Assembly: GCF_900129395.1 (NCBI RefSeq)
Contig: NZ_FQVP01000008.1
Location: forward strand, 1 to 64,000
Length of the DNA stretch: 64,000 nt
Direction: 5' to 3'
Source: Pseudosulfitobacter pseudonitzschiae
GTDB lineage: Bacteria > Pseudomonadota > Alphaproteobacteria > Rhodobacterales > Rhodobacteraceae
The notes under the pieces are model-generated. The model had not been told where the DNA came from. It ran no database searches and worked only from the letters and a program-made list of their open reading frames with translations. A program made the translations under genes and the position numbers. Of this stretch, positions 1 to 64,000 are shown piece after piece. Each line of letters begins with the position of its first letter. The stretch's first letter is position 1.

Positions 1-23
1 TCGGTAAAACGTGTCTTCTTCAT
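1..23 (-). CDS. IS3-family transposase OrfA, N-terminal fragment
   Basis: Only the first seven codons are visible (MKKTRFT, the next codon beginning GA). They are preceded by a GAGGAG Shine-Dalgarno sequence at good spacing. OrfA of many IS3-family elements starts MKKTRFTE and carries an HTH that binds the IS ends. The call rests on this short peptide plus the IS-like upstream sequence, so it is tentative. The gene continues leftward out of the window. Confidence 0.5.
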
Positions 24-88
24 CGGAATCTCCTCGTTCATCCTGCCGAGAAAATTCTACTTCCGCATCCCCTTAAGATCGGGGGGGA
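1..88 (-). mobile_element. Terminal end of an IS3-family insertion sequence (cut by window edge)
   Basis: On the minus strand, a G/C-rich end (C-run near 81-87) is followed by about 60 non-coding bases, a GAGGAG ribosome-binding site and a start codon opening MKKTRFT. This arrangement matches the left end of IS3-family elements of the IS407-like type, whose OrfA commonly begins with this peptide. The exact terminal inverted repeat and any target duplication cannot be verified, because the other end lies outside the window. Confidence 0.55.
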
Positions 89-1759
89 TTACCCCACGGC
101 GCGGACATTGCCCATGATGTGATCGACCTGACCAAGCACACCTTCACGCATGGCCCGCAGTTCGGCGGGCGTTGCATCCGCGATAGCCTCGGCAGCATCC
201 TCCACGGTCGTTTGCGGCCTGAGAAGTGACTGGCCAGCACGAACGGCGGCGCGGCTGCGAATGTCCGTGGACGCGGCGCTCAGGGCTTCGCCATATTCCG
301 GCACCGCTTCTTTCACCGCTTCACGAAGATCCTTGGCAATGCGGGCAGCAAAAGCGCCATCGCTGGACAGTTTTCCGGTCACGGCGTCCTTGCCATCTTC
401 GGCGATTTCATCAAAGGCGCGCTTGATGTAATCCAACTGCATGACATTCGGCATTTCCGAGAACACGACTTTGCCGTCATCGCCGATAGAGGCCATGATC
501 TGGGCATTGGGCAGGCCATCATAGGCCATGCGCTCGGATGCGCTCTGGATAGCCTTCTGGGCTTTCCCTGCGGGGATGCGTGACACGATGTCCTCGATTG
601 CGCGTCCCTCTGGCGCTGAATAGTCGATTGCCGTGTTGTAGGCCTTTTCATAGAGCGGGTGTACCTTCCCGCGTGCCGCCGCGCCCATTGCCCGCTGCGT
701 GGCAACTGGTGGCATACGCGGGCCGCTCTTGCCGCCCGTGAGCGCGTCAATCACGCCGTAAGATGCCTCTGCCGCCCGATCATCGACACGAGTGCGCGCA
801 ACAGCAGCGCCTGGCGCTGGGTTCCGCATGGAGGCGTCAAGCATACCTGACATGTTGGGGGACGCGTCGGCCAGCATAGCATTGGGACCGGCGCGGCGGA
901 TCGCGTCCTGCATCGCGGCTGGGTTTTCTTCTCCAACCAGACGCGAGACAACCCGGCCAGCCTCGGGGGAAACGCCGAATTGGTCGCCAATCTCCTTGCC
1001 AATTCGCGAGTTTCGAAAGGCACCTTGAGCGGTACGATATACCTGCTTGCCGAATGCAGCCGCCGGAGGGATAGCGCCTCCAACCACTGCCCCAGCACCG
1101 GCCCCGATGCCACCAGACACCTCCCGATCAGAAAAGCCACCTTCGCCTTCCATGAAGCCCTGTGTGCCGCCTGCCGTTGCGCCAAGGCCCGCGCCACGTC
1201 CAATTGCACCCCAAATTGTAGGGGCCGCCTTAACGACACCAAGCCCAAGAATGGCGGGGACAACACTGCCGGTCACATCCGCAGAAAACTTGCCGACACC
1301 GGACATACCTTCCTCGTTCGCGCGAAAGCGGTCCCGCTCACTCTCGTATGAAGCTTCGGCATCGCCACCGAGACCAACCGCCGCCAAGGCGCGCTTTGCC
1401 GGTGCATAAACTGCTCCTGACAACTCATCACCGCCAAGGCCAAGCGTCATGCTTTCACCCGCACGATTTAACCATGTGCCAAGGCTTTCGCCGTAAGATT
1501 GGACCCCATCATCGGGGTTGCCGATCACGTTGTCGTAGAGAGCCGCGCCGAAGCCACGCTCTTGTGTTGGCTCCGCTGTTGTCTGCCCTTTATCAAGTGA
1601 AGCCTGCGCACGCTGAATGGCCAGGCGTTGCTGCGCCCTGCGAATCGCTGACTGTTGCTCTGGTGTTATGCCTTGAGCCGCACGGCGTCGCTCCTGTGCA
1701 TTTGCAACGGCCCTGCGGCGTTGCGCTTGTTTGATTGCTTCTTGCTGTTCAGGTGTCAT
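89..1759 (-). CDS. Phage virion/ejection-like protein, probably truncated by the IS
   Basis: This is a 556-residue protein with no enzymatic motif that I recognise. Residues 2-18 and 32-48 repeat a TPEQQ-x-AI-x-x-AQ motif, a style of N-terminus seen in large phage internal virion or ejection proteins. A long Gly/Ala-rich hydrophobic stretch follows at about residues 165-235, and then a charged helical region. The reading frame ends at a TAA within about ten bases of the G-run that looks like the IS3 terminus. The natural C-terminus has therefore probably been lost. It sits 13 bases downstream of the 104-residue gene in the same operon. The function is inferred from composition and context only; a tail-associated protein is the main alternative. 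Confidence 0.5.
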   Translation of the reverse strand: MTPEQQEAIKQAQRRRAVANAQERRRAAQGITPEQQSAIRRAQQRLAIQRAQASLDKGQTTAEPTQERGFGAALYDNVIGNPDDGVQSYGESLGTWLNRAGESMTLGLGGDELSGAVYAPAKRALAAVGLGGDAEASYESERDRFRANEEGMSGVGKFSADVTGSVVPAILGLGVVKAAPTIWGAIGRGAGLGATAGGTQGFMEGEGGFSDREVSGGIGAGAGAVVGGAIPPAAAFGKQVYRTAQGAFRNSRIGKEIGDQFGVSPEAGRVVSRLVGEENPAAMQDAIRRAGPNAMLADASPNMSGMLDASMRNPAPGAAVARTRVDDRAAEASYGVIDALTGGKSGPRMPPVATQRAMGAAARGKVHPLYEKAYNTAIDYSAPEGRAIEDIVSRIPAGKAQKAIQSASERMAYDGLPNAQIMASIGDDGKVVFSEMPNVMQLDYIKRAFDEIAEDGKDAVTGKLSSDGAFAARIAKDLREAVKEAVPEYGEALSAASTDIRSRAAVRAGQSLLRPQTTVEDAAEAIADATPAELRAMREGVLGQVDHIMGNVRAVG

Positions 1760-1772
1760 CTTGTGTTTGCCT

Positions 1773-2087
1773 TTATTCTGCTACTGATTGGTTGTTGTGG
1801 TCGGTATGGGAACTTGGGGTTTCCGCCTGTGTAGGTGCGGTTCGTCTGGCTGCTTCGCGACTAACGCGCTCGCGGAACTGGTCCGACGCTTCTTCGTCCA
1901 GCTTGGTGATGTAGACGCTTGTTCTGTCGCCATAGATGATCGACGCTGCCCAGACATCGTCGGCAATGGGCGCTGGCGAGCCATCGCTGTCCGGTTTGCC
2001 TTCGATCAGGGTGCGGAAATAGAAAACGAGGCTGTCAGTCCCACCCGTTGCACGTTCCAGGTCCTCTATGCGGTTTCTGAGGTTCAT
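1773..2087 (-). CDS. Hypothetical phage protein (104 aa)
   Basis: This 104-residue acidic protein has no family that I recognise. Its N-terminus (MNLRNRIEDLE) is predicted to form an amphipathic helix, perhaps a short coiled coil. The C-terminal 25 residues are polar, low-complexity and rich in T, S, H and N. The start codon overlaps the stop of the upstream DUF5681 gene as ATGA, so translation is probably coupled. Its place between a packaging-type protein and a virion-like protein suggests a morphogenesis or accessory role, but nothing in the sequence shows that. Confidence 0.6.
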   Translation of the reverse strand: MNLRNRIEDLERATGGTDSLVFYFRTLIEGKPDSDGSPAPIADDVWAASIIYGDRTSVYITKLDEEASDQFRERVSREAARRTAPTQAETPSSHTDHNNQSVAE

Positions 2088-2530
2088 TTTTCTGCCTCCA
2101 ATGCCGTGATCCGGCGTTCAATTTCTGTGGTTTCGAGTGTGCGGCGGAACTGCTCGACCACCGCCATGACAGACGCCGCTTCGAGGGGCGTAACCTCGCC
2201 GTCTGCGACGGCCCTCAGGATGGCCCGCGCTGCGTTGGCTGCATCGTCCATCGTTTCGATATCGGGCAGGTCAAATGATACCGACGCATCTTTGCGTGCT
2301 GGTGCGATCCGGTCGAGGCAGAGGCGCAGGGCCGTCACGTCGCCTTCCAGCGCCCTGTCGATGGCTTTCTGGGTCAGCGCCTCCTGCTGGCCTTCCAGCA
2401 TCGCCTCGATGGCCTGCGTAGCCCTGTGGCGCGCGCCCTTGGGCTTGCCGGGATTGCCGAGGGCAAAAGTGCCATCGGGGTTCCGGTCGTCCGTATTTGA
2501 GCCGCTGTTACGGTCGCTGTTTCTTGTCAC
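2084..2530 (-). CDS. DUF5681 domain protein
   Basis: This 148-residue protein carries the hallmark segment NPDGTFALGNPGKPKGARH near residues 17-35, typical of DUF5681 proteins. Those are frequent in prophages and often lie upstream of terminase genes. The remainder is helical, with a repeated pattern of small acidic helices. It starts with GTG, and that GTG overlaps the stop of the preceding small ORF (GTGA). It ends in an ATGA overlap with the next gene. A DNA-binding or small-terminase-like role is plausible from the Gly-Lys-Pro-rich motif but is not established. Confidence 0.75.
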   Translation of the reverse strand: MTRNSDRNSGSNTDDRNPDGTFALGNPGKPKGARHRATQAIEAMLEGQQEALTQKAIDRALEGDVTALRLCLDRIAPARKDASVSFDLPDIETMDDAANAARAILRAVADGEVTPLEAASVMAVVEQFRRTLETTEIERRITALEAEK

Positions 2531-2733
2531 AACGAATGCCTTTCCTGAGAATGAGGTTGCTGTTGCGTCACACTGTTTTGCGTCACCACCTCGCGAGGAC
2601 CAACTGAGCGCGTGACCACCACCTCCCCCCCTTTAGGGGGAGGGGTGGTGACGCAGTGGTTTTGGGGGGTGTTTGCGTCACCTTGCGTGACCTGCTTTTT
2701 CGGGGTGGTGACGCACATCATTCGGTTGCCCAT
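2527..2733 (-). CDS. Small repeat-encoded ORF (68 aa) bridging repA-like and DUF5681 genes
   Basis: This 68-residue frame starts 16 bases inside the end of the RepA-like gene. It ends in a GTGA overlap with the DUF5681 gene, the spacing expected of a translated link in a coupled operon. Its peptide is unusual, with recurring VTTP, VTQ and VVT units. Those units come from a DNA motif (GTGACGCA or its complement) repeated through the segment. It could be a real small phage protein, or a frame kept open by chance across a replication-origin-like repeat. Confidence 0.4.
   Translation of the reverse strand: MGNRMMCVTTPKKQVTQGDANTPQNHCVTTPPPKGGEVVVTRSVGPREVVTQNSVTQQQPHSQERHSL
2560..2716. repeat. 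Cluster of GTGACGCA/TGCGTCAC motifs, iteron-like
   Basis: TGCGTCAC-type motifs occur about seven times in both orientations, near 2563, 2578, 2608 (GCGTGACC variant), 2646, 2674, 2684 (GCGTGACC variant) and 2706. Several face each other and could form hairpins. A C-run/G-run hairpin lies at about 2621-2645. The cluster sits immediately after the RepA-like ATPase gene, where theta-type replicons often place their origin iterons. Seen: the repeats. Inferred: an origin or a protein-binding function. Confidence 0.6.
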
Positions 2734-3896
2734 TCGCCCACCTCAATCGTCGGTACGGGCTTTCTGATGGGGCCAAGCTTTGATCCTTTCACCAGTGCCC
2801 CTGATTGCAGCCATGCCGCGATCATCTTCTTGATCCGGCGTTTGTCTTTGTCCGCATCCAGACCCAGAACGTGGGCGACGATAACCCCGACCCAATCTTG
2901 GCCAGCTTGATCCGAGAAGCGCGGCTGTTTGCCTTCGATGGCGTTCTGCACTGACAGCAGATCCTTGCTGTCGAAGCCGTCGAAAGTGTCCGGCCATTCC
3001 CAGACCTCTGCCACTCCGACGCTTTCGCCGTTCGCCAGTTCAACGGAAACCATGCGTCGCCAACTGCGTTTCCCGATGGGGGCGAGGTTTGCCTTGTCAC
3101 GGGTGACCGTGAAGTATGTGGTCAAGTCGTCGGGCAGGATACCAGCCTGCTCCCTCTCGTCCGATGTCATGCGGTTAAGCACGCGTCCCGACCTTGCAGC
3201 AGCCAGCAGAGCAGATCCGCCCCTGCTGTCCTCTGTGGTGGCCTCTAGGCCGTTGGTCTTGCGTGTGTGGTGAACCAACTCAATCGCGCAATTGCACCGA
3301 TCCGCCAGCCGCGCCCATTCCTTTGCGATGAGGTCAACTGCGACGTTGTCGTTCTCGCCCGCTTGATGTGAAGAGACGAACGGATCAACGACCATGACAT
3401 CAATTTTGCGTTCGCTGATTTCCCGCGCCAGTTCCTCAATCTCAGGCTTTACGATAACCACGCCCTCGCGGGTCTGAACTGCCGTGCAAAGCTCCCGTTC
3501 GCGGCCTGTGTCTACGAACAACCGGCCTTCAATCTCACCGGGCTGCACATCATGGTGCTGCATGGCCGCTGTGATGCGCAGGTTCATTTCATCGCGCGGA
3601 TCTTCGAGGTTGTAGAGCCAGACCTTTAAGCCCTTCGCAGTCCATTCCCCCAGCAACTCGCGCTCAGAAACCATCGCCAGCCCCTCCACAATGGTCAGGG
3701 AAGACTTGCCCACGCCACCGGGGGCGACGGTCACGGCAACCTGTTTCCGCAGCAGGTGCCGCCCGTAGATCCACGGACGGCGGGGCAGGGTATTGGGGTC
3801 CTGCCAGATAAAGGGCGTAGGCAGGCGGTCCGCGCCGTTCGCATGTTCAGCCCGGTGCTGATCGAGTTGCGTCGCCATGACAGTGAAATCACGCAT
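2718..3896 (-). CDS. RepA-like AAA family ATPase (hexameric replicative helicase type)
   Basis: This 392-residue protein has a Walker A at 59-66 (PGGVGKSS), a Walker B at 166-171 ending in Asp171, and a His-His-Thr-Arg-Lys motif at 209-213. These are typical of the AAA_25/RepA hexameric helicase family of plasmids and phages. It probably unwinds the element's origin during replication. I chose the start at 3896 because its ATG overlaps the stop of the upstream gene (TGATG). An in-frame extension 27 codons upstream would run far into that gene. The iteron-like repeats lie directly downstream. No primase domain is visible in it or in its neighbours. Confidence 0.85.
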   Translation of the reverse strand: MRDFTVMATQLDQHRAEHANGADRLPTPFIWQDPNTLPRRPWIYGRHLLRKQVAVTVAPGGVGKSSLTIVEGLAMVSERELLGEWTAKGLKVWLYNLEDPRDEMNLRITAAMQHHDVQPGEIEGRLFVDTGRERELCTAVQTREGVVIVKPEIEELAREISERKIDVMVVDPFVSSHQAGENDNVAVDLIAKEWARLADRCNCAIELVHHTRKTNGLEATTEDSRGGSALLAAARSGRVLNRMTSDEREQAGILPDDLTTYFTVTRDKANLAPIGKRSWRRMVSVELANGESVGVAEVWEWPDTFDGFDSKDLLSVQNAIEGKQPRFSDQAGQDWVGVIVAHVLGLDADKDKRRIKKMIAAWLQSGALVKGSKLGPIRKPVPTIEVGEWATE

Positions 3897-4267
3897 CAAG
3901 CTGCCTGCCTCCCCTGGACGAAGTCTAGGAAAGCGGACTGACGGTAGCCCGGCATCGCTTTGAAGCTGGCAAGGCAATATGCCTCCAGTTCCTCCGGTTC
4001 TGCCATGTCAGCCCAGAATGCAGCCTCATCCATGTGATTAAACAAGGGTGCGATGGGCTGACCTACACCGCATTGCAAAGCCGCCTCTGCCACCTGCGCG
4101 GCGATGTCGGCGTCCAGCGTTTTAAGGGTCAAAAAAGCCAGCGATGCGCACTGGTATGGCGTGAGCTTATCCAGCACGTCAGGGATCAACGCCCACCAAG
4201 CATCTTGCGTACCAATGGCAATGGCGCGGTCGAAGTCGTTGGCAATCATCAGGTTATTGGTGGTCAT
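3896..4267 (-). CDS. Hypothetical element protein (123 aa)
   Basis: This 123-residue acidic, mostly helical protein with several Trp, Cys and Met residues has no recognised motif. Its start lies 14 bases inside the PC4-like gene and its stop overlaps the RepA-like ATPase start (TGATG). It is therefore translated as part of the replication block. Such coupling to a helicase gene could suit a loader or modulator, but that is speculation. Confidence 0.6.
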   Translation of the reverse strand: MTTNNLMIANDFDRAIAIGTQDAWWALIPDVLDKLTPYQCASLAFLTLKTLDADIAAQVAEAALQCGVGQPIAPLFNHMDEAAFWADMAEPEELEAYCLASFKAMPGYRQSAFLDFVQGRQAA

Positions 4268-4469
4268 GTTGCGCCTCCGTCACAAAGGACTGCAACGCGT
4301 TCAGCATGTCGGGCAGCAGGGCCGCGCGGAACGCGACCCCCTGTTTGCCTGGTTTCATTTCGCCGCCGCCCGCGTCGAAGAAGACACGGACGTTGACCAT
4401 GTCGTGACCTTTGAAGTCGTCACGGGTGACCCGGATGATCTCGCGACTGTTCTTGACGATGTCCGCCAT
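4254..4469 (-). CDS. PC4/p15-like single-stranded DNA-binding protein
   Basis: This 71-residue protein has the transcriptional coactivator p15 (PC4) fold signature. An N-terminal basic strand leads to the IRV-x-x-x-x-FKGHDMVNVR strands, then FDAGGGEMKPGKQG, and ends in a helix. PC4-family proteins bind single-stranded or melted DNA as dimers. In phages they are found near replication genes. The start ATG overlaps the stop of the 33-residue ORF (TAATG), and the C-terminus overlaps the next gene by 14 bases. A role in replication or promoter opening of the element is inferred from family and neighbours. Confidence 0.8.
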   Translation of the reverse strand: MADIVKNSREIIRVTRDDFKGHDMVNVRVFFDAGGGEMKPGKQGVAFRAALLPDMLNALQSFVTEAQHDHQ

Positions 4470-4570
4470 TACACGGCCTCCCCGTAGTGCAGGCCAGCAA
4501 CGAGGCGGGCTTGGGTTGCGGTCATGCCATAGAGACGTTGCAGGCGGGCAATCTGGATTTTGAGGGCCAT
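4469..4570 (-). CDS. 33-residue microprotein upstream of the PC4-like gene
   Basis: This short frame encodes 33 residues (begins MALKIQIARLQRLYGM, ends HYGEAV). It begins 2 bases after the stop of the winged-helix-like gene and its stop overlaps the PC4-like start (TAATG). The packing on both sides argues for real translation. The peptide reads as two amphipathic helices separated by YGMTATQ, resembling a minimal helix-turn-helix. The function is unknown. It is shorter than most automatic gene-calling limits. Confidence 0.6.
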   Translation of the reverse strand: MALKIQIARLQRLYGMTATQARLVAGLHYGEAV

Positions 4571-4572
4571 AA

Positions 4573-4941
4573 TCAAGCTGCGCCCCCATCAATCCGGCGC
4601 ACCGCGCCGTTGAGGAAGTAGACGCCGAACTTGGCGCGGTCAGTCGCGCTATCGTTGGTGTACATTTCCTTGGTAATCGGCACCCCATAATCGCGCCGCA
4701 GAATGCAGACGCGGTCAGAGATGCGCACGGGGCTGGCGCAGAAGACGGGGCGTTCGATCAATGCATCCAGAATGATGCGGTTGCCTTTGGCCAGCGTGAT
4801 AGTGGTGGTCTGGCCGTCCTCACCGAGTATCTCATAGCGCGCGGGTGATGTGCCGGTTGGCATGTCGCTCCACTTATCAACGCGCAGTGCGTTCGCCGGG
4901 GGACGGTCGGTCGGGATTCTGATTTTGGTTTGGTTGGTCAT
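4573..4941 (-). CDS. Winged-helix-like phage protein
   Basis: This is a 122-residue protein. I chose the start at 4941 because an AGGAA ribosome-binding site precedes it; an in-frame start 12 codons upstream lacks one. The core reads as a helix (GNRIILDALIERPVFC), a turn, a second helix (VRISDRVCILRRDYG) and a short beta-hairpin ending FGVYFL. That layout fits a small winged-helix DNA-binding domain. It probably regulates the element's operon or assists replication. The assignment rests on pattern alone. Confidence 0.55.
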   Translation of the reverse strand: MTNQTKIRIPTDRPPANALRVDKWSDMPTGTSPARYEILGEDGQTTTITLAKGNRIILDALIERPVFCASPVRISDRVCILRRDYGVPITKEMYTNDSATDRAKFGVYFLNGAVRRIDGGAA

Positions 4942-5049
4942 GGTCCGCGTTCCTTTCGGATTGAAAGGCACGGGCATTTGCGCTATCTCTTGTTCACCGC
5001 TGAAAAGAAATATCGCCCCTGTCCGTGCCTTGCGGGTGGGGGTTTTCTT

Positions 5050-5313
5050 TTAAGCGGTTGAGGCCGTGCGATTGGCTTCAGCTTTGCTGATGACTGCTTC
5101 GATATCGCTCAGACGCCAGCGTGACATGCCGCCAATCTTGATGGCGGCGGGCACTGTTCCGTCCGCAACGCGACGCCAGAAGGTTGCTTTGGAGCAGCCC
5201 ATCATAAACGCGCCATCAGCGTCTCGGATCAGGGGGTCTTTCGCCACCAATGCGGCAACCGCAGGCATATGCTCTGAATTGCTTGGGTGGTTGAAATCTG
5301 CAGTGAGGGTCAT
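5050..5313 (-). CDS. AlpA/excisionase-type helix-turn-helix protein
   Basis: This 87-residue protein has the MerR-like HTH of the AlpA/excisionase group. A helix with GCSKATFWRRV is followed by a short wing and GGMSRWRLSDIEAVI, the phage AlpA signature in which an Arg-Trp-x-x-x-Asp-Ile closes the domain. Such proteins act as directionality factors for tyrosine integrases or as activators of them. An AGGATGAG sequence upstream supports the start. It lies two genes from the integrase and is transcribed in the same direction. Confidence 0.8.
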   Translation of the reverse strand: MTLTADFNHPSNSEHMPAVAALVAKDPLIRDADGAFMMGCSKATFWRRVADGTVPAAIKIGGMSRWRLSDIEAVISKAEANRTASTA

Positions 5314-5384
5314 TGCTCATCCTTTCGCCTGATTGCGTTGGGATGATCCTGCATGCTTAAACTAACGGCTCGTAGGCAGTTGAA

Positions 5385-6107
5385 TCAGTTATCTTCCAAG
5401 GTATGTCCAAGCCGGGTGAGTGCATTTTTGAATGCCTCTGGCTGCGGGAGAAACGCTGGGACATGGGGTCTTCCGATCAAAGCATCAACGACAGCGCTAC
5501 GACTTCCGAGTAGATTGGGGTGGCTGCTGCAGTAAGACCGCAGGTCTTTGTTTTCTCTTATAACTTTTCCAACTTGAGAATCCGTGACGGCCACTTCAAA
5601 TTCAAGGCAAGCAGCCCAGATAGCTTGTGTTGCAGAGAAATTGCTCTCGCTGAAGCGCGCAATGCCAAAGCTCTCCTTCATTCGTTCAGCCAAAATGACA
5701 AAAAGGATGTTTCTTTCGCCGACGCTTCTCGTGCCTCCATCAGGTGGCGGCCGGACACCAGCTCTTAAAGATTTGGCAACCAAAAGTCTGATTGGCTCCG
5801 GCACGGGGTGGCCAAGGAGGATGTTTGTCTGCGCGATGTCTAAGATAAATTCATGCGCGCGCTTCGCCGACGAATAAAGGTTGCGAATTTTCTCTGTTTC
5901 AACGCCAGTGATTTCATAGCCGATGAGACTTTCATCCGACCTCCCTCGGCGTTGATAAACCGGTGTAAATGCGTGAACAATTTCAGCAAGCGCGGGATCC
6001 AGTGCGGGAATGCTTATTCGCCGGTCCCGCGCCCAGTGACCGATTACCTCGGTGGCGAACTTAACCGCTCCAATCTCATTTTCTAACAAAGTTCGGCTCA
6101 TATCCAT
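5385..6107 (-). CDS. Hypothetical protein between integrase and AlpA-like gene (240 aa)
   Basis: This 240-residue soluble, helix-rich protein shows no motif that I can assign. It starts with MDMSRTLLENE after a GGGG-type ribosome-binding site and contains no predicted membrane segment or signal peptide. The position beside the integrase is where elements often carry accessory or defence functions, but no nuclease, kinase or toxin signature is visible. The gap of about 70 bases to the AlpA-like gene could hold a promoter. Confidence 0.6.
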   Translation of the reverse strand: MDMSRTLLENEIGAVKFATEVIGHWARDRRISIPALDPALAEIVHAFTPVYQRRGRSDESLIGYEITGVETEKIRNLYSSAKRAHEFILDIAQTNILLGHPVPEPIRLLVAKSLRAGVRPPPDGGTRSVGERNILFVILAERMKESFGIARFSESNFSATQAIWAACLEFEVAVTDSQVGKVIRENKDLRSYCSSHPNLLGSRSAVVDALIGRPHVPAFLPQPEAFKNALTRLGHTLEDN

Positions 6108-6159
6108 CGTTCCCCTGTAAGCAAGGCCTCTTGCGGAATGATGAGTTCTAGGTCGGCGG

Positions 6160-7458
6160 TCACGATGTTTTACTCAGCGAGACCGGAGCAGGTATTCCGT
6201 CGGAACGTTGGTGGATGCCTACGACCTCTGCACCACTGGAGGGCGGGACTTCGGTCAGCATTTCATGCCAATCATCAATGACTTTACGCCGAACATCGCT
6301 GTTTTTAGCACGGTTGTAGATCCGTGCGACTGCGCTGGGTGCTGACGATACCGCCGCGTGGTTCATGATGCGATCAACGATGATTTCATCTGCACCGGCT
6401 TCGCACATGACGGTCGCAAACCCGGTCCTCAAGTCATGGAACGTCCAATGTTCCATGTCCGAGCCAAGCGCTTCATCCAACCTTTCTTTGAACTTGGAGT
6501 AACCGGATGGCGGCGTGTTCCCTGTGGTCGTGAAAATATACCGGTCGTTTAAGCCCTCAGCGCCCCATCGGGCTTTGGCGGCGTCCTTCATGCTCCGCAA
6601 CTCATAAATGCAAAAGCTGGGAATGTGGACGAAATGGTTCCACTCGTTGTTCTTGGTACGGCCTGCTCCAAAATTGATCTGTTGGGCGTCGAAGTCGATT
6701 TCACGCCATTTCAGATTGCCGATTTGATGCCGCCGCTGCGCAGTCGCGATGAGCAGTCTCAGCAGCGGCCCCCAAAGAGGACCCATTTCGAAAGAGACGC
6801 GTTGAATCTGCTGCATTTCCTTCAAGGATAGCACTCGGTCACGCGGGACTTCCTTGGTGGGTTTCTCCAATCCCTGCCCGATGTGGGAGGTTTGATAGCC
6901 ACGCTGCCATGCGAACTTTGAGAACTTGCTAAGGTATGCTGCGACCCTGTTTGCTTGAACCGGCGCGCCGGACCCAGCCTTTTTATCCACGATGGATTGC
7001 AGGACTGACCTGTCCAGGTCTTCAAGGCGCTCATCCATGTATGGTGCAAGTACTTCATTGAGGCTCCGCATCCGCTCCGTGCGACTCTTCAGGTTTGAGC
7101 AGTGTACTTCATCATGGATCTGCAAAACCTCTCGGACCGTCTTTTGGGCTGCAAGGGCGCGCGTTCTTTGCTTCTCGGCTTCCTGTGCGTCAAGGATCCG
7201 GTCAATGCCGCGCTCCGCTTCTAGCTGAAGCTCAAGTGCAACGTCCCGCGCTTCCTTGATCGACATGCCGGGATACGTTCCCAGCGTGTGCTTTCGCTTT
7301 GCCCCGCCGCGAATGCGCTTTTCATACATCCATGTGCGCCGCCCAGAGGGCAAGACCCGCAGTCGAAGACCTTGACGAAGTGTGTCCGAATATTCGTCTC
7401 GCCCCTCGGTTGGGGGCTTCACCTTGCGCAGAAACGCGTCTGTCAGGGCCTGGGCCAT
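6160..7458 (-). CDS. Tyrosine recombinase/integrase, P4-like
   Basis: This 432-residue integrase begins with an arm-binding domain (about 5-95, including the LGTYPGMSIKEAR motif of P4-type integrases). A SAM-like core-binding domain follows (about 105-200), then a catalytic domain. Visible catalytic residues are Arg at 242-243, the HDLR box (His341, Arg344), His367 and the nucleophile Tyr381. I chose the start at 7458 because of the AGGAG site seven bases upstream; the frame stays open 60 codons further but without such a site. It should recombine the element into the 3' end of tRNA-Lys, whose fragment lies just to the right. Confidence 0.92.
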   Translation of the reverse strand: MAQALTDAFLRKVKPPTEGRDEYSDTLRQGLRLRVLPSGRRTWMYEKRIRGGAKRKHTLGTYPGMSIKEARDVALELQLEAERGIDRILDAQEAEKQRTRALAAQKTVREVLQIHDEVHCSNLKSRTERMRSLNEVLAPYMDERLEDLDRSVLQSIVDKKAGSGAPVQANRVAAYLSKFSKFAWQRGYQTSHIGQGLEKPTKEVPRDRVLSLKEMQQIQRVSFEMGPLWGPLLRLLIATAQRRHQIGNLKWREIDFDAQQINFGAGRTKNNEWNHFVHIPSFCIYELRSMKDAAKARWGAEGLNDRYIFTTTGNTPPSGYSKFKERLDEALGSDMEHWTFHDLRTGFATVMCEAGADEIIVDRIMNHAAVSSAPSAVARIYNRAKNSDVRRKVIDDWHEMLTEVPPSSGAEVVGIHQRSDGIPAPVSLSKTS

Positions 7459-7477
7459 TGTGTCTCCTTTGAACGGT

Positions 7478-7621
7478 GTTGCCCGTGGGGGACATCTGGG
7501 GGACAAACGATTTGCGAAGTCCTGACACCGATTGAGATACAATAGGTCCTCGTGCGATGTGAAATCAAACCCTAAAAACAAGGATTTGTAGGGTTGTTCA
7601 CATAAATTGACACCGAATGAC
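7478..7621. repeat. Short direct repeats in the attP-side region
   Basis: Two copies of TGGGGGACA lie about a dozen bases apart near 7488-7506. Two copies of a TGACACCGA-x-TGA motif lie near 7518 and 7608. An inverted repeat AACCCTA/TAGGGTT lies near 7570-7597. Between an integrase start and its attachment core, such repeats are usually integrase arm-binding or excisionase sites. Seen: the repeats. Inferred: the function. Confidence 0.5.
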
Positions 7622-7648
7622 ATTTGGTGCGACCGCATGAAAAATATT

Positions 7649-7703
7649 GAGCAACTGACTTTTAATCAGTAGGTCGTTGGTTCGAACCCAACACGGCTCA
7701 CCA
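7649..7703 (+). other. Attachment site: 3' fragment of tRNA-Lys(TTT)
   Basis: From 7649 the sequence is the 3' two-thirds of a tRNA-Lys. It has an anticodon arm with stem ACTGA/TCAGT and loop CTTTTAA (anticodon TTT), a variable loop, a T-arm GTTGG-TTCGAAC-CCAAC, the 3' acceptor strand and CCA. The sequence upstream has no D-arm and no matching 5' acceptor strand (GAGCCGT would be needed). The gene is therefore broken at this end. This is the usual footprint of a tRNA-targeting integrase: the complete tRNA should lie beyond the far end of the element, outside the window. Confidence 0.85.
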
Positions 7704-7717
7704 CTAGATCTAAAAAT

Positions 7718-7766
7718 GCAAGCAATCTTGGCTGGGTTTCATCCCGGTCAGGTTGCTTGCTTTTTG
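7718..7766 (+). terminator. Rho-independent terminator of the original tRNA-Lys gene
   Basis: GCAAGCAA at 7718-7725 pairs with TTGCTTGC at 7753-7760, followed by five T residues. It lies directly behind the tRNA-Lys fragment and is probably the native terminator left behind after integration. Confidence 0.7.
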
Positions 7767-7810
7767 GTTTGGAGCGGCATGACGCGCCCGTATTTGCGCC
7801 AAACACCCTT

Positions 7811-10800
7811 TCAATGGAAATCCCGGCTTGGGAACAGACGTTTGGCCTGTTCGCGCGGGTGATGGGCGGCCGTTTTGTGACGTGGTCTGGGGGCGTCGTC
7901 GGCCTGGGGCTGGGTGATGCCCACGGCGTCGTCGCGCGGATGGCCAAGCTCCGAAAGCTTGTGGGACAGATCCTCGATATGTTCGGCGATAAGATGCACG
8001 ACAATGCCCTCGCGCTCTAACCGGCCAGTCACCCGCAACAGCCGCCCGCCCATGACGACACGCCGAAAACGTTTGTAGACCGTCGGCCAGACCACCACGT
8101 TGGAGACGCCGGTTTCATCCTCAAGCGTCAGGAAAACCACGCCCGACGCGGTCCCGGGACGCTGGCGTGTGATGACCAGGCCACAAACAGAGGTGCGTTT
8201 CAGTGGCGCGACGGGCAAACGGTCATGCGGTGTCAGATCGGGAATCATCGGGCGCAACAATTCCATCGGATGCGCGCGCAGCGTGAGGCGGATGGAGATG
8301 TAATCCTCTACGACCTCTTCACCCAGATGCATGGTTGGCAGATGCACCTCGGGCTCGTGAATGTTTTCGCCGCTCAGCGGGTCGGCGAACAGCGGCAACG
8401 GTTTCGGTGCGCGAATCGCGCGGACCTGCCACAGGGCATCGCGCCGCGTCAGCCCCATGCCGATAAAGGCATCCGCCTCTGCCAGCCGTTCCAGCACGGA
8501 TGGCGCAACACCGGCACGCAGCCAGACGCTCTCGGGGTCCTGATAACCGTTGCCCCGCGCCGCCTTAAGCCAGGCTGCGTCTTCCTCGCGGAATCCTTTG
8601 ATCTGACGAAAGCCAAGGCGCAGCGCCAACATGCCATCGGCGCGGCGCTCCAGGCGGTTGTCCCATTCCGAATGATTGACGCAGACCGGTCGCACTTCGA
8701 CGCGGTGATCGCGCAGATCGCGCACGATCTGGGCAGGCGCGTAAAATCCCATCGGTTGCGAATTCAGCAGCGCACAGGCGAAGACCGCCGGATGATGGCA
8801 TTTCAGCCAGGACGAAATATAGGTCAGCATGGCAAAGGCTGCGGCGTGGCTTTCGGGAAACCCGTAATCGGCAAAGCCTTCGATCTGTGCGAAACAGGCC
8901 TCGGCCACATCTTGGGCATAGCCGTTATTCATCATGCCCCGGACAAAGCGGTCACGGTGTTCGCCAATGGTGCCCAGACGCCGGAACGTGGCCAGCGAGC
9001 GGCGCAGCTTGTCGGCCTCTTCCGCGGTATAGCTCGCGCCCACGATCGCGATCTGCATCGCTTGTTCCTGGAACAGTGGCACGCCAAGCGTCTTGCGGGT
9101 CACCTCTGCGAGCGCGGGCCCAAAGGGTTCGGGCGCTTCCAGCCCCTGTCGCCTGCGGATGTAGGGTTTGACCATGCCGCCCTGGATCGGGCCGGGGCGC
9201 ACAATGGCGACTTCGATCACCAGGTCGTAGAATGTCGCGGGTTTCATCCGGGGCAAAAAATTCATCTGTGCCCGGCTTTCGACCTGAAACACCCCCACCG
9301 CATCGGCCCGTTGCAGCATCTCATAGGTGGCGCGATCTTCCTGCGGTACGGTGTCGAGCGTCAGGTGCATGTCTTGGTGATCCGCCAGCAGCTCAAAGCT
9401 TTTGCGCAGGCAGGTGAGCATCCCGAGCGAGAGAATATCGATCTTCAGGATGTTCAGCGCGTCGATGTCGTCCTTGTCCCATTCGATCACAGTACGGTCC
9501 TCCATCGCGGCATTCTCGATGGGGCACATTTCGTCCAGCCGTCCGCGCGTGATGACAAACCCGCCGACATGCTGGCTCAGGTGACGCGGAAAGCCGATGA
9601 CCTCGCTGATGAGTTTGAGCGTTTGCGCCAGCCGCAGGTCTGTCGGGTCCAGACCAATCGCCCTGACCCGGTCCATATCGACACCCGCGTTCGACATGCC
9701 CCAGATGTCGCCCGAAAGCCGCGCCGTGATGTCCTGGGACAGGCCCATGACCTTGCCCACCTCGCGGATTGCGGCGCGGGTGCGGAAATGGATCACCGTG
9801 GCGCAAAGCCCGGCACGGTGGCGGCCGTATTTCTCATAAATCCACTGGATCACCTCTTCGCGGCGTTCGTGTTCGAAATCCACGTCGATGTCGGGCGGTT
9901 CGCCACGATGGCGCGAGATGAAGCGTTCGAACACCATGCCGATCATGTCGGGGCTGACATCGGTGATGCCCAGCAGGTAACAGAGAATCGAATTGGCCGC
10001 AGAGCCGCGTCCCTGGCACAGAATGCCACGGCTGCGTGCCTCTTGAACGATATCATGCACGGTGAGGAAATAAGGCGCGTAGCGAAGCTCGTCGATCAGC
10101 GACAGTTCCTTTTGCATCAACTGATGCACGCGCGCCGAGGCGCCATTCGGATAGCGCCGTTTCACCCCCTCATCGGCCAGGCGTGCAAGGCGGGCCTGTG
10201 GCGTTTCTCCCTCGGACATTTCGTCGGGGTATTCATAGCTTAGCTCGGACAGGTCAAATCCACAGCGTGCCGCGATTTCCAGGCTGCGTTTCAGCGCCGC
10301 CGGATACCGGTGATAGAGCCGCGCCATGTCGGATGCGCCTTTGAGGCGGCGCTCGGCATTGGGCAGCGCCTTGGTGCCGATCTGGTCAATGGTGATCCCT
10401 TCACGCAGGCAGGTAAGCACATCCGCAAGCTGACGGCGTTTGCCGTGATGCATAAGGACATCTCCCACCGCCACCATCGGCGCAGCGCACCGCTGTGCCA
10501 TGGCGGCACAGGCATCGAACCACCCCTGATCGGAGCCGTCGTAACGTGGTGCAACCCCGAGAAAGACCGCACCGGGAAACCGACGTGCGAGCCGCTGTAC
10601 AGGGGCCCGCGCGCGGCCCAGGTCCGCAGGAGGCAGAGCGATCAGGATCATCCCCTGGCACCCCTTCTCCAGGTCCTGCATATCGAGGAGACACTCGGCC
10701 TTTTCCGCCCGCCGTTTGCCAAGGGTCAAAAGCCGTGACAGCCGGTGATAGGCCGCGCGGTCTGTCGGCAAGGCCAGCCAGTCCACAGGGCAATCGCGCA

Positions 10801-11191
10801 GCATAAGACGGCTGCCGACGATCAATTTGGGCAGAGGGGACGTTCCGGTATTGTGCAGGTCCTGTGGCTGCCCGATCTCCTGACGCGAGGAAGGATCAAC
10901 TTGGTGCCGCGAACGCACGGGCAGGGCCTGTGATGTTTCCTCTTGCAGGGTCTTCAACGCAGAATAGGCCCGCACGACGCCGGCAAGCGTATTGCGGTCG
11001 GTGATCGCAATGGCCCCCAGACCCAGTTCCGCAGCCCGCAGCACAAGCTCCTCGGGATGCGAGGCGCCGGTGAGAAAAGTGAAGTTGGTCGTCACACAAA
11101 GTTCCGCATAGCCCGCCCTGTCGCGGTCCCAAGGCATCGTTTCGGACCGGGCGGCTTTGACCTGTCGCTGATCGTGAACAGCCTCGGTCAT
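7811..11191 (-). CDS. dnaE2: Error-prone DNA polymerase DnaE2
   Basis: This 1126-residue C-family polymerase is the translesion partner of ImuA and ImuB. It has an N-terminal PHP domain (YAELCVTTNFTFLTGASH, near 28-45) and the catalytic aspartates in PDIDVDF at 433-439. The polymerase core and helix-hairpin-helix region follow, then an OB fold (GLVITRQRPGT, VVVWP). It ends with the SRDFH tail characteristic of DnaE2 rather than DnaE1. The ATG at 11191 overlaps the imuB stop (ATGA). The last gene of the SOS cassette, it is expected to extend from lesions and cause damage-induced mutation. An in-frame start 18 codons upstream is unlikely because it lies inside imuB. Confidence 0.95.
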   Translation of the reverse strand: MTEAVHDQRQVKAARSETMPWDRDRAGYAELCVTTNFTFLTGASHPEELVLRAAELGLGAIAITDRNTLAGVVRAYSALKTLQEETSQALPVRSRHQVDPSSRQEIGQPQDLHNTGTSPLPKLIVGSRLMLRDCPVDWLALPTDRAAYHRLSRLLTLGKRRAEKAECLLDMQDLEKGCQGMILIALPPADLGRARAPVQRLARRFPGAVFLGVAPRYDGSDQGWFDACAAMAQRCAAPMVAVGDVLMHHGKRRQLADVLTCLREGITIDQIGTKALPNAERRLKGASDMARLYHRYPAALKRSLEIAARCGFDLSELSYEYPDEMSEGETPQARLARLADEGVKRRYPNGASARVHQLMQKELSLIDELRYAPYFLTVHDIVQEARSRGILCQGRGSAANSILCYLLGITDVSPDMIGMVFERFISRHRGEPPDIDVDFEHERREEVIQWIYEKYGRHRAGLCATVIHFRTRAAIREVGKVMGLSQDITARLSGDIWGMSNAGVDMDRVRAIGLDPTDLRLAQTLKLISEVIGFPRHLSQHVGGFVITRGRLDEMCPIENAAMEDRTVIEWDKDDIDALNILKIDILSLGMLTCLRKSFELLADHQDMHLTLDTVPQEDRATYEMLQRADAVGVFQVESRAQMNFLPRMKPATFYDLVIEVAIVRPGPIQGGMVKPYIRRRQGLEAPEPFGPALAEVTRKTLGVPLFQEQAMQIAIVGASYTAEEADKLRRSLATFRRLGTIGEHRDRFVRGMMNNGYAQDVAEACFAQIEGFADYGFPESHAAAFAMLTYISSWLKCHHPAVFACALLNSQPMGFYAPAQIVRDLRDHRVEVRPVCVNHSEWDNRLERRADGMLALRLGFRQIKGFREEDAAWLKAARGNGYQDPESVWLRAGVAPSVLERLAEADAFIGMGLTRRDALWQVRAIRAPKPLPLFADPLSGENIHEPEVHLPTMHLGEEVVEDYISIRLTLRAHPMELLRPMIPDLTPHDRLPVAPLKRTSVCGLVITRQRPGTASGVVFLTLEDETGVSNVVVWPTVYKRFRRVVMGGRLLRVTGRLEREGIVVHLIAEHIEDLSHKLSELGHPRDDAVGITQPQADDAPRPRHKTAAHHPREQAKRLFPSRDFH

Positions 11192-12642
11192 GTGAATTCC
11201 CCCTGCACGAACCAGCCGGGGTTTTGTGGGGTATAGAACAGCCACAGCCGCCGCCCCTCACGCGTATCCACCTTCCAATAATCGCGCACTCCGCTGCGCC
11301 ATTTGTCATCCGGCAGCCACCATTCCGGCGCGATCCGTTCGGGACCGGTGGCACGACCCGTTGTCAGGCGCATACGCCGCCAGCGGAATTGCGCGGGTGG
11401 CTGCGATCCACTGGCCGAAATCGACTCGGGGGGGAACAGGCACAGCGGCCGTGATCGTCGCACGCTCCAGCCCCGCTCGGGCGTGCTGTAGGCTGCGGGC
11501 GCAATGGAAAAGGCGCGCTCGGGGATATGGCTGTCGGCGGGCAGGAACCGCTGGACATTCTCCAGTCCGATCCGCGTGCCGATGCGTGTGATCAGATCGT
11601 TCAACTGATCGGGCGAACTGTGGCGGCTGCCGATCTGTTGGGCCGGAAGCGGCTCGACCAACGTGGCTTCGATCCGTATTTGGTCGATGCCGAACCCCGC
11701 AGCGACCTCACCCACGCCCCGCACGAACAGCGGCAGAATGCGGTTCGGGTCGTGCATCGGCGCGGCAAGGCGCAGCTCGACCTGTTGGCGTCCCTGGTCA
11801 ACCCGGCGCAGGGTAAGGCAAAGCCTGCGCGCGCCCATTTCCTGCGCTTTGAGCTTGTCACACAAAGGTATAAGCAGCCGTGCGGTGACCCCCATCACGT
11901 CCTCGGTCAGCCCGATCGGCTCGGGCAGGCTCATCCGTGTCGCATAATGCGGCGGCTCGCCTTCGGGGCTGATGGGTTCGGACACGTGCCCCAGGGCCTG
12001 ATCAAGTCGCAGCATCAGTTCGGGGCCAAAACGGCGGGCCAGCGGTGCGCGGACGGCGGTGGCAAGATCGCCGATACGGCGCAGGCCAAGACGTTGCAGC
12101 GCGGTGACCATCCGGTCCTCGATCCGCAGCGCCGCCACGGGCAGTTCCGTCAGCGGGCTGTGTGGATTGCCGAAATGCGCACGCGCCCATGCCGCACCAC
12201 GGGTTTCGCCCAGTCCAAGCCGCAGTTCCAGCCCGGCACGCGCGCATCGGGCGTGCATATCGGCCAGCATCCCGGGCTCACCGCCAAAAAGATGCACCGC
12301 GCCCGTGACATCAAGCACCAGCCCGTCCGCCCCCTCGTAGCCCACCCAGGGGCAGTAGCGCGTCGCCCAGCGGCGCAGGACCGCCAGAAAAGGTGCATCG
12401 AGATCGGGGCGTGCGGGTTGGCTGATCAGGTCGGGGCAAAAGGCGCGGGCATCGGCAAAGCTCATACCCCGGCTCAGGCCCACCCGCTCGGCCGCGCGGT
12501 TAAGGCAATAAATCCGTTCGGTGTTATCGGCCTTGAGCGTCAGCGCAAAGGGGCCGTCAACCGGACGTGCCCGAAGAACCCGGTCGCTCGCCAACCGGGG
12601 AAACCACATCGAGACGACTCGTTTGTTGATTCCATCGAACAT
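11188..12642 (-). CDS. imuB: ImuB, inactive Y-family polymerase-like mutagenesis protein
   Basis: This protein of about 484 residues is related to DinB/UmuC. It opens with VVSMWFPRLASDRVLRARP, typical of ImuB, and has the little-finger-like middle region and a long C-terminal tail. ImuB bridges DnaE2, ImuA and the sliding clamp and lacks the polymerase catalytic acids. The DxD-type residues of active Y polymerases are not apparent here. The start is uncertain: ATG at 12642 was chosen, a TTG at 12654 has a better-placed AGGAA, and a third in-frame ATG lies at 12609. All of them overlap the end of imuA by roughly 50-100 bases. Confidence 0.9.
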   Translation of the reverse strand: MFDGINKRVVSMWFPRLASDRVLRARPVDGPFALTLKADNTERIYCLNRAAERVGLSRGMSFADARAFCPDLISQPARPDLDAPFLAVLRRWATRYCPWVGYEGADGLVLDVTGAVHLFGGEPGMLADMHARCARAGLELRLGLGETRGAAWARAHFGNPHSPLTELPVAALRIEDRMVTALQRLGLRRIGDLATAVRAPLARRFGPELMLRLDQALGHVSEPISPEGEPPHYATRMSLPEPIGLTEDVMGVTARLLIPLCDKLKAQEMGARRLCLTLRRVDQGRQQVELRLAAPMHDPNRILPLFVRGVGEVAAGFGIDQIRIEATLVEPLPAQQIGSRHSSPDQLNDLITRIGTRIGLENVQRFLPADSHIPERAFSIAPAAYSTPERGWSVRRSRPLCLFPPESISASGSQPPAQFRWRRMRLTTGRATGPERIAPEWWLPDDKWRSGVRDYWKVDTREGRRLWLFYTPQNPGWFVQGEFT

Positions 12643-13135
12643 GCCAGACACCAAGTGTTCCTGATTTGTTCTTGATAGTTTCCCACCGCATCAGAGTCGA
12701 GTCTTGCCGTTCCGGCTCGAATACCGGGGTGGCGCGCCAACGGGTTTCCGAGGCGTTCGAGCCCATATTCTCGGGGATGATACACACCCCCGTCGTTCCG
12801 CCCGCTTTCGCCGCCAGTTGAACCCGCCGCCCCTCGCGCAGATCAAGCGGGCGGGTTATTTCCAGAACAACATAAGGCAGTGCGCCGTCCTTGAGAGCCT
12901 CTTCGGCCACGGCAAGTGCGTCCATCTGATCCTTTGGCCGTGCCAGCAAAAGCTGCGAGGGATCAAAAAGCGGCAATAGACCCTGCGGCGTCAGAGTGTC
13001 AGACAGCCATGCCTCGCGTATCCAAAGCACCGGTCCCCGCGCGGCGATTGCGGCAAACCCCAGGGCGCCGGCCCCGCAGACCTCGTGGACACGGGCAGGG
13101 CGCAGGGGAAAAAGGGTGTGAAGCGCGACTCGCAT
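12557..13135 (-). CDS. imuA: ImuA, SOS-induced RecA/SulA-like mutagenesis protein
   Basis: This 192-residue protein is a member of the RecA/SulA-like ImuA group: N-terminal VHEVCGAGALGFAA, a central strand LWIRE, and a C-terminal SGTLGVWHVRWNQQTSRLDV typical of the family. The P-loop is degenerate, as in other ImuA proteins. ImuA binds ImuB and modulates RecA during mutagenesis. The ATG at 13135 was chosen because the alternative upstream GTG lies inside the LexA box. It is the first gene of the cassette, and its 3' end overlaps imuB extensively. Confidence 0.88.
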   Translation of the reverse strand: MRVALHTLFPLRPARVHEVCGAGALGFAAIAARGPVLWIREAWLSDTLTPQGLLPLFDPSQLLLARPKDQMDALAVAEEALKDGALPYVVLEITRPLDLREGRRVQLAAKAGGTTGVCIIPENMGSNASETRWRATPVFEPERQDSTLMRWETIKNKSGTLGVWHVRWNQQTSRLDVVSPVGERPGSSGTSG

Positions 13136-13142
13136 GGGGAAA

Positions 13143-13157
13143 GAACATAAAGGGAAC
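13143..13157 (-). promoter_or_regulatory. LexA (SOS) box controlling imuA-imuB-dnaE2
   Basis: The minus strand reads GTTCCCTTTATGTTC, a perfect match to the alphaproteobacterial LexA consensus GTTC-N7-GTTC. It ends eight bases before the imuA ATG. LexA bound here would block the cassette until DNA damage. Confidence 0.88.
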
Positions 13158-13259
13158 ACTCGAGTGCATCAATGAGCATGCTCGGCTTGCGCTCTGGGCC
13201 AGTGCGCTCAAGGCGACCAGCCTCCATGCGGCGGGCTGGTCGCCTTGTTCGGGTAACGC

Positions 13260-14027
13260 TCAGGCGGTGCGCCCGGCGAATTGGGTGACGGTGATTTTCG
13301 CGTCTTCCAGTGCGCTGCGCACTTCGGCGGCGATGTGCACAGCCGTCGGCGTGTCGCCGTGCAGGCAGATCGTGTCGATGGGGGTTTCGATGTGTTTGCC
13401 CGAATCGGTGATGATCGCCTGCGCCTTGACCATATCCACCATGCGCTGACCCGCGACCTTGGGGTCGTGGATCACCGCACCGGGGATCGACCGGTCAACC
13501 AGCGTGGCATCGTCGTTATAGGCGCGGTCGGCGAAGATCTCGCAGGCGAATTTGCAGCCCAAGCTGCGCACGGCGCGTTCCTGTGCGGTTGCGGCCAGCA
13601 CCATGACGATCAGGTTTTCATCGACCGACAACGCCGCCTCGTAGCAGGCGCGTGCCATGTCTTCGTCTTCGGATGTCATGTTGCCCAAGGCGCCGTGCAG
13701 CTTGACATGGCGCACCTTGGCGCCCAATGCGGCGGCCATGCCCAGCGAGGCACCGACCTGACAGCGGATCGAGTTTTGCAGCGATCCGGTGGGCATCTGG
13801 ATGCGGCGGCGGCCAAAGCCCTGTAGGTCTGGAAAGCCGGGGTGCGAACCGATGCCCACCCCGTTTTGCAGCGCGATGCCCATCGTGGTGGCCATCACGT
13901 CAGGGTCACCCGCATGGGCCCCGCAGGCGATGTTGGCCGAGGTGACAGTGGTCAGCAGGCTGGCGTCGTCACCCATTTTCCAGGGGCCAAAGCTTTCGCC
14001 CATATCGGCGTTCAGATCCACTTGCAT
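13260..14027 (-). CDS. pxpA: 5-oxoprolinase subunit PxpA (LamB/YcsF family)
   Basis: This 255-residue protein has the LamB/YcsF opening MQVDLNADMGESFGPW, with NIACGAHAGDPDVM near 32-45 and SHPGFPDLQGFGRR near 62-75. PxpA acts with PxpB and PxpC in ATP-dependent opening of 5-oxoproline (pyroglutamate) to glutamate. The length matches the family. It is the last gene of pxpB-pxpC-pxpA, 12 bases after pxpC, all on the minus strand. The set is complete, so the pathway should be functional. Confidence 0.93.
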   Translation of the reverse strand: MQVDLNADMGESFGPWKMGDDASLLTTVTSANIACGAHAGDPDVMATTMGIALQNGVGIGSHPGFPDLQGFGRRRIQMPTGSLQNSIRCQVGASLGMAAALGAKVRHVKLHGALGNMTSEDEDMARACYEAALSVDENLIVMVLAATAQERAVRSLGCKFACEIFADRAYNDDATLVDRSIPGAVIHDPKVAGQRMVDMVKAQAIITDSGKHIETPIDTICLHGDTPTAVHIAAEVRSALEDAKITVTQFAGRTA

Positions 14028-14039
14028 GGCAATGTTCCT

Positions 14040-15059
14040 TTATTCAAACGGGTCGGCTTGCGCCGAGATGGCCCCGCTGACCAGTTGGTAGGACAGCAGG
14101 TCGGATATGTCGTTGATGTCACGCACCAGCGGTTGCGCCTTGGCGGCCAGACCGGCGCGGGCCTTGGCGTCCTGTTGCTGGATCGTCACGGCCTCTTCCA
14201 GCGTGATGAACTGGAATGTGATCTGCCCGCCTGCAGGGGTCTGGGCCATACGCGGCAGGTCGGCGGGGATGACGGTGCCAATGCGGGGATAGCCGCCAGT
14301 GGTCTGGCTTTCGCACATCAGCACAAAGGGGGTGCCATCGCCGGTGATCTGGATGTCGCCCTGCACGATGACCTCTGACACGATGGTGCGCATCCCCTGG
14401 GCGGCAAACCCCTCGCCGTCGTGTTCCATGCGGATGCCCTGACGGTTGGCGCGGGGGTCACGTTTAAAGACCGTGGCCTCGAAACGGGCGCGCTCCTCGG
14501 GCGGGAAGCGGTTGGTTTGCATCGACGGGACGATCCGCACGGTGCCACCGTCGAACCGCTTGTCGCGGGGCAGGTAGTACCCGGTGCGTGTGCCGCTGTC
14601 GGGCAGGGCGGGCAAGGTGTCCCCCTTGGCGATCAGCTTGCCCAGACCCGCGGACATATGGCCGCCACGTGCCCCCATGCGCACCGGCGCGTCAAAGCCG
14701 CCGCCGATGTGCAGATAGCCGTAACTGCCCGATCGTGCCGCGCCGATGGTCAGACGCTGGCCCGCCTCCATCTGATGCACCGCATTCCAGGCGGCGGTCG
14801 CGTCGTCGATGCGGGCGGTCATATCGGCACCCGTCAGGGCAATGCGCAGGGGGGCCGTGGCCTCGAACACACCGCCGACGCTGGCGATTTCCAGAACCGC
14901 GCAGTCGGGGGACTGTTTAAGCAGCGCCGCGCCCTCGTGAACCGCCAGCGTGTCGATGGCGCCGCCACGGGTCAGGCCAGAGGCGATGTAGCCGGGGCGC
15001 CCCAGATCCTGAAATCCGGCGGCGGGGCCGATCTGGATGACCTTGAGGGCGGCGGTCAT
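14040..15059 (-). CDS. pxpC: 5-oxoprolinase subunit PxpC (biotin-dependent carboxyltransferase-like)
   Basis: This 339-residue KipA/PxpC-type protein shows GPAAGFQDLGRPGYIASGLTR-like N-terminal sequence, GGAIDTLA, and the conserved C-terminal segment MCESQTTGGYPRIG. The domain is shared with the allophanate hydrolase carboxyltransferase half of urea amidolyase. The start at 15059 is set by an ATGA overlap with pxpB; a longer frame with five extra residues is less likely. It works in a complex with PxpB on the 5-oxoproline substrate. Confidence 0.92.
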   Translation of the reverse strand: MTAALKVIQIGPAAGFQDLGRPGYIASGLTRGGAIDTLAVHEGAALLKQSPDCAVLEIASVGGVFEATAPLRIALTGADMTARIDDATAAWNAVHQMEAGQRLTIGAARSGSYGYLHIGGGFDAPVRMGARGGHMSAGLGKLIAKGDTLPALPDSGTRTGYYLPRDKRFDGGTVRIVPSMQTNRFPPEERARFEATVFKRDPRANRQGIRMEHDGEGFAAQGMRTIVSEVIVQGDIQITGDGTPFVLMCESQTTGGYPRIGTVIPADLPRMAQTPAGGQITFQFITLEEAVTIQQQDAKARAGLAAKAQPLVRDINDISDLLSYQLVSGAISAQADPFE

Positions 15060-15796
15060 GGCAGTGCCTCCCACGTTGCACCACCTGCGCCATCGGCATT
15101 GTGGGCAGCGATGGTTTTGTAATCGGCGGGTGTTGTCGCGTGGAACAGCAGTTCGTCACCGGGTGACAGCGGGAACGGCGTTTCTGACGTGGGCCGGAAG
15201 GTGTGGAATGCGGTTTGCCCCACATGGCGCCAGCCGGTCGGCGTGTCGTTGGAGAACAGGCACAGCTGGCGCACGGCGGCCACCAGCGCACCGCGCGGGA
15301 TGTTGGGGCTGAGCGTGCCCAGACGCGGGATGTTCCAATGTTCGCCCAGCGTGCCCAGATAGGGTTGTCCGGGGGCAAACCCGATGGTGATCACGCGCAT
15401 ACGGGTGCTGGTCAGTTCGGCGATGGCGTCCTGTGATGACAGGCCTGCGGCCTCGGCGGCCTCGTCCAGTTGCGGGGCCAGATCGCCACCGAAAACCGCC
15501 GGAATATGCCACAGCTTGCGCCCCTCGGGCAGGGGGGCCGCGAACCAGTCGCGGGTGGCCAGCAGATCGGTCAACTGCTCGGTGATACCTGCTGCGGAAT
15601 GCTGCGCCAGATCAGTGCGGAAAAAGGCCGAGATCAGCGAGGTCGCGCTTTCCTGCACCCAGTCCCAGCCCTGTGCGTCGACAGCCGCGCGAAAGGCCAG
15701 CGCGGCACGGTTGGCAGTGTCGTCCAATGCTTCGGCAAAGGTGACGAGGACGCCGGAGAGGCCGACCGTATGAATCGTTGGATAGGTGTTGGACAT
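15056..15796 (-). CDS. pxpB: 5-oxoprolinase subunit PxpB (KipI-like)
   Basis: This 246-residue KipI/PxpB family protein has the conserved VITIGFAPGQPYLGTL and RLGTLSPNIPRGALVA stretches of the domain. It is the first gene of the pxp operon; the region upstream contains its likely promoter. In Bacillus the homologue KipI inhibits a sporulation kinase, but with pxpA and pxpC beside it the metabolic role is the right reading here. Confidence 0.92.
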   Translation of the reverse strand: MSNTYPTIHTVGLSGVLVTFAEALDDTANRAALAFRAAVDAQGWDWVQESATSLISAFFRTDLAQHSAAGITEQLTDLLATRDWFAAPLPEGRKLWHIPAVFGGDLAPQLDEAAEAAGLSSQDAIAELTSTRMRVITIGFAPGQPYLGTLGEHWNIPRLGTLSPNIPRGALVAAVRQLCLFSNDTPTGWRHVGQTAFHTFRPTSETPFPLSPGDELLFHATTPADYKTIAAHNADGAGGATWEALP

Positions 15797-15888
15797 AGTC
15801 GGACACTACCTTTTCTCCGGGTGGGTGCAATCGTTGTCGCAAGAAGTGGGCCAGCCCTCCCCCGGCGTTTGCCGGGCAAGATGTAGGG

Positions 15889-17103
15889 TCAGAGCGGCGC
15901 GCGCAGCCAGTCGGGCGCAAAGTCGATTTCGCTGACCCCGGCGAGGTTCAGGATGCGGTTCAACTCTGCCATCAGGGCCGCCGTGCGTCCCTTGCCCCAG
16001 CGGATGCCACGTTCGGGCCAGCAGGCGCGAACCCTGAGCGTGTCTTCCGCGCGAAAGGCCTTCATGTCGATGCGTCCCACCAGCCGGTCGCCTTCGAGGA
16101 TTGGAAAGACATAGTAGCCATAGGTGCGTTTGGGTTCAGGGACGAACACCTCGATCCGGTAGTGAAAGCCGAACAGTTGCTCGGCGCGTTTGCGGTCGCG
16201 CAGGGCGGGGTCAAAGGGGCTGAGGATGCGCAGGCGCGGGCTCGGTGGCGATTGTATCGCCGGATCGTCCAGCAGGTCGGGACGGGCATAGGCGGCGCGC
16301 AGGCTGCCGTCGGCGCTCTGGATGTCCACGGGGACGATGGTCCCACGCGCCAGCGCCTGTTTGACCCATATCTGCGCCTCGGCAGGGCGGATGTGGCCCC
16401 AGAAGGCGGCCAGTTCGCTGTGCGAGGCAAAGCCGAGGCGATCCAGCGCCTGTGAACAACACCAGTCGATGGTTTCCTCGGTGCCCGGCGCGTTGGCGGG
16501 ATCGGTCAGCGCCGTGTCGATCACGCGTTCGGTCAGGTCATAGCGTTTCTGGAACCCGCTGCGCCCGGTGACGGCCAGCGCGCCCGACCGCCACAGGTAT
16601 TCCAGTGCAGTCTTGGACGGGTGCCAGTCCCACCAGCCGCCCGAGCCTTTCTTTTCATCCGTGCCCACATCCGATGAGGAACAGGCCCCGTTGTCGCGGA
16701 TGTGGTCCAGTACCGTCTGGTATTGTGCCTCGAACCCGGCGCGACGGTCCTTGCTCCACGCCTTTTTCAGTCGCTCGGCGTCGCGGGTGCGGCGCATGTG
16801 CCATTGAGGATAGAACTCGATGGGAATGACGGCCGCGTCATGCGTCCAATGTTCAAACAGGGCGCGATCACGGGTGTAGAGCGTGTCCAGCGCCTTGGGT
16901 CGATAGCGGGGCCGACGGGCGAACAGGATCAGGTCGTGGGCTCGGGCCACGGTGTTGATGCTGTCCAGCTGGACAAACCCCAGGCGGGTGATCAGCGTTT
17001 TCAGGGGGTCGCCGTGGGCCGCACCCTGCGGGGGTTCGTGCAACGCATGGCGGTCCAGAAAGACTCGCCTTGCGCTGGTGTTGTCAAGAACGGGTCGCGT
17101 CAC
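15889..17103 (-). CDS. YcaQ-like (HTH_42) DNA glycosylase, interstrand-crosslink repair
   Basis: This 404-residue winged-helix protein is of the YcaQ/AlkZ superfamily. The catalytic Gln-x-Asp motif is visible as Q45-L46-D47 in GFVQLDSINTVARAHDL, and the middle carries the RPRYRPKALDTLY and EHWTHDAAVIP segments of YcaQ. The family unhooks interstrand DNA crosslinks and N-alkyl purines. It starts with GTG, overlapping the stop of the LacI-type gene upstream (GTGA). It is therefore probably co-transcribed with a sugar-type regulator, an unusual pairing. Confidence 0.85.
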   Translation of the reverse strand: MTRPVLDNTSARRVFLDRHALHEPPQGAAHGDPLKTLITRLGFVQLDSINTVARAHDLILFARRPRYRPKALDTLYTRDRALFEHWTHDAAVIPIEFYPQWHMRRTRDAERLKKAWSKDRRAGFEAQYQTVLDHIRDNGACSSSDVGTDEKKGSGGWWDWHPSKTALEYLWRSGALAVTGRSGFQKRYDLTERVIDTALTDPANAPGTEETIDWCCSQALDRLGFASHSELAAFWGHIRPAEAQIWVKQALARGTIVPVDIQSADGSLRAAYARPDLLDDPAIQSPPSPRLRILSPFDPALRDRKRAEQLFGFHYRIEVFVPEPKRTYGYYVFPILEGDRLVGRIDMKAFRAEDTLRVRACWPERGIRWGKGRTAALMAELNRILNLAGVSEIDFAPDWLRAPL

Positions 17104-18140
17104 ACGCGGCGGCGGCGCAACGTATCGCCAAGGCTGAGCTTGGGTGTGAGGGTGATTTTCTGCGGCTCGGTCGGCGCGCCCTCTCGTCCGTGGTCGCGGA
17201 TGATCTCGGCGGCGGCCCGGCCGATCTCGAGACGGCAGGCGTCCATTGTCGCCAACTGGCGCGGCAGACCCTGAAGCAGTTCAACCCCGTTGAAGCCGGC
17301 CAAGCCGATCTGTCCGGGCACGTCGATGCCCTGGTCAAGCAAGTACAACAGCCCGCCTGCACCAATCATGTCGTTGGAATAGTATAGGAAATCCAGGTCC
17401 GGGCTGCGGTCCAGCATTGCCTTGGTCATCTCGCGGCCCTTGGCCAGCGCCGAGCCGCCCGAGTAAAATTCGCGGTCCTCGATTTCAATCCCGGCCTTGG
17501 CCAGATGTTCGGTAAACCCTTCGAACCGTTTGCGTGCACGGTGGTCCAGCGGCATCTTGGTGCCCATGAAGCCGATGTGCTGATAGCCCTGTTTCAGGAT
17601 CGCGCGGGCCATCTCTGCACCTGCGCGACGGTGCGAGATCCCCACCATCGAATCGACACAGCGCCCGTCGGTGTCCATGATCTCGACCACGGGAATGCCT
17701 GCGTTCATCATCATGGCGCGGGCGGCGTCCGTGTGTTCCAGCCCTGCGATGATCACACCCGATGGCCGCCAGGACAGCATCTCGTACAGCACCCGTTCTT
17801 CTTTCTCGGGCAGATAGTCGGTGACACCCACGACCGCTTGCAGCGGCGTGTCGTCCAGGATCTGGTTGATGCCGGTCAGCACTTCGGGAAACACCATGTT
17901 GCCAAGCGACGGGATGATCACCGCCACAAGGTTGACCCGCTTCGACGCCAGCGACCCCGCGATCTGGTTGGGCACGTAGCCCAGCGTCGTCGCCGCTTCG
18001 AGCACCTTTTTACGCGTCGCTTCAGAGACATCACCGCGATTGCGCAACACGCGGCTGACGGTCATTTCGGAAACCCCCGACGCTTCGGAAACGTCACGCA
18101 GGGTGAGAGGGCGCTGGGGGCGGTCAGTCACAAAAGCCAT
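17100..18140 (-). CDS. LacI-family transcriptional regulator
   Basis: This 346-residue regulator has a LacI-type HTH at 13-32 (LRDVSEASGVSEMTVSRVLR) and a hinge helix SLASKR. A periplasmic-binding-like sensor domain follows from about residue 65 and resembles gluconate regulators (GntR of the LacI class). The ligand is unknown. No sugar or gluconate gene is adjacent; the overlapping downstream gene encodes a YcaQ-like glycosylase. Targets are probably elsewhere in the genome. Confidence 0.88.
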   Translation of the reverse strand: MAFVTDRPQRPLTLRDVSEASGVSEMTVSRVLRNRGDVSEATRKKVLEAATTLGYVPNQIAGSLASKRVNLVAVIIPSLGNMVFPEVLTGINQILDDTPLQAVVGVTDYLPEKEERVLYEMLSWRPSGVIIAGLEHTDAARAMMMNAGIPVVEIMDTDGRCVDSMVGISHRRAGAEMARAILKQGYQHIGFMGTKMPLDHRARKRFEGFTEHLAKAGIEIEDREFYSGGSALAKGREMTKAMLDRSPDLDFLYYSNDMIGAGGLLYLLDQGIDVPGQIGLAGFNGVELLQGLPRQLATMDACRLEIGRAAAEIIRDHGREGAPTEPQKITLTPKLSLGDTLRRRRV

Positions 18141-18245
18141 CCTGTTGTCATGCTGGGATCAGTAAGCCCCAGCCGCACAAAAGGTGCAAGTCTGCTCGGT
18201 CGTTTGGTGACAAAGGAAGCAAGAGGCGCTATGCGTCTGCGCGGC

Positions 18246-18322
18246 GGCCCCGTGGCTCAACTGGATAGAGCAGCCCCCTCCTAAGGGGCAGGTTGCAGGT
18301 TCGAATCCTGCCGGGGTCACCA
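18246..18322 (+). tRNA. tRNA-Arg (anticodon CCT)
   Basis: A complete 77-base cloverleaf: acceptor GGCCCCG pairs with CGGGGTC (one G-T pair), and the D-arm contains GGCTCAACTGGATAGAGCA. The anticodon loop CTCCTAA gives CCT, the T-arm holds GGTTCGAATCC, and CCA is encoded. It reads the AGG codon. Confidence 0.95.
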
Positions 18323-18471
18323 AACCAGCTGAAAACGTGATTTGTGTGGAAGCTTGCCACGCGGCTTTCGAAGTGCTTGGGCGGACTCTTGTACAGAATT
18401 GGCATGATTTCGTACATCTTATCGCGCGCAGGAACGCGGGCGGGGATCGACGATGGCATGGGTGAGGTGCG

Positions 18472-18936
18472 TTAAGCCGGTGAGCGGTCCAGTGGGAAGG
18501 TGACAGGCTCGAGCAGTTCGATGATGACGCCTCCGGGGCCTTCGAAGATCGCGTTGCGCACATTCACCGCTGGCGTGCCAAGTGCCAGTGATTCAGCCTG
18601 GGTCACTCGCGTTGCCCCCGCTGCAATGATGTGCCGACTGGCGTCGTGCAGATCACTCACGGTCAGGCACATATGCGCCAAGGCGCCGGTTGCGACCTCT
18701 TGGCCCCGCGCGGCGCTTGCGCCCTGCATCGGGATGGCGGCATCCAGATCAAAGAGTTCGATCCAGCTGCGCGCGTCGGCGCTTTGCATCATGACGGCGG
18801 TGTCGATTTTATACGCGGGCAAGTGCCAATGGTGGACCTTTTGGTAACCTAGGGCCTGAAAAAAGGTCACGGCCTGTTCCAGGTCCGGTGCGCGCAGGGC
18901 AACGTGATGCAGACCGATGAAGGGTTGATTGGTCAT
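18472..18936 (-). CDS. VOC-superfamily (glyoxalase/dioxygenase-like) protein
   Basis: This 154-residue protein has two beta-alpha-beta-beta-beta repeats of the vicinal oxygen chelate fold: LHHVALRAPDLEQAVTFFQALGY near the N-terminus and AHMCLTVSDLHDASRHI in the second half, ending IFEGPGGVIIELLEP. The metal ligands His (LHH), His (AHM) and Glu (IELLE) look present. The substrate is unknown. It is divergent from an HxlR regulator 49 bases away, so it is probably the regulator's target. Confidence 0.85.
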   Translation of the reverse strand: MTNQPFIGLHHVALRAPDLEQAVTFFQALGYQKVHHWHLPAYKIDTAVMMQSADARSWIELFDLDAAIPMQGASAARGQEVATGALAHMCLTVSDLHDASRHIIAAGATRVTQAESLALGTPAVNVRNAIFEGPGGVIIELLEPVTFPLDRSPA

Positions 18937-18940
18937 GGGA

Positions 18941-18962
18941 GCCTCTCTTATTTACAAGAGGC
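18941..18962. promoter_or_regulatory. Inverted repeat between VOC gene and HxlR regulator
   Basis: GCCTCT at 18941-18946 and AGAGGC at 18957-18962 are separated by an AT-rich 10-base spacer. It lies in the 48-base divergent intergenic region. The position suits an HxlR operator controlling both genes; binding is inferred. Confidence 0.45.
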
Positions 18963-18984
18963 ACAATGTGCGGAAGGGACCTGT

Positions 18985-19344
18985 GTGGACCAGTCTGACA
19001 ATTTTGACATAGCTGCGCGCGGCTGGACGACTGTGCAGGGGCGCAACCGCGATGCCTTGCATGGATGGTGCGATCTGGCCGTGGGGTTGCAGGCTGTACG
19101 GGGGCAGTGGAAAGCGTCGATCATCGTTGCGCTTTCCGAAGGGGCCGACAGTCTGCCACAGTTGCAAAAGCGTTTGCCCGATGCGGATCGTCGCGTGCTT
19201 GTGCGGGCATTGCGGCAGCTTGAAGCGGATGCGCTTGTTGTACGGACCGAGACGACACAGGTGACATATACGCTGACACCGGACGGGGTCGCGCTGGCAG
19301 ACATCCTGCGCGCGCTGGCCGAATGGCAGGCGCAGCGCGGGTAA
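18985..19344 (+). CDS. HxlR-family winged-helix regulator
   Basis: This 119-residue regulator has the HxlR layout: WCDLAVGLQAVRGQWKASII near 28-47, the recognition region LPQLQKRLPDADRRVLVRALRQLEADALV, and a wing TQVTYTLTPDGVALADIL. HxlR proteins are MarR-like dimers, often responding to electrophiles. I chose the GTG at 18985 because GGAAGGGA lies just before it; the open frame upstream overlaps the divergent VOC gene. Confidence 0.8.
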   Translation: MDQSDNFDIAARGWTTVQGRNRDALHGWCDLAVGLQAVRGQWKASIIVALSEGADSLPQLQKRLPDADRRVLVRALRQLEADALVVRTETTQVTYTLTPDGVALADILRALAEWQAQRG

Positions 19345-19350
19345 CCGGGG

Positions 19351-20088
19351 TCAGTTCTTCAGAGTGTAGCTGGGCAATTGCTGGAAGGCGTCTTTCAACG
19401 CATCGCCCCAACCGTTCGAGATCGCCTGATAGACGCTGTCGGTGGCGTCGATGCGTGTCAGCCGCATGGGGTTCAGGCTGTCGCGGTCATAGATCATCAG
19501 ATCAAAGGGCAGGCCGACGCTGAGGTTCGATTTGACGGTCGAATCAAAGGACACCAGCAGCAGTTTGACCGCGTCTTCAAAGCTCATTTCGCGGTCATAG
19601 GTCCGCACAAGGATGGGCTTGCCGTATTTGGTTTCACCGATCTGGAAGAACGGCGTGTCGTCGGTGATTTCGATAAAGTTGCCTTCGGGGTAGATCAGGA
19701 AGATTGTCGGTTTTCCGGTCCCGATCTGGCCGCCCAGAATGACCGAGGCGCGGAACTGGTCCGCGGCCCCCTGGCCATTGGGGGACGAATTTACGATCAC
19801 TTCGTTCAGGGTTTCACCGACCAGACGGGCGACCTGGAACATGGTGGACTGACGCAGGATCGACGGATCGCGTTCCTCGGCGGTTTTGGACCGCTCTTCC
19901 AGCAGGCTGATCATCGCCTGCGTGGTGGCAAGGTTGCCTGCCGTCATCAGCACGATGGACCGCTCGCCGGGCACGTCAAAGCTGAATATCTTGCGGGTCA
20001 CGGCAAAGTTGTCGACGCCCGCGCTGGTGCGCGTGTCGGCCATAAAGACCAAGCCCTTATCAAGCCGCATGCCGACGCAGTAAGTCAT
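19351..20088 (-). CDS. Anbu-type proteasome-like peptidase
   Basis: This 245-residue Ntn hydrolase is of the Anbu (ancestral beta subunit) family. It starts MTYCVGMRLDKG. After Met removal the nucleophile would be Thr1, with Asp17 and Lys32 in the positions of the proteasomal Thr-Asp-Lys set. Anbu forms HslV-like open rings or spirals, and its natural substrate is not known. I chose the start at 20088 because the nucleophile must be residue 2; the frame extends 20 codons further upstream. It is the last of four co-directional genes with transglutaminase, alpha-E and circularly permuted ATP-grasp proteins. Confidence 0.9.
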   Translation of the reverse strand: MTYCVGMRLDKGLVFMADTRTSAGVDNFAVTRKIFSFDVPGERSIVLMTAGNLATTQAMISLLEERSKTAEERDPSILRQSTMFQVARLVGETLNEVIVNSSPNGQGAADQFRASVILGGQIGTGKPTIFLIYPEGNFIEITDDTPFFQIGETKYGKPILVRTYDREMSFEDAVKLLLVSFDSTVKSNLSVGLPFDLMIYDRDSLNPMRLTRIDATDSVYQAISNGWGDALKDAFQQLPSYTLKN

Positions 20089-20122
20089 TTTGCAAAATCC
20101 AAAGAAGGTTCGATGACTGTGA

Positions 20123-20944
20123 TTACTGCTGGACTTGCAAAGACACAATCATCGATTCGTCCGCAGACCCCATTCGCATGCCTTCGATGGGAGATGCTTC
20201 TTTTGCGTCACGGCCCACGGCGATGCGGATATAGCGTTCGTCTGGCGAAATGCCGTTCGAGACGTCGAAACCAACCCAGCCCAACGTGTCCAGATGCACC
20301 TCGGCCCAGGCATGGCTGGCATCTTGGTCGACCTGATCGTCCATCATCAGATAGCCCGAGACATAGCGTGCGGGCAGGCCCGCCAGACGGGCTGCCGCGA
20401 TGAAGATTTGCGCGTGGTCCTGACACACGCCCTTGCCACCGGCGAGCGCCTCTTCGGCGGTGGTGGTGGCGTCGGTGTGGCCGGATTCGTAGGGCACCGC
20501 TTTCAGGATTGCGGCAGACAGCGCATGCAGGCCGGTCAGCAAGTCGTCGTGTTTGTCCAGCGTGCGGGCAAATGCCTTGATCTTGGGGCCAGCTTCGGTT
20601 GTCGGTGTCGGCATTCGCAGCAGGTACAGCGGAACGCGGCCATAGACCTTGCCAAAGACGCCGTGGGTGTCTTCGGTGTTTATGGTGCCCTGTGCGGTGA
20701 TCTCGACCGCGTCGCCTTCGGGTGTGATCGAAACCAGGTCCGTCAGGTTGCCGTGGTGATCGGTGTACGAACACTCGATCTTGCCGCCTGTCACGGTCAG
20801 GGTCCAGTCAGAGACAGATTGCATATGCGACGCCACCGGCCGCAGCCGGATCTTTTGCAACCCGTAGATGACAGGTGCGTCATAGGCATAACGGGTCGTG
20901 TGCGTGACATGCAGTTGCAACTGATGTTTCCTGTCTGTGATCAA
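20123..20944 (-). CDS. Transglutaminase-like protein of the Anbu cluster
   Basis: This 273-residue protein has an N-terminal bacterial transglutaminase-like beta domain (HVTHTTRYAYDAPVIYGLQKIRLRP) and a papain-fold catalytic core. The triad is visible as Cys174 in GVCQDHA, His211 in SHAWAEV and Asp227 in GWVGFD. The core may act as a peptidase, amidase or amide-bond transferase. The start is a TTG overlapping the alpha-E stop (TTGA). It lies between alpha-E and Anbu, as in other proteobacterial Anbu operons. Confidence 0.88.
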   Translation of the reverse strand: MITDRKHQLQLHVTHTTRYAYDAPVIYGLQKIRLRPVASHMQSVSDWTLTVTGGKIECSYTDHHGNLTDLVSITPEGDAVEITAQGTINTEDTHGVFGKVYGRVPLYLLRMPTPTTEAGPKIKAFARTLDKHDDLLTGLHALSAAILKAVPYESGHTDATTTAEEALAGGKGVCQDHAQIFIAAARLAGLPARYVSGYLMMDDQVDQDASHAWAEVHLDTLGWVGFDVSNGISPDERYIRIAVGRDAKEASPIEGMRMGSADESMIVSLQVQQ

Positions 20945-21882
20945 TAGTTGAAACGATAGTCTTTTTCGATCTGCGCGCCCAGTGCGGCGACGTCCGAAAT
21001 GATCGTGCCCAGAACGTCGTGCAGTCCCTCTTCGATGATCGAATGGATGTCGCGTCCTTTCAGCCGTGCCGCAAGACGGTCAGCCATGTCATGCGACGGG
21101 CGGCGGTCACAGTATTCTTCGGCCAGATAATCGAGGTTTTCGACGATCTGCCCTGCACAGAAGGCCAGCGACCGGGGCATACGCCGGTCCAGCACAAGGA
21201 AGTTGGCGATATTGGTGGCGGTATAGTCCTCTTCCACGGCCCAGCGATAGGACCGGTGCGCCGAGACGGAGCGCAGCAGGGTTTCCCACTGCACGTTGTC
21301 CATGCGGCTGCCCACCAGCGACGGAGACGGCAGCAAAGTGTAGTATTTCACGTCGATGATCCGCGCGGTGCTGTCCATGCGTTCGATGAAGGTGCCCAGA
21401 CGGCAGAAATCATAGATATCGTTGCGCAGCATGGTGCCGTGCAGCGCACCACGCACCAGTGCCGATTGCTGGCGGATGATCGACAGCACTTCGGGCAGGT
21501 CGGTGTCTGGCACCGGGTTTTTCAACAGTTCGGTGATCAGCATCCAGGTTTCGTTCACCGCGGACCACACTTCGGTGGTCAGCGCCGTACGGACCAGCCG
21601 CGCATTGTCGCGGGCCTGTTTGACCACTGACAGAACCGACGACGGGTTGTCGGTGTCGCGCAGCAGATAGTCGATCACATTGGTGCTGTTGAATTCGGAA
21701 TGCTTGGCAGTGAAACCCTGTTGGGCCGCCGAGGTCACAATGACCGATTTCCATTCGGTTTCGGTGTTTGTCGAACGTGTCAGGGCGATGCGAAATCCGG
21801 CCTCGATCAAACGGGCGTTGTTTTCCGCCCGCTCCAGACCCCGGAACATCCAGTACAGACCGCCTGCGGTTTTTCCCAGCAT
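20941..21882 (-). CDS. Alpha-E domain protein (DUF403) of the Anbu cluster
   Basis: This 313-residue all-helical protein begins MLGKTAGGLYWMFRGLERAENNARLIEAG, the alpha-E/DUF403 signature. It carries several conserved Arg, Glu and Asp residues, such as RLGTFIERMDSTARIIDVKY in the middle. The biochemical role is not known; the family occurs almost only with circularly permuted ATP-grasp proteins. It starts two bases after the ATP-grasp stop and overlaps the transglutaminase start, so the three proteins are probably made together. Confidence 0.9.
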   Translation of the reverse strand: MLGKTAGGLYWMFRGLERAENNARLIEAGFRIALTRSTNTETEWKSVIVTSAAQQGFTAKHSEFNSTNVIDYLLRDTDNPSSVLSVVKQARDNARLVRTALTTEVWSAVNETWMLITELLKNPVPDTDLPEVLSIIRQQSALVRGALHGTMLRNDIYDFCRLGTFIERMDSTARIIDVKYYTLLPSPSLVGSRMDNVQWETLLRSVSAHRSYRWAVEEDYTATNIANFLVLDRRMPRSLAFCAGQIVENLDYLAEEYCDRRPSHDMADRLAARLKGRDIHSIIEEGLHDVLGTIISDVAALGAQIEKDYRFNY

Positions 21883-21883
21883 A

Positions 21884-23308
21884 TCAGTCTTCCAATACCC
21901 ATGTGTCTTTGGTGCCGCCGCCCTGGCTTGAGTTCACCACAAGCGACCCTTCTTTCAACGCAACCCGCGTCAGCCCGCCGGGTGTAATGTTGACCCCCTC
22001 GGGTGACACCAGCGCAAAGGGGCGCAGGTCGACGTGGCGCGGGGCCAGTCCGGCGTCGGTAAAGATTGGCACGGTGGACAGCGACAGCGTTGGTTGTGCG
22101 ATATAATTGGACGGGCGCGCCTTCAGCTTGGCGGCAAAATCCGCAAGCTCTTGCTTGCTGGCGGCGGGGCCGACCAACATGCCGTAGCCGCCTGAACCGT
22201 GGACTTCCTTGACCACCAGGTCGGCCAGGTTGTCCAAGACGTATTTAAGCGAGTCTGCCTCGGAGCAGCGGTAGGTTTCCACGTTTTTCAGGATTGCGCG
22301 TTCACCGGTGTAGAACTCGACGATGTCGGGCATGTAGCTGTAGATCGCCTTGTCATCGGCCACGCCCGTGCCCGGAGCGTTGGCAATGGTGATGTTGCCT
22401 GCGCGGTAGACATCCATGATGCCGGGGACACCCAGCAACGAGTCCGGGTTGAACGTCAGCGGGTCCAGAAAATCGTCGTCGATCCGGCGATAGATCACGT
22501 CGATGACCTTGTGTCCTTGGGTGGTGCGCATGGCGATCCTGCCATCGACGATTCGCAGGTCGTGTCCTTCGACCAGCTCGACACCCATTTGATCGGCAAG
22601 GAATGAATGTTCGTAATAGGCCGAGTTGTGGATGCCCGGCGTCAGCACCGCCACCGTGGGGCGGCCTTCGCAACTGGACGGGGCACAGGCCGCCAGCGAC
22701 CGGCGCAGGTTCTTGGGGTAGTCGCTGACCGGCTGAACCTTGATCTTGCTGAACAACTCGGGGAACATTTGCAGCATCGTCTCGCGGTTTTCCAGCATGT
22801 AGCTGACCCCGGACGGCGTGCGCGCATTGTCCTCCAGAACAAAGAATTCGCCCTCGCCGGTGCAGACGATATCGGTGCCGACGATGTGGGTGTAAACATC
22901 GCCCGGCGGGGTGAATCCGATCATTTGCGGCAGAAAAGCGTCGTTGTTCTGGATCAGTTCGATCGGAACGACACCCGCCCGCAGGATTTCCTGACGGTTG
23001 TAGATGTCATGCAGGAAGGCGTTGACCGCACGCACCCGCTGGTCGATCCCGCGGCTGAGCTTGGCCCATTCCGCCGAGGTCAGGATGCGCGGTACCAGGT
23101 CGAACGGGATCAGCCGTTCTTCGGCATCGGCCTGTCCGTAGACGTTGAAGGTGATGCCTGTACGCCGGAAGAAGGCTTCGGCTTCTTGGGCTTTGCGGGA
23201 CAGTCGCGCGGTGTCTTGCCGCGAGAACCAAGCGTTATAATCGACATAGGGCGTGCGGACGTTGTCCTGCCCCATCATCTCGCTGAAATGCTGGCTTTGT
23301 GATGTCAT
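21884..23308 (-). CDS. Circularly permuted ATP-grasp type 2 protein of the Anbu cluster
   Basis: This 474-residue protein has the CP_ATPgrasp_2 layout. An N-terminal segment contains RTPSGVSYMLENRE, a central pre-grasp region contains TPGIHNSAYYEHSFLADQMG, the nucleotide loop reads VVKEVHGSGGYGMLVGP, and the C-terminal HVDLRPFAL is followed by GGLTRVAL. The family is predicted to form amide bonds between an acid and an amine, for example adding or making a peptide. The ATG at 23308 is preferred; nine extra codons are possible upstream. It is the first gene of the four-gene Anbu operon. Confidence 0.9.
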   Translation of the reverse strand: MTSQSQHFSEMMGQDNVRTPYVDYNAWFSRQDTARLSRKAQEAEAFFRRTGITFNVYGQADAEERLIPFDLVPRILTSAEWAKLSRGIDQRVRAVNAFLHDIYNRQEILRAGVVPIELIQNNDAFLPQMIGFTPPGDVYTHIVGTDIVCTGEGEFFVLEDNARTPSGVSYMLENRETMLQMFPELFSKIKVQPVSDYPKNLRRSLAACAPSSCEGRPTVAVLTPGIHNSAYYEHSFLADQMGVELVEGHDLRIVDGRIAMRTTQGHKVIDVIYRRIDDDFLDPLTFNPDSLLGVPGIMDVYRAGNITIANAPGTGVADDKAIYSYMPDIVEFYTGERAILKNVETYRCSEADSLKYVLDNLADLVVKEVHGSGGYGMLVGPAASKQELADFAAKLKARPSNYIAQPTLSLSTVPIFTDAGLAPRHVDLRPFALVSPEGVNITPGGLTRVALKEGSLVVNSSQGGGTKDTWVLED

Positions 23309-23610
23309 GACCCAAGAGTACAGCTTTGCGGTCAATGCGCAACTGCGCCGTTATCTCGACCCTTCTAAGCCCCCTGAATTGCTTAATTATAAGGCAGGTG
23401 AAAAGGCTGCCAGTGATGACGACTAAACGCTGCCGTAGGGTCAATTGCGGCGGTGATGGTCGGTAAATTCGATGTCGAAATTTGCGGGAAAATTTCGCCC
23501 GATCCGATCGATATCGCATTTTTCCGATCACCCTGTTTCACAGACCCTTGGCAAGGAACGGCCTGTCGTGGTGTGGTCGGCGGCAACCCCTCAGACTCAG
23601 GATCGCGCCC
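23309..23610. other. Divergent intergenic region between Anbu operon and FAD oxidoreductase
   Basis: This stretch of about 300 bases separates two divergent operons and must hold both promoters. It is locally AT-richer, for example TTGCTTAATTATAAGGCAGG near 23380-23400. GATCCGATCGATATCGCATT near 23500 contains overlapping GATC/CGAT palindromes. I see no clear operator, riboswitch or small ORF. Confidence 0.4.
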
Positions 23611-24822
23611 ATGACCACCCCCAGTTTTGCCCCGCCCCGACACGACAGTTATGATGTCATCCTGATTGGTGGCGCGATGTACGGATCATCCGTTGCATGG
23701 TGGCTGACGCATCTGGGGTTTGACGGTCGTATCCTGGTGATCGAACGCGACCCCAGCTATGCGATGTGCTCGACCGCGCACACCAACAGCTGCATCCGGC
23801 AGCAGTTCAGCAACGAGATCAACGTGCGTATCTCGCAGTTCGGGGCGGATTTTGTCCAGAATATGCGCGACCATATGGGTGACCCACAGGTGCCGAACCT
23901 GCCGATCCAGTCGTTCGGCTATATGTATCTGGCCGAGACCGAAGCGCAGGCGGAAAATCTGAAGCAGGCACAGGTGGTGCAGACTGCCTGTGGCGCGGGC
24001 ACCCGTCACATGACCGCCGCCGAGATCAAGGCGGCCTATCCATTCTACAACACCGATGACATCATCGCGGGCAATCACAACCTGATCGACGAAGGTTATT
24101 TCGACGGCGGCACCGTGTTCGACTGGTTCCGCAAGGGCGCGCGGGCGGGCGGTGTGGAATATGTGGCGAACGAGGTGACGGGGCTGACCCTGAATGCGGC
24201 AGGCACGCGCGTGACAGGTGTGACGCTGGCCACCGGGCAGGTGATTGCCTGCGGCACTGTCGTGAACGCTGCGGGGCCGCGTGCGGCCAGGGTGGCCGCG
24301 ATGGCGGGCATTCCGCTGCCGGTGGAGCCACGCAAACGCTTTACCTTTGTTTTTGCTGCAGCCCAGCGGCTGGACCGCGACCTGCCGCTGACCATCGACC
24401 CCAGCGGCGTGCATATGCGCAGCGACGGGCTGTATTACATGGCAGGTTGTCCGCCGGATGAGGACGGGGCCGTCGATGCCGACGACTTTGCCCCGGATCA
24501 CAGCATCTGGGAGAACAAGGTCTGGCCGGTGCTGGCCCACCGCGTGCCGCAGTTCGAGCAGATCAAGCTGGTGAATGAATGGGTTGGTCACTATGCCTTT
24601 AACACGCTCGATCAGAATGCCATTCTGGGGCCACATCCAGAGGTTTCGAACTTCATCTTCGTGAACGGGTTTTCGGGCCACGGCCTGCAACAATCCCCCG
24701 CCATCGGACGTGGCACCGCCGAGATGATCATACACGGCGCATATCGGTCGCTTGACCTGACCTCATTCCACTTTGACCGGATCGCACAGGGCGCAGGCTT
24801 TGTCGAAAAGGCCATCATCTAA
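23611..24822 (+). CDS. FAD-dependent oxidoreductase (DAO family)
   Basis: This 403-residue flavoprotein has a Rossmann ADP-binding motif near 16-27 (VILIGGAMYGSS, an unusual Ala-Met-Tyr variant) and an acidic strand end ILVIERD. It ends with the DAO signature GFSGHGLQQSPAIGR. It resembles sarcosine/amino-acid or FOXRED1-like oxidases, and the substrate is not predictable. The start at 23611 was chosen because the GGxxYG motif then sits at the usual distance; 43 codons more are open upstream without support. A uronate-dehydrogenase-like gene follows 11 bases later. Confidence 0.82.
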   Translation: MTTPSFAPPRHDSYDVILIGGAMYGSSVAWWLTHLGFDGRILVIERDPSYAMCSTAHTNSCIRQQFSNEINVRISQFGADFVQNMRDHMGDPQVPNLPIQSFGYMYLAETEAQAENLKQAQVVQTACGAGTRHMTAAEIKAAYPFYNTDDIIAGNHNLIDEGYFDGGTVFDWFRKGARAGGVEYVANEVTGLTLNAAGTRVTGVTLATGQVIACGTVVNAAGPRAARVAAMAGIPLPVEPRKRFTFVFAAAQRLDRDLPLTIDPSGVHMRSDGLYYMAGCPPDEDGAVDADDFAPDHSIWENKVWPVLAHRVPQFEQIKLVNEWVGHYAFNTLDQNAILGPHPEVSNFIFVNGFSGHGLQQSPAIGRGTAEMIIHGAYRSLDLTSFHFDRIAQGAGFVEKAII

Positions 24823-24833
24823 AGGACTTATCC

Positions 24834-25673
24834 ATGCTGAACAAAATTGTACTGACAGGCGCGGCCGGCGCTTTGGGCCATGCCCTGCGCGAGCAGATGT
24901 CGAAAATGGCCAAGGAACTGGTGTCCACGGACATTGGCGCGCCGCAAGGCGACCTGTTGCCGAACGAGACCTGGGTCACCGCGGATCTGGGGGATTTCGA
25001 TCCCATCCTGAAGCTGATGGAAGGCGCCAGCATGGTCGTCCATTTTGGCGCCATCGCCAACGAATCCGATTTCGATTCGATCCTGCATTCCAACTTCCGC
25101 GGCACCTATAACATCTGGGAGGCCGCGCGGCGGCACGGGGTGCAGCGGGTTGTTTATGCGTCGTCGATCCACGCGGTCGGAATGTATCCCAAGAACCAGC
25201 ATATCGGCGTCGACACGCCGCACCGCCCCGATACGTTCTACGGGTTGGCCAAGTGCTTTGGCGAGAACCTGGGCCGCATGATGTGGGAGAAAAACGGGAT
25301 CGAGGCGGTGTGTCTGCGCATCCTGTCCGCGGCTCCCGTGCGCAGCACGCGCGCGCTGGGCACGTGGTTGTCGATGCCCGATCTGGTGCATCTGGTGACC
25401 CGCGCGATTGATACGCCGACCACGGAATTCACGATCATTTATGGTGTGTCCAACAACGACCGCTGCCCCGTGGACAATTCGGGCGCGGCATTCCTGGGGT
25501 ACAAGCCGCAGGACAACGCCGAACAGTTTGCCGAGGAAATCTTTGCCCAAGCGGCCCCAGCCGATCCGTCCGACCCTGCCCAGACGCGTCATGCCGGACC
25601 GTTCGCGACGATTCCCTTTGGTCAGGGTGTAGATCTGAGCAATATGAGCGGCAGTCAGAAGGCGGACGACTGA
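24834..25673 (+). CDS. NAD(P)-dependent SDR, uronate dehydrogenase-like
   Basis: This 279-residue extended SDR has a nucleotide motif TGAAGALG at 8-15, the catalytic region ASSIHAVGMYP and the Tyr-x-x-x-Lys motif FYGLAK. The layout, including the short C-terminus, is closest to uronate dehydrogenases, which oxidise glucuronate or galacturonate to the aldarolactone. No other uronate gene is adjacent, so the substrate is open. It is co-transcribed with the FAD oxidoreductase and followed by a terminator. Confidence 0.78.
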   Translation: MLNKIVLTGAAGALGHALREQMSKMAKELVSTDIGAPQGDLLPNETWVTADLGDFDPILKLMEGASMVVHFGAIANESDFDSILHSNFRGTYNIWEAARRHGVQRVVYASSIHAVGMYPKNQHIGVDTPHRPDTFYGLAKCFGENLGRMMWEKNGIEAVCLRILSAAPVRSTRALGTWLSMPDLVHLVTRAIDTPTTEFTIIYGVSNNDRCPVDNSGAAFLGYKPQDNAEQFAEEIFAQAAPADPSDPAQTRHAGPFATIPFGQGVDLSNMSGSQKADD

Positions 25674-25678
25674 ATTCA

Positions 25679-25708
25679 GACGGGCGGCGTTTGCGCGCCG
25701 TCCGTTTG
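25679..25708 (+). terminator. Terminator after the FAD/SDR operon
   Basis: ACGGGCGGCG (25680-25689) pairs with CGCCGTCCGT (25696-25705) with one G-T pair, then TTTGT. It separates the operon from the convergent DUF4287 gene. Confidence 0.65.
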
Positions 25709-25924
25709 TCAGCTTTCGTTCTTAATTTCGCGCAGGGTATCAGCGACCAGAGCATTCGCATGCCCGTGGCCCATGTTATGCTCGCTTTTCAGCCAAGCCA
25801 CCAACTCCATGTGCTTCAGGCCGGTTTGCGCGCGGATCATTGATTTCCAATCTGCGATGGGGCGGCCGTATTTCGCCTCGATGGACGGAAAATAGGACGC
25901 GGGGCCTTTAACAGTGCCTGACAT
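25709..25924 (-). CDS. DUF4287 domain small protein
   Basis: This 71-residue protein contains the DUF4287 core SYFPSIEAKYGRPIADWKSMI followed by HMELVAWLKSEHNMGHGHANALVA. That is a small helical domain of unknown function, common as a stand-alone gene in alphaproteobacteria. The ATG at 25924 is the natural start; the frame is open further but passes through the pca terminator region. Confidence 0.82.
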   Translation of the reverse strand: MSGTVKGPASYFPSIEAKYGRPIADWKSMIRAQTGLKHMELVAWLKSEHNMGHGHANALVADTLREIKNES

Positions 25925-26003
25925 GATGTGCCTTTGTGTCTGCAAGGGGGTCGCTGCAGTTTTCATCACCACGTGTCGCACCGTCAAGCTTCGTGCAGCA
26001 ACA

Positions 26004-26034
26004 CAAAAGCCCCCGCAGGATTGCTGCGGGGGGC
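26004..26034 (-). terminator. Rho-independent terminator of the pobA-pcaCHG operon
   Basis: On the minus strand, GCCCCCCGCAG pairs with CTGCGGGGGC around a short loop (26009-26033), followed by TTTTGTGT. It lies 27 bases beyond the pcaG stop. Confidence 0.8.
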
Positions 26035-26060
26035 TGATGGTCGTGGTGTGATGTTGTGGG

Positions 26061-26666
26061 TCAGATATCGAAAAAGATCGTCTCGTCCGGCCCCTGCAGA
26101 TGGATGTCGAACAGATAGGTGCCATCGCCTTGCGGCTCTCCCATCAGCGTCGGCACCCGCACTTGATGCTCGATCCGTTTCAGCACCGGATCGGCGGCGT
26201 TGGCCTCGGGTTCGTCTGCGAAGTACATCCGCGTATGAAGGCCAAGGTTGATGCCGCGCGCCACGATCCAGAAGGTGATGTGCGGCGCCATCGGCGTGCC
26301 GTCGCGGTTTTGTACGGCTCCGGGTTTGATCGTCTCGAACCGGAACGTGCCGTCGTCCATATCGGTGGGGCAGCGGCCCCAGCCGTAAACATCCGCGTCT
26401 GCCCCATCCTGACCGGGATAGATGCCGCTGGCGTCGGCATGCCAGATTTCCAGAAGCGCATCGCGCAGGGGCGTGCCTGTGCCGTCCAGCACGCGGCCTT
26501 TGATCGTGATCCGGTCGCCCTTTGGCGCGTCGCCCAGCATGGTCGTGCCCAGATCGGCGTCATAAACACCGGTGATGCCGCTGTAATTCGGCGTCAGGCC
26601 GATGTGCACATAGGGGCCCGCCGTCTGCGATGGGCTTTCCTTGAGGTTGTCCAGTTTCTGTACCAT
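26061..26666 (-). CDS. pcaG: Protocatechuate 3,4-dioxygenase alpha subunit
   Basis: This 201-residue intradiol dioxygenase subunit contains ESPSQTAGPYVHIGLTP at the N-terminus, GDRITIKGRVLDGTG, LLEIWHADASGIYP and PHITFWIVARGINLGLHTRMYF. The alpha subunit supports the active site of the iron-bearing beta subunit (PcaH) and is itself metal-free. The ATG at 26666 overlaps the pcaH stop (TGATG). Together they convert protocatechuate to 3-carboxy-cis,cis-muconate. Confidence 0.95.
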   Translation of the reverse strand: MVQKLDNLKESPSQTAGPYVHIGLTPNYSGITGVYDADLGTTMLGDAPKGDRITIKGRVLDGTGTPLRDALLEIWHADASGIYPGQDGADADVYGWGRCPTDMDDGTFRFETIKPGAVQNRDGTPMAPHITFWIVARGINLGLHTRMYFADEPEANAADPVLKRIEHQVRVPTLMGEPQGDGTYLFDIHLQGPDETIFFDI

Positions 26667-27397
26667 CACAGCCCCTCCATCCGGTTTTCGAACATGGTCT
26701 GGCGCACGCCGCGCAGCACGATGTCGAATTTATAGGCACGGGCGTCCATCGGCACGGTGCGGCGCATGTCCAGCGCGGCCACCAGCGTTTCAATCGCCTC
26801 GCGCGAGGGGATCGTCCCGACTATAGGGCACTGCCAGATCATCGGGTCGCCTTCGAAATACATCTGGGTGATCAGGCGCTGGCCAAACGATTGGCCGAAG
26901 ATCGAAAAGTGGATGTGCGCGGGCCGCCAGTCGTTGGGGCCGTTGGGCCACGGGTAGGGGCCGGGCTGGATCGTGCGGAATTCGTAGTTGCCCTGTTCAT
27001 CAGTGATCACACGCCCGCAACCGCCAAAGTTGGGGTCAAGCGGGGCAAGATAGCTTTCTTTTTTGTGACGGTAGCGGCCACCGGCGTTGGCTTGCCAGAC
27101 TTCGACCAGCGCATTTGGCAGGCCGCGCCCGGTTTCGTCCAGAACACGACCATATACGATGATGCGCGGCCCGATGGCCGATTGTCCCTCGCTGGCAAAG
27201 TTGTGGATCAGGTCGGCGTCCTGCGGGCCCAGAATGTCGCGTGTGAACACGGGGCCGGTGTCTTCGCTCAGCGTCGAGGGCATCGAAATGGGGGCCGCAG
27301 CGGGCGAGCGTTTGACGCTGGTTTTATACGGCGGCGTTAGCGCGGCAGGGTGCCAGCTGCGGTCGCGATGGAACAGGCCAGAGGGTTTATCCGTCAC
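26666..27397 (-). CDS. pcaH: Protocatechuate 3,4-dioxygenase beta subunit
   Basis: This 243-residue catalytic subunit has all four Fe(III) ligands visible: Tyr109 (GRYRHKKE), Tyr148 (GPYPWPNG), His161 and His163 ([11 protein letters not shown]). These are in the same spacing as the classical Tyr108/Tyr147/His160/His162 set. It starts with GTG, overlapping the pcaC stop (GTGA). The order is pobA-pcaC-pcaH-pcaG. Confidence 0.96.
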
Positions 27398-27774
27398 TGT
27401 GTGTCCTCCATTTCGGCGTAGGTCGCCTTGGCCAAGGCTATCGCGTGGTTGGCCTTGGGGACACCCGCATAAATCGCGACGTGCTGGAACGCTTCGATCA
27501 CGTCCTGTTTGCTGGCACCTGTGCGGGCGGTGGCGCGGATGTGCATCGGGATTTCCGAAAAGTTGCCGGTCGCCGCCAGCAGCGCCAGCGTCAGCATCGA
27601 CCGCTCGCGGCGGCTGATGGCGTCGCTGGCCCAGACGGTGCCCCAGGCGCTTTCGGTGATCAGCCCCTGAAACGGTTGGTCAAAGTCGGTCTTGTTGGCC
27701 TCGGCGCGGTCCACGTGGGCGTCGCCCAGCACCTCGCGGCGTACCTTCATGCCAATGTCTGTCTTGTCGCTCAT
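27394..27774 (-). CDS. pcaC: 4-carboxymuconolactone decarboxylase
   Basis: This 126-residue CMD-family protein reads [17 protein letters not shown] at the N-terminus and [24 protein letters not shown] with the family's catalytic Arg-Glu-Arg-Ser. It ends [22 protein letters not shown]. The protein converts 4-carboxymuconolactone to 3-oxoadipate enol-lactone. The ATG at 27774 was preferred over an upstream extension that would enter pobA. It lies 10 bases from the pobA stop. Confidence 0.94.
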
Positions 27775-27784
27775 GTGGGGGTCC

Positions 27785-28954
27785 TCAATAGGGCAGGCCG
27801 ACGTAATTCTGGGCCATTGCGGTCTGGGCGGCAGGGCTTTCACGCAAGAAGGCCAGTTCAGCCAGTTGCATCTTTTTGTCGAATTCGGACTGGCCCGGAT
27901 AGGTGTGCATCAGGTTCGAGAACCACCAGCTGAACCGCTCGGCTTTCCAGACGCGGGCCAGGGCGCGTTCAGAGTAGTGGTCGATACCGTCGCTGTCGTG
28001 GTTTAGGTAGAACTGTTTCAGCCCGTTATACAGGTAATGCACGTCGGATGCGGCGGTGTTCAACCCCTTGGCCCCCGTGGGCGGGACGATATGCGCGGCG
28101 TCACCGCACAGGAACAGCCGCCCCCAGCGCATCGGTTCGGTCACAAAGGACCGCAGCGGTGCGATGGATTTTTCGATGCTGGGGCCGGTGATGATCGTGT
28201 CGGCCGCGCTTTGCGGGATACGACGTTTCAATTCGTCCCAGAATGCGTCGTCTGACCAGTCGTCGACGCTGTCGGTGGCGGGGCACTGGATGTAATAGCG
28301 GCTGAGATGGGCGTTGCGCATGCTGCACAGGGCGAAACCGCGTTCCGAGTTGGAATAGATCAGCTCGTCATCCACGGGCGGGGTTTCCGACAGGATGCCG
28401 AGCCAGCCAAAGGGATAGACCTTTTCGTATTCGCGCCGCTGCGCTTCGGGAATGGTTTTGCGGCTGACGCCATGAAAGCCGTCGCATCCGGCGACAAAGT
28501 CGCAGTCGATCCGGCTTTGCTGTCCGGCCTTGGTGTAGGTCACATAGGGCGCGTCAGTCTTGGCGTCGTGGATCACGACGTCCTCGACCTCGTAAATCGT
28601 TTGCAGGCCGGCCTTGTCGCGGGCTGCGTAAAGGTCGCGGGTCACTTCGGTCTGGCCATAGACCATGACAGAGCTGCCGGTGTGTTCGGCAAAGTCGATG
28701 CGGAACATGTCACCGTCATATCCGACCATGGTGCCGTCGTGAACAAAGCCTTCGGCGTGCATCCGGTCGGACACGCCTGCCTGTTCCATCAGACCCACCA
28801 GCCCGCGCTCCAGCACGCCCGCGCGGATGCGGGACAGAACATATTCCTGTGTCTTGCGCTCCAGAACGACAGCTTCGATGCCTTGCGTGTGCAAGAGTTG
28901 GCCCAAAAGCAGACCGGACGGACCCCCGCCGATGATGATGACTTGCGTTCGCAT
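27785..28954 (-). CDS. pobA: 4-hydroxybenzoate 3-monooxygenase
   Basis: This 389-residue class A flavoprotein hydroxylase has GGGPSGL near 9-15 for FAD, YVLSRIRAGVLERG for the PobA substrate loop, the CDGFHG motif, and GDAAHIVPPTGAKGLN near the C-terminal third. It converts 4-hydroxybenzoate to protocatechuate, which PcaGH then cleaves, so the gene heads its own pathway. The promoter lies in the 90-base divergent gap shared with pcaQ. Confidence 0.96.
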   Translation of the reverse strand: MRTQVIIIGGGPSGLLLGQLLHTQGIEAVVLERKTQEYVLSRIRAGVLERGLVGLMEQAGVSDRMHAEGFVHDGTMVGYDGDMFRIDFAEHTGSSVMVYGQTEVTRDLYAARDKAGLQTIYEVEDVVIHDAKTDAPYVTYTKAGQQSRIDCDFVAGCDGFHGVSRKTIPEAQRREYEKVYPFGWLGILSETPPVDDELIYSNSERGFALCSMRNAHLSRYYIQCPATDSVDDWSDDAFWDELKRRIPQSAADTIITGPSIEKSIAPLRSFVTEPMRWGRLFLCGDAAHIVPPTGAKGLNTAASDVHYLYNGLKQFYLNHDSDGIDHYSERALARVWKAERFSWWFSNLMHTYPGQSEFDKKMQLAELAFLRESPAAQTAMAQNYVGLPY

Positions 28955-29003
28955 AGTGAGTTCCTCTTCCTGACGCGAACTTAATGGTGTTTCTATGCAA
29001 GTA

Positions 29004-29035
29004 AATTGATATGTTTGGTCGTATACTTATCAATT
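29004..29035. promoter_or_regulatory. Inverted repeat in the pobA/pcaQ divergent promoter
   Basis: AATTGATA at 29004-29011 and TATCAATT at 29028-29035 form a perfect 8-base inverted repeat with a 16-base spacer, centred between the divergent genes. LysR regulators bind such dyads; PcaQ is the obvious candidate. Binding is inferred. Confidence 0.6.
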
Positions 29036-29044
29036 CTGGTAACC

Positions 29045-29956
29045 ATGATCGATCCACGTATCAAATTCCGCCACATCCAGTGCTTTGTCGAGATCGTCCG
29101 GCAGGGCAGCCTGAAGGGTGCATCTGAGCGGTTGAATCTGACCCAGCCCGGCGTTTCGCGCACGCTCAAAGACCTTGAGGAAACGCTGGGGGCGATACTG
29201 TTGGAACGCGACAGGGGCGGTGTGACCCTGACCCCGCAAGGCGAGGTGTTCTGGCATTTCGCCCAGACTTCCATGGCTGCGCTGCAACAGGGGTTGGACG
29301 GTGTTGATCAGTTGACGCGCGGCGGGCGTACCGTGGTGGCCGTGGGCGCGTTGCCCTCGGTCGCGGCCAGCCTGATGCCGCAGGTGGTGGTGCATCTGGC
29401 GACAGCCGCCCCCAAGACGCAGATGCATATCGTCGAGGGCGCACATGGCGATCTGGTGGGACGGTTGCGGGCGGGGGCCTTGGACATGGTGATCGGGCGG
29501 CTGGGTCCGGTTGAGACGATGCAGGGTCTGTCGTTCACCCAGCTTTACACCGAGGTCGTGGACATGGTGGTGCGCCCCGGTCATCCGTTGCTGCGCGCCC
29601 CGCAACTGGCATCTTTGCGCGATTGGCCCGTGATCTATCCGCCGCGCGACAGTGCGATTTACGGGTTGGTCGAAACCTTCATGCTGGCGAACGGTATCGG
29701 TGATTTGCCTGACAAACTGGAAACCGTGTCAGGGGCCTTTGCCCACGTCTATACCCCCGTGTCGGATGCGGTGTGGATCATTTCGCACGGGGTGGTGGCT
29801 CCGGCGCTGGCGGCGGGGCGGTTGGTGCGGCTGCCGTTTGATACGGGGCCAACTCGGGGGCCGATCGGGGTGATGACGCGCGCGGGTCAGTCCGCCAGTG
29901 CGGCATCGGACACGGTTCTGTTGGCAGCGCGCAAGGTTCTGGCCGAGCGGGATTAA
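29045..29956 (+). CDS. pcaQ: LysR-type regulator PcaQ
   Basis: This 303-residue LysR regulator opens IDPRIKFRHIQCFVEIVRQGSL, the PcaQ signature, and the HTH continues ASERLNLTQPGVSRTLKDLEETLG. A ligand-binding domain follows (VAVGALPSVAASLMP). PcaQ activates pca genes in response to 3-carboxymuconate or muconolactone intermediates in rhizobia. The ATG at 29045 was chosen because residues then align with the family; the frame upstream runs into the operator. It is divergent from pobA-pcaCHG. Confidence 0.92.
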   Translation: MIDPRIKFRHIQCFVEIVRQGSLKGASERLNLTQPGVSRTLKDLEETLGAILLERDRGGVTLTPQGEVFWHFAQTSMAALQQGLDGVDQLTRGGRTVVAVGALPSVAASLMPQVVVHLATAAPKTQMHIVEGAHGDLVGRLRAGALDMVIGRLGPVETMQGLSFTQLYTEVVDMVVRPGHPLLRAPQLASLRDWPVIYPPRDSAIYGLVETFMLANGIGDLPDKLETVSGAFAHVYTPVSDAVWIISHGVVAPALAAGRLVRLPFDTGPTRGPIGVMTRAGQSASAASDTVLLAARKVLAERD

Positions 29957-29970
29957 CCCGCGTTGGGTCC

Positions 29971-30004
29971 GGCGGCGCGGTCTCTTGGAATCTACCGCGC
30001 CGCC
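29971..30004. terminator. Strong hairpin between convergent pcaQ and tctA
   Basis: GGCGGCGCGGT (29971-29981) pairs perfectly with ACCGCGCCGCC (29994-30004) over 11 pairs with a 12-base loop. No T-tract follows, but it sits at the only gap between two convergent genes and probably terminates or insulates in both directions. Confidence 0.6.
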
Positions 30005-30013
30005 CGTTGTCGG

Positions 30014-31555
30014 TTAGTCGGAAATCGACCCTTCGTCGTCGCCGCGCTCGTGCATCTTGGCCTTGACCTTGCGGCCCACGATCAGCGGCAGGACAAAGCC
30101 GATGATCGCAACCAGCCACAGACCAATCGCCAGCGGGCTGTCGATCAGGGTGAACCAATCGCCGTTGTCGATGGTGATCGCGCGGCGCAGGTTGTTTTCC
30201 ATGGCGTTGCCCAGCAGCGTGCCCAGGATGATGGGCACCAATGGCACGTCAAACTTGCGCAGCACCCAGCCCAGCACGCCAAAGCCGATCATGACCAGCA
30301 GGTCGAAAGACGATCCGGAGATACCGTAGATGCCGACAAAGGACACCATCGCCACCACTGGCATCAGGATGCGCGGCGGCACCATCAGCACGCGGGTGAA
30401 CAGGCCCACCATCGGGATGTTCATCGCAAGCAACATAAAGTTGGCGATGAACAACGCGGCGATCAGTCCCCAGACCACATCGGGGTTCTGGGTGAACAGC
30501 AGCGGACCGGGTGTGATGTTCAGCGACAGCAGAACCGCCAGCAGAACCGCAGTGGTCCCAGACCCCGGAACACCCAGCGCCAGCATCGGCACCAGCGCGC
30601 CACCGGCGGCAGCGTTGTTGCCTGCTTCGGGTGCCGCGACACCGCGCGGATCGCCCTTGCCAAAGGTCTTGCCATCCTTGTCGACCAACCGCTTTTCGAA
30701 GGAATACGATATGAACGACCCCAACGAGGCGCCCGCACCGGGCAGAACACCCGCGATGAAACCCAGGATCGTCGAGCGGATCATTGTTGGTGTGGTTTGC
30801 TTGAGCATCGACATAGGCGGCGTCAGGCGTCCCACCTTGATCTTTGAGGCCGATGCGCTGGCGTCGCCGTGACGATGCTCGAGGAAGATAAACACTTCCG
30901 ACAGGGCAAACAGGCCCACGATGGCCACAAGGAAATCCAGCCCGTCGTAAAGGTGCACTTCGCCGAAGGTAAACCGCGGCACACCGGTTTGCGTGTCAAC
31001 GCCGATCATTGCCAGGCCCAGACCCAAGGCAGCAGCAAAGGCCGACTTGGCCTGGTTGGTCGACGACACGCCGCCCAGTGTCATGAACGCCAGTGCAAAC
31101 AGGGCGAAATATTCAGCCGGACCGAACAGCAAGGCGATCTTGACCAGCTGCGGCGCCAGGAAGATCAGCCCCCATGTGGCAAAGAACGCGCCGACAAAGG
31201 ACGCGATGCCAGACAGCGACAGGGCTTGGCCCGCCATGCCTTTTTTTGCCATCGGGTAGCCGTCCAGGCAGGTCATCATTGCCGGTTCGTCGCCGGGAAT
31301 GTTCAGCAGGATCGACGAGATCCGCCCGCCGTACATCGCCCCGTAATAGACCGAAGTCAGCAGGATCAACGACGCGGTCGGTCCCAGGCCAAGGGTAAAG
31401 GCCAGCGGGATCAGGATCGCCACGCCATTCGATGGCCCGAGGCCGGGCAGCGCACCCATGATGGTGCCCAGAAAACAGCCCAATAAGGCCAGCAGGATAT
31501 TCTGCCACGTCAACGCGATGGCAAAACCGTCAGCAAGAGATGCGAAGGTTTCCAT
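30014..31555 (-). CDS. tctA: Tripartite tricarboxylate transporter, large permease TctA
   Basis: This 513-residue inner-membrane protein has about 12 hydrophobic segments. Family motifs include LGTIMGALPGLGPSNGVAIL near the N-terminus, YYGAMYGGRISSILLNIPGD and NNAAAGGALVPMLALGVPGSGTTAVLL-type sequence in the second half. TctA is the main transport pore, working with TctB and the periplasmic receptor TctC on tricarboxylates or related acids. It lies 12 bases after tctB. Confidence 0.94.
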   Translation of the reverse strand: METFASLADGFAIALTWQNILLALLGCFLGTIMGALPGLGPSNGVAILIPLAFTLGLGPTASLILLTSVYYGAMYGGRISSILLNIPGDEPAMMTCLDGYPMAKKGMAGQALSLSGIASFVGAFFATWGLIFLAPQLVKIALLFGPAEYFALFALAFMTLGGVSSTNQAKSAFAAALGLGLAMIGVDTQTGVPRFTFGEVHLYDGLDFLVAIVGLFALSEVFIFLEHRHGDASASASKIKVGRLTPPMSMLKQTTPTMIRSTILGFIAGVLPGAGASLGSFISYSFEKRLVDKDGKTFGKGDPRGVAAPEAGNNAAAGGALVPMLALGVPGSGTTAVLLAVLLSLNITPGPLLFTQNPDVVWGLIAALFIANFMLLAMNIPMVGLFTRVLMVPPRILMPVVAMVSFVGIYGISGSSFDLLVMIGFGVLGWVLRKFDVPLVPIILGTLLGNAMENNLRRAITIDNGDWFTLIDSPLAIGLWLVAIIGFVLPLIVGRKVKAKMHERGDDEGSISD

Positions 31556-31567
31556 GTGGGGGCCTCC

Positions 31568-31999
31568 TTAAAATCCGAGGGGACCACGTGCGAGCGACAG
31601 GCCCAGCACGAGGTGAAAAATGACATAGATGCCCACCGATGTGCCCACACCCGTGGCAACCGAGGCCAAAAACCCCGAACCTAGGCGCCAGGTCAGGTAA
31701 CCGGCGGCAAAGCAGGTGGCGATGATGAACCCCAGTTCAGGCAGCAACTCGGCGTACAAGATCATTACGACAGCCGCCGCGAGGATCTCTGCCAGACGGC
31801 CAAGGCTGGGCCATGCCGGCGACGCATCGGGTTTGAGCGCAATTGCAAGCGAGCTGAGGCCGAGAATGGCGGCGATGATCAGAGGGAAGGCTTTGGGGCC
31901 TACGGCGTCGGACAGAAAGCTTTCTTCGATCGCGAGGGCGGCAAATGCAAAGCCGATCGCGAGAAGGATGCCGACGACGCCAAAAATGCGATCAGACAT
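31568..31999 (-). CDS. tctB: Tripartite tricarboxylate transporter, small permease TctB
   Basis: This 143-residue membrane protein has four hydrophobic helices (IFGVVGILLAIGFAFAALAI, AFPLIIAAILGLSSLAIAL, ILAAAVVMILYAELL, VATGVGTSVGIYVIFHLVLG). It is the usual size of TctB. The start at 31999 was preferred over an upstream in-frame Met because the hydrophobic segment then begins at once. It lies between tctC and tctA in the standard order C-B-A. Confidence 0.9.
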   Translation of the reverse strand: MSDRIFGVVGILLAIGFAFAALAIEESFLSDAVGPKAFPLIIAAILGLSSLAIALKPDASPAWPSLGRLAEILAAAVVMILYAELLPELGFIIATCFAAGYLTWRLGSGFLASVATGVGTSVGIYVIFHLVLGLSLARGPLGF

Positions 32000-32040
32000 A
32001 GGATGATCCTTTGCTGGAATGTCGAGGGGATGATGCACGC

Positions 32041-32068
32041 GGGGCGCCGCAACGTGTTGCAGCGCCCC
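32041..32068 (-). terminator. Intercistronic hairpin between tctC and tctB
   Basis: A stem with GGGGCGCCGCAAC on the left and GTTGCAGCGCCCC on the right (one mismatch) surrounds a 2-base centre in the 95-base gap after tctC. No strong T-run follows. It probably lowers tctBA expression or stabilises the 3' end of the tctC message, so that binding protein exceeds permease. Confidence 0.55.
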
Positions 32069-32094
32069 TTGGGAAAAGCGGCAGTGACTGCAGC

Positions 32095-33093
32095 TTACTT
32101 GATGATGCCGATCTCGCGCGAGATGGCGGCGATTTCGGCGACGTTGTCAGCCACGAAGGCTTCGAAGTCCGCGCCTTGCAGGTCCAGCGGGGCCAGGCCG
32201 TTGTTGGCCATGACCTCTTTCCACTGGTCGCTGGCGTAAAGTTCACCGATCTTCGAGACCCAGGCGTCATAGGCTTCGTCGCTCATGCCGCCGGGGGCGT
32301 AGAAACCGCGCCAGTTGGCACCGATGGCGTCAACGCCCTGTTCCTTGGCGGTCGGGAAATCGGCGAAATCGCCTTCCAGACGCTCGGGCGCCAGAACCGC
32401 GATGACGCGGATGTCACCGCTGTCCACGAACCCTTTGGCTTCCGAGGCGTCGCCGGTGAAGGCCTGGACCGAACCGGCCAGCAGCTGGGTCACCGCCTCG
32501 CCGCCGCCGTCAAAGGCGATGTATTTGACCGAACGCACGTCGTCGATGCCATAGGCGTTCGCGGCGATCAGGACCTTCAGGTGGTCCCAGCCGCCAACAG
32601 CCGAACCACCTGCAACGGAAACGCTGGTGGGGTCGGTTTTGATCTTCTCAAGCAACTCGGGGAGATCCTTGATCTCGCTGTCCGCGGCCACGGCGATCAC
32701 ACCATAGTCGGCACCGACAGACGCCAGCCAGCGAACCTGTTCCATTGTGTTGCCCGGATAGGCACCTTGCGCCAGACGTGTGGCCGTGGCGGACGATGCC
32801 GCGACGATCAGGTCGTTGCTGTCATTGCGCTTGTTGACGACTTCGGCAAAGGCCACGCCACCGCCGCCACCGGCAAGGTTCACGACTTGCATGGTCTTTT
32901 CGATCAGACCTTCGTCCTGCAACATCTTGCCCACCTGACGGCAGGTGAAGTCCCAACCGCCGCCGGGGTTGGCGGGGGCGATGCATTCGGGGCTTTCAGG
33001 GGTAAAGCCCTGGGACTGTGCACCGGCGGCGAAAGTCGCCATAAAGGCCGCGGCGATGGTCAGGCGGCTTGCCTTGGTGATCTTGCTGATCAT
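32095..33093 (-). CDS. tctC: Tripartite tricarboxylate transporter substrate-binding protein TctC
   Basis: This 332-residue periplasmic receptor has a signal peptide at 1-27 (basic start, hydrophobic core AAAFMATFAAGAQSQG). The mature part shows APANPGGGWDFTCR, VNLAGGGGGVAFAEVVN and the GSAVGGWDHLKVL loop typical of TctC/Bug binding proteins. It delivers the substrate acid to TctBA. The gene is divergent from tctD and has the palindrome region upstream. Confidence 0.93.
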   Translation of the reverse strand: MISKITKASRLTIAAAFMATFAAGAQSQGFTPESPECIAPANPGGGWDFTCRQVGKMLQDEGLIEKTMQVVNLAGGGGGVAFAEVVNKRNDSNDLIVAASSATATRLAQGAYPGNTMEQVRWLASVGADYGVIAVAADSEIKDLPELLEKIKTDPTSVSVAGGSAVGGWDHLKVLIAANAYGIDDVRSVKYIAFDGGGEAVTQLLAGSVQAFTGDASEAKGFVDSGDIRVIAVLAPERLEGDFADFPTAKEQGVDAIGANWRGFYAPGGMSDEAYDAWVSKIGELYASDQWKEVMANNGLAPLDLQGADFEAFVADNVAEIAAISREIGIIK

Positions 33094-33118
33094 GGGTGGT
33101 CCTCCACTTTAAATCTGT

Positions 33119-33168
33119 CGGGCAGTTTCGATGCCCGAATTCCGTGCCAACGCACTGCAAATTGCAGT
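33119..33168. promoter_or_regulatory. Two dyads in the tctC/tctD divergent region
   Basis: CGGGCA (33119-33124) faces TGCCCG (33132-33137). A perfect palindrome ACTGCAA-A-TTGCAGT occupies 33154-33168. The second is the better operator candidate for the response regulator TctD acting on tctCBA. The assignment is by position only. Confidence 0.5.
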
Positions 33169-33254
33169 CTCCTCGCGAATGGCTGATAAGTGTTTAGGCG
33201 ACAAAGCTGTCGTGAACCTGTCATGTGGGCGCAAGGCAGTCGAGGGAGAGGCTG

Positions 33255-33926
33255 ATGCGGGTTTTGATCGTGGAGGATGCCACCGATGTGGCCGAGGCTG
33301 TGGCCGTTCGGCTGCGCAAGTCCGGCATGGCCTGCGATGTGGCCGATTGCGTCGCGACCGCCGAGGATTTTCTGGCGGTGCAGACCTATCAGGCGATCGT
33401 TCTGGACATCAACCTGCCCGACCGCAACGGCACCGCATTGTTGCAGGACATGCGCGCACGCGGTGATCGCACGCCGGTTTTGATGCTGACAGCACAGTTT
33501 TCCGTGGATGACCGGATTTCGGCGCTGAACCTTGGTGCGGATGACTATCTGGTAAAACCCTTTGACCAGCGCGAGCTGGACGCCCGCCTGCGCGCCCTTA
33601 TGCGTCGCGAGGCCGCGCAGAAATCGGACGAGGTCACGCTGGGGCCGCTTTGCTTTTCGGCGGCTGCGCTGACGGCTACACTGGATCAAAGGCCGCTCGA
33701 TCTGACCCGCCGCGAGGCGACCCTTTTGGGTATGCTCCTGCGTCATCAGGGACAGGTCGTCAGCAAGCAGCGGCTCTATGACGGGCTGTTCGCGTTCGAC
33801 GACGCGGATGTCGGGTTGAACGCAATCGAACTTTACATCGCGCGGCTGCGCAAGAAGCTGACCCCGTCACCGGTGCGGATCGAAACGCAGCGCGGGCTGG
33901 GATACCGGATTTTCCAGGATGACTAG
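33255..33926 (+). CDS. tctD: OmpR-type response regulator TctD
   Basis: This 223-residue regulator has a receiver domain with acidic pocket VEDATD and phospho-acceptor Asp51 (VLDINLPDRNG), and Lys in YLVKPFDQ. The C-terminal OmpR winged helix reads DLTRREATLLGMLLRHQGQVVSKQRL and ends RIETQRGLGYRI. The start at 33255 is the family start; ten more codons are open upstream. It overlaps tctE by eight bases. It should activate the divergent tctCBA when phosphorylated. Confidence 0.92.
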   Translation: MRVLIVEDATDVAEAVAVRLRKSGMACDVADCVATAEDFLAVQTYQAIVLDINLPDRNGTALLQDMRARGDRTPVLMLTAQFSVDDRISALNLGADDYLVKPFDQRELDARLRALMRREAAQKSDEVTLGPLCFSAAALTATLDQRPLDLTRREATLLGMLLRHQGQVVSKQRLYDGLFAFDDADVGLNAIELYIARLRKKLTPSPVRIETQRGLGYRIFQDD

Positions 33927-35307
33927 AATCCTGCGCGGCGGACCGCGGACATTGCTGGCGCGGGTGATGATCGGAGTTCTGTCGTTGCTGGCGCTGGGCG
34001 GTGTGGTGGTGGCCATTGCCACGTTTGAATACGGTCGCAGCGCTGCGCGGCAATCGTTCGACAGGTTGCTGGTGGGGGCGGCACAGGACATCGCGGAATC
34101 AATCAGCATCTCGGACGGTGCGCCGCTGGTCGATCTGCCTGTCTCCGCGTTCAGCCTGTTGTCGCTGGCCGCAGATGACCGCATTTTCTATGCGGTCCAT
34201 GAAACCGATGGCAGCCTGTTGACCGGCTACGAGGGTTTCGACCTGCGCGGGGTGGTCCAGCAGGACCTGACGCAACCCGCCTTTTTTGATGGCCGCATGC
34301 AGCAAGAGCCAGCCCGTTTCGTGACCGTGGCCCGTCCATTTGCGGAACGCGCATATTCAGGGCGGATATTCGTCACGGTGGGCCAGACCCTGCGCGCGCG
34401 CAGTGCGCTGGCGCTGGATTTGACCACGCGCGCGCTGATGCTGACGGGGGCTGTGGGGATTGTGCTGCTTGTCAGTGCCTTTCTGGTGATCCGTTCGGCG
34501 ATGCGCCCGCTCGAGGGGCTGACGGCCGAACTGTCGCGGCGCGATCCCTATGATCTGACGCCGATGCCCACAGGTGGCCCTGCAGAGATGGCGGTGATGG
34601 TGCAGGCGATGAACCGGTTCATGTTCCGTCTGGACCGGCAGGTGGGGGCGATGAAAAACCTGATCTCTGACACCGCGCACCAGTTACGCACACCGGTGGC
34701 CGCTATCCGCGCGCAGGCCGAGCTTGCGCTTGAGGATGACGAGGACAACCGCGCCCAACGATTGCAGCGGATGGTGCGGCGGACCCGGTCGTTGGGCACG
34801 TTGCTGGACCAGATGCTGTCGCGGGCGCTGGTCATTCATCGCACCGAAAACGCGGCACCCAAACCGGTCGACCTGCGCGACATTGCATTGGGTGTGTTTG
34901 AAAGCGTCGAAGATGATCCCGATGCGCAGGTCCAGTTGAGCATTGGCGACCAGCCGGTGATGGTCATGGCAGACGAGATTTCGATGGGCGAGGCGGTCAA
35001 GAACATGCTCGCCAATGCGCTGCGGCATGGGGTGGCCCCGGTGGTGATCGGCGTTTCGGGCGTGGGCGCGCACAGCGAGATCTGGGTACAGGATGCGGGC
35101 GGCGGCCCGCCTGCCGATGTGCTGACCACCATGGGGCGACGGTTTGAACGGTCCGCCGCGTCCAAAGGAAACAGCGCGGGTCTTGGCCTGTCCATCGTGC
35201 GCGCGGTGACCGAGGCTTTTGACGGTCAGATGCACATGGGGCAGGTCGCAGAGGGGTTCCGCGTTACGCTGACCTTTCCGGCCGACACTGAAGGGGACGC
35301 TGTATGA
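33919..35307 (+). CDS. tctE: Sensor histidine kinase TctE
   Basis: This 462-residue kinase has two membrane segments (about 13-35 and 172-191) flanking a periplasmic sensor region. The H-box is at His254 (SDTAHQLRTPVAAI). N, G1 and G2 boxes follow (NMLANALRHG, QDAGGGPP, SAGLGLSIVR). It phosphorylates TctD. The 4-base overlap with the next gene (ATGA) links it to a binding-protein-like partner. Confidence 0.9.
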   Translation: MTRILRGGPRTLLARVMIGVLSLLALGGVVVAIATFEYGRSAARQSFDRLLVGAAQDIAESISISDGAPLVDLPVSAFSLLSLAADDRIFYAVHETDGSLLTGYEGFDLRGVVQQDLTQPAFFDGRMQQEPARFVTVARPFAERAYSGRIFVTVGQTLRARSALALDLTTRALMLTGAVGIVLLVSAFLVIRSAMRPLEGLTAELSRRDPYDLTPMPTGGPAEMAVMVQAMNRFMFRLDRQVGAMKNLISDTAHQLRTPVAAIRAQAELALEDDEDNRAQRLQRMVRRTRSLGTLLDQMLSRALVIHRTENAAPKPVDLRDIALGVFESVEDDPDAQVQLSIGDQPVMVMADEISMGEAVKNMLANALRHGVAPVVIGVSGVGAHSEIWVQDAGGGPPADVLTTMGRRFERSAASKGNSAGLGLSIVRAVTEAFDGQMHMGQVAEGFRVTLTFPADTEGDAV

Positions 35308-36368
35308 TTGCCCTGATGCTTCGTCAGTTTGCTCTGGTCTGTGTGGGGCTGGTGATATGCCTGCCCCGCGCCGACGCACAGGAAGCGGTTGCACAATTCA
35401 CCGCCCCCGGTGCCACGCCGACCTCCGAACTGACCTTGCGGTCCACCACCGACATTGCCGTTCTCAGCCCCGCCTTGCAGGCCTTTGTGACGCTCTATCC
35501 GGGTATCCGTTTGAACTATGAACAATGGGGATCAAATGCACTCTATGCCGACAGTCTTGGGGCGTGCATGGGGGACACCCGCGCCGCGGACGCGGTGTTT
35601 TCGTCGGGGGTTCACCAGATGGTTGATCTGGTGAACCGGTTCTGCGCCGAACCTTACATCTCTGGCCTGACAGCAGGCTTGCCCAAGGCGCGGCGCTGGC
35701 GGGACGAGCTGTGGGGCGTTACGAAAGAGGCGGCGGTGGTGATCTACAACACCGATCTGGTTCCGTTGGACGATGCCCCGCGCACACGGTTCGACCTGTT
35801 GGACCTGATGCGGCGCAAGTCCGCCACCTACAGCGGCAAGATTGCCACCTATGACATCGAGGAATCGGGTCTGGGTTATCTCTTTGCCTTCATGGACAGC
35901 CAGCAGGCAACCACCTTTGGGGGGCTTCTCGAAGGGTTCTCGCGCGTGGATGCGGTGGCAACGTGCTGTTCCGCCGAGATCATTTCAGGCGTGGACAGCG
36001 GACAGTACCTGTTGGCCTACAACGTGTTGGGTTCCTATCTGGATTTTGCATCCTTTCCCCGCGTCGGGGTGATCTATCCGCAGGATTACACGCTGTTTCT
36101 GTCGCGTGCCTATATGATCCCGAAGACGGCAGAAAACCCGCAGAACGCCGCCTTGCTGCTGGATTTCCTGCTGTCCGGTCCGGGCCAGGCGATTCTGGCC
36201 GACAGCAATCTGGTGCAGCGTGACAGCGCCGACGAGACCGGGCTAGAGCAGAGTATCCAGCGCTATATTTCCATTGATCCCACGCTTTTGGTGGCAATGG
36301 ACAGGCAGCGGCGGCTGTTGTTCGAGGACAACTGGCGCACAACCTTCGACCGGGCTGAGCGGCCCTGA
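35304..36368 (+). CDS. Periplasmic substrate-binding protein coupled to TctDE
   Basis: This 354-residue protein has a signal peptide (LVCVGLVICLPRADA, cleavage near residue 25). The fold reads like an iron(III)/thiamine-type ABC binding protein: STTDIAVLSPALQAF, a mid-chain TKEAAVVIYNTDLV and a C-terminal AENPQNAALLLDFLLSGPGQAIL. No permease or ATPase gene is adjacent. Its start overlaps the tctE stop (ATGA), so it probably acts as an accessory sensor of the kinase rather than as a transporter subunit. That role is inferred. Confidence 0.8.
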   Translation: MIALMLRQFALVCVGLVICLPRADAQEAVAQFTAPGATPTSELTLRSTTDIAVLSPALQAFVTLYPGIRLNYEQWGSNALYADSLGACMGDTRAADAVFSSGVHQMVDLVNRFCAEPYISGLTAGLPKARRWRDELWGVTKEAAVVIYNTDLVPLDDAPRTRFDLLDLMRRKSATYSGKIATYDIEESGLGYLFAFMDSQQATTFGGLLEGFSRVDAVATCCSAEIISGVDSGQYLLAYNVLGSYLDFASFPRVGVIYPQDYTLFLSRAYMIPKTAENPQNAALLLDFLLSGPGQAILADSNLVQRDSADETGLEQSIQRYISIDPTLLVAMDRQRRLLFEDNWRTTFDRAERP

Positions 36369-36370
36369 GC

Positions 36371-38056
36371 TTAGTCGGCTGTGCGCGGTGGCGATGTCCG
36401 GTAGGGACCCGTTGCCTCGAACGCGCAGGCGCAGGACAGCAGGCTGTTGTCGTCATAGGCGCGCCCGGCAAAGGTCAGGGCCACGGGCATCTGTGTATCG
36501 GCCATGGTTCCCATGGGCACGCTTACTGTCGGAATACCCAGGTGCCGGATCGCAAGGTTGCCATTGGCCACCCAGACCCCGTTGCGCCACGCCAGGTCGG
36601 CAGAGGCAGGATTGGTGTCGGCATCTGCCGGCCCCACATCGGCCACGGTGGGAAAGATCACGGCATCAAGGCCCAGGCCGTCCATCCAGTCCTCAAGGTC
36701 GATGCGCCGCGTGTCTTCCAGCCCTTGCAGTCCATCGGGCAGGGTGGGGATGGTGGTGAAATCATCGACGGGATGCGCGCGGGCGTGGGCGGGATAATGC
36801 GCGATGTCGTCGTCAAAGCCGGTATAGCGGTCAGGCAGGCTGCCCTTCGGCGCGGGGAAAATCTGCGCGCCGTCCACATCCGCAAGGCGGTTCAGGGACG
36901 GATCACCGTTGGCGCGCAAAAAGTCGTCCCAGCCCCAGACAGACAGGTCGACGATTTCACGCTTCAGGTAGTCCGCCGACACCAGCCCACGCGTGTGAAT
37001 CTTTGGCGCGCCGGGGCGGTCGCCTTCGTAATTCGTGATGACCGGAAAATCGACGACAACCACTTCGGCCCCCGCCTGTGCCAATGCGTCGCGCGCCTGT
37101 TCCCACAGGGCGATCACCGACGCACGTGTTTCGATCCGCTGGCCGGTTGGGCCGCCGATGCCGGCATCCTCAGCCGTGCCCGCCTTGGGGTCGGCGTTGA
37201 TATACATCGCAGGCACGCCAAAACGTTTGCCGCGCAGCGAAGCCTTTGCCAGCGCCGCATAGGACGCGGGCCGCACATCGGATGCACGGGGCAGACGCAA
37301 CCACGGTTGCGCGCGCCAGAAGTCGCCGCGCGTTTCGGGGTCATCTGCCACGATCACGTCCAGCACCTCGAACAGGTCCGCCATGGTGCGCGTGTGCGGG
37401 ACAACCACGTCCATGGTCGGCACCAGCGGCCAGTTGCCCCGCACCGAGATCACGCCGCGGCTGGGTGTGTAGGCACACAGCGCGTTGTTCGACGCAGGGG
37501 CGCGTCCGCTGGACCATGTTTCCTCGCCCAGACCGAAGGCGGCAAAACTGGCGGCGGTCGCGGTGCCTGATCCGTTGGACGACCCAGAGGCAAAGGCCGC
37601 TGTCAGGTAATCCGCATTATAGGGAGATTCCGCGCGACCATAGACGCCGCGTTGCATCCCGCCATTGGCCATGGGCGGCATGTTGGTCAGCCCGATCAAC
37701 ACGGCGCCCGCTTCGCGCAGCTGCGCGATGGCAAAGGCGTCGTCGGTGGCCACCAGATCGGCAAAGGCGGGCGAGCCTGCAGCGACGGTCAGCCCCTTGG
37801 CCTTGTAGCTGTCCTTGGCGGTGTAGGGGATACCGTCCAGCGGCCCGCGTGGCTGCCCTGCGGCCCGTCGCGCGTCCGAGGCTGCGGCATCGACCAGCGC
37901 ATCGGGGTTCAGCACCGGCACCGCGTTCAGGCAGGGACCGCTGCGGTCATAACGTGCGATGCGGTCAAGGTAGGTTTCAACCAGCGCGACGCTGGTGGTT
38001 TCACCTGTCTCCAACGCGGTGCGCAGGTCGGCGATTGTGGCTTCGACGACGTTCAT
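36371..38056 (-). CDS. Amidase-signature family hydrolase
   Basis: This 561-residue amidase has the Ser-cisSer-Lys elements visible as Lys in GIPYTAKDSYKAKG and the Ser-rich loop SGSSNGSGTATAA (an Asn-Gly variant of the usual GGSSGGSA). The nucleophile region reads ETWSSGRAPASNNALCAY. The substrate is unknown; an N-terminal signal peptide is absent, so it is cytoplasmic. The ATG at 38056 overlaps the stop of the agmatine-deiminase-like gene (ATGA), indicating one operon and linked chemistry. Confidence 0.82.
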   Translation of the reverse strand: MNVVEATIADLRTALETGETTSVALVETYLDRIARYDRSGPCLNAVPVLNPDALVDAAASDARRAAGQPRGPLDGIPYTAKDSYKAKGLTVAAGSPAFADLVATDDAFAIAQLREAGAVLIGLTNMPPMANGGMQRGVYGRAESPYNADYLTAAFASGSSNGSGTATAASFAAFGLGEETWSSGRAPASNNALCAYTPSRGVISVRGNWPLVPTMDVVVPHTRTMADLFEVLDVIVADDPETRGDFWRAQPWLRLPRASDVRPASYAALAKASLRGKRFGVPAMYINADPKAGTAEDAGIGGPTGQRIETRASVIALWEQARDALAQAGAEVVVVDFPVITNYEGDRPGAPKIHTRGLVSADYLKREIVDLSVWGWDDFLRANGDPSLNRLADVDGAQIFPAPKGSLPDRYTGFDDDIAHYPAHARAHPVDDFTTIPTLPDGLQGLEDTRRIDLEDWMDGLGLDAVIFPTVADVGPADADTNPASADLAWRNGVWVANGNLAIRHLGIPTVSVPMGTMADTQMPVALTFAGRAYDDNSLLSCACAFEATGPYRTSPPRTAD

Positions 38057-39084
38057 TGGGCACGCGGTTTCGGTTGTTGCTGGGTGATGCAATGCACGCC
38101 ACCGCCGCGTGCGAACAGTTCGGTTGCATCGACGCCTACGATCTCGCGGCCCGGATAGGCGGCGGCCAATATCTCCTGGGCCTGTGCATCGGCGCGCGGT
38201 TCGTTGAAGGCGCAGGCGATGACCGCCTCGTTGATGACCAGATGGTTCACATAGCTCCAGTCGACAGGGCCGTGGGCGTCGGTCTGGGTTTCCGGCGCGG
38301 GCAGATCGATGATCTGGAAGCCGCGGCTCTGGGCGTCGGTTTCCTGCGCCAGTTGCGCGCGGATGTCTTTCATCACCGCATGATCGGGATGCGACGGGTC
38401 ACGCTGGTCGTGCAGCAGGATCACACCGGGCGAGGGCAGGCAGGCCACGATGTCCACATGGCCGCGCGTGCCGAAGGTTTCGTAATCACGCTCAAGCCCG
38501 CGCGGCAGCCAGATCGCCTTGGTGGTGCCCAGCGTGCGCGCCATCTCCTCGGTCACGCGGGTGCGGTCGAGGTTGGGGTTGCGGCCGGGGTCCAGTTGCA
38601 CGGTTTCGGTCAGCAATATGGTTCCTTCACCGTCCACATGGATGCCGCCGCCTTCGTTCACCAGCAGCGATGGCACGACGGGGACACCTTCCAGATCGGC
38701 GATGAACCGCGCCAGATCACGGTCGTTGCCGCTGGCGGTCCAGTCGCCGCCGCCCCAGCCGTTGAACACCCAATCCACCGCTGCCAGCTTGCCGTCTGCG
38801 TCATGCACGAATGTCGGACCGGAATCGCGCATCCAGAAATCATCTATCGTGCGCTCGTGGATGGTGATCCCTGCCGACAACATCTGTTTGGCGCGTGCCA
38901 TCTCGGTCGGATCGACGACGATGGACACGGGTTGGAATTCAGCGATGGTGTTGGCCACATGGGCCCATGCTGCATATCCTGCCTCGCGTTCGGTCAGGGT
39001 TTCACCCAGCGTCTGTCCCTCGCGCGGGAAGGCCATCCAGATGCGATCCTGCGGGGCGGTTTCTGCGGGCATAAGCCAGGACAT
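38053..39084 (-). CDS. Agmatine deiminase-like protein (PPAD family)
   Basis: This 343-residue pentein-fold enzyme contains APQDRIWMAFPREGQ, WMRDSGPTFVHDADG, NEGGGIHVDGEG, GTRGHVDIVACL and the C-terminal nucleophile Cys in ARGGGVHCITQQQP. These are all family motifs. Agmatine deiminase makes N-carbamoylputrescine and ammonia. The usual partner AguB (nitrilase type) is absent; an amidase-signature enzyme is fused to the operon instead. The substrate may therefore be a different guanidine. Confidence 0.86.
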   Translation of the reverse strand: MSWLMPAETAPQDRIWMAFPREGQTLGETLTEREAGYAAWAHVANTIAEFQPVSIVVDPTEMARAKQMLSAGITIHERTIDDFWMRDSGPTFVHDADGKLAAVDWVFNGWGGGDWTASGNDRDLARFIADLEGVPVVPSLLVNEGGGIHVDGEGTILLTETVQLDPGRNPNLDRTRVTEEMARTLGTTKAIWLPRGLERDYETFGTRGHVDIVACLPSPGVILLHDQRDPSHPDHAVMKDIRAQLAQETDAQSRGFQIIDLPAPETQTDAHGPVDWSYVNHLVINEAVIACAFNEPRADAQAQEILAAAYPGREIVGVDATELFARGGGVHCITQQQPKPRAQ

Positions 39085-39279
39085 GAGGCGTTTCCTTTGG
39101 TTCTATGGCGGGGCTTGCAGCAGCCGTCCGCGTGGTCCCCGAGGTTAGACGGATTTCGCCGGAGTGTGTAAAGTCCCTTTGCACCATTTGCCATCAGCGG
39201 GGCCAATCACGGAACAGGGCGTTCCCTTTTGCGGTCCGCCGTGGTTCTGTCCGCGCGTACACGGAAAGAGGTCAGTTGA

Positions 39280-40152
39280 ATGACAAAAGTCGGAATTATC
39301 GGCGTCGGGCTTATGGGGCACGGCATTGCAAAGAACATCCTGCAAAAGGGCTGGGACCTTGGCTTTTTGGATCACGTTGGCAACCAGCCCACCGAGGATC
39401 TGGTCGCACTGGGGGGTGTCGCATGGGACAACGCGGCCCAACTGGCGGAAACCTGTGATATCCTGCTGCTTTGTGTGACCGGTACGCCGCAGGTCGAGGA
39501 TGTTCTGATCGGCAGCGGTGCAGCGCTTGCGGCCCTGCGTCCGGGGGCGGTGGTTGTTGACTGTTCGACCGCAATCCCCAGCTCGACTCGTGCGCTGGCT
39601 GCACAAGTACGCGAAAAAGGGTGCGATTTTGTCGATGCGGCCATGACCCGAACGCCCAAGGAAGCGGAAGAGGGGCGGTTGAACCTGCTTGTTGGTGGAG
39701 AGACCGCGACAATCGAACGGGTGCGGCCATTGTTCGACTGCTTTGCCGAGAACATCTTTGCCGCCGGTGGCGTCGGCAGCGGTCATCAGTTGAAGCTGAC
39801 GCACAATATCATTTCGCTGGGCACGGCAACGCTGATTGCCGAGGTGGCCGCCTGTGCCATCCAGGACGGCATGGACCCCGAGGCGATGGTCGATTGCCTG
39901 CGCAAGGGCGGTGCCGGCGGCGTCGCATTGGAGCGGGTCGCACCCTATATCCTGGAAGGCAGCACCGACGCGCTGCGCTTTTCGATCCAGAATGCGTTCA
40001 AGGACGCGGGCTACTACACGCAAATGGCCACCGAACTGGGCGCGGCCCGTTTGATGGCGCAGGCCGTGAACGATACGCTGGCCGGGCTGGTCGAACGCGG
40101 CAACGGCGAGGCATTTGTGCCGGAACAGGTGTCTTTGCTGCAAAAGCCGTAA
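39280..40152 (+). CDS. NAD(P)-dependent 3-hydroxyisobutyrate dehydrogenase-like enzyme
   Basis: This 290-residue beta-hydroxyacid dehydrogenase has a Rossmann GVGLMG at 8-13, DCSTAIPSSTR near 94-104 and catalytic Lys172 with Asn176 in QLKLTHN. The substrate-recognition segment reads DAAMTRTPKEAEEGRL, different from the DAPVSGG of the classical HIBADH. It oxidises some beta-hydroxyacid, perhaps a branched-chain or tartronate-type compound. A MaoC-like gene follows on the same strand 33 bases later. Confidence 0.85.
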   Translation: MTKVGIIGVGLMGHGIAKNILQKGWDLGFLDHVGNQPTEDLVALGGVAWDNAAQLAETCDILLLCVTGTPQVEDVLIGSGAALAALRPGAVVVDCSTAIPSSTRALAAQVREKGCDFVDAAMTRTPKEAEEGRLNLLVGGETATIERVRPLFDCFAENIFAAGGVGSGHQLKLTHNIISLGTATLIAEVAACAIQDGMDPEAMVDCLRKGGAGGVALERVAPYILEGSTDALRFSIQNAFKDAGYYTQMATELGAARLMAQAVNDTLAGLVERGNGEAFVPEQVSLLQKP

Positions 40153-40185
40153 CGGGTGACCGGGTCTGGCGGCAAAGGGGGGAAG

Positions 40186-41016
40186 ATGGATATTCAGTAT
40201 CTGCGCAAGTGGATCGGGCGCAACGAGACACAATCTGAATGCGTTACCCCGTCGCTGGTCCAGCGGTTCAACGCCACATTCGACCGCGAGGGTGAGACGG
40301 GTGCGGGCAGCGCGGCGCCCTTGCTGGTGCATCTGTGCCTGGCGCCGCCCGCCGCCCCGACATCGCAACTGGGTCCGGACGGGCATCCGGCGCGCGGCGG
40401 CTTTTTGCCACCCGTGCCCTTGCCGCGCCGGATGTGGGCAGGCGGGGCGTTCACCTTTCATGATGTGATCCGCGTGGGTGAAACGGTCACCCGCAATTCA
40501 ACCATTCAGGATGTGGTGGTGAAAGAGGGCCGCAGCGGAACCTTGTGCTTTGTGACCGTGCTCCACGAGATCGACAGCGACGGACGGGCGGTGCTGACAG
40601 AGCGACAGGATATCGTCTATCGCGGGCCGGACGCACCGGGGGCGGCGGACAAAGTGTTGCCTTCGGCCCCGCATGGCGCGCACCGGGTGCAGGTCAATCC
40701 GTCAGCGACGCTGTTGTTCCGCTATTCGGCGCTGACCTTTAACGGTCATCGCATCCACTATGACGCGCCCTATGTGCGCAACGAGGAAGGCTATCCGGGG
40801 TTGATCGTGCACGGTCCGATGCAGGCGACGATGCTGGCGCAGTTCGCGGAAACCATCATGGGCGCGCCACCCGTCCAATTTGATTTCCGCAGCCTGTCGC
40901 CGCTGTTCGATGATGCCGATTTCACGTTGAACGCGACCGAGGACGGCGCGGGGCTGAGGCTGTGGACAGCCTATGTTGACGGTCCCGTGGCAATGGAAGC
41001 GACGGCAACGTGGTGA
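40186..41016 (+). CDS. MaoC/FAS1-like dehydratase (mesaconyl-CoA hydratase-like)
   Basis: This 276-residue hotdog-fold protein ends in a hydratase-2 half containing FNGHRIHYDAPY, the catalytic Asp-His motif of MaoC-type enzymes. An N-terminal half resembles FAS1-like dehydratase or mesaconyl-C4-CoA hydratase. It probably adds water to an enoyl-CoA. I chose the start at 40186 after a GGGGGAAG site; ten codons upstream are open. It is paired with the hydroxyacid dehydrogenase in one operon. Confidence 0.8.
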   Translation: MDIQYLRKWIGRNETQSECVTPSLVQRFNATFDREGETGAGSAAPLLVHLCLAPPAAPTSQLGPDGHPARGGFLPPVPLPRRMWAGGAFTFHDVIRVGETVTRNSTIQDVVVKEGRSGTLCFVTVLHEIDSDGRAVLTERQDIVYRGPDAPGAADKVLPSAPHGAHRVQVNPSATLLFRYSALTFNGHRIHYDAPYVRNEEGYPGLIVHGPMQATMLAQFAETIMGAPPVQFDFRSLSPLFDDADFTLNATEDGAGLRLWTAYVDGPVAMEATATW

Positions 41017-41061
41017 GAAGGGGCGAGGCATAAAACCCCGCCGCTTTCGGTGGCAAACCCA

Positions 41062-41457
41062 TTAGGCGCAAGCCGTCGCTTCAATTTCGAACAGCAGGCC
41101 CGGGATGGCCAAGCGGGTCACGCCGACAAGCGTCATGGGCGGGGCGCTTTGCGCAGCGCCGAACCGCTGCCCCAGAACATCGAAGTTCTTCAGCGCGTCC
41201 TCCACATCTGTGGCGTATATGCCAAGGCGGGTAACGTTGCTCAGGTCCATGCCTGCGGACGTCAGAACCGCCTCCAGGTTGTCCAGTGCGAGGCCGATCT
41301 GGCCGCGCATGTCGCCGGGGTGCTGCGGGTTTCCGTTCGCATCCACGGCAGTTTGACCGGCACAGACAACCTGGCGGGTTGCGCCTTGGATGATCTCGGC
41401 CTGATTGTAACCCAGCTTCAGGGACCAGTCCCATGGATTGACGGCGGTACGTTGCAT
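41062..41457 (-). CDS. RidA/YjgF/Rid family protein
   Basis: This 131-residue Rid-family protein reads QVVCAGQTAVDANGNPQHPGD, then MRGQIGLALDNLEAVLTSAG and VTRLGIYATDVEDAL. It ends PPMTLVGVTRLAIPGLLFEIEA, where the Arg of VTRLA corresponds to the catalytic Arg of RidA. The family hydrolyses reactive enamines/imines; this member's substrate is not known. It is divergent from a WYL regulator, with an inverted repeat in between. Confidence 0.85.
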   Translation of the reverse strand: MQRTAVNPWDWSLKLGYNQAEIIQGATRQVVCAGQTAVDANGNPQHPGDMRGQIGLALDNLEAVLTSAGMDLSNVTRLGIYATDVEDALKNFDVLGQRFGAAQSAPPMTLVGVTRLAIPGLLFEIEATACA

Positions 41458-41502
41458 GACGAAATTCTCCTTGTTGAGGTCAATGAAGAATCCGTAGATT
41501 TT

Positions 41503-41527
41503 AATGGTGCCAAAAGTTGTCACCATT
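41503..41527. promoter_or_regulatory. Inverted repeat between RidA-like gene and WYL regulator
   Basis: AATGGTG at 41503-41509 and CACCATT at 41521-41527 form a perfect 7-base dyad with an 11-base spacer. It lies 45 bases from the RidA-like start and 18 bases from the regulator start. It is a likely operator for the WYL protein. Confidence 0.6.
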
Positions 41528-41544
41528 GATGCTATGCTGATCAC

Positions 41545-42273
41545 ATGAACATTCGCACCCGTCATGACGCCATCGTGCGCAGCCTGCGCCGTTCCGGCAC
41601 GGCAACGGTCGATGCGCTGGCCGACGAGGTTGGTGCGTCGCGGCGCACGGTGTTGCGCGACATCGCCGCCCTTCGCGATCAGGGATTTGTCATTCATTCC
41701 GAGCCTGGACGCGGGGGCGGTCTGCAACTTGACCCGCAATCCATGCAGACCACCGCGCGCCTTGCCGTGGTCGAGGTCTTTGCCTTGCTGATCAGCGTTG
41801 CAGCAATGCGAGCGGCCGGGTTTCTCCCGTTTTCGGGGCTGGCGGATGCAGGACTCGCCAAGATCGAAAAGACCCTGCCACCAGAAAAGATACGCGACCT
41901 GCGCCGTTTTCTGGATTGCCTGCACGTGGGAAAACTGTCGCCGCTTCAGGACTTGTCAGACATGGGGACAATCCACACCGATCTGTTGCCTGCTTTCGAA
42001 ACGGCGTTTCTGGAACGTCGTCACCTGAAGTTTGACTATCGCGACGCCAAGGGGCGGCAGACCTGCCGCGAAGTTGAACCGCAGGCCATGCTGATCCTGC
42101 CGCCGCTGTGGTATCTGGTGGGCTGGGACCCTGCGCGCGTGGACTTCAGGCATTTCCGCATGGACCGGATCAGTGCGCCAACAGTCGTCGAGGGGACAAA
42201 GTTTCGGCAACGCCACGTGCCGTTTGAAAAAGACGTGTGCCCCTACAGCAGTTTGCTTGAACGAAGCCCGTAA
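41545..42273 (+). CDS. YafY-type HTH/WYL-domain transcriptional regulator
   Basis: This 242-residue protein has an N-terminal HTH_11 domain (TATVDALADEVGASRRTVLRDI), a linker of about 70 residues and a WYL domain near 145-225 (EPQAMLILPPLWYLVGWD, with FRHFRMDRI). WYL domains bind ligands such as nucleotides or nucleic acids. The divergent arrangement suggests that it controls the RidA-like gene and itself. Confidence 0.85.
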   Translation: MNIRTRHDAIVRSLRRSGTATVDALADEVGASRRTVLRDIAALRDQGFVIHSEPGRGGGLQLDPQSMQTTARLAVVEVFALLISVAAMRAAGFLPFSGLADAGLAKIEKTLPPEKIRDLRRFLDCLHVGKLSPLQDLSDMGTIHTDLLPAFETAFLERRHLKFDYRDAKGRQTCREVEPQAMLILPPLWYLVGWDPARVDFRHFRMDRISAPTVVEGTKFRQRHVPFEKDVCPYSSLLERSP

Positions 42274-42385
42274 CGCCGAGAAGCGTTCCTGTCTGGCAGG
42301 GGTTGAAAAAGTGCGGGGTGGTTTTCACCGGGGGCCAATTGACGACACAAAGGTCAAAGCCGTCTGACGTGCATATTGGTGATAC

Positions 42386-42462
42386 TGGTCGGGCTGAGAG
42401 GATTCGAACCTCCGACCCCCTGCTCCCGAAGCAGGTGCGCTACCAGGCTGCGCTACAGCCCG
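42386..42462 (-). tRNA. tRNA-Pro (anticodon CGG)
   Basis: The minus strand forms a complete cloverleaf: acceptor CGGGCTG with CAGCCCG, and D-arm GCGCAGCCTGGTAGCGC. The anticodon stem CCTGC/GCAGG with loop TTCGGGA gives CGG. The T-arm holds GGTTCGAATCC and CCA is encoded. It reads CCG. Confidence 0.95.
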
Positions 42463-42530
42463 ACCGTGAGGCCGCGAGGTAGCCTCTTTGCCCATATTTG
42501 GCAAGTCTGAATCGCCATCGGCACCTGAAA

Positions 42531-43427
42531 TCAGGGGCGGCGTGCGGCGATGGGAGGTGTGATGGCCGCGCCGGGTTTGGCGCCTGCCTCGCGGAAAACG
42601 ATATACAGCCCCGAACCGATGATCAGCGCAGCCCCCAGCAGCGTCGGTCCCTTTGGGTATTCTGAGAAGAACAGGATGCCGAACAGGGTGCCCCAGATCA
42701 GCTGTGAATACTGCATCGGGGCAACCAGCGCCGCTTCGCCCCGTTTGAACGCCTCGATCATGCATAGCATTGCCACAAAGGAAAACAGCGCAAGGATCGC
42801 CAGTCCGCCAAAGGCCCGACCGCTGATCGGTTCAAAGGTGAACGGCATGACAGCGCCCAGCAGGACGATGATGCCCAGCATCGGATAGAGGATCATCAAG
42901 GGCAAGCGTTCCGACCCGCCGATCCGGCGCGACGAGATGTGGACCATCGCATTGCCAACGGCAGAGGCCAGCGCGGTGACATGCCCAATGTTCAGCGTGT
43001 TGGTGTCGGGACGCAGCACCACCAGCACGCCCGCCAGTCCGACCAACACCGCCGTGGCCCGCCGCCAGCGCAGCACCTCGCCCAGCAGCGGCACGGCCAG
43101 CAGGGTAACCAGCAGCGGGGCCGCAAAGAGGATGGTATAGGCCTCGGCCAGTGGCAGCACCAGAAAGGCATAAAAAGCCCCCAGCGTTGCGACCATCACC
43201 GCCACCACGCGGATCGCCATCCACAGCGGGTTGGCGGGGCGCAGGGTGCCGGGGGTGGTGTCGTGGATCAGCAGCAGGATGACGTAAGGCAGGCCCAGAA
43301 GGTAAGCAAAGAACGCGATCTGCACGGCGGGCAGGCTGCTGCCCAGGGCCTTGATGATCGCATCATGGGCGGAATAGATCAGACAGCCCAGCAGGGCGAT
43401 CAGGATGCCTTGGATGTTGCGCGACAT
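42531..43427 (-). CDS. DMT-superfamily (EamA) permease
   Basis: This 298-residue protein has ten hydrophobic helices in two EamA repeats (the first about 5-130, the second about 145-290). Typical elements are GCLIYSAHDAIIKAL at the first helix and a short amphipathic loop between halves. It resembles roseobacter drug/metabolite exporters; the substrate is unknown. The C-terminal tail is basic and cytoplasmic. Confidence 0.85.
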   Translation of the reverse strand: MSRNIQGILIALLGCLIYSAHDAIIKALGSSLPAVQIAFFAYLLGLPYVILLLIHDTTPGTLRPANPLWMAIRVVAVMVATLGAFYAFLVLPLAEAYTILFAAPLLVTLLAVPLLGEVLRWRRATAVLVGLAGVLVVLRPDTNTLNIGHVTALASAVGNAMVHISSRRIGGSERLPLMILYPMLGIIVLLGAVMPFTFEPISGRAFGGLAILALFSFVAMLCMIEAFKRGEAALVAPMQYSQLIWGTLFGILFFSEYPKGPTLLGAALIIGSGLYIVFREAGAKPGAAITPPIAARRP

Positions 43428-43495
43428 GGGATGACCTCTTGGAACCTGCGTTCGGCTTGGCCGGATTCTCGGGGATCTTCAAGGGGCCGGATGCA

Positions 43496-43518
43496 TGCCC
43501 GCGCCGAAGGGGCGGGCA
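43496..43518 (-). terminator. Hairpin downstream of leuB
   Basis: TGCCCGC and GCGGGCA (43496-43518) form a 7-base stem 16 bases beyond the leuB stop. It has no T-run, so it is weak as an intrinsic terminator. Confidence 0.4.
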
Positions 43519-43533
43519 CGCAAGGATTTCCGC

Positions 43534-44640
43534 TTAGAGCGAGGCGTCGAGCGCGGCCAGAATGGCGTCGCCCATGCCGGTGGTCGAAACGGGTGTCACA
43601 CCTTCTTCGCCCAGCAGGTCGGCGGTGCGCACACCATCGGCCAGCACTTTTTCAACGGCGGCTTCCAGGCGGGCAGCCTCGTCGCCCTGGTCAAAGCTGT
43701 AGCGCAGCGCCATTGCAAAGCTGAGGATGCAGGCAATCGGGTTCGCCTTGCCCTGACCCGCGATGTCTGGGGCCGAGCCGTGTACGGGTTCGTACAGCGC
43801 TTTGGGGCGGCCATCTGCGTTCGGTGCGCCCAGGCTGGCCGAGGGCAACATGCCCAGGCTGCCGGTCAGCATCGCGGCGCAGTCGGACAGGATGTCGCCA
43901 AACAGGTTGTCGGTCACGATCACGTCGAACTGTTTGGGCGCACGCACCAGCTGCATCGCGCCGTTGTCGGCGTACATATGGGTCAGTTCGACATCGGGGT
44001 AGTCGGTGTCGCGCACTTTCTGCACCACCTCACGCCACAGGATGCCGCTTTCCATCACGTTGGCTTTTTCCATCGAACAGACTTTGTTGTTGCGACGGCG
44101 GGCCAGTTCAAAGGCCGAGCGCGCAACGCGGTCGATCTCGGATTCGGTGTAGCGTTGCGTGTTGATGCCGACGCGTTCATTGCCTTCTTCGAAGATGCCG
44201 CGCGGCTCGCCGAAATAGACGCCCGAGGTCAGTTCGCGCACGATCATGATATCCAGACCGGCCACGATATCCTTTTTCAGGGACGAAAAATCAGCCAGCG
44301 CGTCAAAGCATTGCGCGGGGCGCAGGTTCGAGTACAGGTCCATTTCCTTGCGCAGGCGCAGCAGGCCACGCTCAGGCTTTACGCTGAAATCGAGGTTGTC
44401 GTACTTCGGCCCGCCCACGGCGCCCAGCAGGACGGCATCGACTTGCAGGGCCTTGGCCATTGTGTCGTCGTGCAGCGGCGTGCCGTGCTTGTCATAGGCG
44501 CAGCCGCCGACAAGGTCCTCTTCCACGTCAAAGGCCAGATCACGCTTTGCACCGAACCAGTCGATGATGCGTTTCACTTCGGTCATGACCTCCGGGCCAA
44601 TGCCGTCCCCGGGAAGGATCAACAGGGAAGGGTTCGACAT
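43534..44640 (-). CDS. leuB: 3-isopropylmalate dehydrogenase
   Basis: This 368-residue decarboxylating dehydrogenase contains [17 protein letters not shown] at the N-terminus, the substrate-binding [16 protein letters not shown], Asp residues in [12 protein letters not shown] and the C-terminal [14 protein letters not shown]. It converts 3-isopropylmalate to 2-oxoisocaproate in leucine synthesis. The start at 44640 was chosen by the family N-terminus. It stands apart from leuC and leuD, with two unrelated genes between. Confidence 0.96.
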
Positions 44641-44705
44641 GGGTTTTCTCCTCGGAAAATTGGGTTGCAAGGGGCGTAGCGCGACGGGTTGGAAGCGTCA
44701 AGTTG

Positions 44706-45761
44706 TCACCGCGCGAGGTCGACCCAGACAAGGCGGTGGCGGCTGGCCGTGGCAACGGTTTCGGCCAGCTGATCGGCAGGCAGCGGCCACAGCACGCCAC
44801 TGTCTGTGACAGTCCAGTCGGAGGAGGGCAGGACATAGTCGGCGCGCAGGTTGCCCGGTGTCGGATCGTCCCAGTCTGCGGTGTCGGTGGCATCGCCAGC
44901 GGCTGCCGCTCCCGCGCTGGTGGGGGCCGGATCGGTCAGGCGCGGATCGTCCAGCAGCGCGCGCATCACGTGGCGGTGGCCGTCGCCTGCGTCGGGGTCC
45001 AGATTGGCATCGCCCAACAGCACAAGGCGGTCGGTGACCACAGGGCTGAAAGCGCCGTCCAGATAGAGCTGCCAGAACCGCGTTTCATCGGCGTTGCGCA
45101 GGCCGTTGCGGTCCTCGGGGCCGTCAAAGACAGGCGGGGTGGCGTGATAGGTCAGCAGGGTGATGCGACCTGTGCCCGGCACATCTATGGGGACGACCCA
45201 GTGGCCGGTGGTGGACAGGCGCTGGGCGGCTTGTGCCTCGGCGCTGGGAAAAGGGCCCGCGTCCGTGTGGGGCAGGGTGGCGTCCGGCAGATCGCTCCAC
45301 AGCAGCCCAGAGAAATCGCGCACAGCGTCACGAGCCACCGGGTATCGCGAGAGGATTGCCATGCCGCCCTGACCCGAGAACGCGCCAAAGCCCTGCGCAT
45401 CACGCGGCCCACCCAGACGGCCATCGCCGTCCATATCCAGCCCCGTGGCCATGCCCGTGTTGGGGCGCAGTGCAAACTGGTGAGGATAGTGCAGTCCCCT
45501 GGCCTCGAGCGCCTTGGCAAAGGCGGCCAGCGCCGCGCCCGTCAGGTCATAGTCGAACCCCTGCAACGCCACGATGTCAGGCTGGGCATGGGTCAGAACC
45601 GTGATCACTGCATTGACCTGCGCATCCTCGCCACCAGTGATGTCACGCAACAGCAAGCCGGGGCCCTTGCGGGCCAGTTCGGTATTGTATGTGGCAATGC
45701 GCAGACTGTCGGCACCTGCGGGCAGGGCCATGAACCCAAGGGCGCAGACCCAAGGGATCAG
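44706..45761 (-). CDS. Secreted endonuclease/exonuclease/phosphatase-family protein
   Basis: This protein of about 351 residues has the EEP fold: IATYNTELARKGPG, DIVALQGFDYD, a LLGDANLDPDAGDG loop, and HRLVWVDL at the end. The metal-ligand Glu usual in LQE is replaced by Gly in LQGFD; Asp residues follow closely. The start is unclear. A hydrophobic stretch IPWVCALGFMALPAGA looks like a signal peptide, so translation must begin at or before 45761 (CTG), but the first ATG in frame is at 45731. The gene overlaps the membrane-protein gene by a few bases. Confidence 0.7.
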   Translation of the reverse strand: MIPWVCALGFMALPAGADSLRIATYNTELARKGPGLLLRDITGGEDAQVNAVITVLTHAQPDIVALQGFDYDLTGAALAAFAKALEARGLHYPHQFALRPNTGMATGLDMDGDGRLGGPRDAQGFGAFSGQGGMAILSRYPVARDAVRDFSGLLWSDLPDATLPHTDAGPFPSAEAQAAQRLSTTGHWVVPIDVPGTGRITLLTYHATPPVFDGPEDRNGLRNADETRFWQLYLDGAFSPVVTDRLVLLGDANLDPDAGDGHRHVMRALLDDPRLTDPAPTSAGAAAAGDATDTADWDDPTPGNLRADYVLPSSDWTVTDSGVLWPLPADQLAETVATASRHRLVWVDLAR

Positions 45762-46600
45762 GCGACTTGGTAGTCGCTTTCCGCTTCGCGGGCGTAGCTG
45801 CGGCGGCGCTTTTCCTCGATCATGTGGGCGACCTTGCCCATCGCGATGCCGCGCATCAGAAGGCTGGCGGGTAAAAAGGCCCATAGGGTCATCGTCCAGA
45901 TCAGGGTTTGCGGTTCATGCAATGTAATCGGACCTATCACCTGAGACGCCAGTTTGGCCACTGCGGGCAATACGAAGGGCAGCAAAATACCCAGAACCAT
46001 GTTGATCCGCGCATCGCGTTGCAGCCGGGTCAACGCGTCGCCGCCTGCGGTCGGGTCGAACAGCGGCAGGTTGATCCACACGTTGAATGCGCCGTTGCGC
46101 GACGATGGCCAGCCGAAAAAGCGCACCATCAGAACGAAAATGCCACATGTGAACAGCGCAATCAGATAGCTGAGCCCGGCGGCGGCGCGCGCGATGCGAA
46201 AGGATGCTTCGGGCAATTCCGAGGGCAAGGCCAGGACCACAAGGCGTACCGGTGAAAACGGGAAGTCGAGCACTTGCCCCACCAGACGCGCAACCGAGGT
46301 CGTGGCGCCGGTCATCAAGGTGGGTTGCGTCAGGCCCGAGCAGATCACGGTGAGAAGGAAGACAGTGACAAAGGCACCGCAGAACCGCAGGCGGTTCAAG
46401 GGTGGTGCGTTGCGGAATTCAATGATCGACGGAAAGTTCGAGTTGTATTCGATGAACACAAGAAAGGCAGCCAACAGGGCGACAAGCAGAATGATCTGCG
46501 TGGTGTCAGCAGACACCCCCGGCAGCATCAGCGCCGGAGTGGCAATCATCAATGCCACCAAGAGACCGCGCATGGCGGCACCTGTCAGTCGTGCTATCAC
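45758..46600 (-). CDS. Conserved multi-pass membrane protein of unknown function
   Basis: This 280-residue protein has about six hydrophobic segments (near 8-30, 34-50, 72-90, 110-125, 140-160 and 210-250). The tail is strongly basic and acidic (EEKRRRSYAREAESD). No family motif is recognised. It overlaps the secreted EEP-family gene downstream, so the two are probably co-expressed. Confidence 0.7.
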   Translation of the reverse strand: MIARLTGAAMRGLLVALMIATPALMLPGVSADTTQIILLVALLAAFLVFIEYNSNFPSIIEFRNAPPLNRLRFCGAFVTVFLLTVICSGLTQPTLMTGATTSVARLVGQVLDFPFSPVRLVVLALPSELPEASFRIARAAAGLSYLIALFTCGIFVLMVRFFGWPSSRNGAFNVWINLPLFDPTAGGDALTRLQRDARINMVLGILLPFVLPAVAKLASQVIGPITLHEPQTLIWTMTLWAFLPASLLMRGIAMGKVAHMIEEKRRRSYAREAESDYQVA

Positions 46601-46852
46601 TTCTCGTTCCCTTCAAACTGGCCAGACGCGATACGTTGCCGCGAACTTGTTCCAACTTGATTCCACCGTTTGTGGCGGCTTGCCTCATTATTGCCCGATT
46701 TGTGCCTTGTTTCACTGGTCGGCTCAAGTTCAGCTTAAACCAAACGTAAAACTTAAGGCATTTTGTGGGAAAAGGTGGTGCCATCTTGCATCAGAAATAA
46801 GACCCAATCTGGGCATTGTAGCACATCTTGTGTCCAATCCTGCCGGGCCACA
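46601..46852. other. Intergenic region with no gene seen
   Basis: These 250 bases between the membrane-protein gene and the leuD terminator show stop codons in all frames at short intervals. They are AT-richer than the flanks. The promoter of the leftward membrane-protein gene should lie here. No repeat, small ORF or RNA structure stands out. Confidence 0.4.
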
Positions 46853-46884
46853 TAAAAGGGGCCGCAAGCATCGCTTGCAGCCCC
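46853..46884 (-). terminator. Rho-independent terminator of the leuC-leuD operon
   Basis: On the minus strand GGGGCTGCAAGC pairs with GCTTGCGGCCCC (one mismatch) around a 3-base loop, followed by TTTTATG. It lies about 30 bases past the leuD stop. Confidence 0.8.
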
Positions 46885-46913
46885 GAAATTTCGTGCATCA
46901 TGAACTTCAGGTC

Positions 46914-47519
46914 TCAGACCCAGGGGCGCTCGGCGCTTGACTTGGCTTCAAAACTGGCGATGTCGTCCGCCTTGGCCATGGTCAGGCCGATGTCGTCCAG
47001 ACCTTCCATCAGGCAATGTTTCTTGAACGGGTCGACGTCAAAGCGGATCACTTCGCCATCCGAAGTGGTGATCGTTTGCGCCCCAAGGTCGACGGTCATC
47101 CGCGCGTTCGATCCTTTTTCGGCGTCCTTCATCAGCAGGTCGACCTGCTCTTGGGGCAGGGCGATGGGTAGGATGCCGTTCTTGAAGCAATTGTTGAAAA
47201 AGATATCGGCAAAGCTGGGGGCGATGACGCAGCGAATGCCAAAGTCCTTGATCGCCCAGGGTGCGTGCTCACGGCTGGAGCCACAGCCGAAGTTGTCGCC
47301 CGTCACCAGGATTTCAGTGTTGCGGTAGGCGTCCTTGTTCAGCACGAAATCGGGGATTTCGTTGCGGTCGTCGTCATAGCGCATCTCGTCAAAGAGGTTC
47401 ACGCCAAGGCCGGACCGTTTGATCGTCTTCAGGAAGTTCTTGGGAATGATCATGTCGGTGTCGATGTTGATCATCGGCATCGGGGCTGCAACCCCAGTGA
47501 TTGTTTCGAACTTGTCCAT
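46914..47519 (-). CDS. leuD: 3-isopropylmalate dehydratase small subunit
   Basis: This 201-residue aconitase-type swivelling subunit contains [38 protein letters not shown] and [18 protein letters not shown]. It pairs with LeuC to isomerise 2- and 3-isopropylmalate. It is the last gene of a leftward unit with leuC and a glycosyltransferase-like gene. An ending of ERPWV is typical of the family. Confidence 0.96.
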
Positions 47520-47530
47520 ATCTGGTGTCC

Positions 47531-48346
47531 TTATGTCTGTCTAAAGGGTTTGCCGCCAAAGTCATGTTTGACCCGTGCGGCGATGTTGGCAATGAAAGAG
47601 CCTGCGTAGGGAATGTTGCGCCGGTGGGCTGCGCGGATGCGGCTGGCGTACAGATGGATGCATTGTGTGTCGTCGCGCAGCCACCCCTCCACGCCGCCGT
47701 AGGGGTTGAAGTAGATATCTGCCATCGACCAATGCACCGGATTCAGCACATGGCGCGGCAGCACGTGTTCGATCTCGCCGGTTTCGGTCAACGCCCAGGT
47801 CAGGGCCTGTGGGCCGAATACCGGCGGTACCAATTGCGCGGCCCCCAGCAGCTGCTCGCCTGCGGGCAGCGCCTCCAGCTTTTTGCGATGGGCCCGCTTT
47901 AACCATGGCGGGACAAAGCCGGGGTCGTTCAGCCGGTCCAGCAGCAGGGCCAGCGCCGCGCTGTCTTTCGGCAGGCGCAGCACCGCATTGTTCACCGTAG
48001 TGGGCGATTCATATCCGACCAGATAGCCGTCTTTCGGTGTCAAAGGCCGGTGGCACAGGCAATCGGTGTCCACCCAGGTCAGGTCGGTGTCCTGAACCAT
48101 GTGCAGGCGAAACAGGTCGGCAAAGACCGTGGGCGTGACCCGCCCAAGCAGCTCATCCGAATAATGATAGACCTCGGACGCATGGCGCAGCGTGACCCCC
48201 TCGATCTGCGGATCAGGCAGGTCGTGGGTGTGGAACAGGGTCACGGGATGGCCGTGGTGGGCAAAGCTGCGCAAGGCCAGAATGTCCAGCCAGCGCAGTT
48301 CCGTGCCGACCCAAAGCGAGCCGATAGGGGTATCGGCGGCGCTCAT
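47531..48346 (-). CDS. Glycosyltransferase-like protein inserted between leuC and leuD
   Basis: This 271-residue protein has a GT-A style N-terminus ([29 protein letters not shown]) and the DxD-like [12 protein letters not shown] near residues 90-100, as in GT32/galactosyl-transferase-like proteins. The substrate is unknown. It starts 105 bases after leuC and ends 11 bases before leuD, so it lies inside the leucine operon. It is either a recruited gene or a conserved roseobacter arrangement. Confidence 0.72.
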
Positions 48347-48451
48347 GTGCGGGCGGTGTCCTGTTGTGGTCGAAGGCGCTGCATCACGCGGGCTTCCTTT
48401 GGCGGGTGGCCGGGCGACCCCGTGTGGAACGGAGCCGCCATGCCCACTGGC

Positions 48452-49867
48452 TTACATCAGGTCGCGCACGTCGGTCAGGCGACCTGTGATCGCCGCAGCC
48501 GCTGCCATCGCGGGCGACATCAGGTGGGTGCGTCCGCCCCGACCCTGACGGCCTTCGAAGTTGCGGTTGGACGTCGCCGCACAGCGTTCGCCGGGGCTGA
48601 GCTGGTCGGGGTTCATCGCGAGACACATAGAGCAACCCGCCAGACGCCATTCGAACCCGGCCTCTTTAAAGATGTCGGCCAGACCCTCTTCCTCTGCCTG
48701 CGCACGGACCAGACCCGAACCGGGTACGATCATCGCGCGCATTCCGTCCTTGATCTTCTTGCCCTTCAGGATCGCGGCCGCGGCGCGCAGGTCCTCGATG
48801 CGGCCATTGGTGCACGAGCCGATAAAGACGGTGTCGATTTCGACTTCGCTCAGCGGTGTGCCCGGTGTCAGGCCCATATAGTCCAGCGACCGTTGTGCCG
48901 CGTCGACTTTGCCGCCTTTGAAGTCGCTGGGCGAAGGCACGTTGGCCGTGATCGGCAACACGTCCTCGGGCGAGGTGCCCCAAGTCACGACGGGGGCAAT
49001 GTCTTCGCCTTTCAGCGTGATGACCTTGTCCCAATGGGCGTCCTCATCCGAGAACAGGGTTTTCCACCATGCGACGGCTGCTTCCCATTGCGCGCCTTTG
49101 GGCGCGTGGGGGCGGCCCATGCAATATTCAAAGGTCTTTTCGTCAGGCGCGATAAGGCCCGCACGCGCGCCACCTTCGATGGCCATGTTGCAGACGGTCA
49201 TGCGGCCTTCCATCGACAGATCGCGGATCGCTTCGCCGCAATATTCGATGACATAGCCGGTGCCGCCGGCAGTGCCGGTCACGCCGATGACGGACAGGGT
49301 GATGTCCTTGGCCGTGACACCGGGGCGCAGTTTGCCGGTGATCTCGACCTTCATGTTCTTGGATTTCTTCTGGATCAGCGTTTGCGTCGCCAGAACATGC
49401 TCGACCTCGGATGTGCCGATGCCGTGGGCCAGCGCACCGAATGCGCCGTGGGTTGCCGTGTGGCTGTCACCGCAGACCACGGTCATGCCGGGCAGGGTCC
49501 AGCCCTGTTCCGGGCCGACGATGTGAACGATGCCCTGACGCACGTCGGAGACGGGGTAATAGTGAATGCCAAAATCCTTGGCGTTCTTGTCCAGCGCCTC
49601 GACCTGGATACGGCTTTCTTCGTTCATGCCGCCGTTGGCGCGGTCCAGCGTGGTGGGCACGTTATGGTCGGGCACCGCGATGGTCTGCTGGGGTTTGCGC
49701 ACGGTGCGGTTGGTCATACGCAGACCTTCAAAGGCCTGCGGGCTGGTCACTTCGTGAACCAGGTGACGGTCGATATAAAGCAGACAGGTGCCGTCGTCGG
49801 CCTCGTGGGCGACGTGGGCATCCCAGATCTTGTCATAAAGCGTTTTTGCGGATTTCGTAGGGGACAT
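48452..49867 (-). CDS. leuC: 3-isopropylmalate dehydratase large subunit
   Basis: This 471-residue aconitase-family protein has the three [4Fe-4S] cysteine positions visible: GSCTNGR, then [12 protein letters not shown] with two Cys. Substrate motifs include [13 protein letters not shown] and [19 protein letters not shown]. It acts as a heterodimer with LeuD. The start at 49867 lies after a leader of about 60 bases; the 28-residue ORF lies just upstream. Confidence 0.96.
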
Positions 49868-49926
49868 GAGGGACCTCTCCCGTATTTTGGATGCAGAAAT
49901 GGCGTGGGGTTCGGGTGTGTGCGACG

Positions 49927-50013
49927 TTATAGTCGCGCCAGCACCGCGTGGGTCGCCCCGAAGAAGCGTTCGCGCAGCCGTGCGCGGTCGTCGATGTTAA
50001 AAAGACGTTTCAT
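49927..50013 (-). CDS. Possible 28-residue small ORF upstream of leuC
   Basis: A frame [17 protein letters not shown]... ends LARL then TAA, 59 bases before leuC. It is basic and Arg/Leu-rich (four Leu). It lacks a strong ribosome-binding site and the run of consecutive Leu codons expected for a leucine attenuator, so a leader-peptide role is weak. It may be a small basic protein or noise. Confidence 0.3.
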
Positions 50014-50192
50014 GGTCGAAGAGATACGCGCATGTCCCTTGTGGCGCAAGGTGGACAAACAAAATCTGCGCCGATCCCCGAATGCCCGGCATTTGCTCCC
50101 AACCACAGCATAACAGGGCAAATCCGTCATTGCGTTTGGCTTGCGCCGCATTGCGTCTAAGTGCAACCTGAACACCAACGCTGGGAGTGCGC

Positions 50193-51602
50193 ATGGAGAA
50201 CACCACCGAGAAGGGAGCCAAGTTCGGGCTGGATCTGCTGGAAGCTATTCGGATCTCTGCGGGTACGGTACAGTCCTTCCTTGTCAGCTTGATGCAGCCT
50301 GGTTGGCGGCTCTATCAGGTGCTGATCATCCTCGGGCTGGCGGTGCTGTGCTTTGGCCTGCACAAGTTCTCGGGGCATCTTTTGCAAAACTGGGTGCGCT
50401 CGCGCGAAGGCTGGAAGGCCTGGCAATTGCGCATGATCGTGCAGATCCGGCGCAGGTTGGGTCTGTTGTGGTATGCGCTGCTGGGCTGGTCGGTCTGGTT
50501 GGTGATGCAAGAGGTCACATGGCCCTCGCGTTCCTATCTGATCGGCTTGGCGGCAACGCTGGCGACGGCTTGGGCCTTCATCGGCTTTTCCGCACGGCTT
50601 GTGCGCAACCGTTTCCTGCGGCGGGCGGTGACGTGGGGGCTGTGGATATACGTCACGCTGTTTTACCTGAACATTTCTGACGAAGTGTCTCTGTTCCTGG
50701 ATCGGATCGCGATCTCGGTCGGTGACTTCCGGCTGTCCATGCTTACGCTGATTGTCGCCGCCGTGGTGATTGGCACATTGTTCACGCTGGCGCGGCTGGT
50801 CAGCAACACAACCGCTGCGACGATCCGCAAGAACGAAGATATCAGCCCCTCGATGCAAGTGCTTGCGGTCAAGGCCGTGCAGATTGGCCTGTACGGTTTT
50901 GCCTTTTTCGCGGGGATCAAGGCCGTGGGCATCGACCTGACCGGTCTTGCCGTCCTGACCGGTGCCATCGGTGTGGGTTTGGGCTTTGGTCTGCAAAAGG
51001 TGATTTCGAACCTTGTGTCGGGCGTGATCATCCTGCTGGACAAGTCGATCAAGCCCGGGGACGTGATCAGCCTTGGCGATACCTTTGGGTGGATTCAGAC
51101 ACTTGGCGCGCGCTATGCCTCGGTCGTGACGCGGGACGGCAAGGAATACCTGATCCCGAACGAAGACCTGATCACCGGGCAGGTGGTGAACTGGTCGCAC
51201 TCCAATGATTTCGTGCGATTGGACATCTATTTTGGCACCTCTTACGACGATGATCCGCACGAGGTGCGCAGGCTGGCCATCGAGGCCGCCAAAAGCGCCG
51301 ACCGCGTGCTGAGTCACCGGCCGCCTGTCTGTCATGTCGTGGGATTCGGCGACAGCAGCGTGGATTACATCCTGCGGTTCTGGATCAAGGACCCCACCGG
51401 CGGGCTGACCAACATTCGCGGGAATGTCTATCTGGCGCTGTGGGACATCTTCAAGGAAAACAACATCTCTATTCCCTTCCCGCAGCGCGAGGTGCGGATG
51501 CTGGGCGGCACGGGCAAGCAGAATTTCGGCGACGACGCCCCTGCACCCGAGCCGGAGGAAGATGCGCCTGCCGAAAAGGACGACAAGGCGCCCGACACCT
51601 AG
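50193..51602 (+). CDS. MscS-family mechanosensitive channel
   Basis: This 469-residue membrane protein has five hydrophobic segments. The MscS core follows: LTGAIGVGLGFGLQKVISNLVSGVIILLD (TM3-like, Gly/Ala-rich pore helix), then the beta domain ISLGDTFGWIQTLGARYASVVTRDG and IPNEDLITGQVVNWSHSN. The C-terminal tail is acidic and Pro/Glu/Ala-rich. It releases solutes on hypo-osmotic shock. The ATG at 50193 is used rather than a GTG two codons upstream. Confidence 0.9.
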   Translation: MENTTEKGAKFGLDLLEAIRISAGTVQSFLVSLMQPGWRLYQVLIILGLAVLCFGLHKFSGHLLQNWVRSREGWKAWQLRMIVQIRRRLGLLWYALLGWSVWLVMQEVTWPSRSYLIGLAATLATAWAFIGFSARLVRNRFLRRAVTWGLWIYVTLFYLNISDEVSLFLDRIAISVGDFRLSMLTLIVAAVVIGTLFTLARLVSNTTAATIRKNEDISPSMQVLAVKAVQIGLYGFAFFAGIKAVGIDLTGLAVLTGAIGVGLGFGLQKVISNLVSGVIILLDKSIKPGDVISLGDTFGWIQTLGARYASVVTRDGKEYLIPNEDLITGQVVNWSHSNDFVRLDIYFGTSYDDDPHEVRRLAIEAAKSADRVLSHRPPVCHVVGFGDSSVDYILRFWIKDPTGGLTNIRGNVYLALWDIFKENNISIPFPQREVRMLGGTGKQNFGDDAPAPEPEEDAPAEKDDKAPDT

Positions 51603-51607
51603 TTCGG

Positions 51608-52831
51608 TTAGTCCAGTGACAGCGCCTCAAGCGCGGCCTCGTTTCCGCCCCTTGCCGCCAGCTTGAGATATTTCAGGTATGCTTTGGGGTCGGGATCCAG
51701 GCCGCTTTCACCGATGTAAAGCTGCGCCAGCGCAAAGGCGGCAGAGGCATCGCCGGTCAGGGCGGCTTTCTCCAGAAAGGACTTGGCCTGCAGGGGATCG
51801 CCGGCACCAAGGGTGCCGTCCACCAGCCATTGCCCATAGATGCGCTGGGCGGGGGGATAGCCGGCCTCGGCGGCATCCATTAGCAACGTGCGGCCACGCT
51901 CTATATCGTCCGGGCCAGTGCTGTGCTCGATCAGCATCCGGCCCAGCGAATAGCCGCTGACCATGTCGCCCAGGGCCGTCCCCTGTTCCAGAAGTTCATG
52001 GGCGGCAGCAAGGTCGCGAATGGTATAGGTGCCCGTGCCATAAAGCGTGGCAAGGGCGTTGTAGGCGATCGGATAGTGGTCATCGCGCGCGGCTTTGGTC
52101 AGCAATTCGAACGCGCGTGGGTCGTCTCCCTTGTCATAGGCGCGGCCCAGTTCAAAGCGGATACGCGGCAGCACATCGCCCGCGGCATAGGCGTTCAGAC
52201 AGGCGGTGGTGGCAGTATCGGCGTCCATATCGTCCCAAGCCACGCCCGGCACAGGTGATTCGCCGTCATAGGGGTGTGCAGCCGCCGCGTCACAAGCGGC
52301 GATCCATTCGTCGCGCACCTCTGGTCCGCCTGCGCTGATTTTCTGGGCCTCGCGGGCGGCGTCAACGGCAATGCGCGACCCCGCCAGCGGGAAGGTGGCC
52401 TTTTGGTCGCCTGCCTGCAGGGTCCAGTCGCGCGCGGCCTGAAACAGTTCAACATCCTCGTCCGACAGGAAAAAGCTGTAGGACACCATGTCCGGTGCCT
52501 TGGCCCGCTCGCGGCGCAGTTGATCGCCTGTGACGGTGAGCGTACGGGCCGAACCGTCAGTCATGGTCAGGGTCGATGTGACGCTGTCCTGAAAGTCGGT
52601 TCCGGGGATAACAGCACCAATTGCAGTGTGTTTGCCTTGGGCGACCAGCACCATGATGGCAAAGCTGAAGTCTTCGAGGATAACGCCTGCCGTATGGACA
52701 CCTTCGTCATACAGAAGATCGCCGGGCTGGTGATAGCGCCATTCCTCGAACACAACCTCTTGGCCAGCCGCCAGGCGGGCAGCGGCACATAGCGCCAGGA
52801 CGGCGCAGAAAATTCTAACGATATGCGTCAC
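51608..52831 (-). CDS. Secreted Sel1-like repeat protein
   Basis: This 407-residue protein has a signal peptide (residues 1-23, cleavage near AAGQEV). An N-terminal domain is predicted to be an invasion-associated IalB-like beta domain (VTGDQLRRERA, ATFPLAGSRIAVDA). The C-terminal half consists of four or five Sel1/TPR-type repeats (ALATLYGTGTYTIRDLAAAHELLEQGT, SLGRMLIEHSTGPDDIERG, QRIYGQWLVDGT). It probably mediates protein contacts in the periplasm; the function is unknown. Confidence 0.75.
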   Translation of the reverse strand: MTHIVRIFCAVLALCAAARLAAGQEVVFEEWRYHQPGDLLYDEGVHTAGVILEDFSFAIMVLVAQGKHTAIGAVIPGTDFQDSVTSTLTMTDGSARTLTVTGDQLRRERAKAPDMVSYSFFLSDEDVELFQAARDWTLQAGDQKATFPLAGSRIAVDAAREAQKISAGGPEVRDEWIAACDAAAAHPYDGESPVPGVAWDDMDADTATTACLNAYAAGDVLPRIRFELGRAYDKGDDPRAFELLTKAARDDHYPIAYNALATLYGTGTYTIRDLAAAHELLEQGTALGDMVSGYSLGRMLIEHSTGPDDIERGRTLLMDAAEAGYPPAQRIYGQWLVDGTLGAGDPLQAKSFLEKAALTGDASAAFALAQLYIGESGLDPDPKAYLKYLKLAARGGNEAALEALSLD

Positions 52832-53070
52832 CAGATTGGTCCTTGTTGCGGCGTCAGCCTAGTTTAAAGAGGGCTCGGGGCTGCGCGCAAGTTAAGCAGC
52901 ATTCAGTTTGCGGTCGGGATCATGTCAGCCATGCGTTGAAATCCGCTCTTTGGCTTGCTACCTTAAGAGCATATCCCAGCGCCGGGGACCTGACGGCGCG
53001 TATCTAGGAGGGCAATGTCCTGTCAATCCACACAACGTCGGCACCGGCTGCCGGCCACACGGGCGCACTG

Positions 53071-53436
53071 ATGAGCGCCGCAGCACCCGAAGCAGGCAGC
53101 GATGCGCAGCTGGCTTTGATCCTTTCTTCCCTTTCCGATGACAAAGCCGAAGATGTCGTGCAGATCAACCTGCAGGGCAAGACGGCCTTTGGCGACTATA
53201 TGGTCGTCTGCTCGGGCAGGTCATCGCGTCAGGTTTCCGCCATTGCCGAAAAGCTGTTGGTGCGCCTGAAAGAGGCATTCGGCCGCCCCGCGCGGATCGA
53301 AGGCAAGGACACGGGCGACTGGGTTCTGGTCGACACGGGTGACGTGATCGTTCACGTGTTCCGTCCCGAAGTGCGCGAGTTCTACCAGCTTGAAAAGATG
53401 TGGTTGGGCACAGGCGAAACACCCGCCGCCAGCTGA
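53071..53436 (+). CDS. rsfS: Ribosomal silencing factor RsfS
   Basis: This 121-residue RsfS/Iojap protein contains LSSLSDDKAEDVVQINLQGK, FGDYMVVCSGRSSRQVSAI, GRPARIEGKDTGDWVLVDTGDVIVHVF and REFYQLEKMW. It binds uL14 on the large ribosomal subunit and blocks subunit joining in starvation. The neighbour rlmH follows 7 bases later, a very conserved pair. Confidence 0.95.
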   Translation: MSAAAPEAGSDAQLALILSSLSDDKAEDVVQINLQGKTAFGDYMVVCSGRSSRQVSAIAEKLLVRLKEAFGRPARIEGKDTGDWVLVDTGDVIVHVFRPEVREFYQLEKMWLGTGETPAAS

Positions 53437-53443
53437 CGCATCT

Positions 53444-53914
53444 ATGAAAGTTCATATCATTGCCGTGGGGCGCCTGCGTGGCGGCCCCGAGGCTGATCTT
53501 ATTTCTGACTACCTGACACGATTCGACCGCACCGGACGGGCCCTGAGCCTGGGTCCGGCGCAGGTCGTTGAAGTTGACGACCGCAAGGGCGGTGGCATGG
53601 CCGCCGAGGCCGAGCTGTTGCGCCGCGCGGTGCCAAAGGGTGCTTTGCTGGCCGTGATGGACGAACGGGGCCGGGTGGAATCATCGCCAAAGTTTGCCGA
53701 GCGCCTGGCCGGATGGCGCGACGGCGGGCGGTCCGATCTGGCGCTGGTGATTGGCGGGGCCGACGGGATCGACCCGTCGCTGCGCGCCGAGGCGGATTTT
53801 GCGCTGTCTTTCGGGGCGATGGTCTGGCCGCACATGCTGGTGCGCGTGATGCTGGCCGAGCAGTTATACCGCGCCGCGTCCATCCTGGCCGGTGCGCCCT
53901 ATCATCGGGATTAG
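53444..53914 (+). CDS. rlmH: 23S rRNA pseudouridine(1915)-N3-methyltransferase RlmH
   Basis: This 156-residue SPOUT methyltransferase contains MKVHIIAVGRLRGGPEADL, LDERG-type loop (VMDERGRVESS), LALVIGGADGIDPSLR and the C-terminal trefoil knot WPHMLVRVMLAEQLYRAASILAGAPYHRD. It methylates m3-Psi1915. The start at 53444 is the family start. It overlaps nothing but sits 7 bases after rsfS. Confidence 0.96.
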   Translation: MKVHIIAVGRLRGGPEADLISDYLTRFDRTGRALSLGPAQVVEVDDRKGGGMAAEAELLRRAVPKGALLAVMDERGRVESSPKFAERLAGWRDGGRSDLALVIGGADGIDPSLRAEADFALSFGAMVWPHMLVRVMLAEQLYRAASILAGAPYHRD

Positions 53915-53980
53915 GTTGGGGCGCTGTCCCAGTCTTCTGGGTGCACCCCTGCATTTTTGCCAGAGCAGACAGCGCGCCGT

Positions 53981-54685
53981 CTACTTTGACGAGGCTGTGC
54001 CCATCAGGATCTTGCGCGAATGGGACGCAAACTCGCGCCGCCAGATCACGCCAAGCGTGAAGGCGGTGGCGATCATCAGCGGGACCGGCCCCAGCAGCCA
54101 GGCCGCCATGGCGATGCCGAAATAGACCGCGCGCAGGCCGCGGTTGAAGCTGCGGGCGGCGGTAATGTTGATTTCGGCGGATTGGTTGGCGCGGGGCAGG
54201 GTCGTCGGGTCGTTCGGATCATTGGGCACCGAGGCCATTACCACGGCGGCATAGCCGAACAGTCGGTTGGACCAGACGAATTTCAGGAATGCATTTGTCA
54301 GGAACAGGCTGATGATCAGCAGCTTTGCCTCCCATACAAAGATGGGTTCGGACACCAGAACCAGATCGTTGGCGATATCGGTGATATGCTCGGCATTGCC
54401 GATCATCGCCAGTGCGCCACCGATGGCAATGGCCGAGGTCGAGGCGAAGAACGCAGTGCTTTGACGCAGGCTGGCCAGAATTTGCGCGTCGAAGATGCGG
54501 GGGGAACGGGTGATCATCTGGACCATCCATTCGCGGCGGTAGCCTGCCATGATGCGCGCAGTTGACGGGTGTTTGGATGTGGTGCTTTCAACGCGCCAGC
54601 CAATCAGCAGCCACGCCGTGACAAGCAGGGCGAGGGCCACGTAGTCAAGCGTGCCAAACAGGGCGAGGCGGTTGGTCCAAGTCAT
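53981..54685 (-). CDS. DUF599 membrane protein
   Basis: This 234-residue protein has four hydrophobic segments: YVALALLVTAWLLIGW near the N-terminus, TSAIAIGGALAMIG, LLIISLFLTNAFLKF, and GIAMAAWLLGPVPLMIATAF near the end. It carries the DUF599 signature RIFDAQILASLRQSTAFFAST and NITAARSFNRGLRAVYF. The family is of unknown function. The start at 54685 was chosen over an upstream in-frame Met. It is divergent from glcD. Confidence 0.85.
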   Translation of the reverse strand: MTWTNRLALFGTLDYVALALLVTAWLLIGWRVESTTSKHPSTARIMAGYRREWMVQMITRSPRIFDAQILASLRQSTAFFASTSAIAIGGALAMIGNAEHITDIANDLVLVSEPIFVWEAKLLIISLFLTNAFLKFVWSNRLFGYAAVVMASVPNDPNDPTTLPRANQSAEINITAARSFNRGLRAVYFGIAMAAWLLGPVPLMIATAFTLGVIWRREFASHSRKILMGTASSK

Positions 54686-54730
54686 GCTAGAGTGATAGGG
54701 TGTAGCCCGGCCCCTTGTCACGCGGTGAAA

Positions 54731-54751
54731 TTGGTAATATTATTTTACCAA
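54731..54751. promoter_or_regulatory. Palindromic operator upstream of glcD
   Basis: TTGGTAA (54731-54737) and TTACCAA (54745-54751) form a perfect 7-base dyad with a 7-base AT spacer, just ahead of the AGGAGG site of glcD. The T-GGT-ACC-A core resembles FadR-subfamily GntR operators (GlcC, PdhR, LldR type). No GntR regulator gene is adjacent. Function is inferred. Confidence 0.65.
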
Positions 54752-54765
54752 TAGGAGGAATTGCC

Positions 54766-56214
54766 ATGGAAATGCCGATCCCGAACGCTGCTGTTCTGGC
54801 CCGCAAGGACCGTGTGGTTGCTCGGTTGTTGCAGGTTTTGCCTGCCGACGCCGTGATCAGCGACGTGGCCGAGACGCGCGCTTATGAATGTGACGCGCTG
54901 ACCGCCTATAAATGCGCGCCTATGGTGGCGGTGTTGCCCGCTTCGACGCAGGAAGTCTCGGATGTGCTGCGCATTTGCCATGAAGAGGGCGTGCCCGTGG
55001 TGCCACGGGGGTCGGGAACCTCGCTGGCCGGTGGCGCGCTGCCTACGGCGGATTGCGTTATTCTGGGCGTGGCGCGAATGAATGACGTGATCGAAACGGA
55101 TTACGCCAACCGGATCATCCGCGTGCAGACAGGGCGCACTAACCTGAGCGTCACGGGAGCGGTCGAGGAAGACGGGTTTTTCTATGCGCCCGATCCATCT
55201 AGCCAACTGGCCTGTGCCATTGCCGGCAATATCGCGATGAACAGCGGCGGGGCGCACTGTCTGAAATACGGGGTGACCACCAACAACCTGATGGGGGTCA
55301 CGCTGGTGCAGATGGATGGCACCGTGGTCGAGATCGGCGGCGGCTATCTGGACGCGGGCGGGCTGGACCTGTTGGGGGTGATCTGCGGGTCCGAAGGGCA
55401 GCTGGGTGTGGTGACCGAGGCAACCTTGCGCATCCTGCACAAGCCCGAGGGCGCGCGGCCCGTGTTGATGGGCTTTGACGACAACGAGGTGGCGGGGGCC
55501 TGCGTGTCGGACATCATCAAGGCGGGCGTTCTGCCGGTGGCGATCGAGTTTATGGATCGCCCCTGTATCGAGGCGACCGAAGCCTTTGCCGGGGCCGGAT
55601 ACCCGGATTGCGAGGCCTTGTTGATCGTCGAGGTCGAAGGTTCGGACGCCGAGATTGACGACCAGCTGGCGCGGATCATGGAAATCGCCCGGCGACACAA
55701 TCCGGTCGAGTTGCGCGAAAGTAAGTCGCCCGAGGAAAGCGCCCGCATCTGGCTGGGGCGCAAGAGTGCCTTCGGCGCGATGGGGCAGATCAACGATTAT
55801 ATGTGTCTGGATGGGACGATTCCGGTATCATCGCTGCCCTTTGTGCTGCGGCGCATCGGCGAGATGTCGGCGGAATACGGGCTGCGGGTGGGCAATGTCT
55901 TTCACGCAGGCGACGGCAATATGCACCCGCTGATCCTGTTCGATGCCAACAAGCCGGGTGATCTGGAACTGTGCGAGACCTTTGGCGCCGAGGTGCTAAA
56001 ACTGTGCGTTGAAGTGGGCGGCTGTCTCACCGGCGAGCATGGTGTCGGCATTGAAAAACGCGATCTGATGCATGTGCAGTACACGATGGACGACCTTGAG
56101 GCCCAGATGGCGGTGAAGGATGTGTTCGATCCGCAATGGTTGTTGAACCCTGCCAAGGTCTTTCCGCTGGACGCCTCGGACGCGCGCCGCAGGATCGAGA
56201 TGGCGGCGCAATAG
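54766..56214 (+). CDS. glcD: Glycolate oxidase subunit GlcD (FAD)
   Basis: This 482-residue FAD-linked oxidase has a BFAD_4 domain (VPVVPRGSGTSLAGGALP near 85-102 and YAPDPSSQLACAIAGNIAMN). The C-terminal cap holds GNVFHAGDGNMHPLILFD and LTGEHGVGIEKRD. It oxidises glycolate or D-lactate to glyoxylate or pyruvate. The ATG at 54766 follows an AGGAGG site; an in-frame ATG 17 codons upstream precedes the operator. First gene of glcD-glcE-(membrane)-glcF. Confidence 0.95.
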   Translation: MEMPIPNAAVLARKDRVVARLLQVLPADAVISDVAETRAYECDALTAYKCAPMVAVLPASTQEVSDVLRICHEEGVPVVPRGSGTSLAGGALPTADCVILGVARMNDVIETDYANRIIRVQTGRTNLSVTGAVEEDGFFYAPDPSSQLACAIAGNIAMNSGGAHCLKYGVTTNNLMGVTLVQMDGTVVEIGGGYLDAGGLDLLGVICGSEGQLGVVTEATLRILHKPEGARPVLMGFDDNEVAGACVSDIIKAGVLPVAIEFMDRPCIEATEAFAGAGYPDCEALLIVEVEGSDAEIDDQLARIMEIARRHNPVELRESKSPEESARIWLGRKSAFGAMGQINDYMCLDGTIPVSSLPFVLRRIGEMSAEYGLRVGNVFHAGDGNMHPLILFDANKPGDLELCETFGAEVLKLCVEVGGCLTGEHGVGIEKRDLMHVQYTMDDLEAQMAVKDVFDPQWLLNPAKVFPLDASDARRRIEMAAQ

Positions 56215-56259
56215 GGGGCCAGCCCCCTGACCCCCCGGGATAATTGGAGCCATGAGAAG

Positions 56260-57375
56260 ATGATGACACCGCAGAGCGAAGAAGAGCTGGCCGGGATGAT
56301 TGCCGGGGCGACGGGGCCACTGGCCGTGCAGGGCGGTGGCACGCGCGGTTTTGCGGGGGCGGGCGAAGTGCTGTGTTCTGCAGGGCTGGCCGGCATCACG
56401 CTGTACGAGCCGGGGGCACTGACGCTGGTGGCAGGCGCCGGCACGCCGGTGCCTGAGATCGAGGCGGCGCTGGCGGCGGAACACCAGCGGTTGGCGTTCG
56501 AGCCGATGGACCACCGTGCGCTCTTGGGCACGACAGGCACCCCGACCATTGGCGGGGTGATGGCCGCCAATGTCAGCGGACCGCGGCGGATCGCGGTGGG
56601 CGCTGCCCGTGATTTTGCGCTGGGCGTGCGGTTCGTCGATGGTTCGGGGCGGATCGTGAAGAACGGCGGGCGGGTGATGAAGAACGTCACCGGCTATGAC
56701 CTGGTCAAGTTGATGTGCGGGTCGTTTGGCACCTTGGGTGTGCTCAGCGAGATTTCGATGAAAGTGCTGCCTGCGCCCGAAACCGAAGCCAGTCTGGTGA
56801 TCGGCACGGACCGCGCCGACCACGCGGTGGCGGCGCTGTCGCGCGCCTTGGGATCACCTTTCGAGGTCACAGGAGCGGCGTTTTTGCCGAACCGGGGCGC
56901 GGTGGTGCGGATTGAGGGATTTGAAACCTCTGTCGCCTATCGATTGGGGGCGCTCGAGGGAATTTTGGGCGGCTTTGGTGAAATCGAACGGCTGAACGCC
57001 GATGCGTCGCAAACCCTGTGGCGCGGGGTGCGGGACGTGCGGCCCTTTGTCGACCGCGACGGGGATGTGTGGCGTGTGTCGGTCAAACCCGGGGATGCGC
57101 CCAGGATTGTCGCCGCATTGCCCGAGGGGGCGGACTTTATGCTGGATTGGGGCGGCGGCCTGATTTGGGTGCTGTGTGCTGCAGGCACGGATTTGCGCGC
57201 GAAAATCGCGCCGTTTGCGGGACATGCGACCCTTGTGCGGGCCGACGCGGACGTGCGCGCGCGGCTGGGTGTGTTCCAGCCCGAGGCACCTGCATTGGCC
57301 GCATTGACCCAAGGTGTGCGTGCGCGGTTCGACCCGCGCGGGGTGCTGAACGGTGGCGGGGTGAAAGCGGCCTGA
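56260..57375 (+). CDS. glcE: Glycolate oxidase subunit GlcE (FAD)
   Basis: This 371-residue FAD-binding subunit contains GPLAVQGGGTRGF, FEPMDHRALLGTTGTPTIGG, ANVSGPRRIAVGAARD and the VMKNVTGYDLVKLMCGS motif. It is shorter than GlcD and lacks part of its cap, as usual. It stops with TGATG overlapping the start of the small membrane-protein gene. GlcDEF form a membrane-associated complex. Confidence 0.93.
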   Translation: MMTPQSEEELAGMIAGATGPLAVQGGGTRGFAGAGEVLCSAGLAGITLYEPGALTLVAGAGTPVPEIEAALAAEHQRLAFEPMDHRALLGTTGTPTIGGVMAANVSGPRRIAVGAARDFALGVRFVDGSGRIVKNGGRVMKNVTGYDLVKLMCGSFGTLGVLSEISMKVLPAPETEASLVIGTDRADHAVAALSRALGSPFEVTGAAFLPNRGAVVRIEGFETSVAYRLGALEGILGGFGEIERLNADASQTLWRGVRDVRPFVDRDGDVWRVSVKPGDAPRIVAALPEGADFMLDWGGGLIWVLCAAGTDLRAKIAPFAGHATLVRADADVRARLGVFQPEAPALAALTQGVRARFDPRGVLNGGGVKAA

Positions 57376-57743
57376 TGGTGTTCTGGATCGCTCTTTTCGT
57401 GGTGATCTTTGGCTTTGGTCCGTGGGCGTTCCTGCGGCTGATGCATCTGACGCCATCCTCTGCCGTTTTTGCCAGGCTCGTCGCCTTTACGGTGATGGCA
57501 GCGGCGGCAAGCCTGTGGTTGCGATTTCTGGCACCGGTTCCTTGGGGCGTGAATGTCTGGGCGACGTGGACCGGCATGATCCTGATCTGGACAGCGTGGA
57601 TCGCGGTGCTGGCGCTGGCGGCGCTGGCCTTGCGGCAGATGGATCAGGGCCCCGCAATGCGACGCTGGACCGGTGTGATCGGTGCAATGGGCACAACGGT
57701 GCCATGGTTCGGTCTGGCCTCGGCCCGGCTGATGAGCAGTTGA
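57375..57743 (+). CDS. Small membrane protein between glcE and glcF
   Basis: This 122-residue protein has four hydrophobic segments, beginning MVFWIALFVVIFGFGPWAFLRL. It contains no recognised motif. It overlaps the glcE stop by one base (TGATG) and ends 10 bases before glcF, so it is translated with the glycolate oxidase. It may be a membrane anchor or assembly factor, but that is inferred. Confidence 0.75.
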   Translation: MVFWIALFVVIFGFGPWAFLRLMHLTPSSAVFARLVAFTVMAAAASLWLRFLAPVPWGVNVWATWTGMILIWTAWIAVLALAALALRQMDQGPAMRRWTGVIGAMGTTVPWFGLASARLMSS

Positions 57744-57753
57744 AAGAGAGACG

Positions 57754-59142
57754 ATGCAAACGACATTCACGCCCGAACAGTTGCAGGATCCAAAGATTCA
57801 GCGCGCCAACCAGATCCTGCGGTCTTGTGTGCATTGCGGATTCTGCACCGCCACCTGTCCCACGTACCAGGTGCTTGGCGATGAATTGGACAGCCCGCGC
57901 GGGCGCATTTACCTGATCAAGGACATGCTGGAAAACGAACGGGTGCCGGATGCCAAGACGGTGGGGCACATTGACCGTTGCCTGTCGTGTCTGGCGTGTA
58001 TGACGACCTGCCCGTCGGGGGTGCATTACATGCATCTGGTGGATCAGGCGCGGGAATACATCGAGGATCACTACAAACGCCCGTTCAGCGACCGCGCCCT
58101 CCGTTGGGTTCTGGCGCGGGTGCTGCCCTATCCCACGCGGTTCCGGGTCGCTCTGTTGGGCGCCAAGATGGCGCGTCCCTTTGCACGTCTGCTGCCCGAC
58201 CCGCGTCTGCGCGCGATGATCGCGATGGCACCGAAACAGGTGCCGCCCGTCAGCCGCAATGACGACCCGCAAAGCTTTGCGCCGGTCGCGCCCCGGATCA
58301 AGCGTGTGGCGCTGATGACCGGCTGTGCGCAAAAGGCGCTGAACACGGACATCAACGACGCCACGATCCGCCTGCTGACACGGCTGGGCTGCGAGGTGGT
58401 TGTGGCCAAGGGTGCGGGATGTTGCGGGGCGCTTACGCACCACATGGGCAAAAGCGACGAAAGCCACGCGGCGGCGGCTAAAAACATCACGGCCTGGGCC
58501 GCTGAAATGGACGGCGAGGGGCTGGATGCGATTGTGATCAACACCTCGGGCTGTGGCACCACCGTAAAGGACTATGGCCATATGTTCGCGCGCACCGACA
58601 TGGAAGGTGATGCCAGGCGCGTGGCCGAAAAGGCGATGGATATCAGCGAGTTGTTGTTGCAGTTGATGACGCCGGAACATATCGTGCGCAGCCCGAACAT
58701 GGCGGCGATGGGCATCGCAGGGACGGATGCCTCGGGGCCGGGTGACAGTGATCGTGCGGTCACCGTTGCCTATCACGCGGCCTGTTCGTTGCAGCATGGT
58801 CAACAGATCAAGACCCACCCAAAGACATTGCTCAAGATGGTCGGATTTGGCGTGGTCGAACCCGCCGACAGCCACCTGTGTTGCGGTTCGGCAGGCACCT
58901 ACAACCTGATGCAGCCCGAAATTTCGGCGCAGTTGAAAGCCCGCAAGGTCCGCACGCTCGAAGCCAAAAAACCAGACATCATTGCGGCTGGCAACATCGG
59001 GTGCATGATGCAGATCGGCAGTGCCACGGGGATACCCATTGTGCACACGGTCGAATTGTTGGATTGGGCCACCGGTGGCCCAAAGCCGCCTGCGCTGGCG
59101 CGCGCAACAGACAGTACACCATCGGTGCCGATTTTGCGCTGA
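57754..59142 (+). CDS. glcF: Glycolate oxidase iron-sulfur subunit GlcF
   Basis: This 462-residue protein has two [4Fe-4S] ferredoxin motifs (Cys25, 28, 31, 35 in CVHCGFCTATCP; Cys76, 79, 82, 86 in CLSCLACMTTCP). Two CCG domains follow (GAGCCGALTHHMG, NTSGCGTTVKDYG and LCCGSAGTYN). It passes electrons from GlcDE toward the quinone pool. The length is as expected. Confidence 0.96.
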   Translation: MQTTFTPEQLQDPKIQRANQILRSCVHCGFCTATCPTYQVLGDELDSPRGRIYLIKDMLENERVPDAKTVGHIDRCLSCLACMTTCPSGVHYMHLVDQAREYIEDHYKRPFSDRALRWVLARVLPYPTRFRVALLGAKMARPFARLLPDPRLRAMIAMAPKQVPPVSRNDDPQSFAPVAPRIKRVALMTGCAQKALNTDINDATIRLLTRLGCEVVVAKGAGCCGALTHHMGKSDESHAAAAKNITAWAAEMDGEGLDAIVINTSGCGTTVKDYGHMFARTDMEGDARRVAEKAMDISELLLQLMTPEHIVRSPNMAAMGIAGTDASGPGDSDRAVTVAYHAACSLQHGQQIKTHPKTLLKMVGFGVVEPADSHLCCGSAGTYNLMQPEISAQLKARKVRTLEAKKPDIIAAGNIGCMMQIGSATGIPIVHTVELLDWATGGPKPPALARATDSTPSVPILR

Positions 59143-59210
59143 TTTTCAGCCTTGCCATAATGTCGCCGTATGACGCAGTTAGCCGGGTGCGATACCTTTA
59201 GGAGAAATCG

Positions 59211-60023
59211 ATGCGGCGCTGGATGTCCCTGTCACTTTTGGCCCTTGTGACCACCTCTGCGGCCTTTGCGCAGGACGCACAACTGCGCCGCCTTGAGACG
59301 ACGAACACCGGCCGTGAATGGGAAGCTGTCGGGCGGCTGGATATGGACGGGAGCGGGTTTTGCACCGGCGCGCTGATTGCGCCCAACCTGGTGCTGACGG
59401 CGGCGCATTGCCTGTTCGACAAACGCACCAAACAGCGCATCGACCATGACAAGATCGAATTTCTCGCCGGTTGGCGCAACGGGCGCGCATCGGCCTATCG
59501 CAATGTGCGCCGTGCCGTGGTGCATCCGGCCTATGTTTATGACGGGGCGGTGTCGTCTGAGCGTGTGCGCAACGACCTGGCGCTGCTCGAGTTGAGCCAG
59601 CCCATTCGCAACACCACCATCCGCCCTTTTGGCACGGCAGTGCGGCCTGCGACCGGCGACAGCGTGGGCGTGGTCAGCTATGCGAAATCGCGATCAGAGG
59701 TGCCTTCACTGCAAGAGGTCTGCACCGTGCTGTCGCGGCAGGAGGGCGTGTTGATCACCTCGTGCAGTGTCGATTTCGGTTCGTCCGGTGCGCCGATTTT
59801 TACCTTTGACGACGGCGAGGCCAGCATTGTGTCCGTTGTTTCCGCCAAGGCTGAATTGGACGGAAAAAACGTATCTCTGGGCACATCTCTGGGCGAGCCG
59901 TTGGAGGAGTTGCGCGCCGAACTGCTGGCAGGCAGCGGTTTTCAACAGGGGGCATCGCCCTCGGCCAGCCGTGTTCGCGTGGGCGTTCGCAACGACACCG
60001 GCGCGAAATTCATCAAGCCCTGA
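59211..60023 (+). CDS. Secreted trypsin-like serine peptidase with a variant active-site loop
   Basis: This 270-residue S1-family protein has a signal peptide (MRRWMSLSLLALVTTSAAFA). The catalytic His66 (LTAAHCLFD) and Asp122 (NDLALLEL) are clear. The Ser loop reads DFGSSGAPIF: the Ser is in place (about residue 192), but the Asp before it in GDSGGP is replaced by Ser and the last Gly by Ala. It may be an active trypsin-like protease with altered specificity, or a pseudoprotease. No transmembrane segment beyond the signal peptide. Confidence 0.82.
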   Translation: MRRWMSLSLLALVTTSAAFAQDAQLRRLETTNTGREWEAVGRLDMDGSGFCTGALIAPNLVLTAAHCLFDKRTKQRIDHDKIEFLAGWRNGRASAYRNVRRAVVHPAYVYDGAVSSERVRNDLALLELSQPIRNTTIRPFGTAVRPATGDSVGVVSYAKSRSEVPSLQEVCTVLSRQEGVLITSCSVDFGSSGAPIFTFDDGEASIVSVVSAKAELDGKNVSLGTSLGEPLEELRAELLAGSGFQQGASPSASRVRVGVRNDTGAKFIKP

Positions 60024-60186
60024 GCGCCTGCGCAAAACGCGGTTGCAACAGGTCTTGAAACCGCAAGATCCATCCCCACATTTGGTCTGCCGGAACGCCT
60101 GAACAGGGTTCTGGCAACTGCAAAACGGGTCCGTCCATGGATGGAGGGCCCGACATGAAATCGCTCACTCTAAGAGGATGACACAT

Positions 60187-60657
60187 ATGCGAACTTTTGA
60201 TTTTGCACCGCTTTACCGCTCGACCGTCGGCTTTGACCAGATTGCTGACATGATGGACCGGGTTCTGACCAACGACCACGCGCAGAACAGCTATCCGCCC
60301 TACAACATCGAGAAAACCGACGACGATGCCTATCGCATCTCGATTGCCGTCGCTGGCTTCTCGGATCAAGATCTTTCGGTGGAAGTGCGCGAAAAAGCGT
60401 TGATCGTCTCGGCGCGCAAGGCAGACGAAGACAGCAACCGCAGCTATCTGCACCGCGGCATCGCCACCCGCGCATTTGAACGCCGGTTCCATCTGGCGGA
60501 TCATGTGGTCGTGACAGGCGCGTCCCATGCTGATGGTATGCTGCATATTGACCTGCAACGCGAAGTGCCCGAAGCACTGAAACCCCGCCAGATCGAGATT
60601 TCGGCGGCGACCAAGTCGATTGGCAAGGATGTCGTTGACGCAAAGTCGGTGAACTAA
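60187..60657 (+). CDS. Small heat-shock protein, Hsp20/IbpA type
   Basis: This 156-residue chaperone has the alpha-crystallin domain near 36-130: NSYPPYNIEKTDDDAYRISI, VAGFSDQDLSVEVREKALIV, and the conserved end RAFERRFHLADHVVVTGASH followed by GMLHIDL. It holds unfolding proteins in an ATP-independent way. The ATG at 60187 was chosen because AAGAGG lies about nine bases upstream; an ATG at 60178 is too close to it. A terminator follows. Confidence 0.92.
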   Translation: MRTFDFAPLYRSTVGFDQIADMMDRVLTNDHAQNSYPPYNIEKTDDDAYRISIAVAGFSDQDLSVEVREKALIVSARKADEDSNRSYLHRGIATRAFERRFHLADHVVVTGASHADGMLHIDLQREVPEALKPRQIEISAATKSIGKDVVDAKSVN

Positions 60658-60681
60658 ACCAAGCCTGACACTGATGCTTTT

Positions 60682-60712
60682 GGCCCGTGCGCATTTGCGT
60701 GCGGGCCTTTTT
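60682..60712 (+). terminator. Rho-independent terminator after hsp20
   Basis: GGCCCG and CGGGCC frame a longer, imperfect stem (60682-60707) followed by five T. It lies 25 bases past the stop codon. Confidence 0.8.
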
Positions 60713-61139
60713 GTTGGCGGGTTTCTTCGGCGGGGCGGGCCGCCGTTATCTGAAAGCAGATGTTGATTTGACTGGCCATTTGAGTTCCGGTGCCGCGGAT
60801 ACAGATCAACACTGCCGCGGACATCAGGGCCGCACCGGACGCGCGAATGGACCCAAGCGACGGCACGTCAACGTTAGCTTCCACGACGGTTTAGGCGAAC
60901 ATGTCCCCAAAAGCTGAGGCCGTTTCAAAGTTCTGGTCATGACCACCCCGAAACCTACGTATGATAGAGTGCATCGGGGCCACACCCGTAAGCCGTGAGT
61001 AACGTGATGACAACAATCGCCCATATTTCGCCAGTTTTCGATATATAGTTGTCTCGGTAAAAGGCTTAGAGCAGCCAGGAAGAAAAAACCCGACAGCCAT
61101 AGCGGGAATGCCCTATAAAGCCTTGGTGAAGGACGGTGT
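60713..61139. other. Intergenic region without an evident gene
   Basis: These 427 bases between the hsp20 terminator and the CHASE kinase show no convincing frame, repeat or tRNA. The part from about 60950 on is AT-richer (for example TTTTCGATATATAGTTGTC near 61030) and probably contains the kinase promoter. A small non-coding RNA cannot be excluded. Confidence 0.4.
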
Positions 61140-63194
61140 GTGTTGAACAAGTACAAGAGTTATCTTGCATCAAAGGCCTATATTTTGCTGACCGCGCTTG
61201 CCCTGGGCAGCGTTGTTGGCATCGGATATTCCGTCATCACGTTGGACCGGGACAACCATTTGGCAACCGTGCGCCGTGATCTGGAACAAGATCTTTACAC
61301 CGCGACAGATCAGATCCAATTGCGCTTTTTCGAGGCAATTTTGGTGGCCAAGCATATCGAAAATCTCCTGACCGCTTCAAAAGAAGTGAACGAGGCACAG
61401 ATTTCCCGCTTTGTGGCTGACCTGCAATTGCACAACCCGGGTGTCCGGGCCGTGGCGCTTGCCCCCGGATTGGTCGTGACACACAGTTTTCCGATCACAG
61501 GCAATCAGAAAACGATTGGCCTGAAATATTGGCAAGTGCCCGAACAGATGGCCAGTGTGGCACAGGCCTATCGTCGGCAAAGCCCGATCGTCGATGGCCC
61601 CGTGCCGCTGATACAAGGGGGCGCGGGCTATATCCTGCGCTATCCTGTCTTTTTGCCCAACCCGTCGACCAACGTGGAACAATTCTGGGGCATCATTTCG
61701 ATCGTCATCTCAGCAGACGGACTTCTCAGCGCGCAGCGACACGATTTCAGCGATGCCGAGCAGTACAGCTTCAGCCTGCGCGAGATCCAGGCGTCGTCCC
61801 CCCTGGCTAACGATGTGCCGGACGATGCTGGACCGCTGAACGCGCGACCGGTGACGACGGAATTCGAAATGCTGGGCAGCACATGGCGGGCAACCGTCCG
61901 TCCCACGGCAGGATGGCCGTCCTACTCTCCGCAAAGCCCCTACCTGCTGGCCTTCGTGCTTGTTCTGGCGGTTATTCTGGTCGGCGTGTTGCTGATCATC
62001 CGCAGTTTCGCAGCGGAAAAGGAAAGCGCGCGCGCGCTCTTGGCCGAGTCCATTGGCTGCCTCAACGAAGGCTTCATCGCATTTGACGACGACGAGCGGT
62101 TGATGTTGGTGAACGAGAAATATCTCGAATACTACCCCGAGATCGGCCCCCTGATCCAACCCGGAATGACGATAAAGGAGTTGCTGGCTCATTCGGTCAA
62201 GAACCAGCCGGACGCAACCACTGTCGAAGACGAAAACACATGGATTGCCGAGCGGCTCGAGCGGTTCCGAAATCCGGGCGTATCCTTTCTGGAGGCGGCT
62301 GCCGACAATCGCTGGCTGAAAGTGACCGAAGCCAAAACACCGCACGGCTATACGGTGGGCATTTCAACCGACGTGACCGCCGAGCAGCGCGCCTTGAAGG
62401 CTGCAGAAGCGGCGGACCGCGAAAAAACGGAGTTCCTCAACAATGTCTCACACGAATTGCGCACCCCGCTGACCGTGATTTCAGGGCGCGCATCCTTTCT
62501 GCGCAACAGCGAAAGATTGCCCCAGTCCAAAAGCCTCGCCGCCGCCTTGGAGAATGCCACGCCTGCCGATGGCGCGGTGACCACGGCAGTCACCAGCTTT
62601 CAGCGGTTCGTATCGGAGCAGAGTGCAGGCATCGAGAATTCCGCAAAGCACATGCTGCGTCTGGTCGAGGATTTGCTGGACTGGACACGGGTTGCGCGGG
62701 GTCAGCTCGAACTGGACCTTGCGCGGATCGAGGTCACTGACCTTGGCAGAACTGTCGTCGAGGATCTGCGTCCCGATGCCGAGGCCAAGGGGCTGACACT
62801 GACCTATTCCCAAGACGGCCCGGCGGAAGCAATGGCCGACACCATCAGGCTGAAACAAATTCTGTACAACCTGATCTCGAACGCCATCAAGTTCACCGAC
62901 ACAGGCAACATTCATCTTTCGATCGAGCAGTTGGGCGACCAGATTGTGTTCAGCGTGGCAGACACCGGATGCGGCATCGCGCAAGACGATCTGGAACGGG
63001 TGTTCCAACGGTTCCAGCAGGTCGACGGGTCGATGTCACGCCAGAAGGGCGGTCTGGGCCTGGGGCTGGCCATCGCCGAGCAACTGGCCGTGCTGCACGG
63101 CGGCGCCCTCTCTTTGGAAAGCGAACTGGGCAAAGGCAGCACGTTCCGCCTGACCCTGACGCGGGCAGAAGCGGCCTTTCAGCGGACCGGGTAA
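61140..63194 (+). CDS. CHASE-domain PAS histidine kinase
   Basis: This 684-residue kinase has a first membrane helix (about 13-33), a periplasmic CHASE domain (about 60-245, with FFEAILVAKHIENLL and GAGYILRYPVF) and a second helix (about 265-288). A PAS-like domain follows (about 300-400, NEGFIAFDDDERLMLVNEKYLEYYP). HisKA has His in NVSHELRTPLTVIS, and HATPase_c has NLISNAIKFTDTG, DTGCGI and GLGLGLAIAEQL. The start is GTG. No response regulator gene is adjacent in the window, so it is an orphan here. CHASE domains sense extracellular small ligands. Confidence 0.9.
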   Translation: MLNKYKSYLASKAYILLTALALGSVVGIGYSVITLDRDNHLATVRRDLEQDLYTATDQIQLRFFEAILVAKHIENLLTASKEVNEAQISRFVADLQLHNPGVRAVALAPGLVVTHSFPITGNQKTIGLKYWQVPEQMASVAQAYRRQSPIVDGPVPLIQGGAGYILRYPVFLPNPSTNVEQFWGIISIVISADGLLSAQRHDFSDAEQYSFSLREIQASSPLANDVPDDAGPLNARPVTTEFEMLGSTWRATVRPTAGWPSYSPQSPYLLAFVLVLAVILVGVLLIIRSFAAEKESARALLAESIGCLNEGFIAFDDDERLMLVNEKYLEYYPEIGPLIQPGMTIKELLAHSVKNQPDATTVEDENTWIAERLERFRNPGVSFLEAAADNRWLKVTEAKTPHGYTVGISTDVTAEQRALKAAEAADREKTEFLNNVSHELRTPLTVISGRASFLRNSERLPQSKSLAAALENATPADGAVTTAVTSFQRFVSEQSAGIENSAKHMLRLVEDLLDWTRVARGQLELDLARIEVTDLGRTVVEDLRPDAEAKGLTLTYSQDGPAEAMADTIRLKQILYNLISNAIKFTDTGNIHLSIEQLGDQIVFSVADTGCGIAQDDLERVFQRFQQVDGSMSRQKGGLGLGLAIAEQLAVLHGGALSLESELGKGSTFRLTLTRAEAAFQRTG

Positions 63195-63514
63195 CGATCC
63201 GGTTGGTGTGGGAAAAGCCAAGCTTCTATCGCCCGCTCCCTTCACCCGGAACGGAAGAGGCAGTGCCTGCGAAAGGAAATGGGCGCTGATTGCCTTCGGG
63301 GCCATATTGGCAAGATGCTGTTGAATTCTGCAATAAACTGACCCAGCTTTCCGTGAGTGGGAATTTATGATCACGACGCACCTTATGGGCTTGATATTGC
63401 CCGCAATCCCGGTCGAGATGATCTGTGCTGGCGCCAGGGTCGTTCTGCCGGAATTGGCATAGGGGAATGCACATCACGTTGGTGTCAGCTGTGGCGCAGC
63501 CAGAGGGTAAAGAT
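63195..63514. other. Intergenic region upstream of the right-edge nuclease gene
   Basis: These 320 bases carry no convincing gene. An in-frame ATG at 63467 could extend the following gene by 16 codons. The GAGGGT site seven bases before 63515 favours the shorter start. The middle is AT-richer and may hold a promoter. Confidence 0.4.
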
Positions 63515-64000
63515 ATGCGGATCGCGAGTTACAATATCCGCAAAGCCGTAGGGCTCGATTGGCGGCGTGATCCGGAACGGATTGTTGATGTGCTGGCCGA
63601 AATCGACGCGGATGTCATCGTTTTGCAAGAAGCGGACAAACGTGTCGGCACACGTGCGGGTGTGTTGCCGCTGGACCATTTGGAAACCGAACTTGGCTAC
63701 ATCATGGCGGATGTCTCGCTGCGCCCGCTAAGCCATGGATGGCACGGCAACGCTATACTCTTGCGCTCGGACTTTGCCGATCATGTGCCCGCGCGGATCG
63801 AGTTGCCTGTGCTGGAACCCCGAGGCGCGGTATCCGTCCTGTTGGAGCAGCCGCACATCGAAGTGATCGGTGTTCACCTTGGCCTTACACCCGGCATGCG
63901 GCGCAAACAGATGCTGGCCCTGCAAAAGGTCGTGGATGAGCGCGAACATCCCGTTCTGCTGGCGGGCGATTTCAATGAATGGAATTCCGCGCAGCTTCCG
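63515..64000 (+). CDS. Endonuclease/exonuclease/phosphatase-family protein, N-terminal part
   Basis: 162 codons are visible and the frame runs off the right edge. EEP motifs are clear: MRIASYNIRKAVGLDWRRD, VIVLQEADKRVG (metal-binding Glu intact), HGWHGNAILLRSD, VIGVHLGLTPGMRRKQ and VLLAGDFNEWNS. Such proteins are Mg-dependent nucleases or phosphodiesterases; no signal peptide is seen. The start at 63515 was chosen because of the GAGGGT site. Confidence 0.85.
   Translation, partial: MRIASYNIRKAVGLDWRRDPERIVDVLAEIDADVIVLQEADKRVGTRAGVLPLDHLETELGYIMADVSLRPLSHGWHGNAILLRSDFADHVPARIELPVLEPRGAVSVLLEQPHIEVIGVHLGLTPGMRRKQMLALQKVVDEREHPVLLAGDFNEWNSAQLP

Follow-up and report, generated by a model that had tools for sequence, protein, structure and literature searches.

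The window analysed here is a 64,000-nucleotide stretch of the Pseudosulfitobacter pseudonitzschiae genome, and it carries the genes of a tripartite tricarboxylate transporter (TTT), a divergent TctDE-type regulator and kinase pair, and one further solute-binding protein (SBP). The features of the locus are listed below.

30014–31555, minus strand: tctA, large membrane subunit (Pfam TctA)
31568–31999, minus strand: tctB, small membrane subunit (Pfam TctB)
32095–33093, minus strand: tctC, TTT solute receptor (Pfam TctC)
33118–33138, minus strand: tctC-leader inverted repeat TCGGGCA-N7-TGCCCGA; hairpins of differing sequence recur close to this position in relatives
33154–33168, unstranded: palindrome ACTGCAAATTGCAGT, named in the sequence-only reading
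33207–33223, plus strand: direct repeat CTGTCGTGAACCTGTCA with an 11-bp period, proposed TctD operator
33255–33926, plus strand: TctD-type regulator of the OmpR family (Pfam Response_reg and Trans_reg_C)
33919–35307, plus strand: TctE-type sensor kinase (Pfam 2CSK_N, HisKA and HATPase_c)
35304–36368, plus strand: dedicated SBP of the MctA/3c9h type, proposed signal receptor (Pfam SBP_bac_1)

The TctDE pair, a 2CSK_N kinase with an OmpR-type regulator, diverges from tctCBA. The 2CSK_N domain of the kinase is flanked by two hydrophobic segments, which places the predicted periplasmic part at approximately residues 37 to 172, and the top NCBIfam model for the regulator was TctD, with a score of 213.9 bits that lies below the 337-bit cut-off. 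The SBP comprises 354 amino acid residues and begins with a signal-like hydrophobic segment, which predicts export; its SBP_bac_1 score was 29.7 bits (cut-off, 26), and SBP_bac_8, SBP_bac_11, and SBP_bac_6 scored below their own cut-offs. The coordinates bear out the overlaps described in the sequence-only reading: the regulator and kinase genes share eight bases (33255–33926 and 33919–35307), and the kinase and SBP genes share four (ATGA; 33919–35307 and 35304–36368). The latter overlap suggests that SBP and kinase are read from one transcript. The same reading had stated that no ABC permease lies nearby, and indeed no ABC permease or ATPase family was detected by Pfam in the 29 ORFs scanned, a subset of those between approximately 17.1 and 48.3 kb. 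Beyond the first nine, five of the remaining 20 scanned ORFs hit no family and could be in the wrong frame.

The six-gene block (tctCBA, regulator, kinase, and SBP) was present in 44 of 45 close loci, and the 45th was truncated by a contig end. The three flanking genes of the window that were tested were found together only in the near-identical locus L032, and the gene set of the block persisted at SBP identities of 27 to 39%. When the start codon nearest to the upstream stop was chosen, 40 of 43 close loci showed a 4-base kinase/SBP overlap, and 38 of the 43 showed an 8-base regulator/kinase overlap. Beside loci L166, L167, and L169, seven mechanically picked ORFs gave no Pfam match and are probably wrong frames.

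The SBP had been described as iron-binding-protein-like, which holds for the fold but not for its nearest relatives. By both sequence and fold, the nearest solved structures are 3c9h from Agrobacterium tumefaciens and the metal-citrate protein MctA (7f6e series), well above FbpA and AfuA; Z scores were 40 to 42 for 3c9h and the wild-type MctA chains versus 23 to 28 for ferric-binding entries. Entry 6lkg, entitled "two-component system protein mediate signal transduction" and which we take to be HptA, was also among the structural matches (Z, 24.4). Adjacent tyrosines are the iron ligands of FbpA-type ferric-binding proteins, and the SBP sequence contains no such YY pair. Deposited MctA structures carry mutations at six positions, Ser26, Asp28, Ser79, Ser164, Thr199, and Tyr221, which were mapped by hand from an alignment to Thr48, Asp50, Ser101, Ser188, Ser223, and Tyr245 of the SBP. 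Four are identical and two are conservatively replaced (Ser26 to Thr and Thr199 to Ser), and all six SBP residues are invariant in 40 alignment rows. By fold and kept positions, the SBP groups with MctA and 3c9h and is a candidate citrate binder.

The SBP and the kinase are closely linked among relatives. Across 198 genomes of the family, a TctE-type kinase lies within 2.5 kb of 98 of 101 strong SBP matches, and three have no listed kinase inside this distance; only one of 27 weaker matches has a kinase, and none of the ten of these checked by eye against the kinase list lies close to one. In G152, a weak SBP match (E = 2.5e-12) stands beside a kinase. In a phylum-level sample, a kinase was found near the SBP in the best 30 loci returned, which include that of the window. 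Of the 98 pairs, four have kinase and SBP fused into one ORF, and this fusion maps as two changes on the tree, with at least two origins. Locus L084 had been taken for a fusion from its frame length and was rejected, the kinase match and the SBP being in different frames.

Pairwise distances over 80 loci gave the same picture. SBP distances correlated with those of the kinase sensor (r = 0.90) and catalytic (0.94) parts and with those of TctC at 0.73, while TctC and TctA correlated at 0.98. With the other genes held constant, the partial correlation was −0.01 between SBP and TctC versus 0.36 between SBP and kinase sensor, and 0.11 between TctC and kinase sensor. SBP distances therefore track the kinase more than TctC. 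The permutation test gave 0 of 500, which is not a clean probability because the 80 loci are related and at least one genome is counted twice (L048 and L109 are apparently the same contig).

The least unlikely rival to the SBP as signal receptor is TctC, with the extra SBP in an accessory role, scavenging or buffering the ligand. TctC could signal here too, because BctC does so for BctE with citrate in Bordetella (passages of PMC5812351 and PMC9602780) and a TctE–TctC interaction is presented as a general scheme in a passage of PMC8102459; moreover, tctC is present in nearly all family loci examined. We nevertheless regard this as unlikely, since TctC distances follow TctA and hardly the kinase sensor, and the fusions and the 4-base overlap link the other SBP, and not TctC, to the kinase.

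It is quite unlikely that TctE itself senses the acid through 2CSK_N while the SBP merely tunes it, for example as an inhibitor in the apo state. Kinases of similar architecture do occur alone: the SBP is absent from 42 of 141 kinase matches, including G000:C8 of the same genome. All nine of these 42 that were fetched adjoin a distant TctA relative, so 2CSK_N kinases can function without an SBP. However, each of the 25 closest kinases in the 198 genomes has the SBP, and the mapped pocket positions are conserved, which would be unneeded in a mere scaffold. The SBP could also serve a transporter, ABC or other, whose genes lie elsewhere, and stand here by chance or for co-expression. ABC-type receptors share its fold class, and MctA was deposited as an ABC-transporter protein. 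The lack of an ABC permease in the scanned ORFs, the tie to TctE-type kinases in both the family and phylum samples, and the fusions make this very improbable.

The gap between tctC and the regulator gene contains a candidate operator. The core of the direct repeat, CTGTC-N6-CTGTC, lies at 33207–33222 and is present in each of the 44 close gaps; all 30 distant divergent loci carry a variant in which the two half-sites change in step. Direct repeats are the kind of site that OmpR-type regulators recognize, and this one has the approximately 11-bp period and the position in a control region of an OmpR/PhoB-type operator. Where the gene order is altered, no copy was detected ahead of the regulator gene in any of three SBP-first loci or in L082; it was present in four of seven other loci. 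The genome of the window has five matches to CTGTC-N6-CTGTCA versus one for the reversed control. Since the remaining four matches lack, by eye, the AA that precedes the second half-site in most relatives, the TctD regulon is likely to be local. When the stretch separating the direct repeat from the palindrome was inspected by eye for a tctC promoter, no −10/−35 spacing was consistent across relatives.

The sequence-only reading had placed control in the palindrome. The palindrome does exist at 33154–33168, and in some near relatives it reappears with both arms altered to match. Perfect inverted repeats that have arms of 7 bases and a spacer of 0 to 8 bases are expected by chance approximately 0.09 times per 161-bp gap (161 × 9/4^7). 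Inverted repeats (arms of at least 5 bases) are enriched at its place over plain letter shuffles, occurring in 26 of 44 gaps (shuffle mean, 9.7; highest, 17). In long gaps, they number 20 of 30 (mean, 6.7; highest, 14; 200 shuffles) and in short gaps 6 of 14 (mean, 2.6; 3 of 200 shuffles as high), and some of those in short gaps are the tctC-leader hairpin. A second control element is therefore possible, a point in favor of the earlier proposal. As the TctD operator, however, the palindrome is disfavored and most improbable, because its sequence is exact in only 2 of 44 gaps and recognizably related, as read by eye, in 8, whereas the direct repeat is present in all divergent loci examined and is the type of site expected for this regulator family. 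Symmetry that persists as the letters change would fit an RNA hairpin better than the site of a conserved regulator, and the palindrome is probably a genuine element with a different role.

Taken together, synteny, neighborhood counts, the fusions, and co-evolution support the earlier proposal of a single sensor unit, made up of regulator, kinase, and SBP and linked to the divergent tctCBA. Our preferred reading, to which we give a probability of roughly 0.65, is that SBP, TctE, and TctD constitute a three-component system that senses tricarboxylate and controls a tripartite tricarboxylate transporter in this marine bacterium. We infer the ligand, the docking, the direction of control, and the operator binding as follows. 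The SBP, predicted to be secreted, would bind a citrate-like and possibly metal-complexed tricarboxylate in the periplasm and dock on the 2CSK_N domain of TctE, which would phosphorylate TctD. TctD would then bind the 17-bp direct repeat at 33207–33223 as a head-to-tail dimer and increase tctCBA transcription, perhaps together with that of its own operon, while TctC would act mainly as the transport receptor.

More tentatively, at somewhat less than even odds, the locus may represent a widespread and undescribed family of citrate-sensing three-component systems in which TctE has a receptor to itself. At least two lineages carry this receptor fused to the C terminus of the kinase; there, the catalytic end would lead into a third membrane segment and an outward receptor that either folds onto the sensor domain of the same protein or is cut off by signal peptidase. 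If true, such a fusion would be an unusual histidine kinase architecture. The natural fusions also make it possible to test which kinase surface the receptor touches.

Approximately ten SBP-activated sensor kinases have been characterized, according to a passage of PMC9602780. Gene neighborhood alone has misled before: adjacent genes for an SBP and a kinase do not always work together, and the abstract of PMC11113362 reports that no binding was found for AgtS and AruS. Here, fusions, overlapping genes, and co-evolution agree, and a ligand class and a 17-bp operator are predicted; SBP–kinase signaling and the split between sensing and transport receptors are therefore directly testable in one locus.

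Among known proteins, MctA and 3c9h are the closest in structure, and the mutated MctA positions are kept in the SBP; however, they are approximately 26 to 29% identical, were deposited as ABC-transporter proteins, and bear titles that state no kinase role. Our search found no paper on either. The HptASR system of Staphylococcus aureus is similar in that the gene for the secreted SBP HptA adjoins those for the kinase HptS and the regulator HptR and is divergent from the controlled uhpT; we know of no kinase fusion in this system. It differs in being Gram-positive, in serving glucose-6-phosphate and UhpT, and in a structure more distant than that of MctA. HptA binds the ligand and hands the signal to the kinase, as a passage of PMC8774646 describes. 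The TctDE pairs of Salmonella and Pseudomonas aeruginosa likewise consist of a regulator and a kinase tied to tricarboxylates (passages of PMC6403454 and PMC5812351), but the passages describing them include no third SBP, and the P. aeruginosa pair acts on the porin gene opdH. BctC–BctDE of Bordetella pertussis combines TctDE-type regulators with a TTT transporter whose periplasmic receptor signals to the kinase, as described in the passages cited above; there, the signal comes from the transporter's own TctC-family receptor, whereas at the present locus it would come from a separate SBP of another family.

The gene for a predicted secreted solute-binding protein (SBP) belongs to a six-gene unit in which it follows a TctD-type regulator and a TctE-type kinase (HK). 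The features are as follows.

30014-31555, minus strand, tctA
31568-31999, minus strand, tctB
32095-33093, minus strand, tctC
33118-33138, minus strand, second hairpin in the tctC leader, nearer tctC and just upstream of its ribosome site
33255-33926, divergent from tctCBA, response regulator
33919-35307, divergent from tctCBA, sensor kinase
35304-36368, divergent from tctCBA, predicted secreted SBP

The regulator and HK genes overlap by 8 bases and the HK and SBP genes by 4 bases, in agreement with the sequence-only reading. Across 43 close loci (L046 and L075 left out), the first overlap was 8 bases in 38, and the second was 4 bases in 40 and 1 base in the remaining 3. The search for related loci gave 50. 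In 45 of them the SBP relative was clear (51-96% identity); in the other five it was weak (24-26%), and no kinase or regulator match was detected there. All six genes were present in unchanged arrangement in 44 of the 45 clear-SBP loci, the 45th (L075) being interrupted by a contig end. The nearest named relative found was Sulfitobacter (L032), whose six proteins are 96-99% identical to those of the window. Among the 45 loci, compared over a left flank of about 0.7 kb or less per relative, only L032 has the three tested flank genes of the window (PcaQ-type regulator, amidase, and agmatine-deiminase-like), so the right end of the conserved unit is the SBP gene. Just past tctA, at 26061-29956, lie protocatechuate dioxygenase genes and the PcaQ-type regulator, which adjoins tct only in L032, the other loci being compared over little flank.

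An SBP match at E ≤ 0.001 was detected in 113 of 198 genomes of the family. A TctE-type kinase (match at E ≤ 1e-30) lay within 2.5 kb of 98 of the 101 strong SBP matches (E ≤ 6.8e-30), the exceptions being those in G061 and G069 and an additional copy in G182, and of 1 of the 27 weaker matches. The SBP was present beside all of the closest 25 kinases, and 42 of 141 kinase matches lacked it. Nine of these SBP-less kinases were fetched, and the TctA match next to each has an identity of only 30-33%. They belong to the TctDE-like pairs L152 (G000:C8), in the window's own genome, and L153 to L160. At 1e-15, SBP matches occurred in 60 of the 398 genomes that make up the phylum sample. The best 30 loci, which include the window itself and some of its own family, all had a kinase nearby, and the SBP was divergent from the regulator and kinase in five of them. 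The order is altered in L162, L163, and L164, where SBP, tctC, and tctA are codirectional and divergent from the regulator and kinase. Another locus, L161 (G152), has a very divergent SBP (23%) beside a kinase, adjoining a phosphonate-type binding protein and an ABC permease; this is possibly a module redirected to a different ligand.

Over 80 loci, SBP distances correlated with those of the HK sensor (0.90), the HK catalytic part (0.94), and the regulator (0.89); the values for TctC (0.73) and TctA (0.72) were lower. Partial correlations, controlling for the other proteins, were 0.36 for SBP-HK sensor, 0.39 for SBP-HK catalytic part, and -0.01 for SBP-TctC; the overall TctC-TctA correlation was 0.98. 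These results indicate that the SBP evolves alongside the two-component pair and TctC alongside the transporter. Kinase and SBP form a single open reading frame in 4 of the 98 family pairs (L082, 844 aa; L097, 821; L103, 816; and L105, 820), the status of unfetched pairs being judged by the open-frame lengths of the SBP and kinase matches. The single chain of L103 contains the Pfam domains 2CSK_N, HisKA, and HATPase_c, followed by SBP families. Between the fused kinase and SBP is a retained hydrophobic segment resembling a former signal peptide. In the linker of L105, a Shine-Dalgarno-like sequence accompanies a start codon, so separate translation of its SBP part may occur. On a tree of 74 rows, the fusions require two changes, forced by well-supported branches, which points to at least two origins. 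We take these fusions as the strongest evidence that kinase and SBP act together.

The predicted SBP structure was confident (mean pLDDT 91.5, pTM 0.88). Its top structural match, with Z 42.0 and an rmsd of 2.1 across 324 residues, was 3c9h; MctA, named a metal-citrate-binding protein in its structure titles, gave Z 40.5 and rmsd 1.9 over 310 residues, and AfuA (Z 28.4) and ferric-binding proteins (Z 23-28) scored lower. Positions mutated in deposited MctA structures (S26, D28, S79, S164, T199, and Y221) correspond to T48, D50, S101, S188, S223, and Y245 of the SBP, using a numbering offset of two that was hand-checked on the chain of the T199A mutant. None of the six varies across 40 aligned rows, which come from the window and 39 close loci out of 45. 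A more distant set of 68 rows includes some genes fetched twice; in it, D50, S101, S188, and Y245 are each retained in 63 to 67, while 67 rows have T, A, or S at position 48 and 60 have S or T at position 223. An adjacent tyrosine pair forms the iron site of FbpA, and the SBP sequence has none. A citrate-like ligand seems likeliest, and a metal need not be involved.

The candidate TctD operator is a direct repeat, CTGTC-N6-CTGTC, which was found in all 44 gaps between tctC and the regulator gene (window and 43 loci) and contains the longest invariant stretch of a 21-gap alignment. Only 45 such sites occur across the 43 loci (1.107 million bases, both strands), and the shuffled expectation in the window was 0.01 for the pattern with a final A. 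OmpR/PhoB-type regulators bind direct repeats with a period of about 11 bp. Of 35 further stretches picked for the search, 30 are distant loci with divergent tctC, and each of these has the repeat, at the same 11-bp period, no more than 250 bases from the regulator, in a variant with A in place of T in either the first half-site or both; for this looser pattern the background, counted with the sites themselves, is about 0.015 in 250 bases. The repeat was present in one of nine SBP-less paralogues and four of seven other loci, and was not detected upstream of the regulator in L082 and the three SBP-first loci (L162, L163, and L164). Three of the four fused loci (L097, L103, and L105) have three half-sites at 11-bp steps there, not two.

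The sequence-only reading had proposed that tctCBA is probably controlled through the palindrome at 33154-33168. Of the 44 gaps, only the 2 of the window and L032 contain its exact sequence, and eight have a related inverted repeat of ACYGC type, read by eye. At its place, 26 of the 44 gaps nevertheless have some inverted repeat whose arms are 5 bases or longer (shuffle mean 9.7, highest 17), as do 20 of the 30 long gaps (mean 6.7, highest 14). Such drift in sequence with the symmetry retained points to a structured element, perhaps an RNA hairpin where the tctC transcript starts, rather than to a conserved regulator's site; the region is possibly a second leader hairpin or another factor's site. 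The hairpin nearer tctC also recurs with differing sequences (across 44 gaps the best stem averages 5.6 bp, versus 4.15 for letter shuffles, with a highest mean of 4.45 in 100).

In a literature search made mostly without subscription journals, no paper among the matches listed dealt with a dedicated SBP beside TctDE or with C-terminal HK-SBP fusions. Gene neighborhood alone can mislead on SBP-kinase links, as one study shows (PMC11113362). We file the SBP-TctDE unit with the SBP-kinase three-component kind. Receptor signaling is linked to a TTT transporter in BctC-BctE (PMC5812351, PMC9602780), and HptASR (PMC8774646) follows the same logic as the SBP-kinase-regulator unit of the window.
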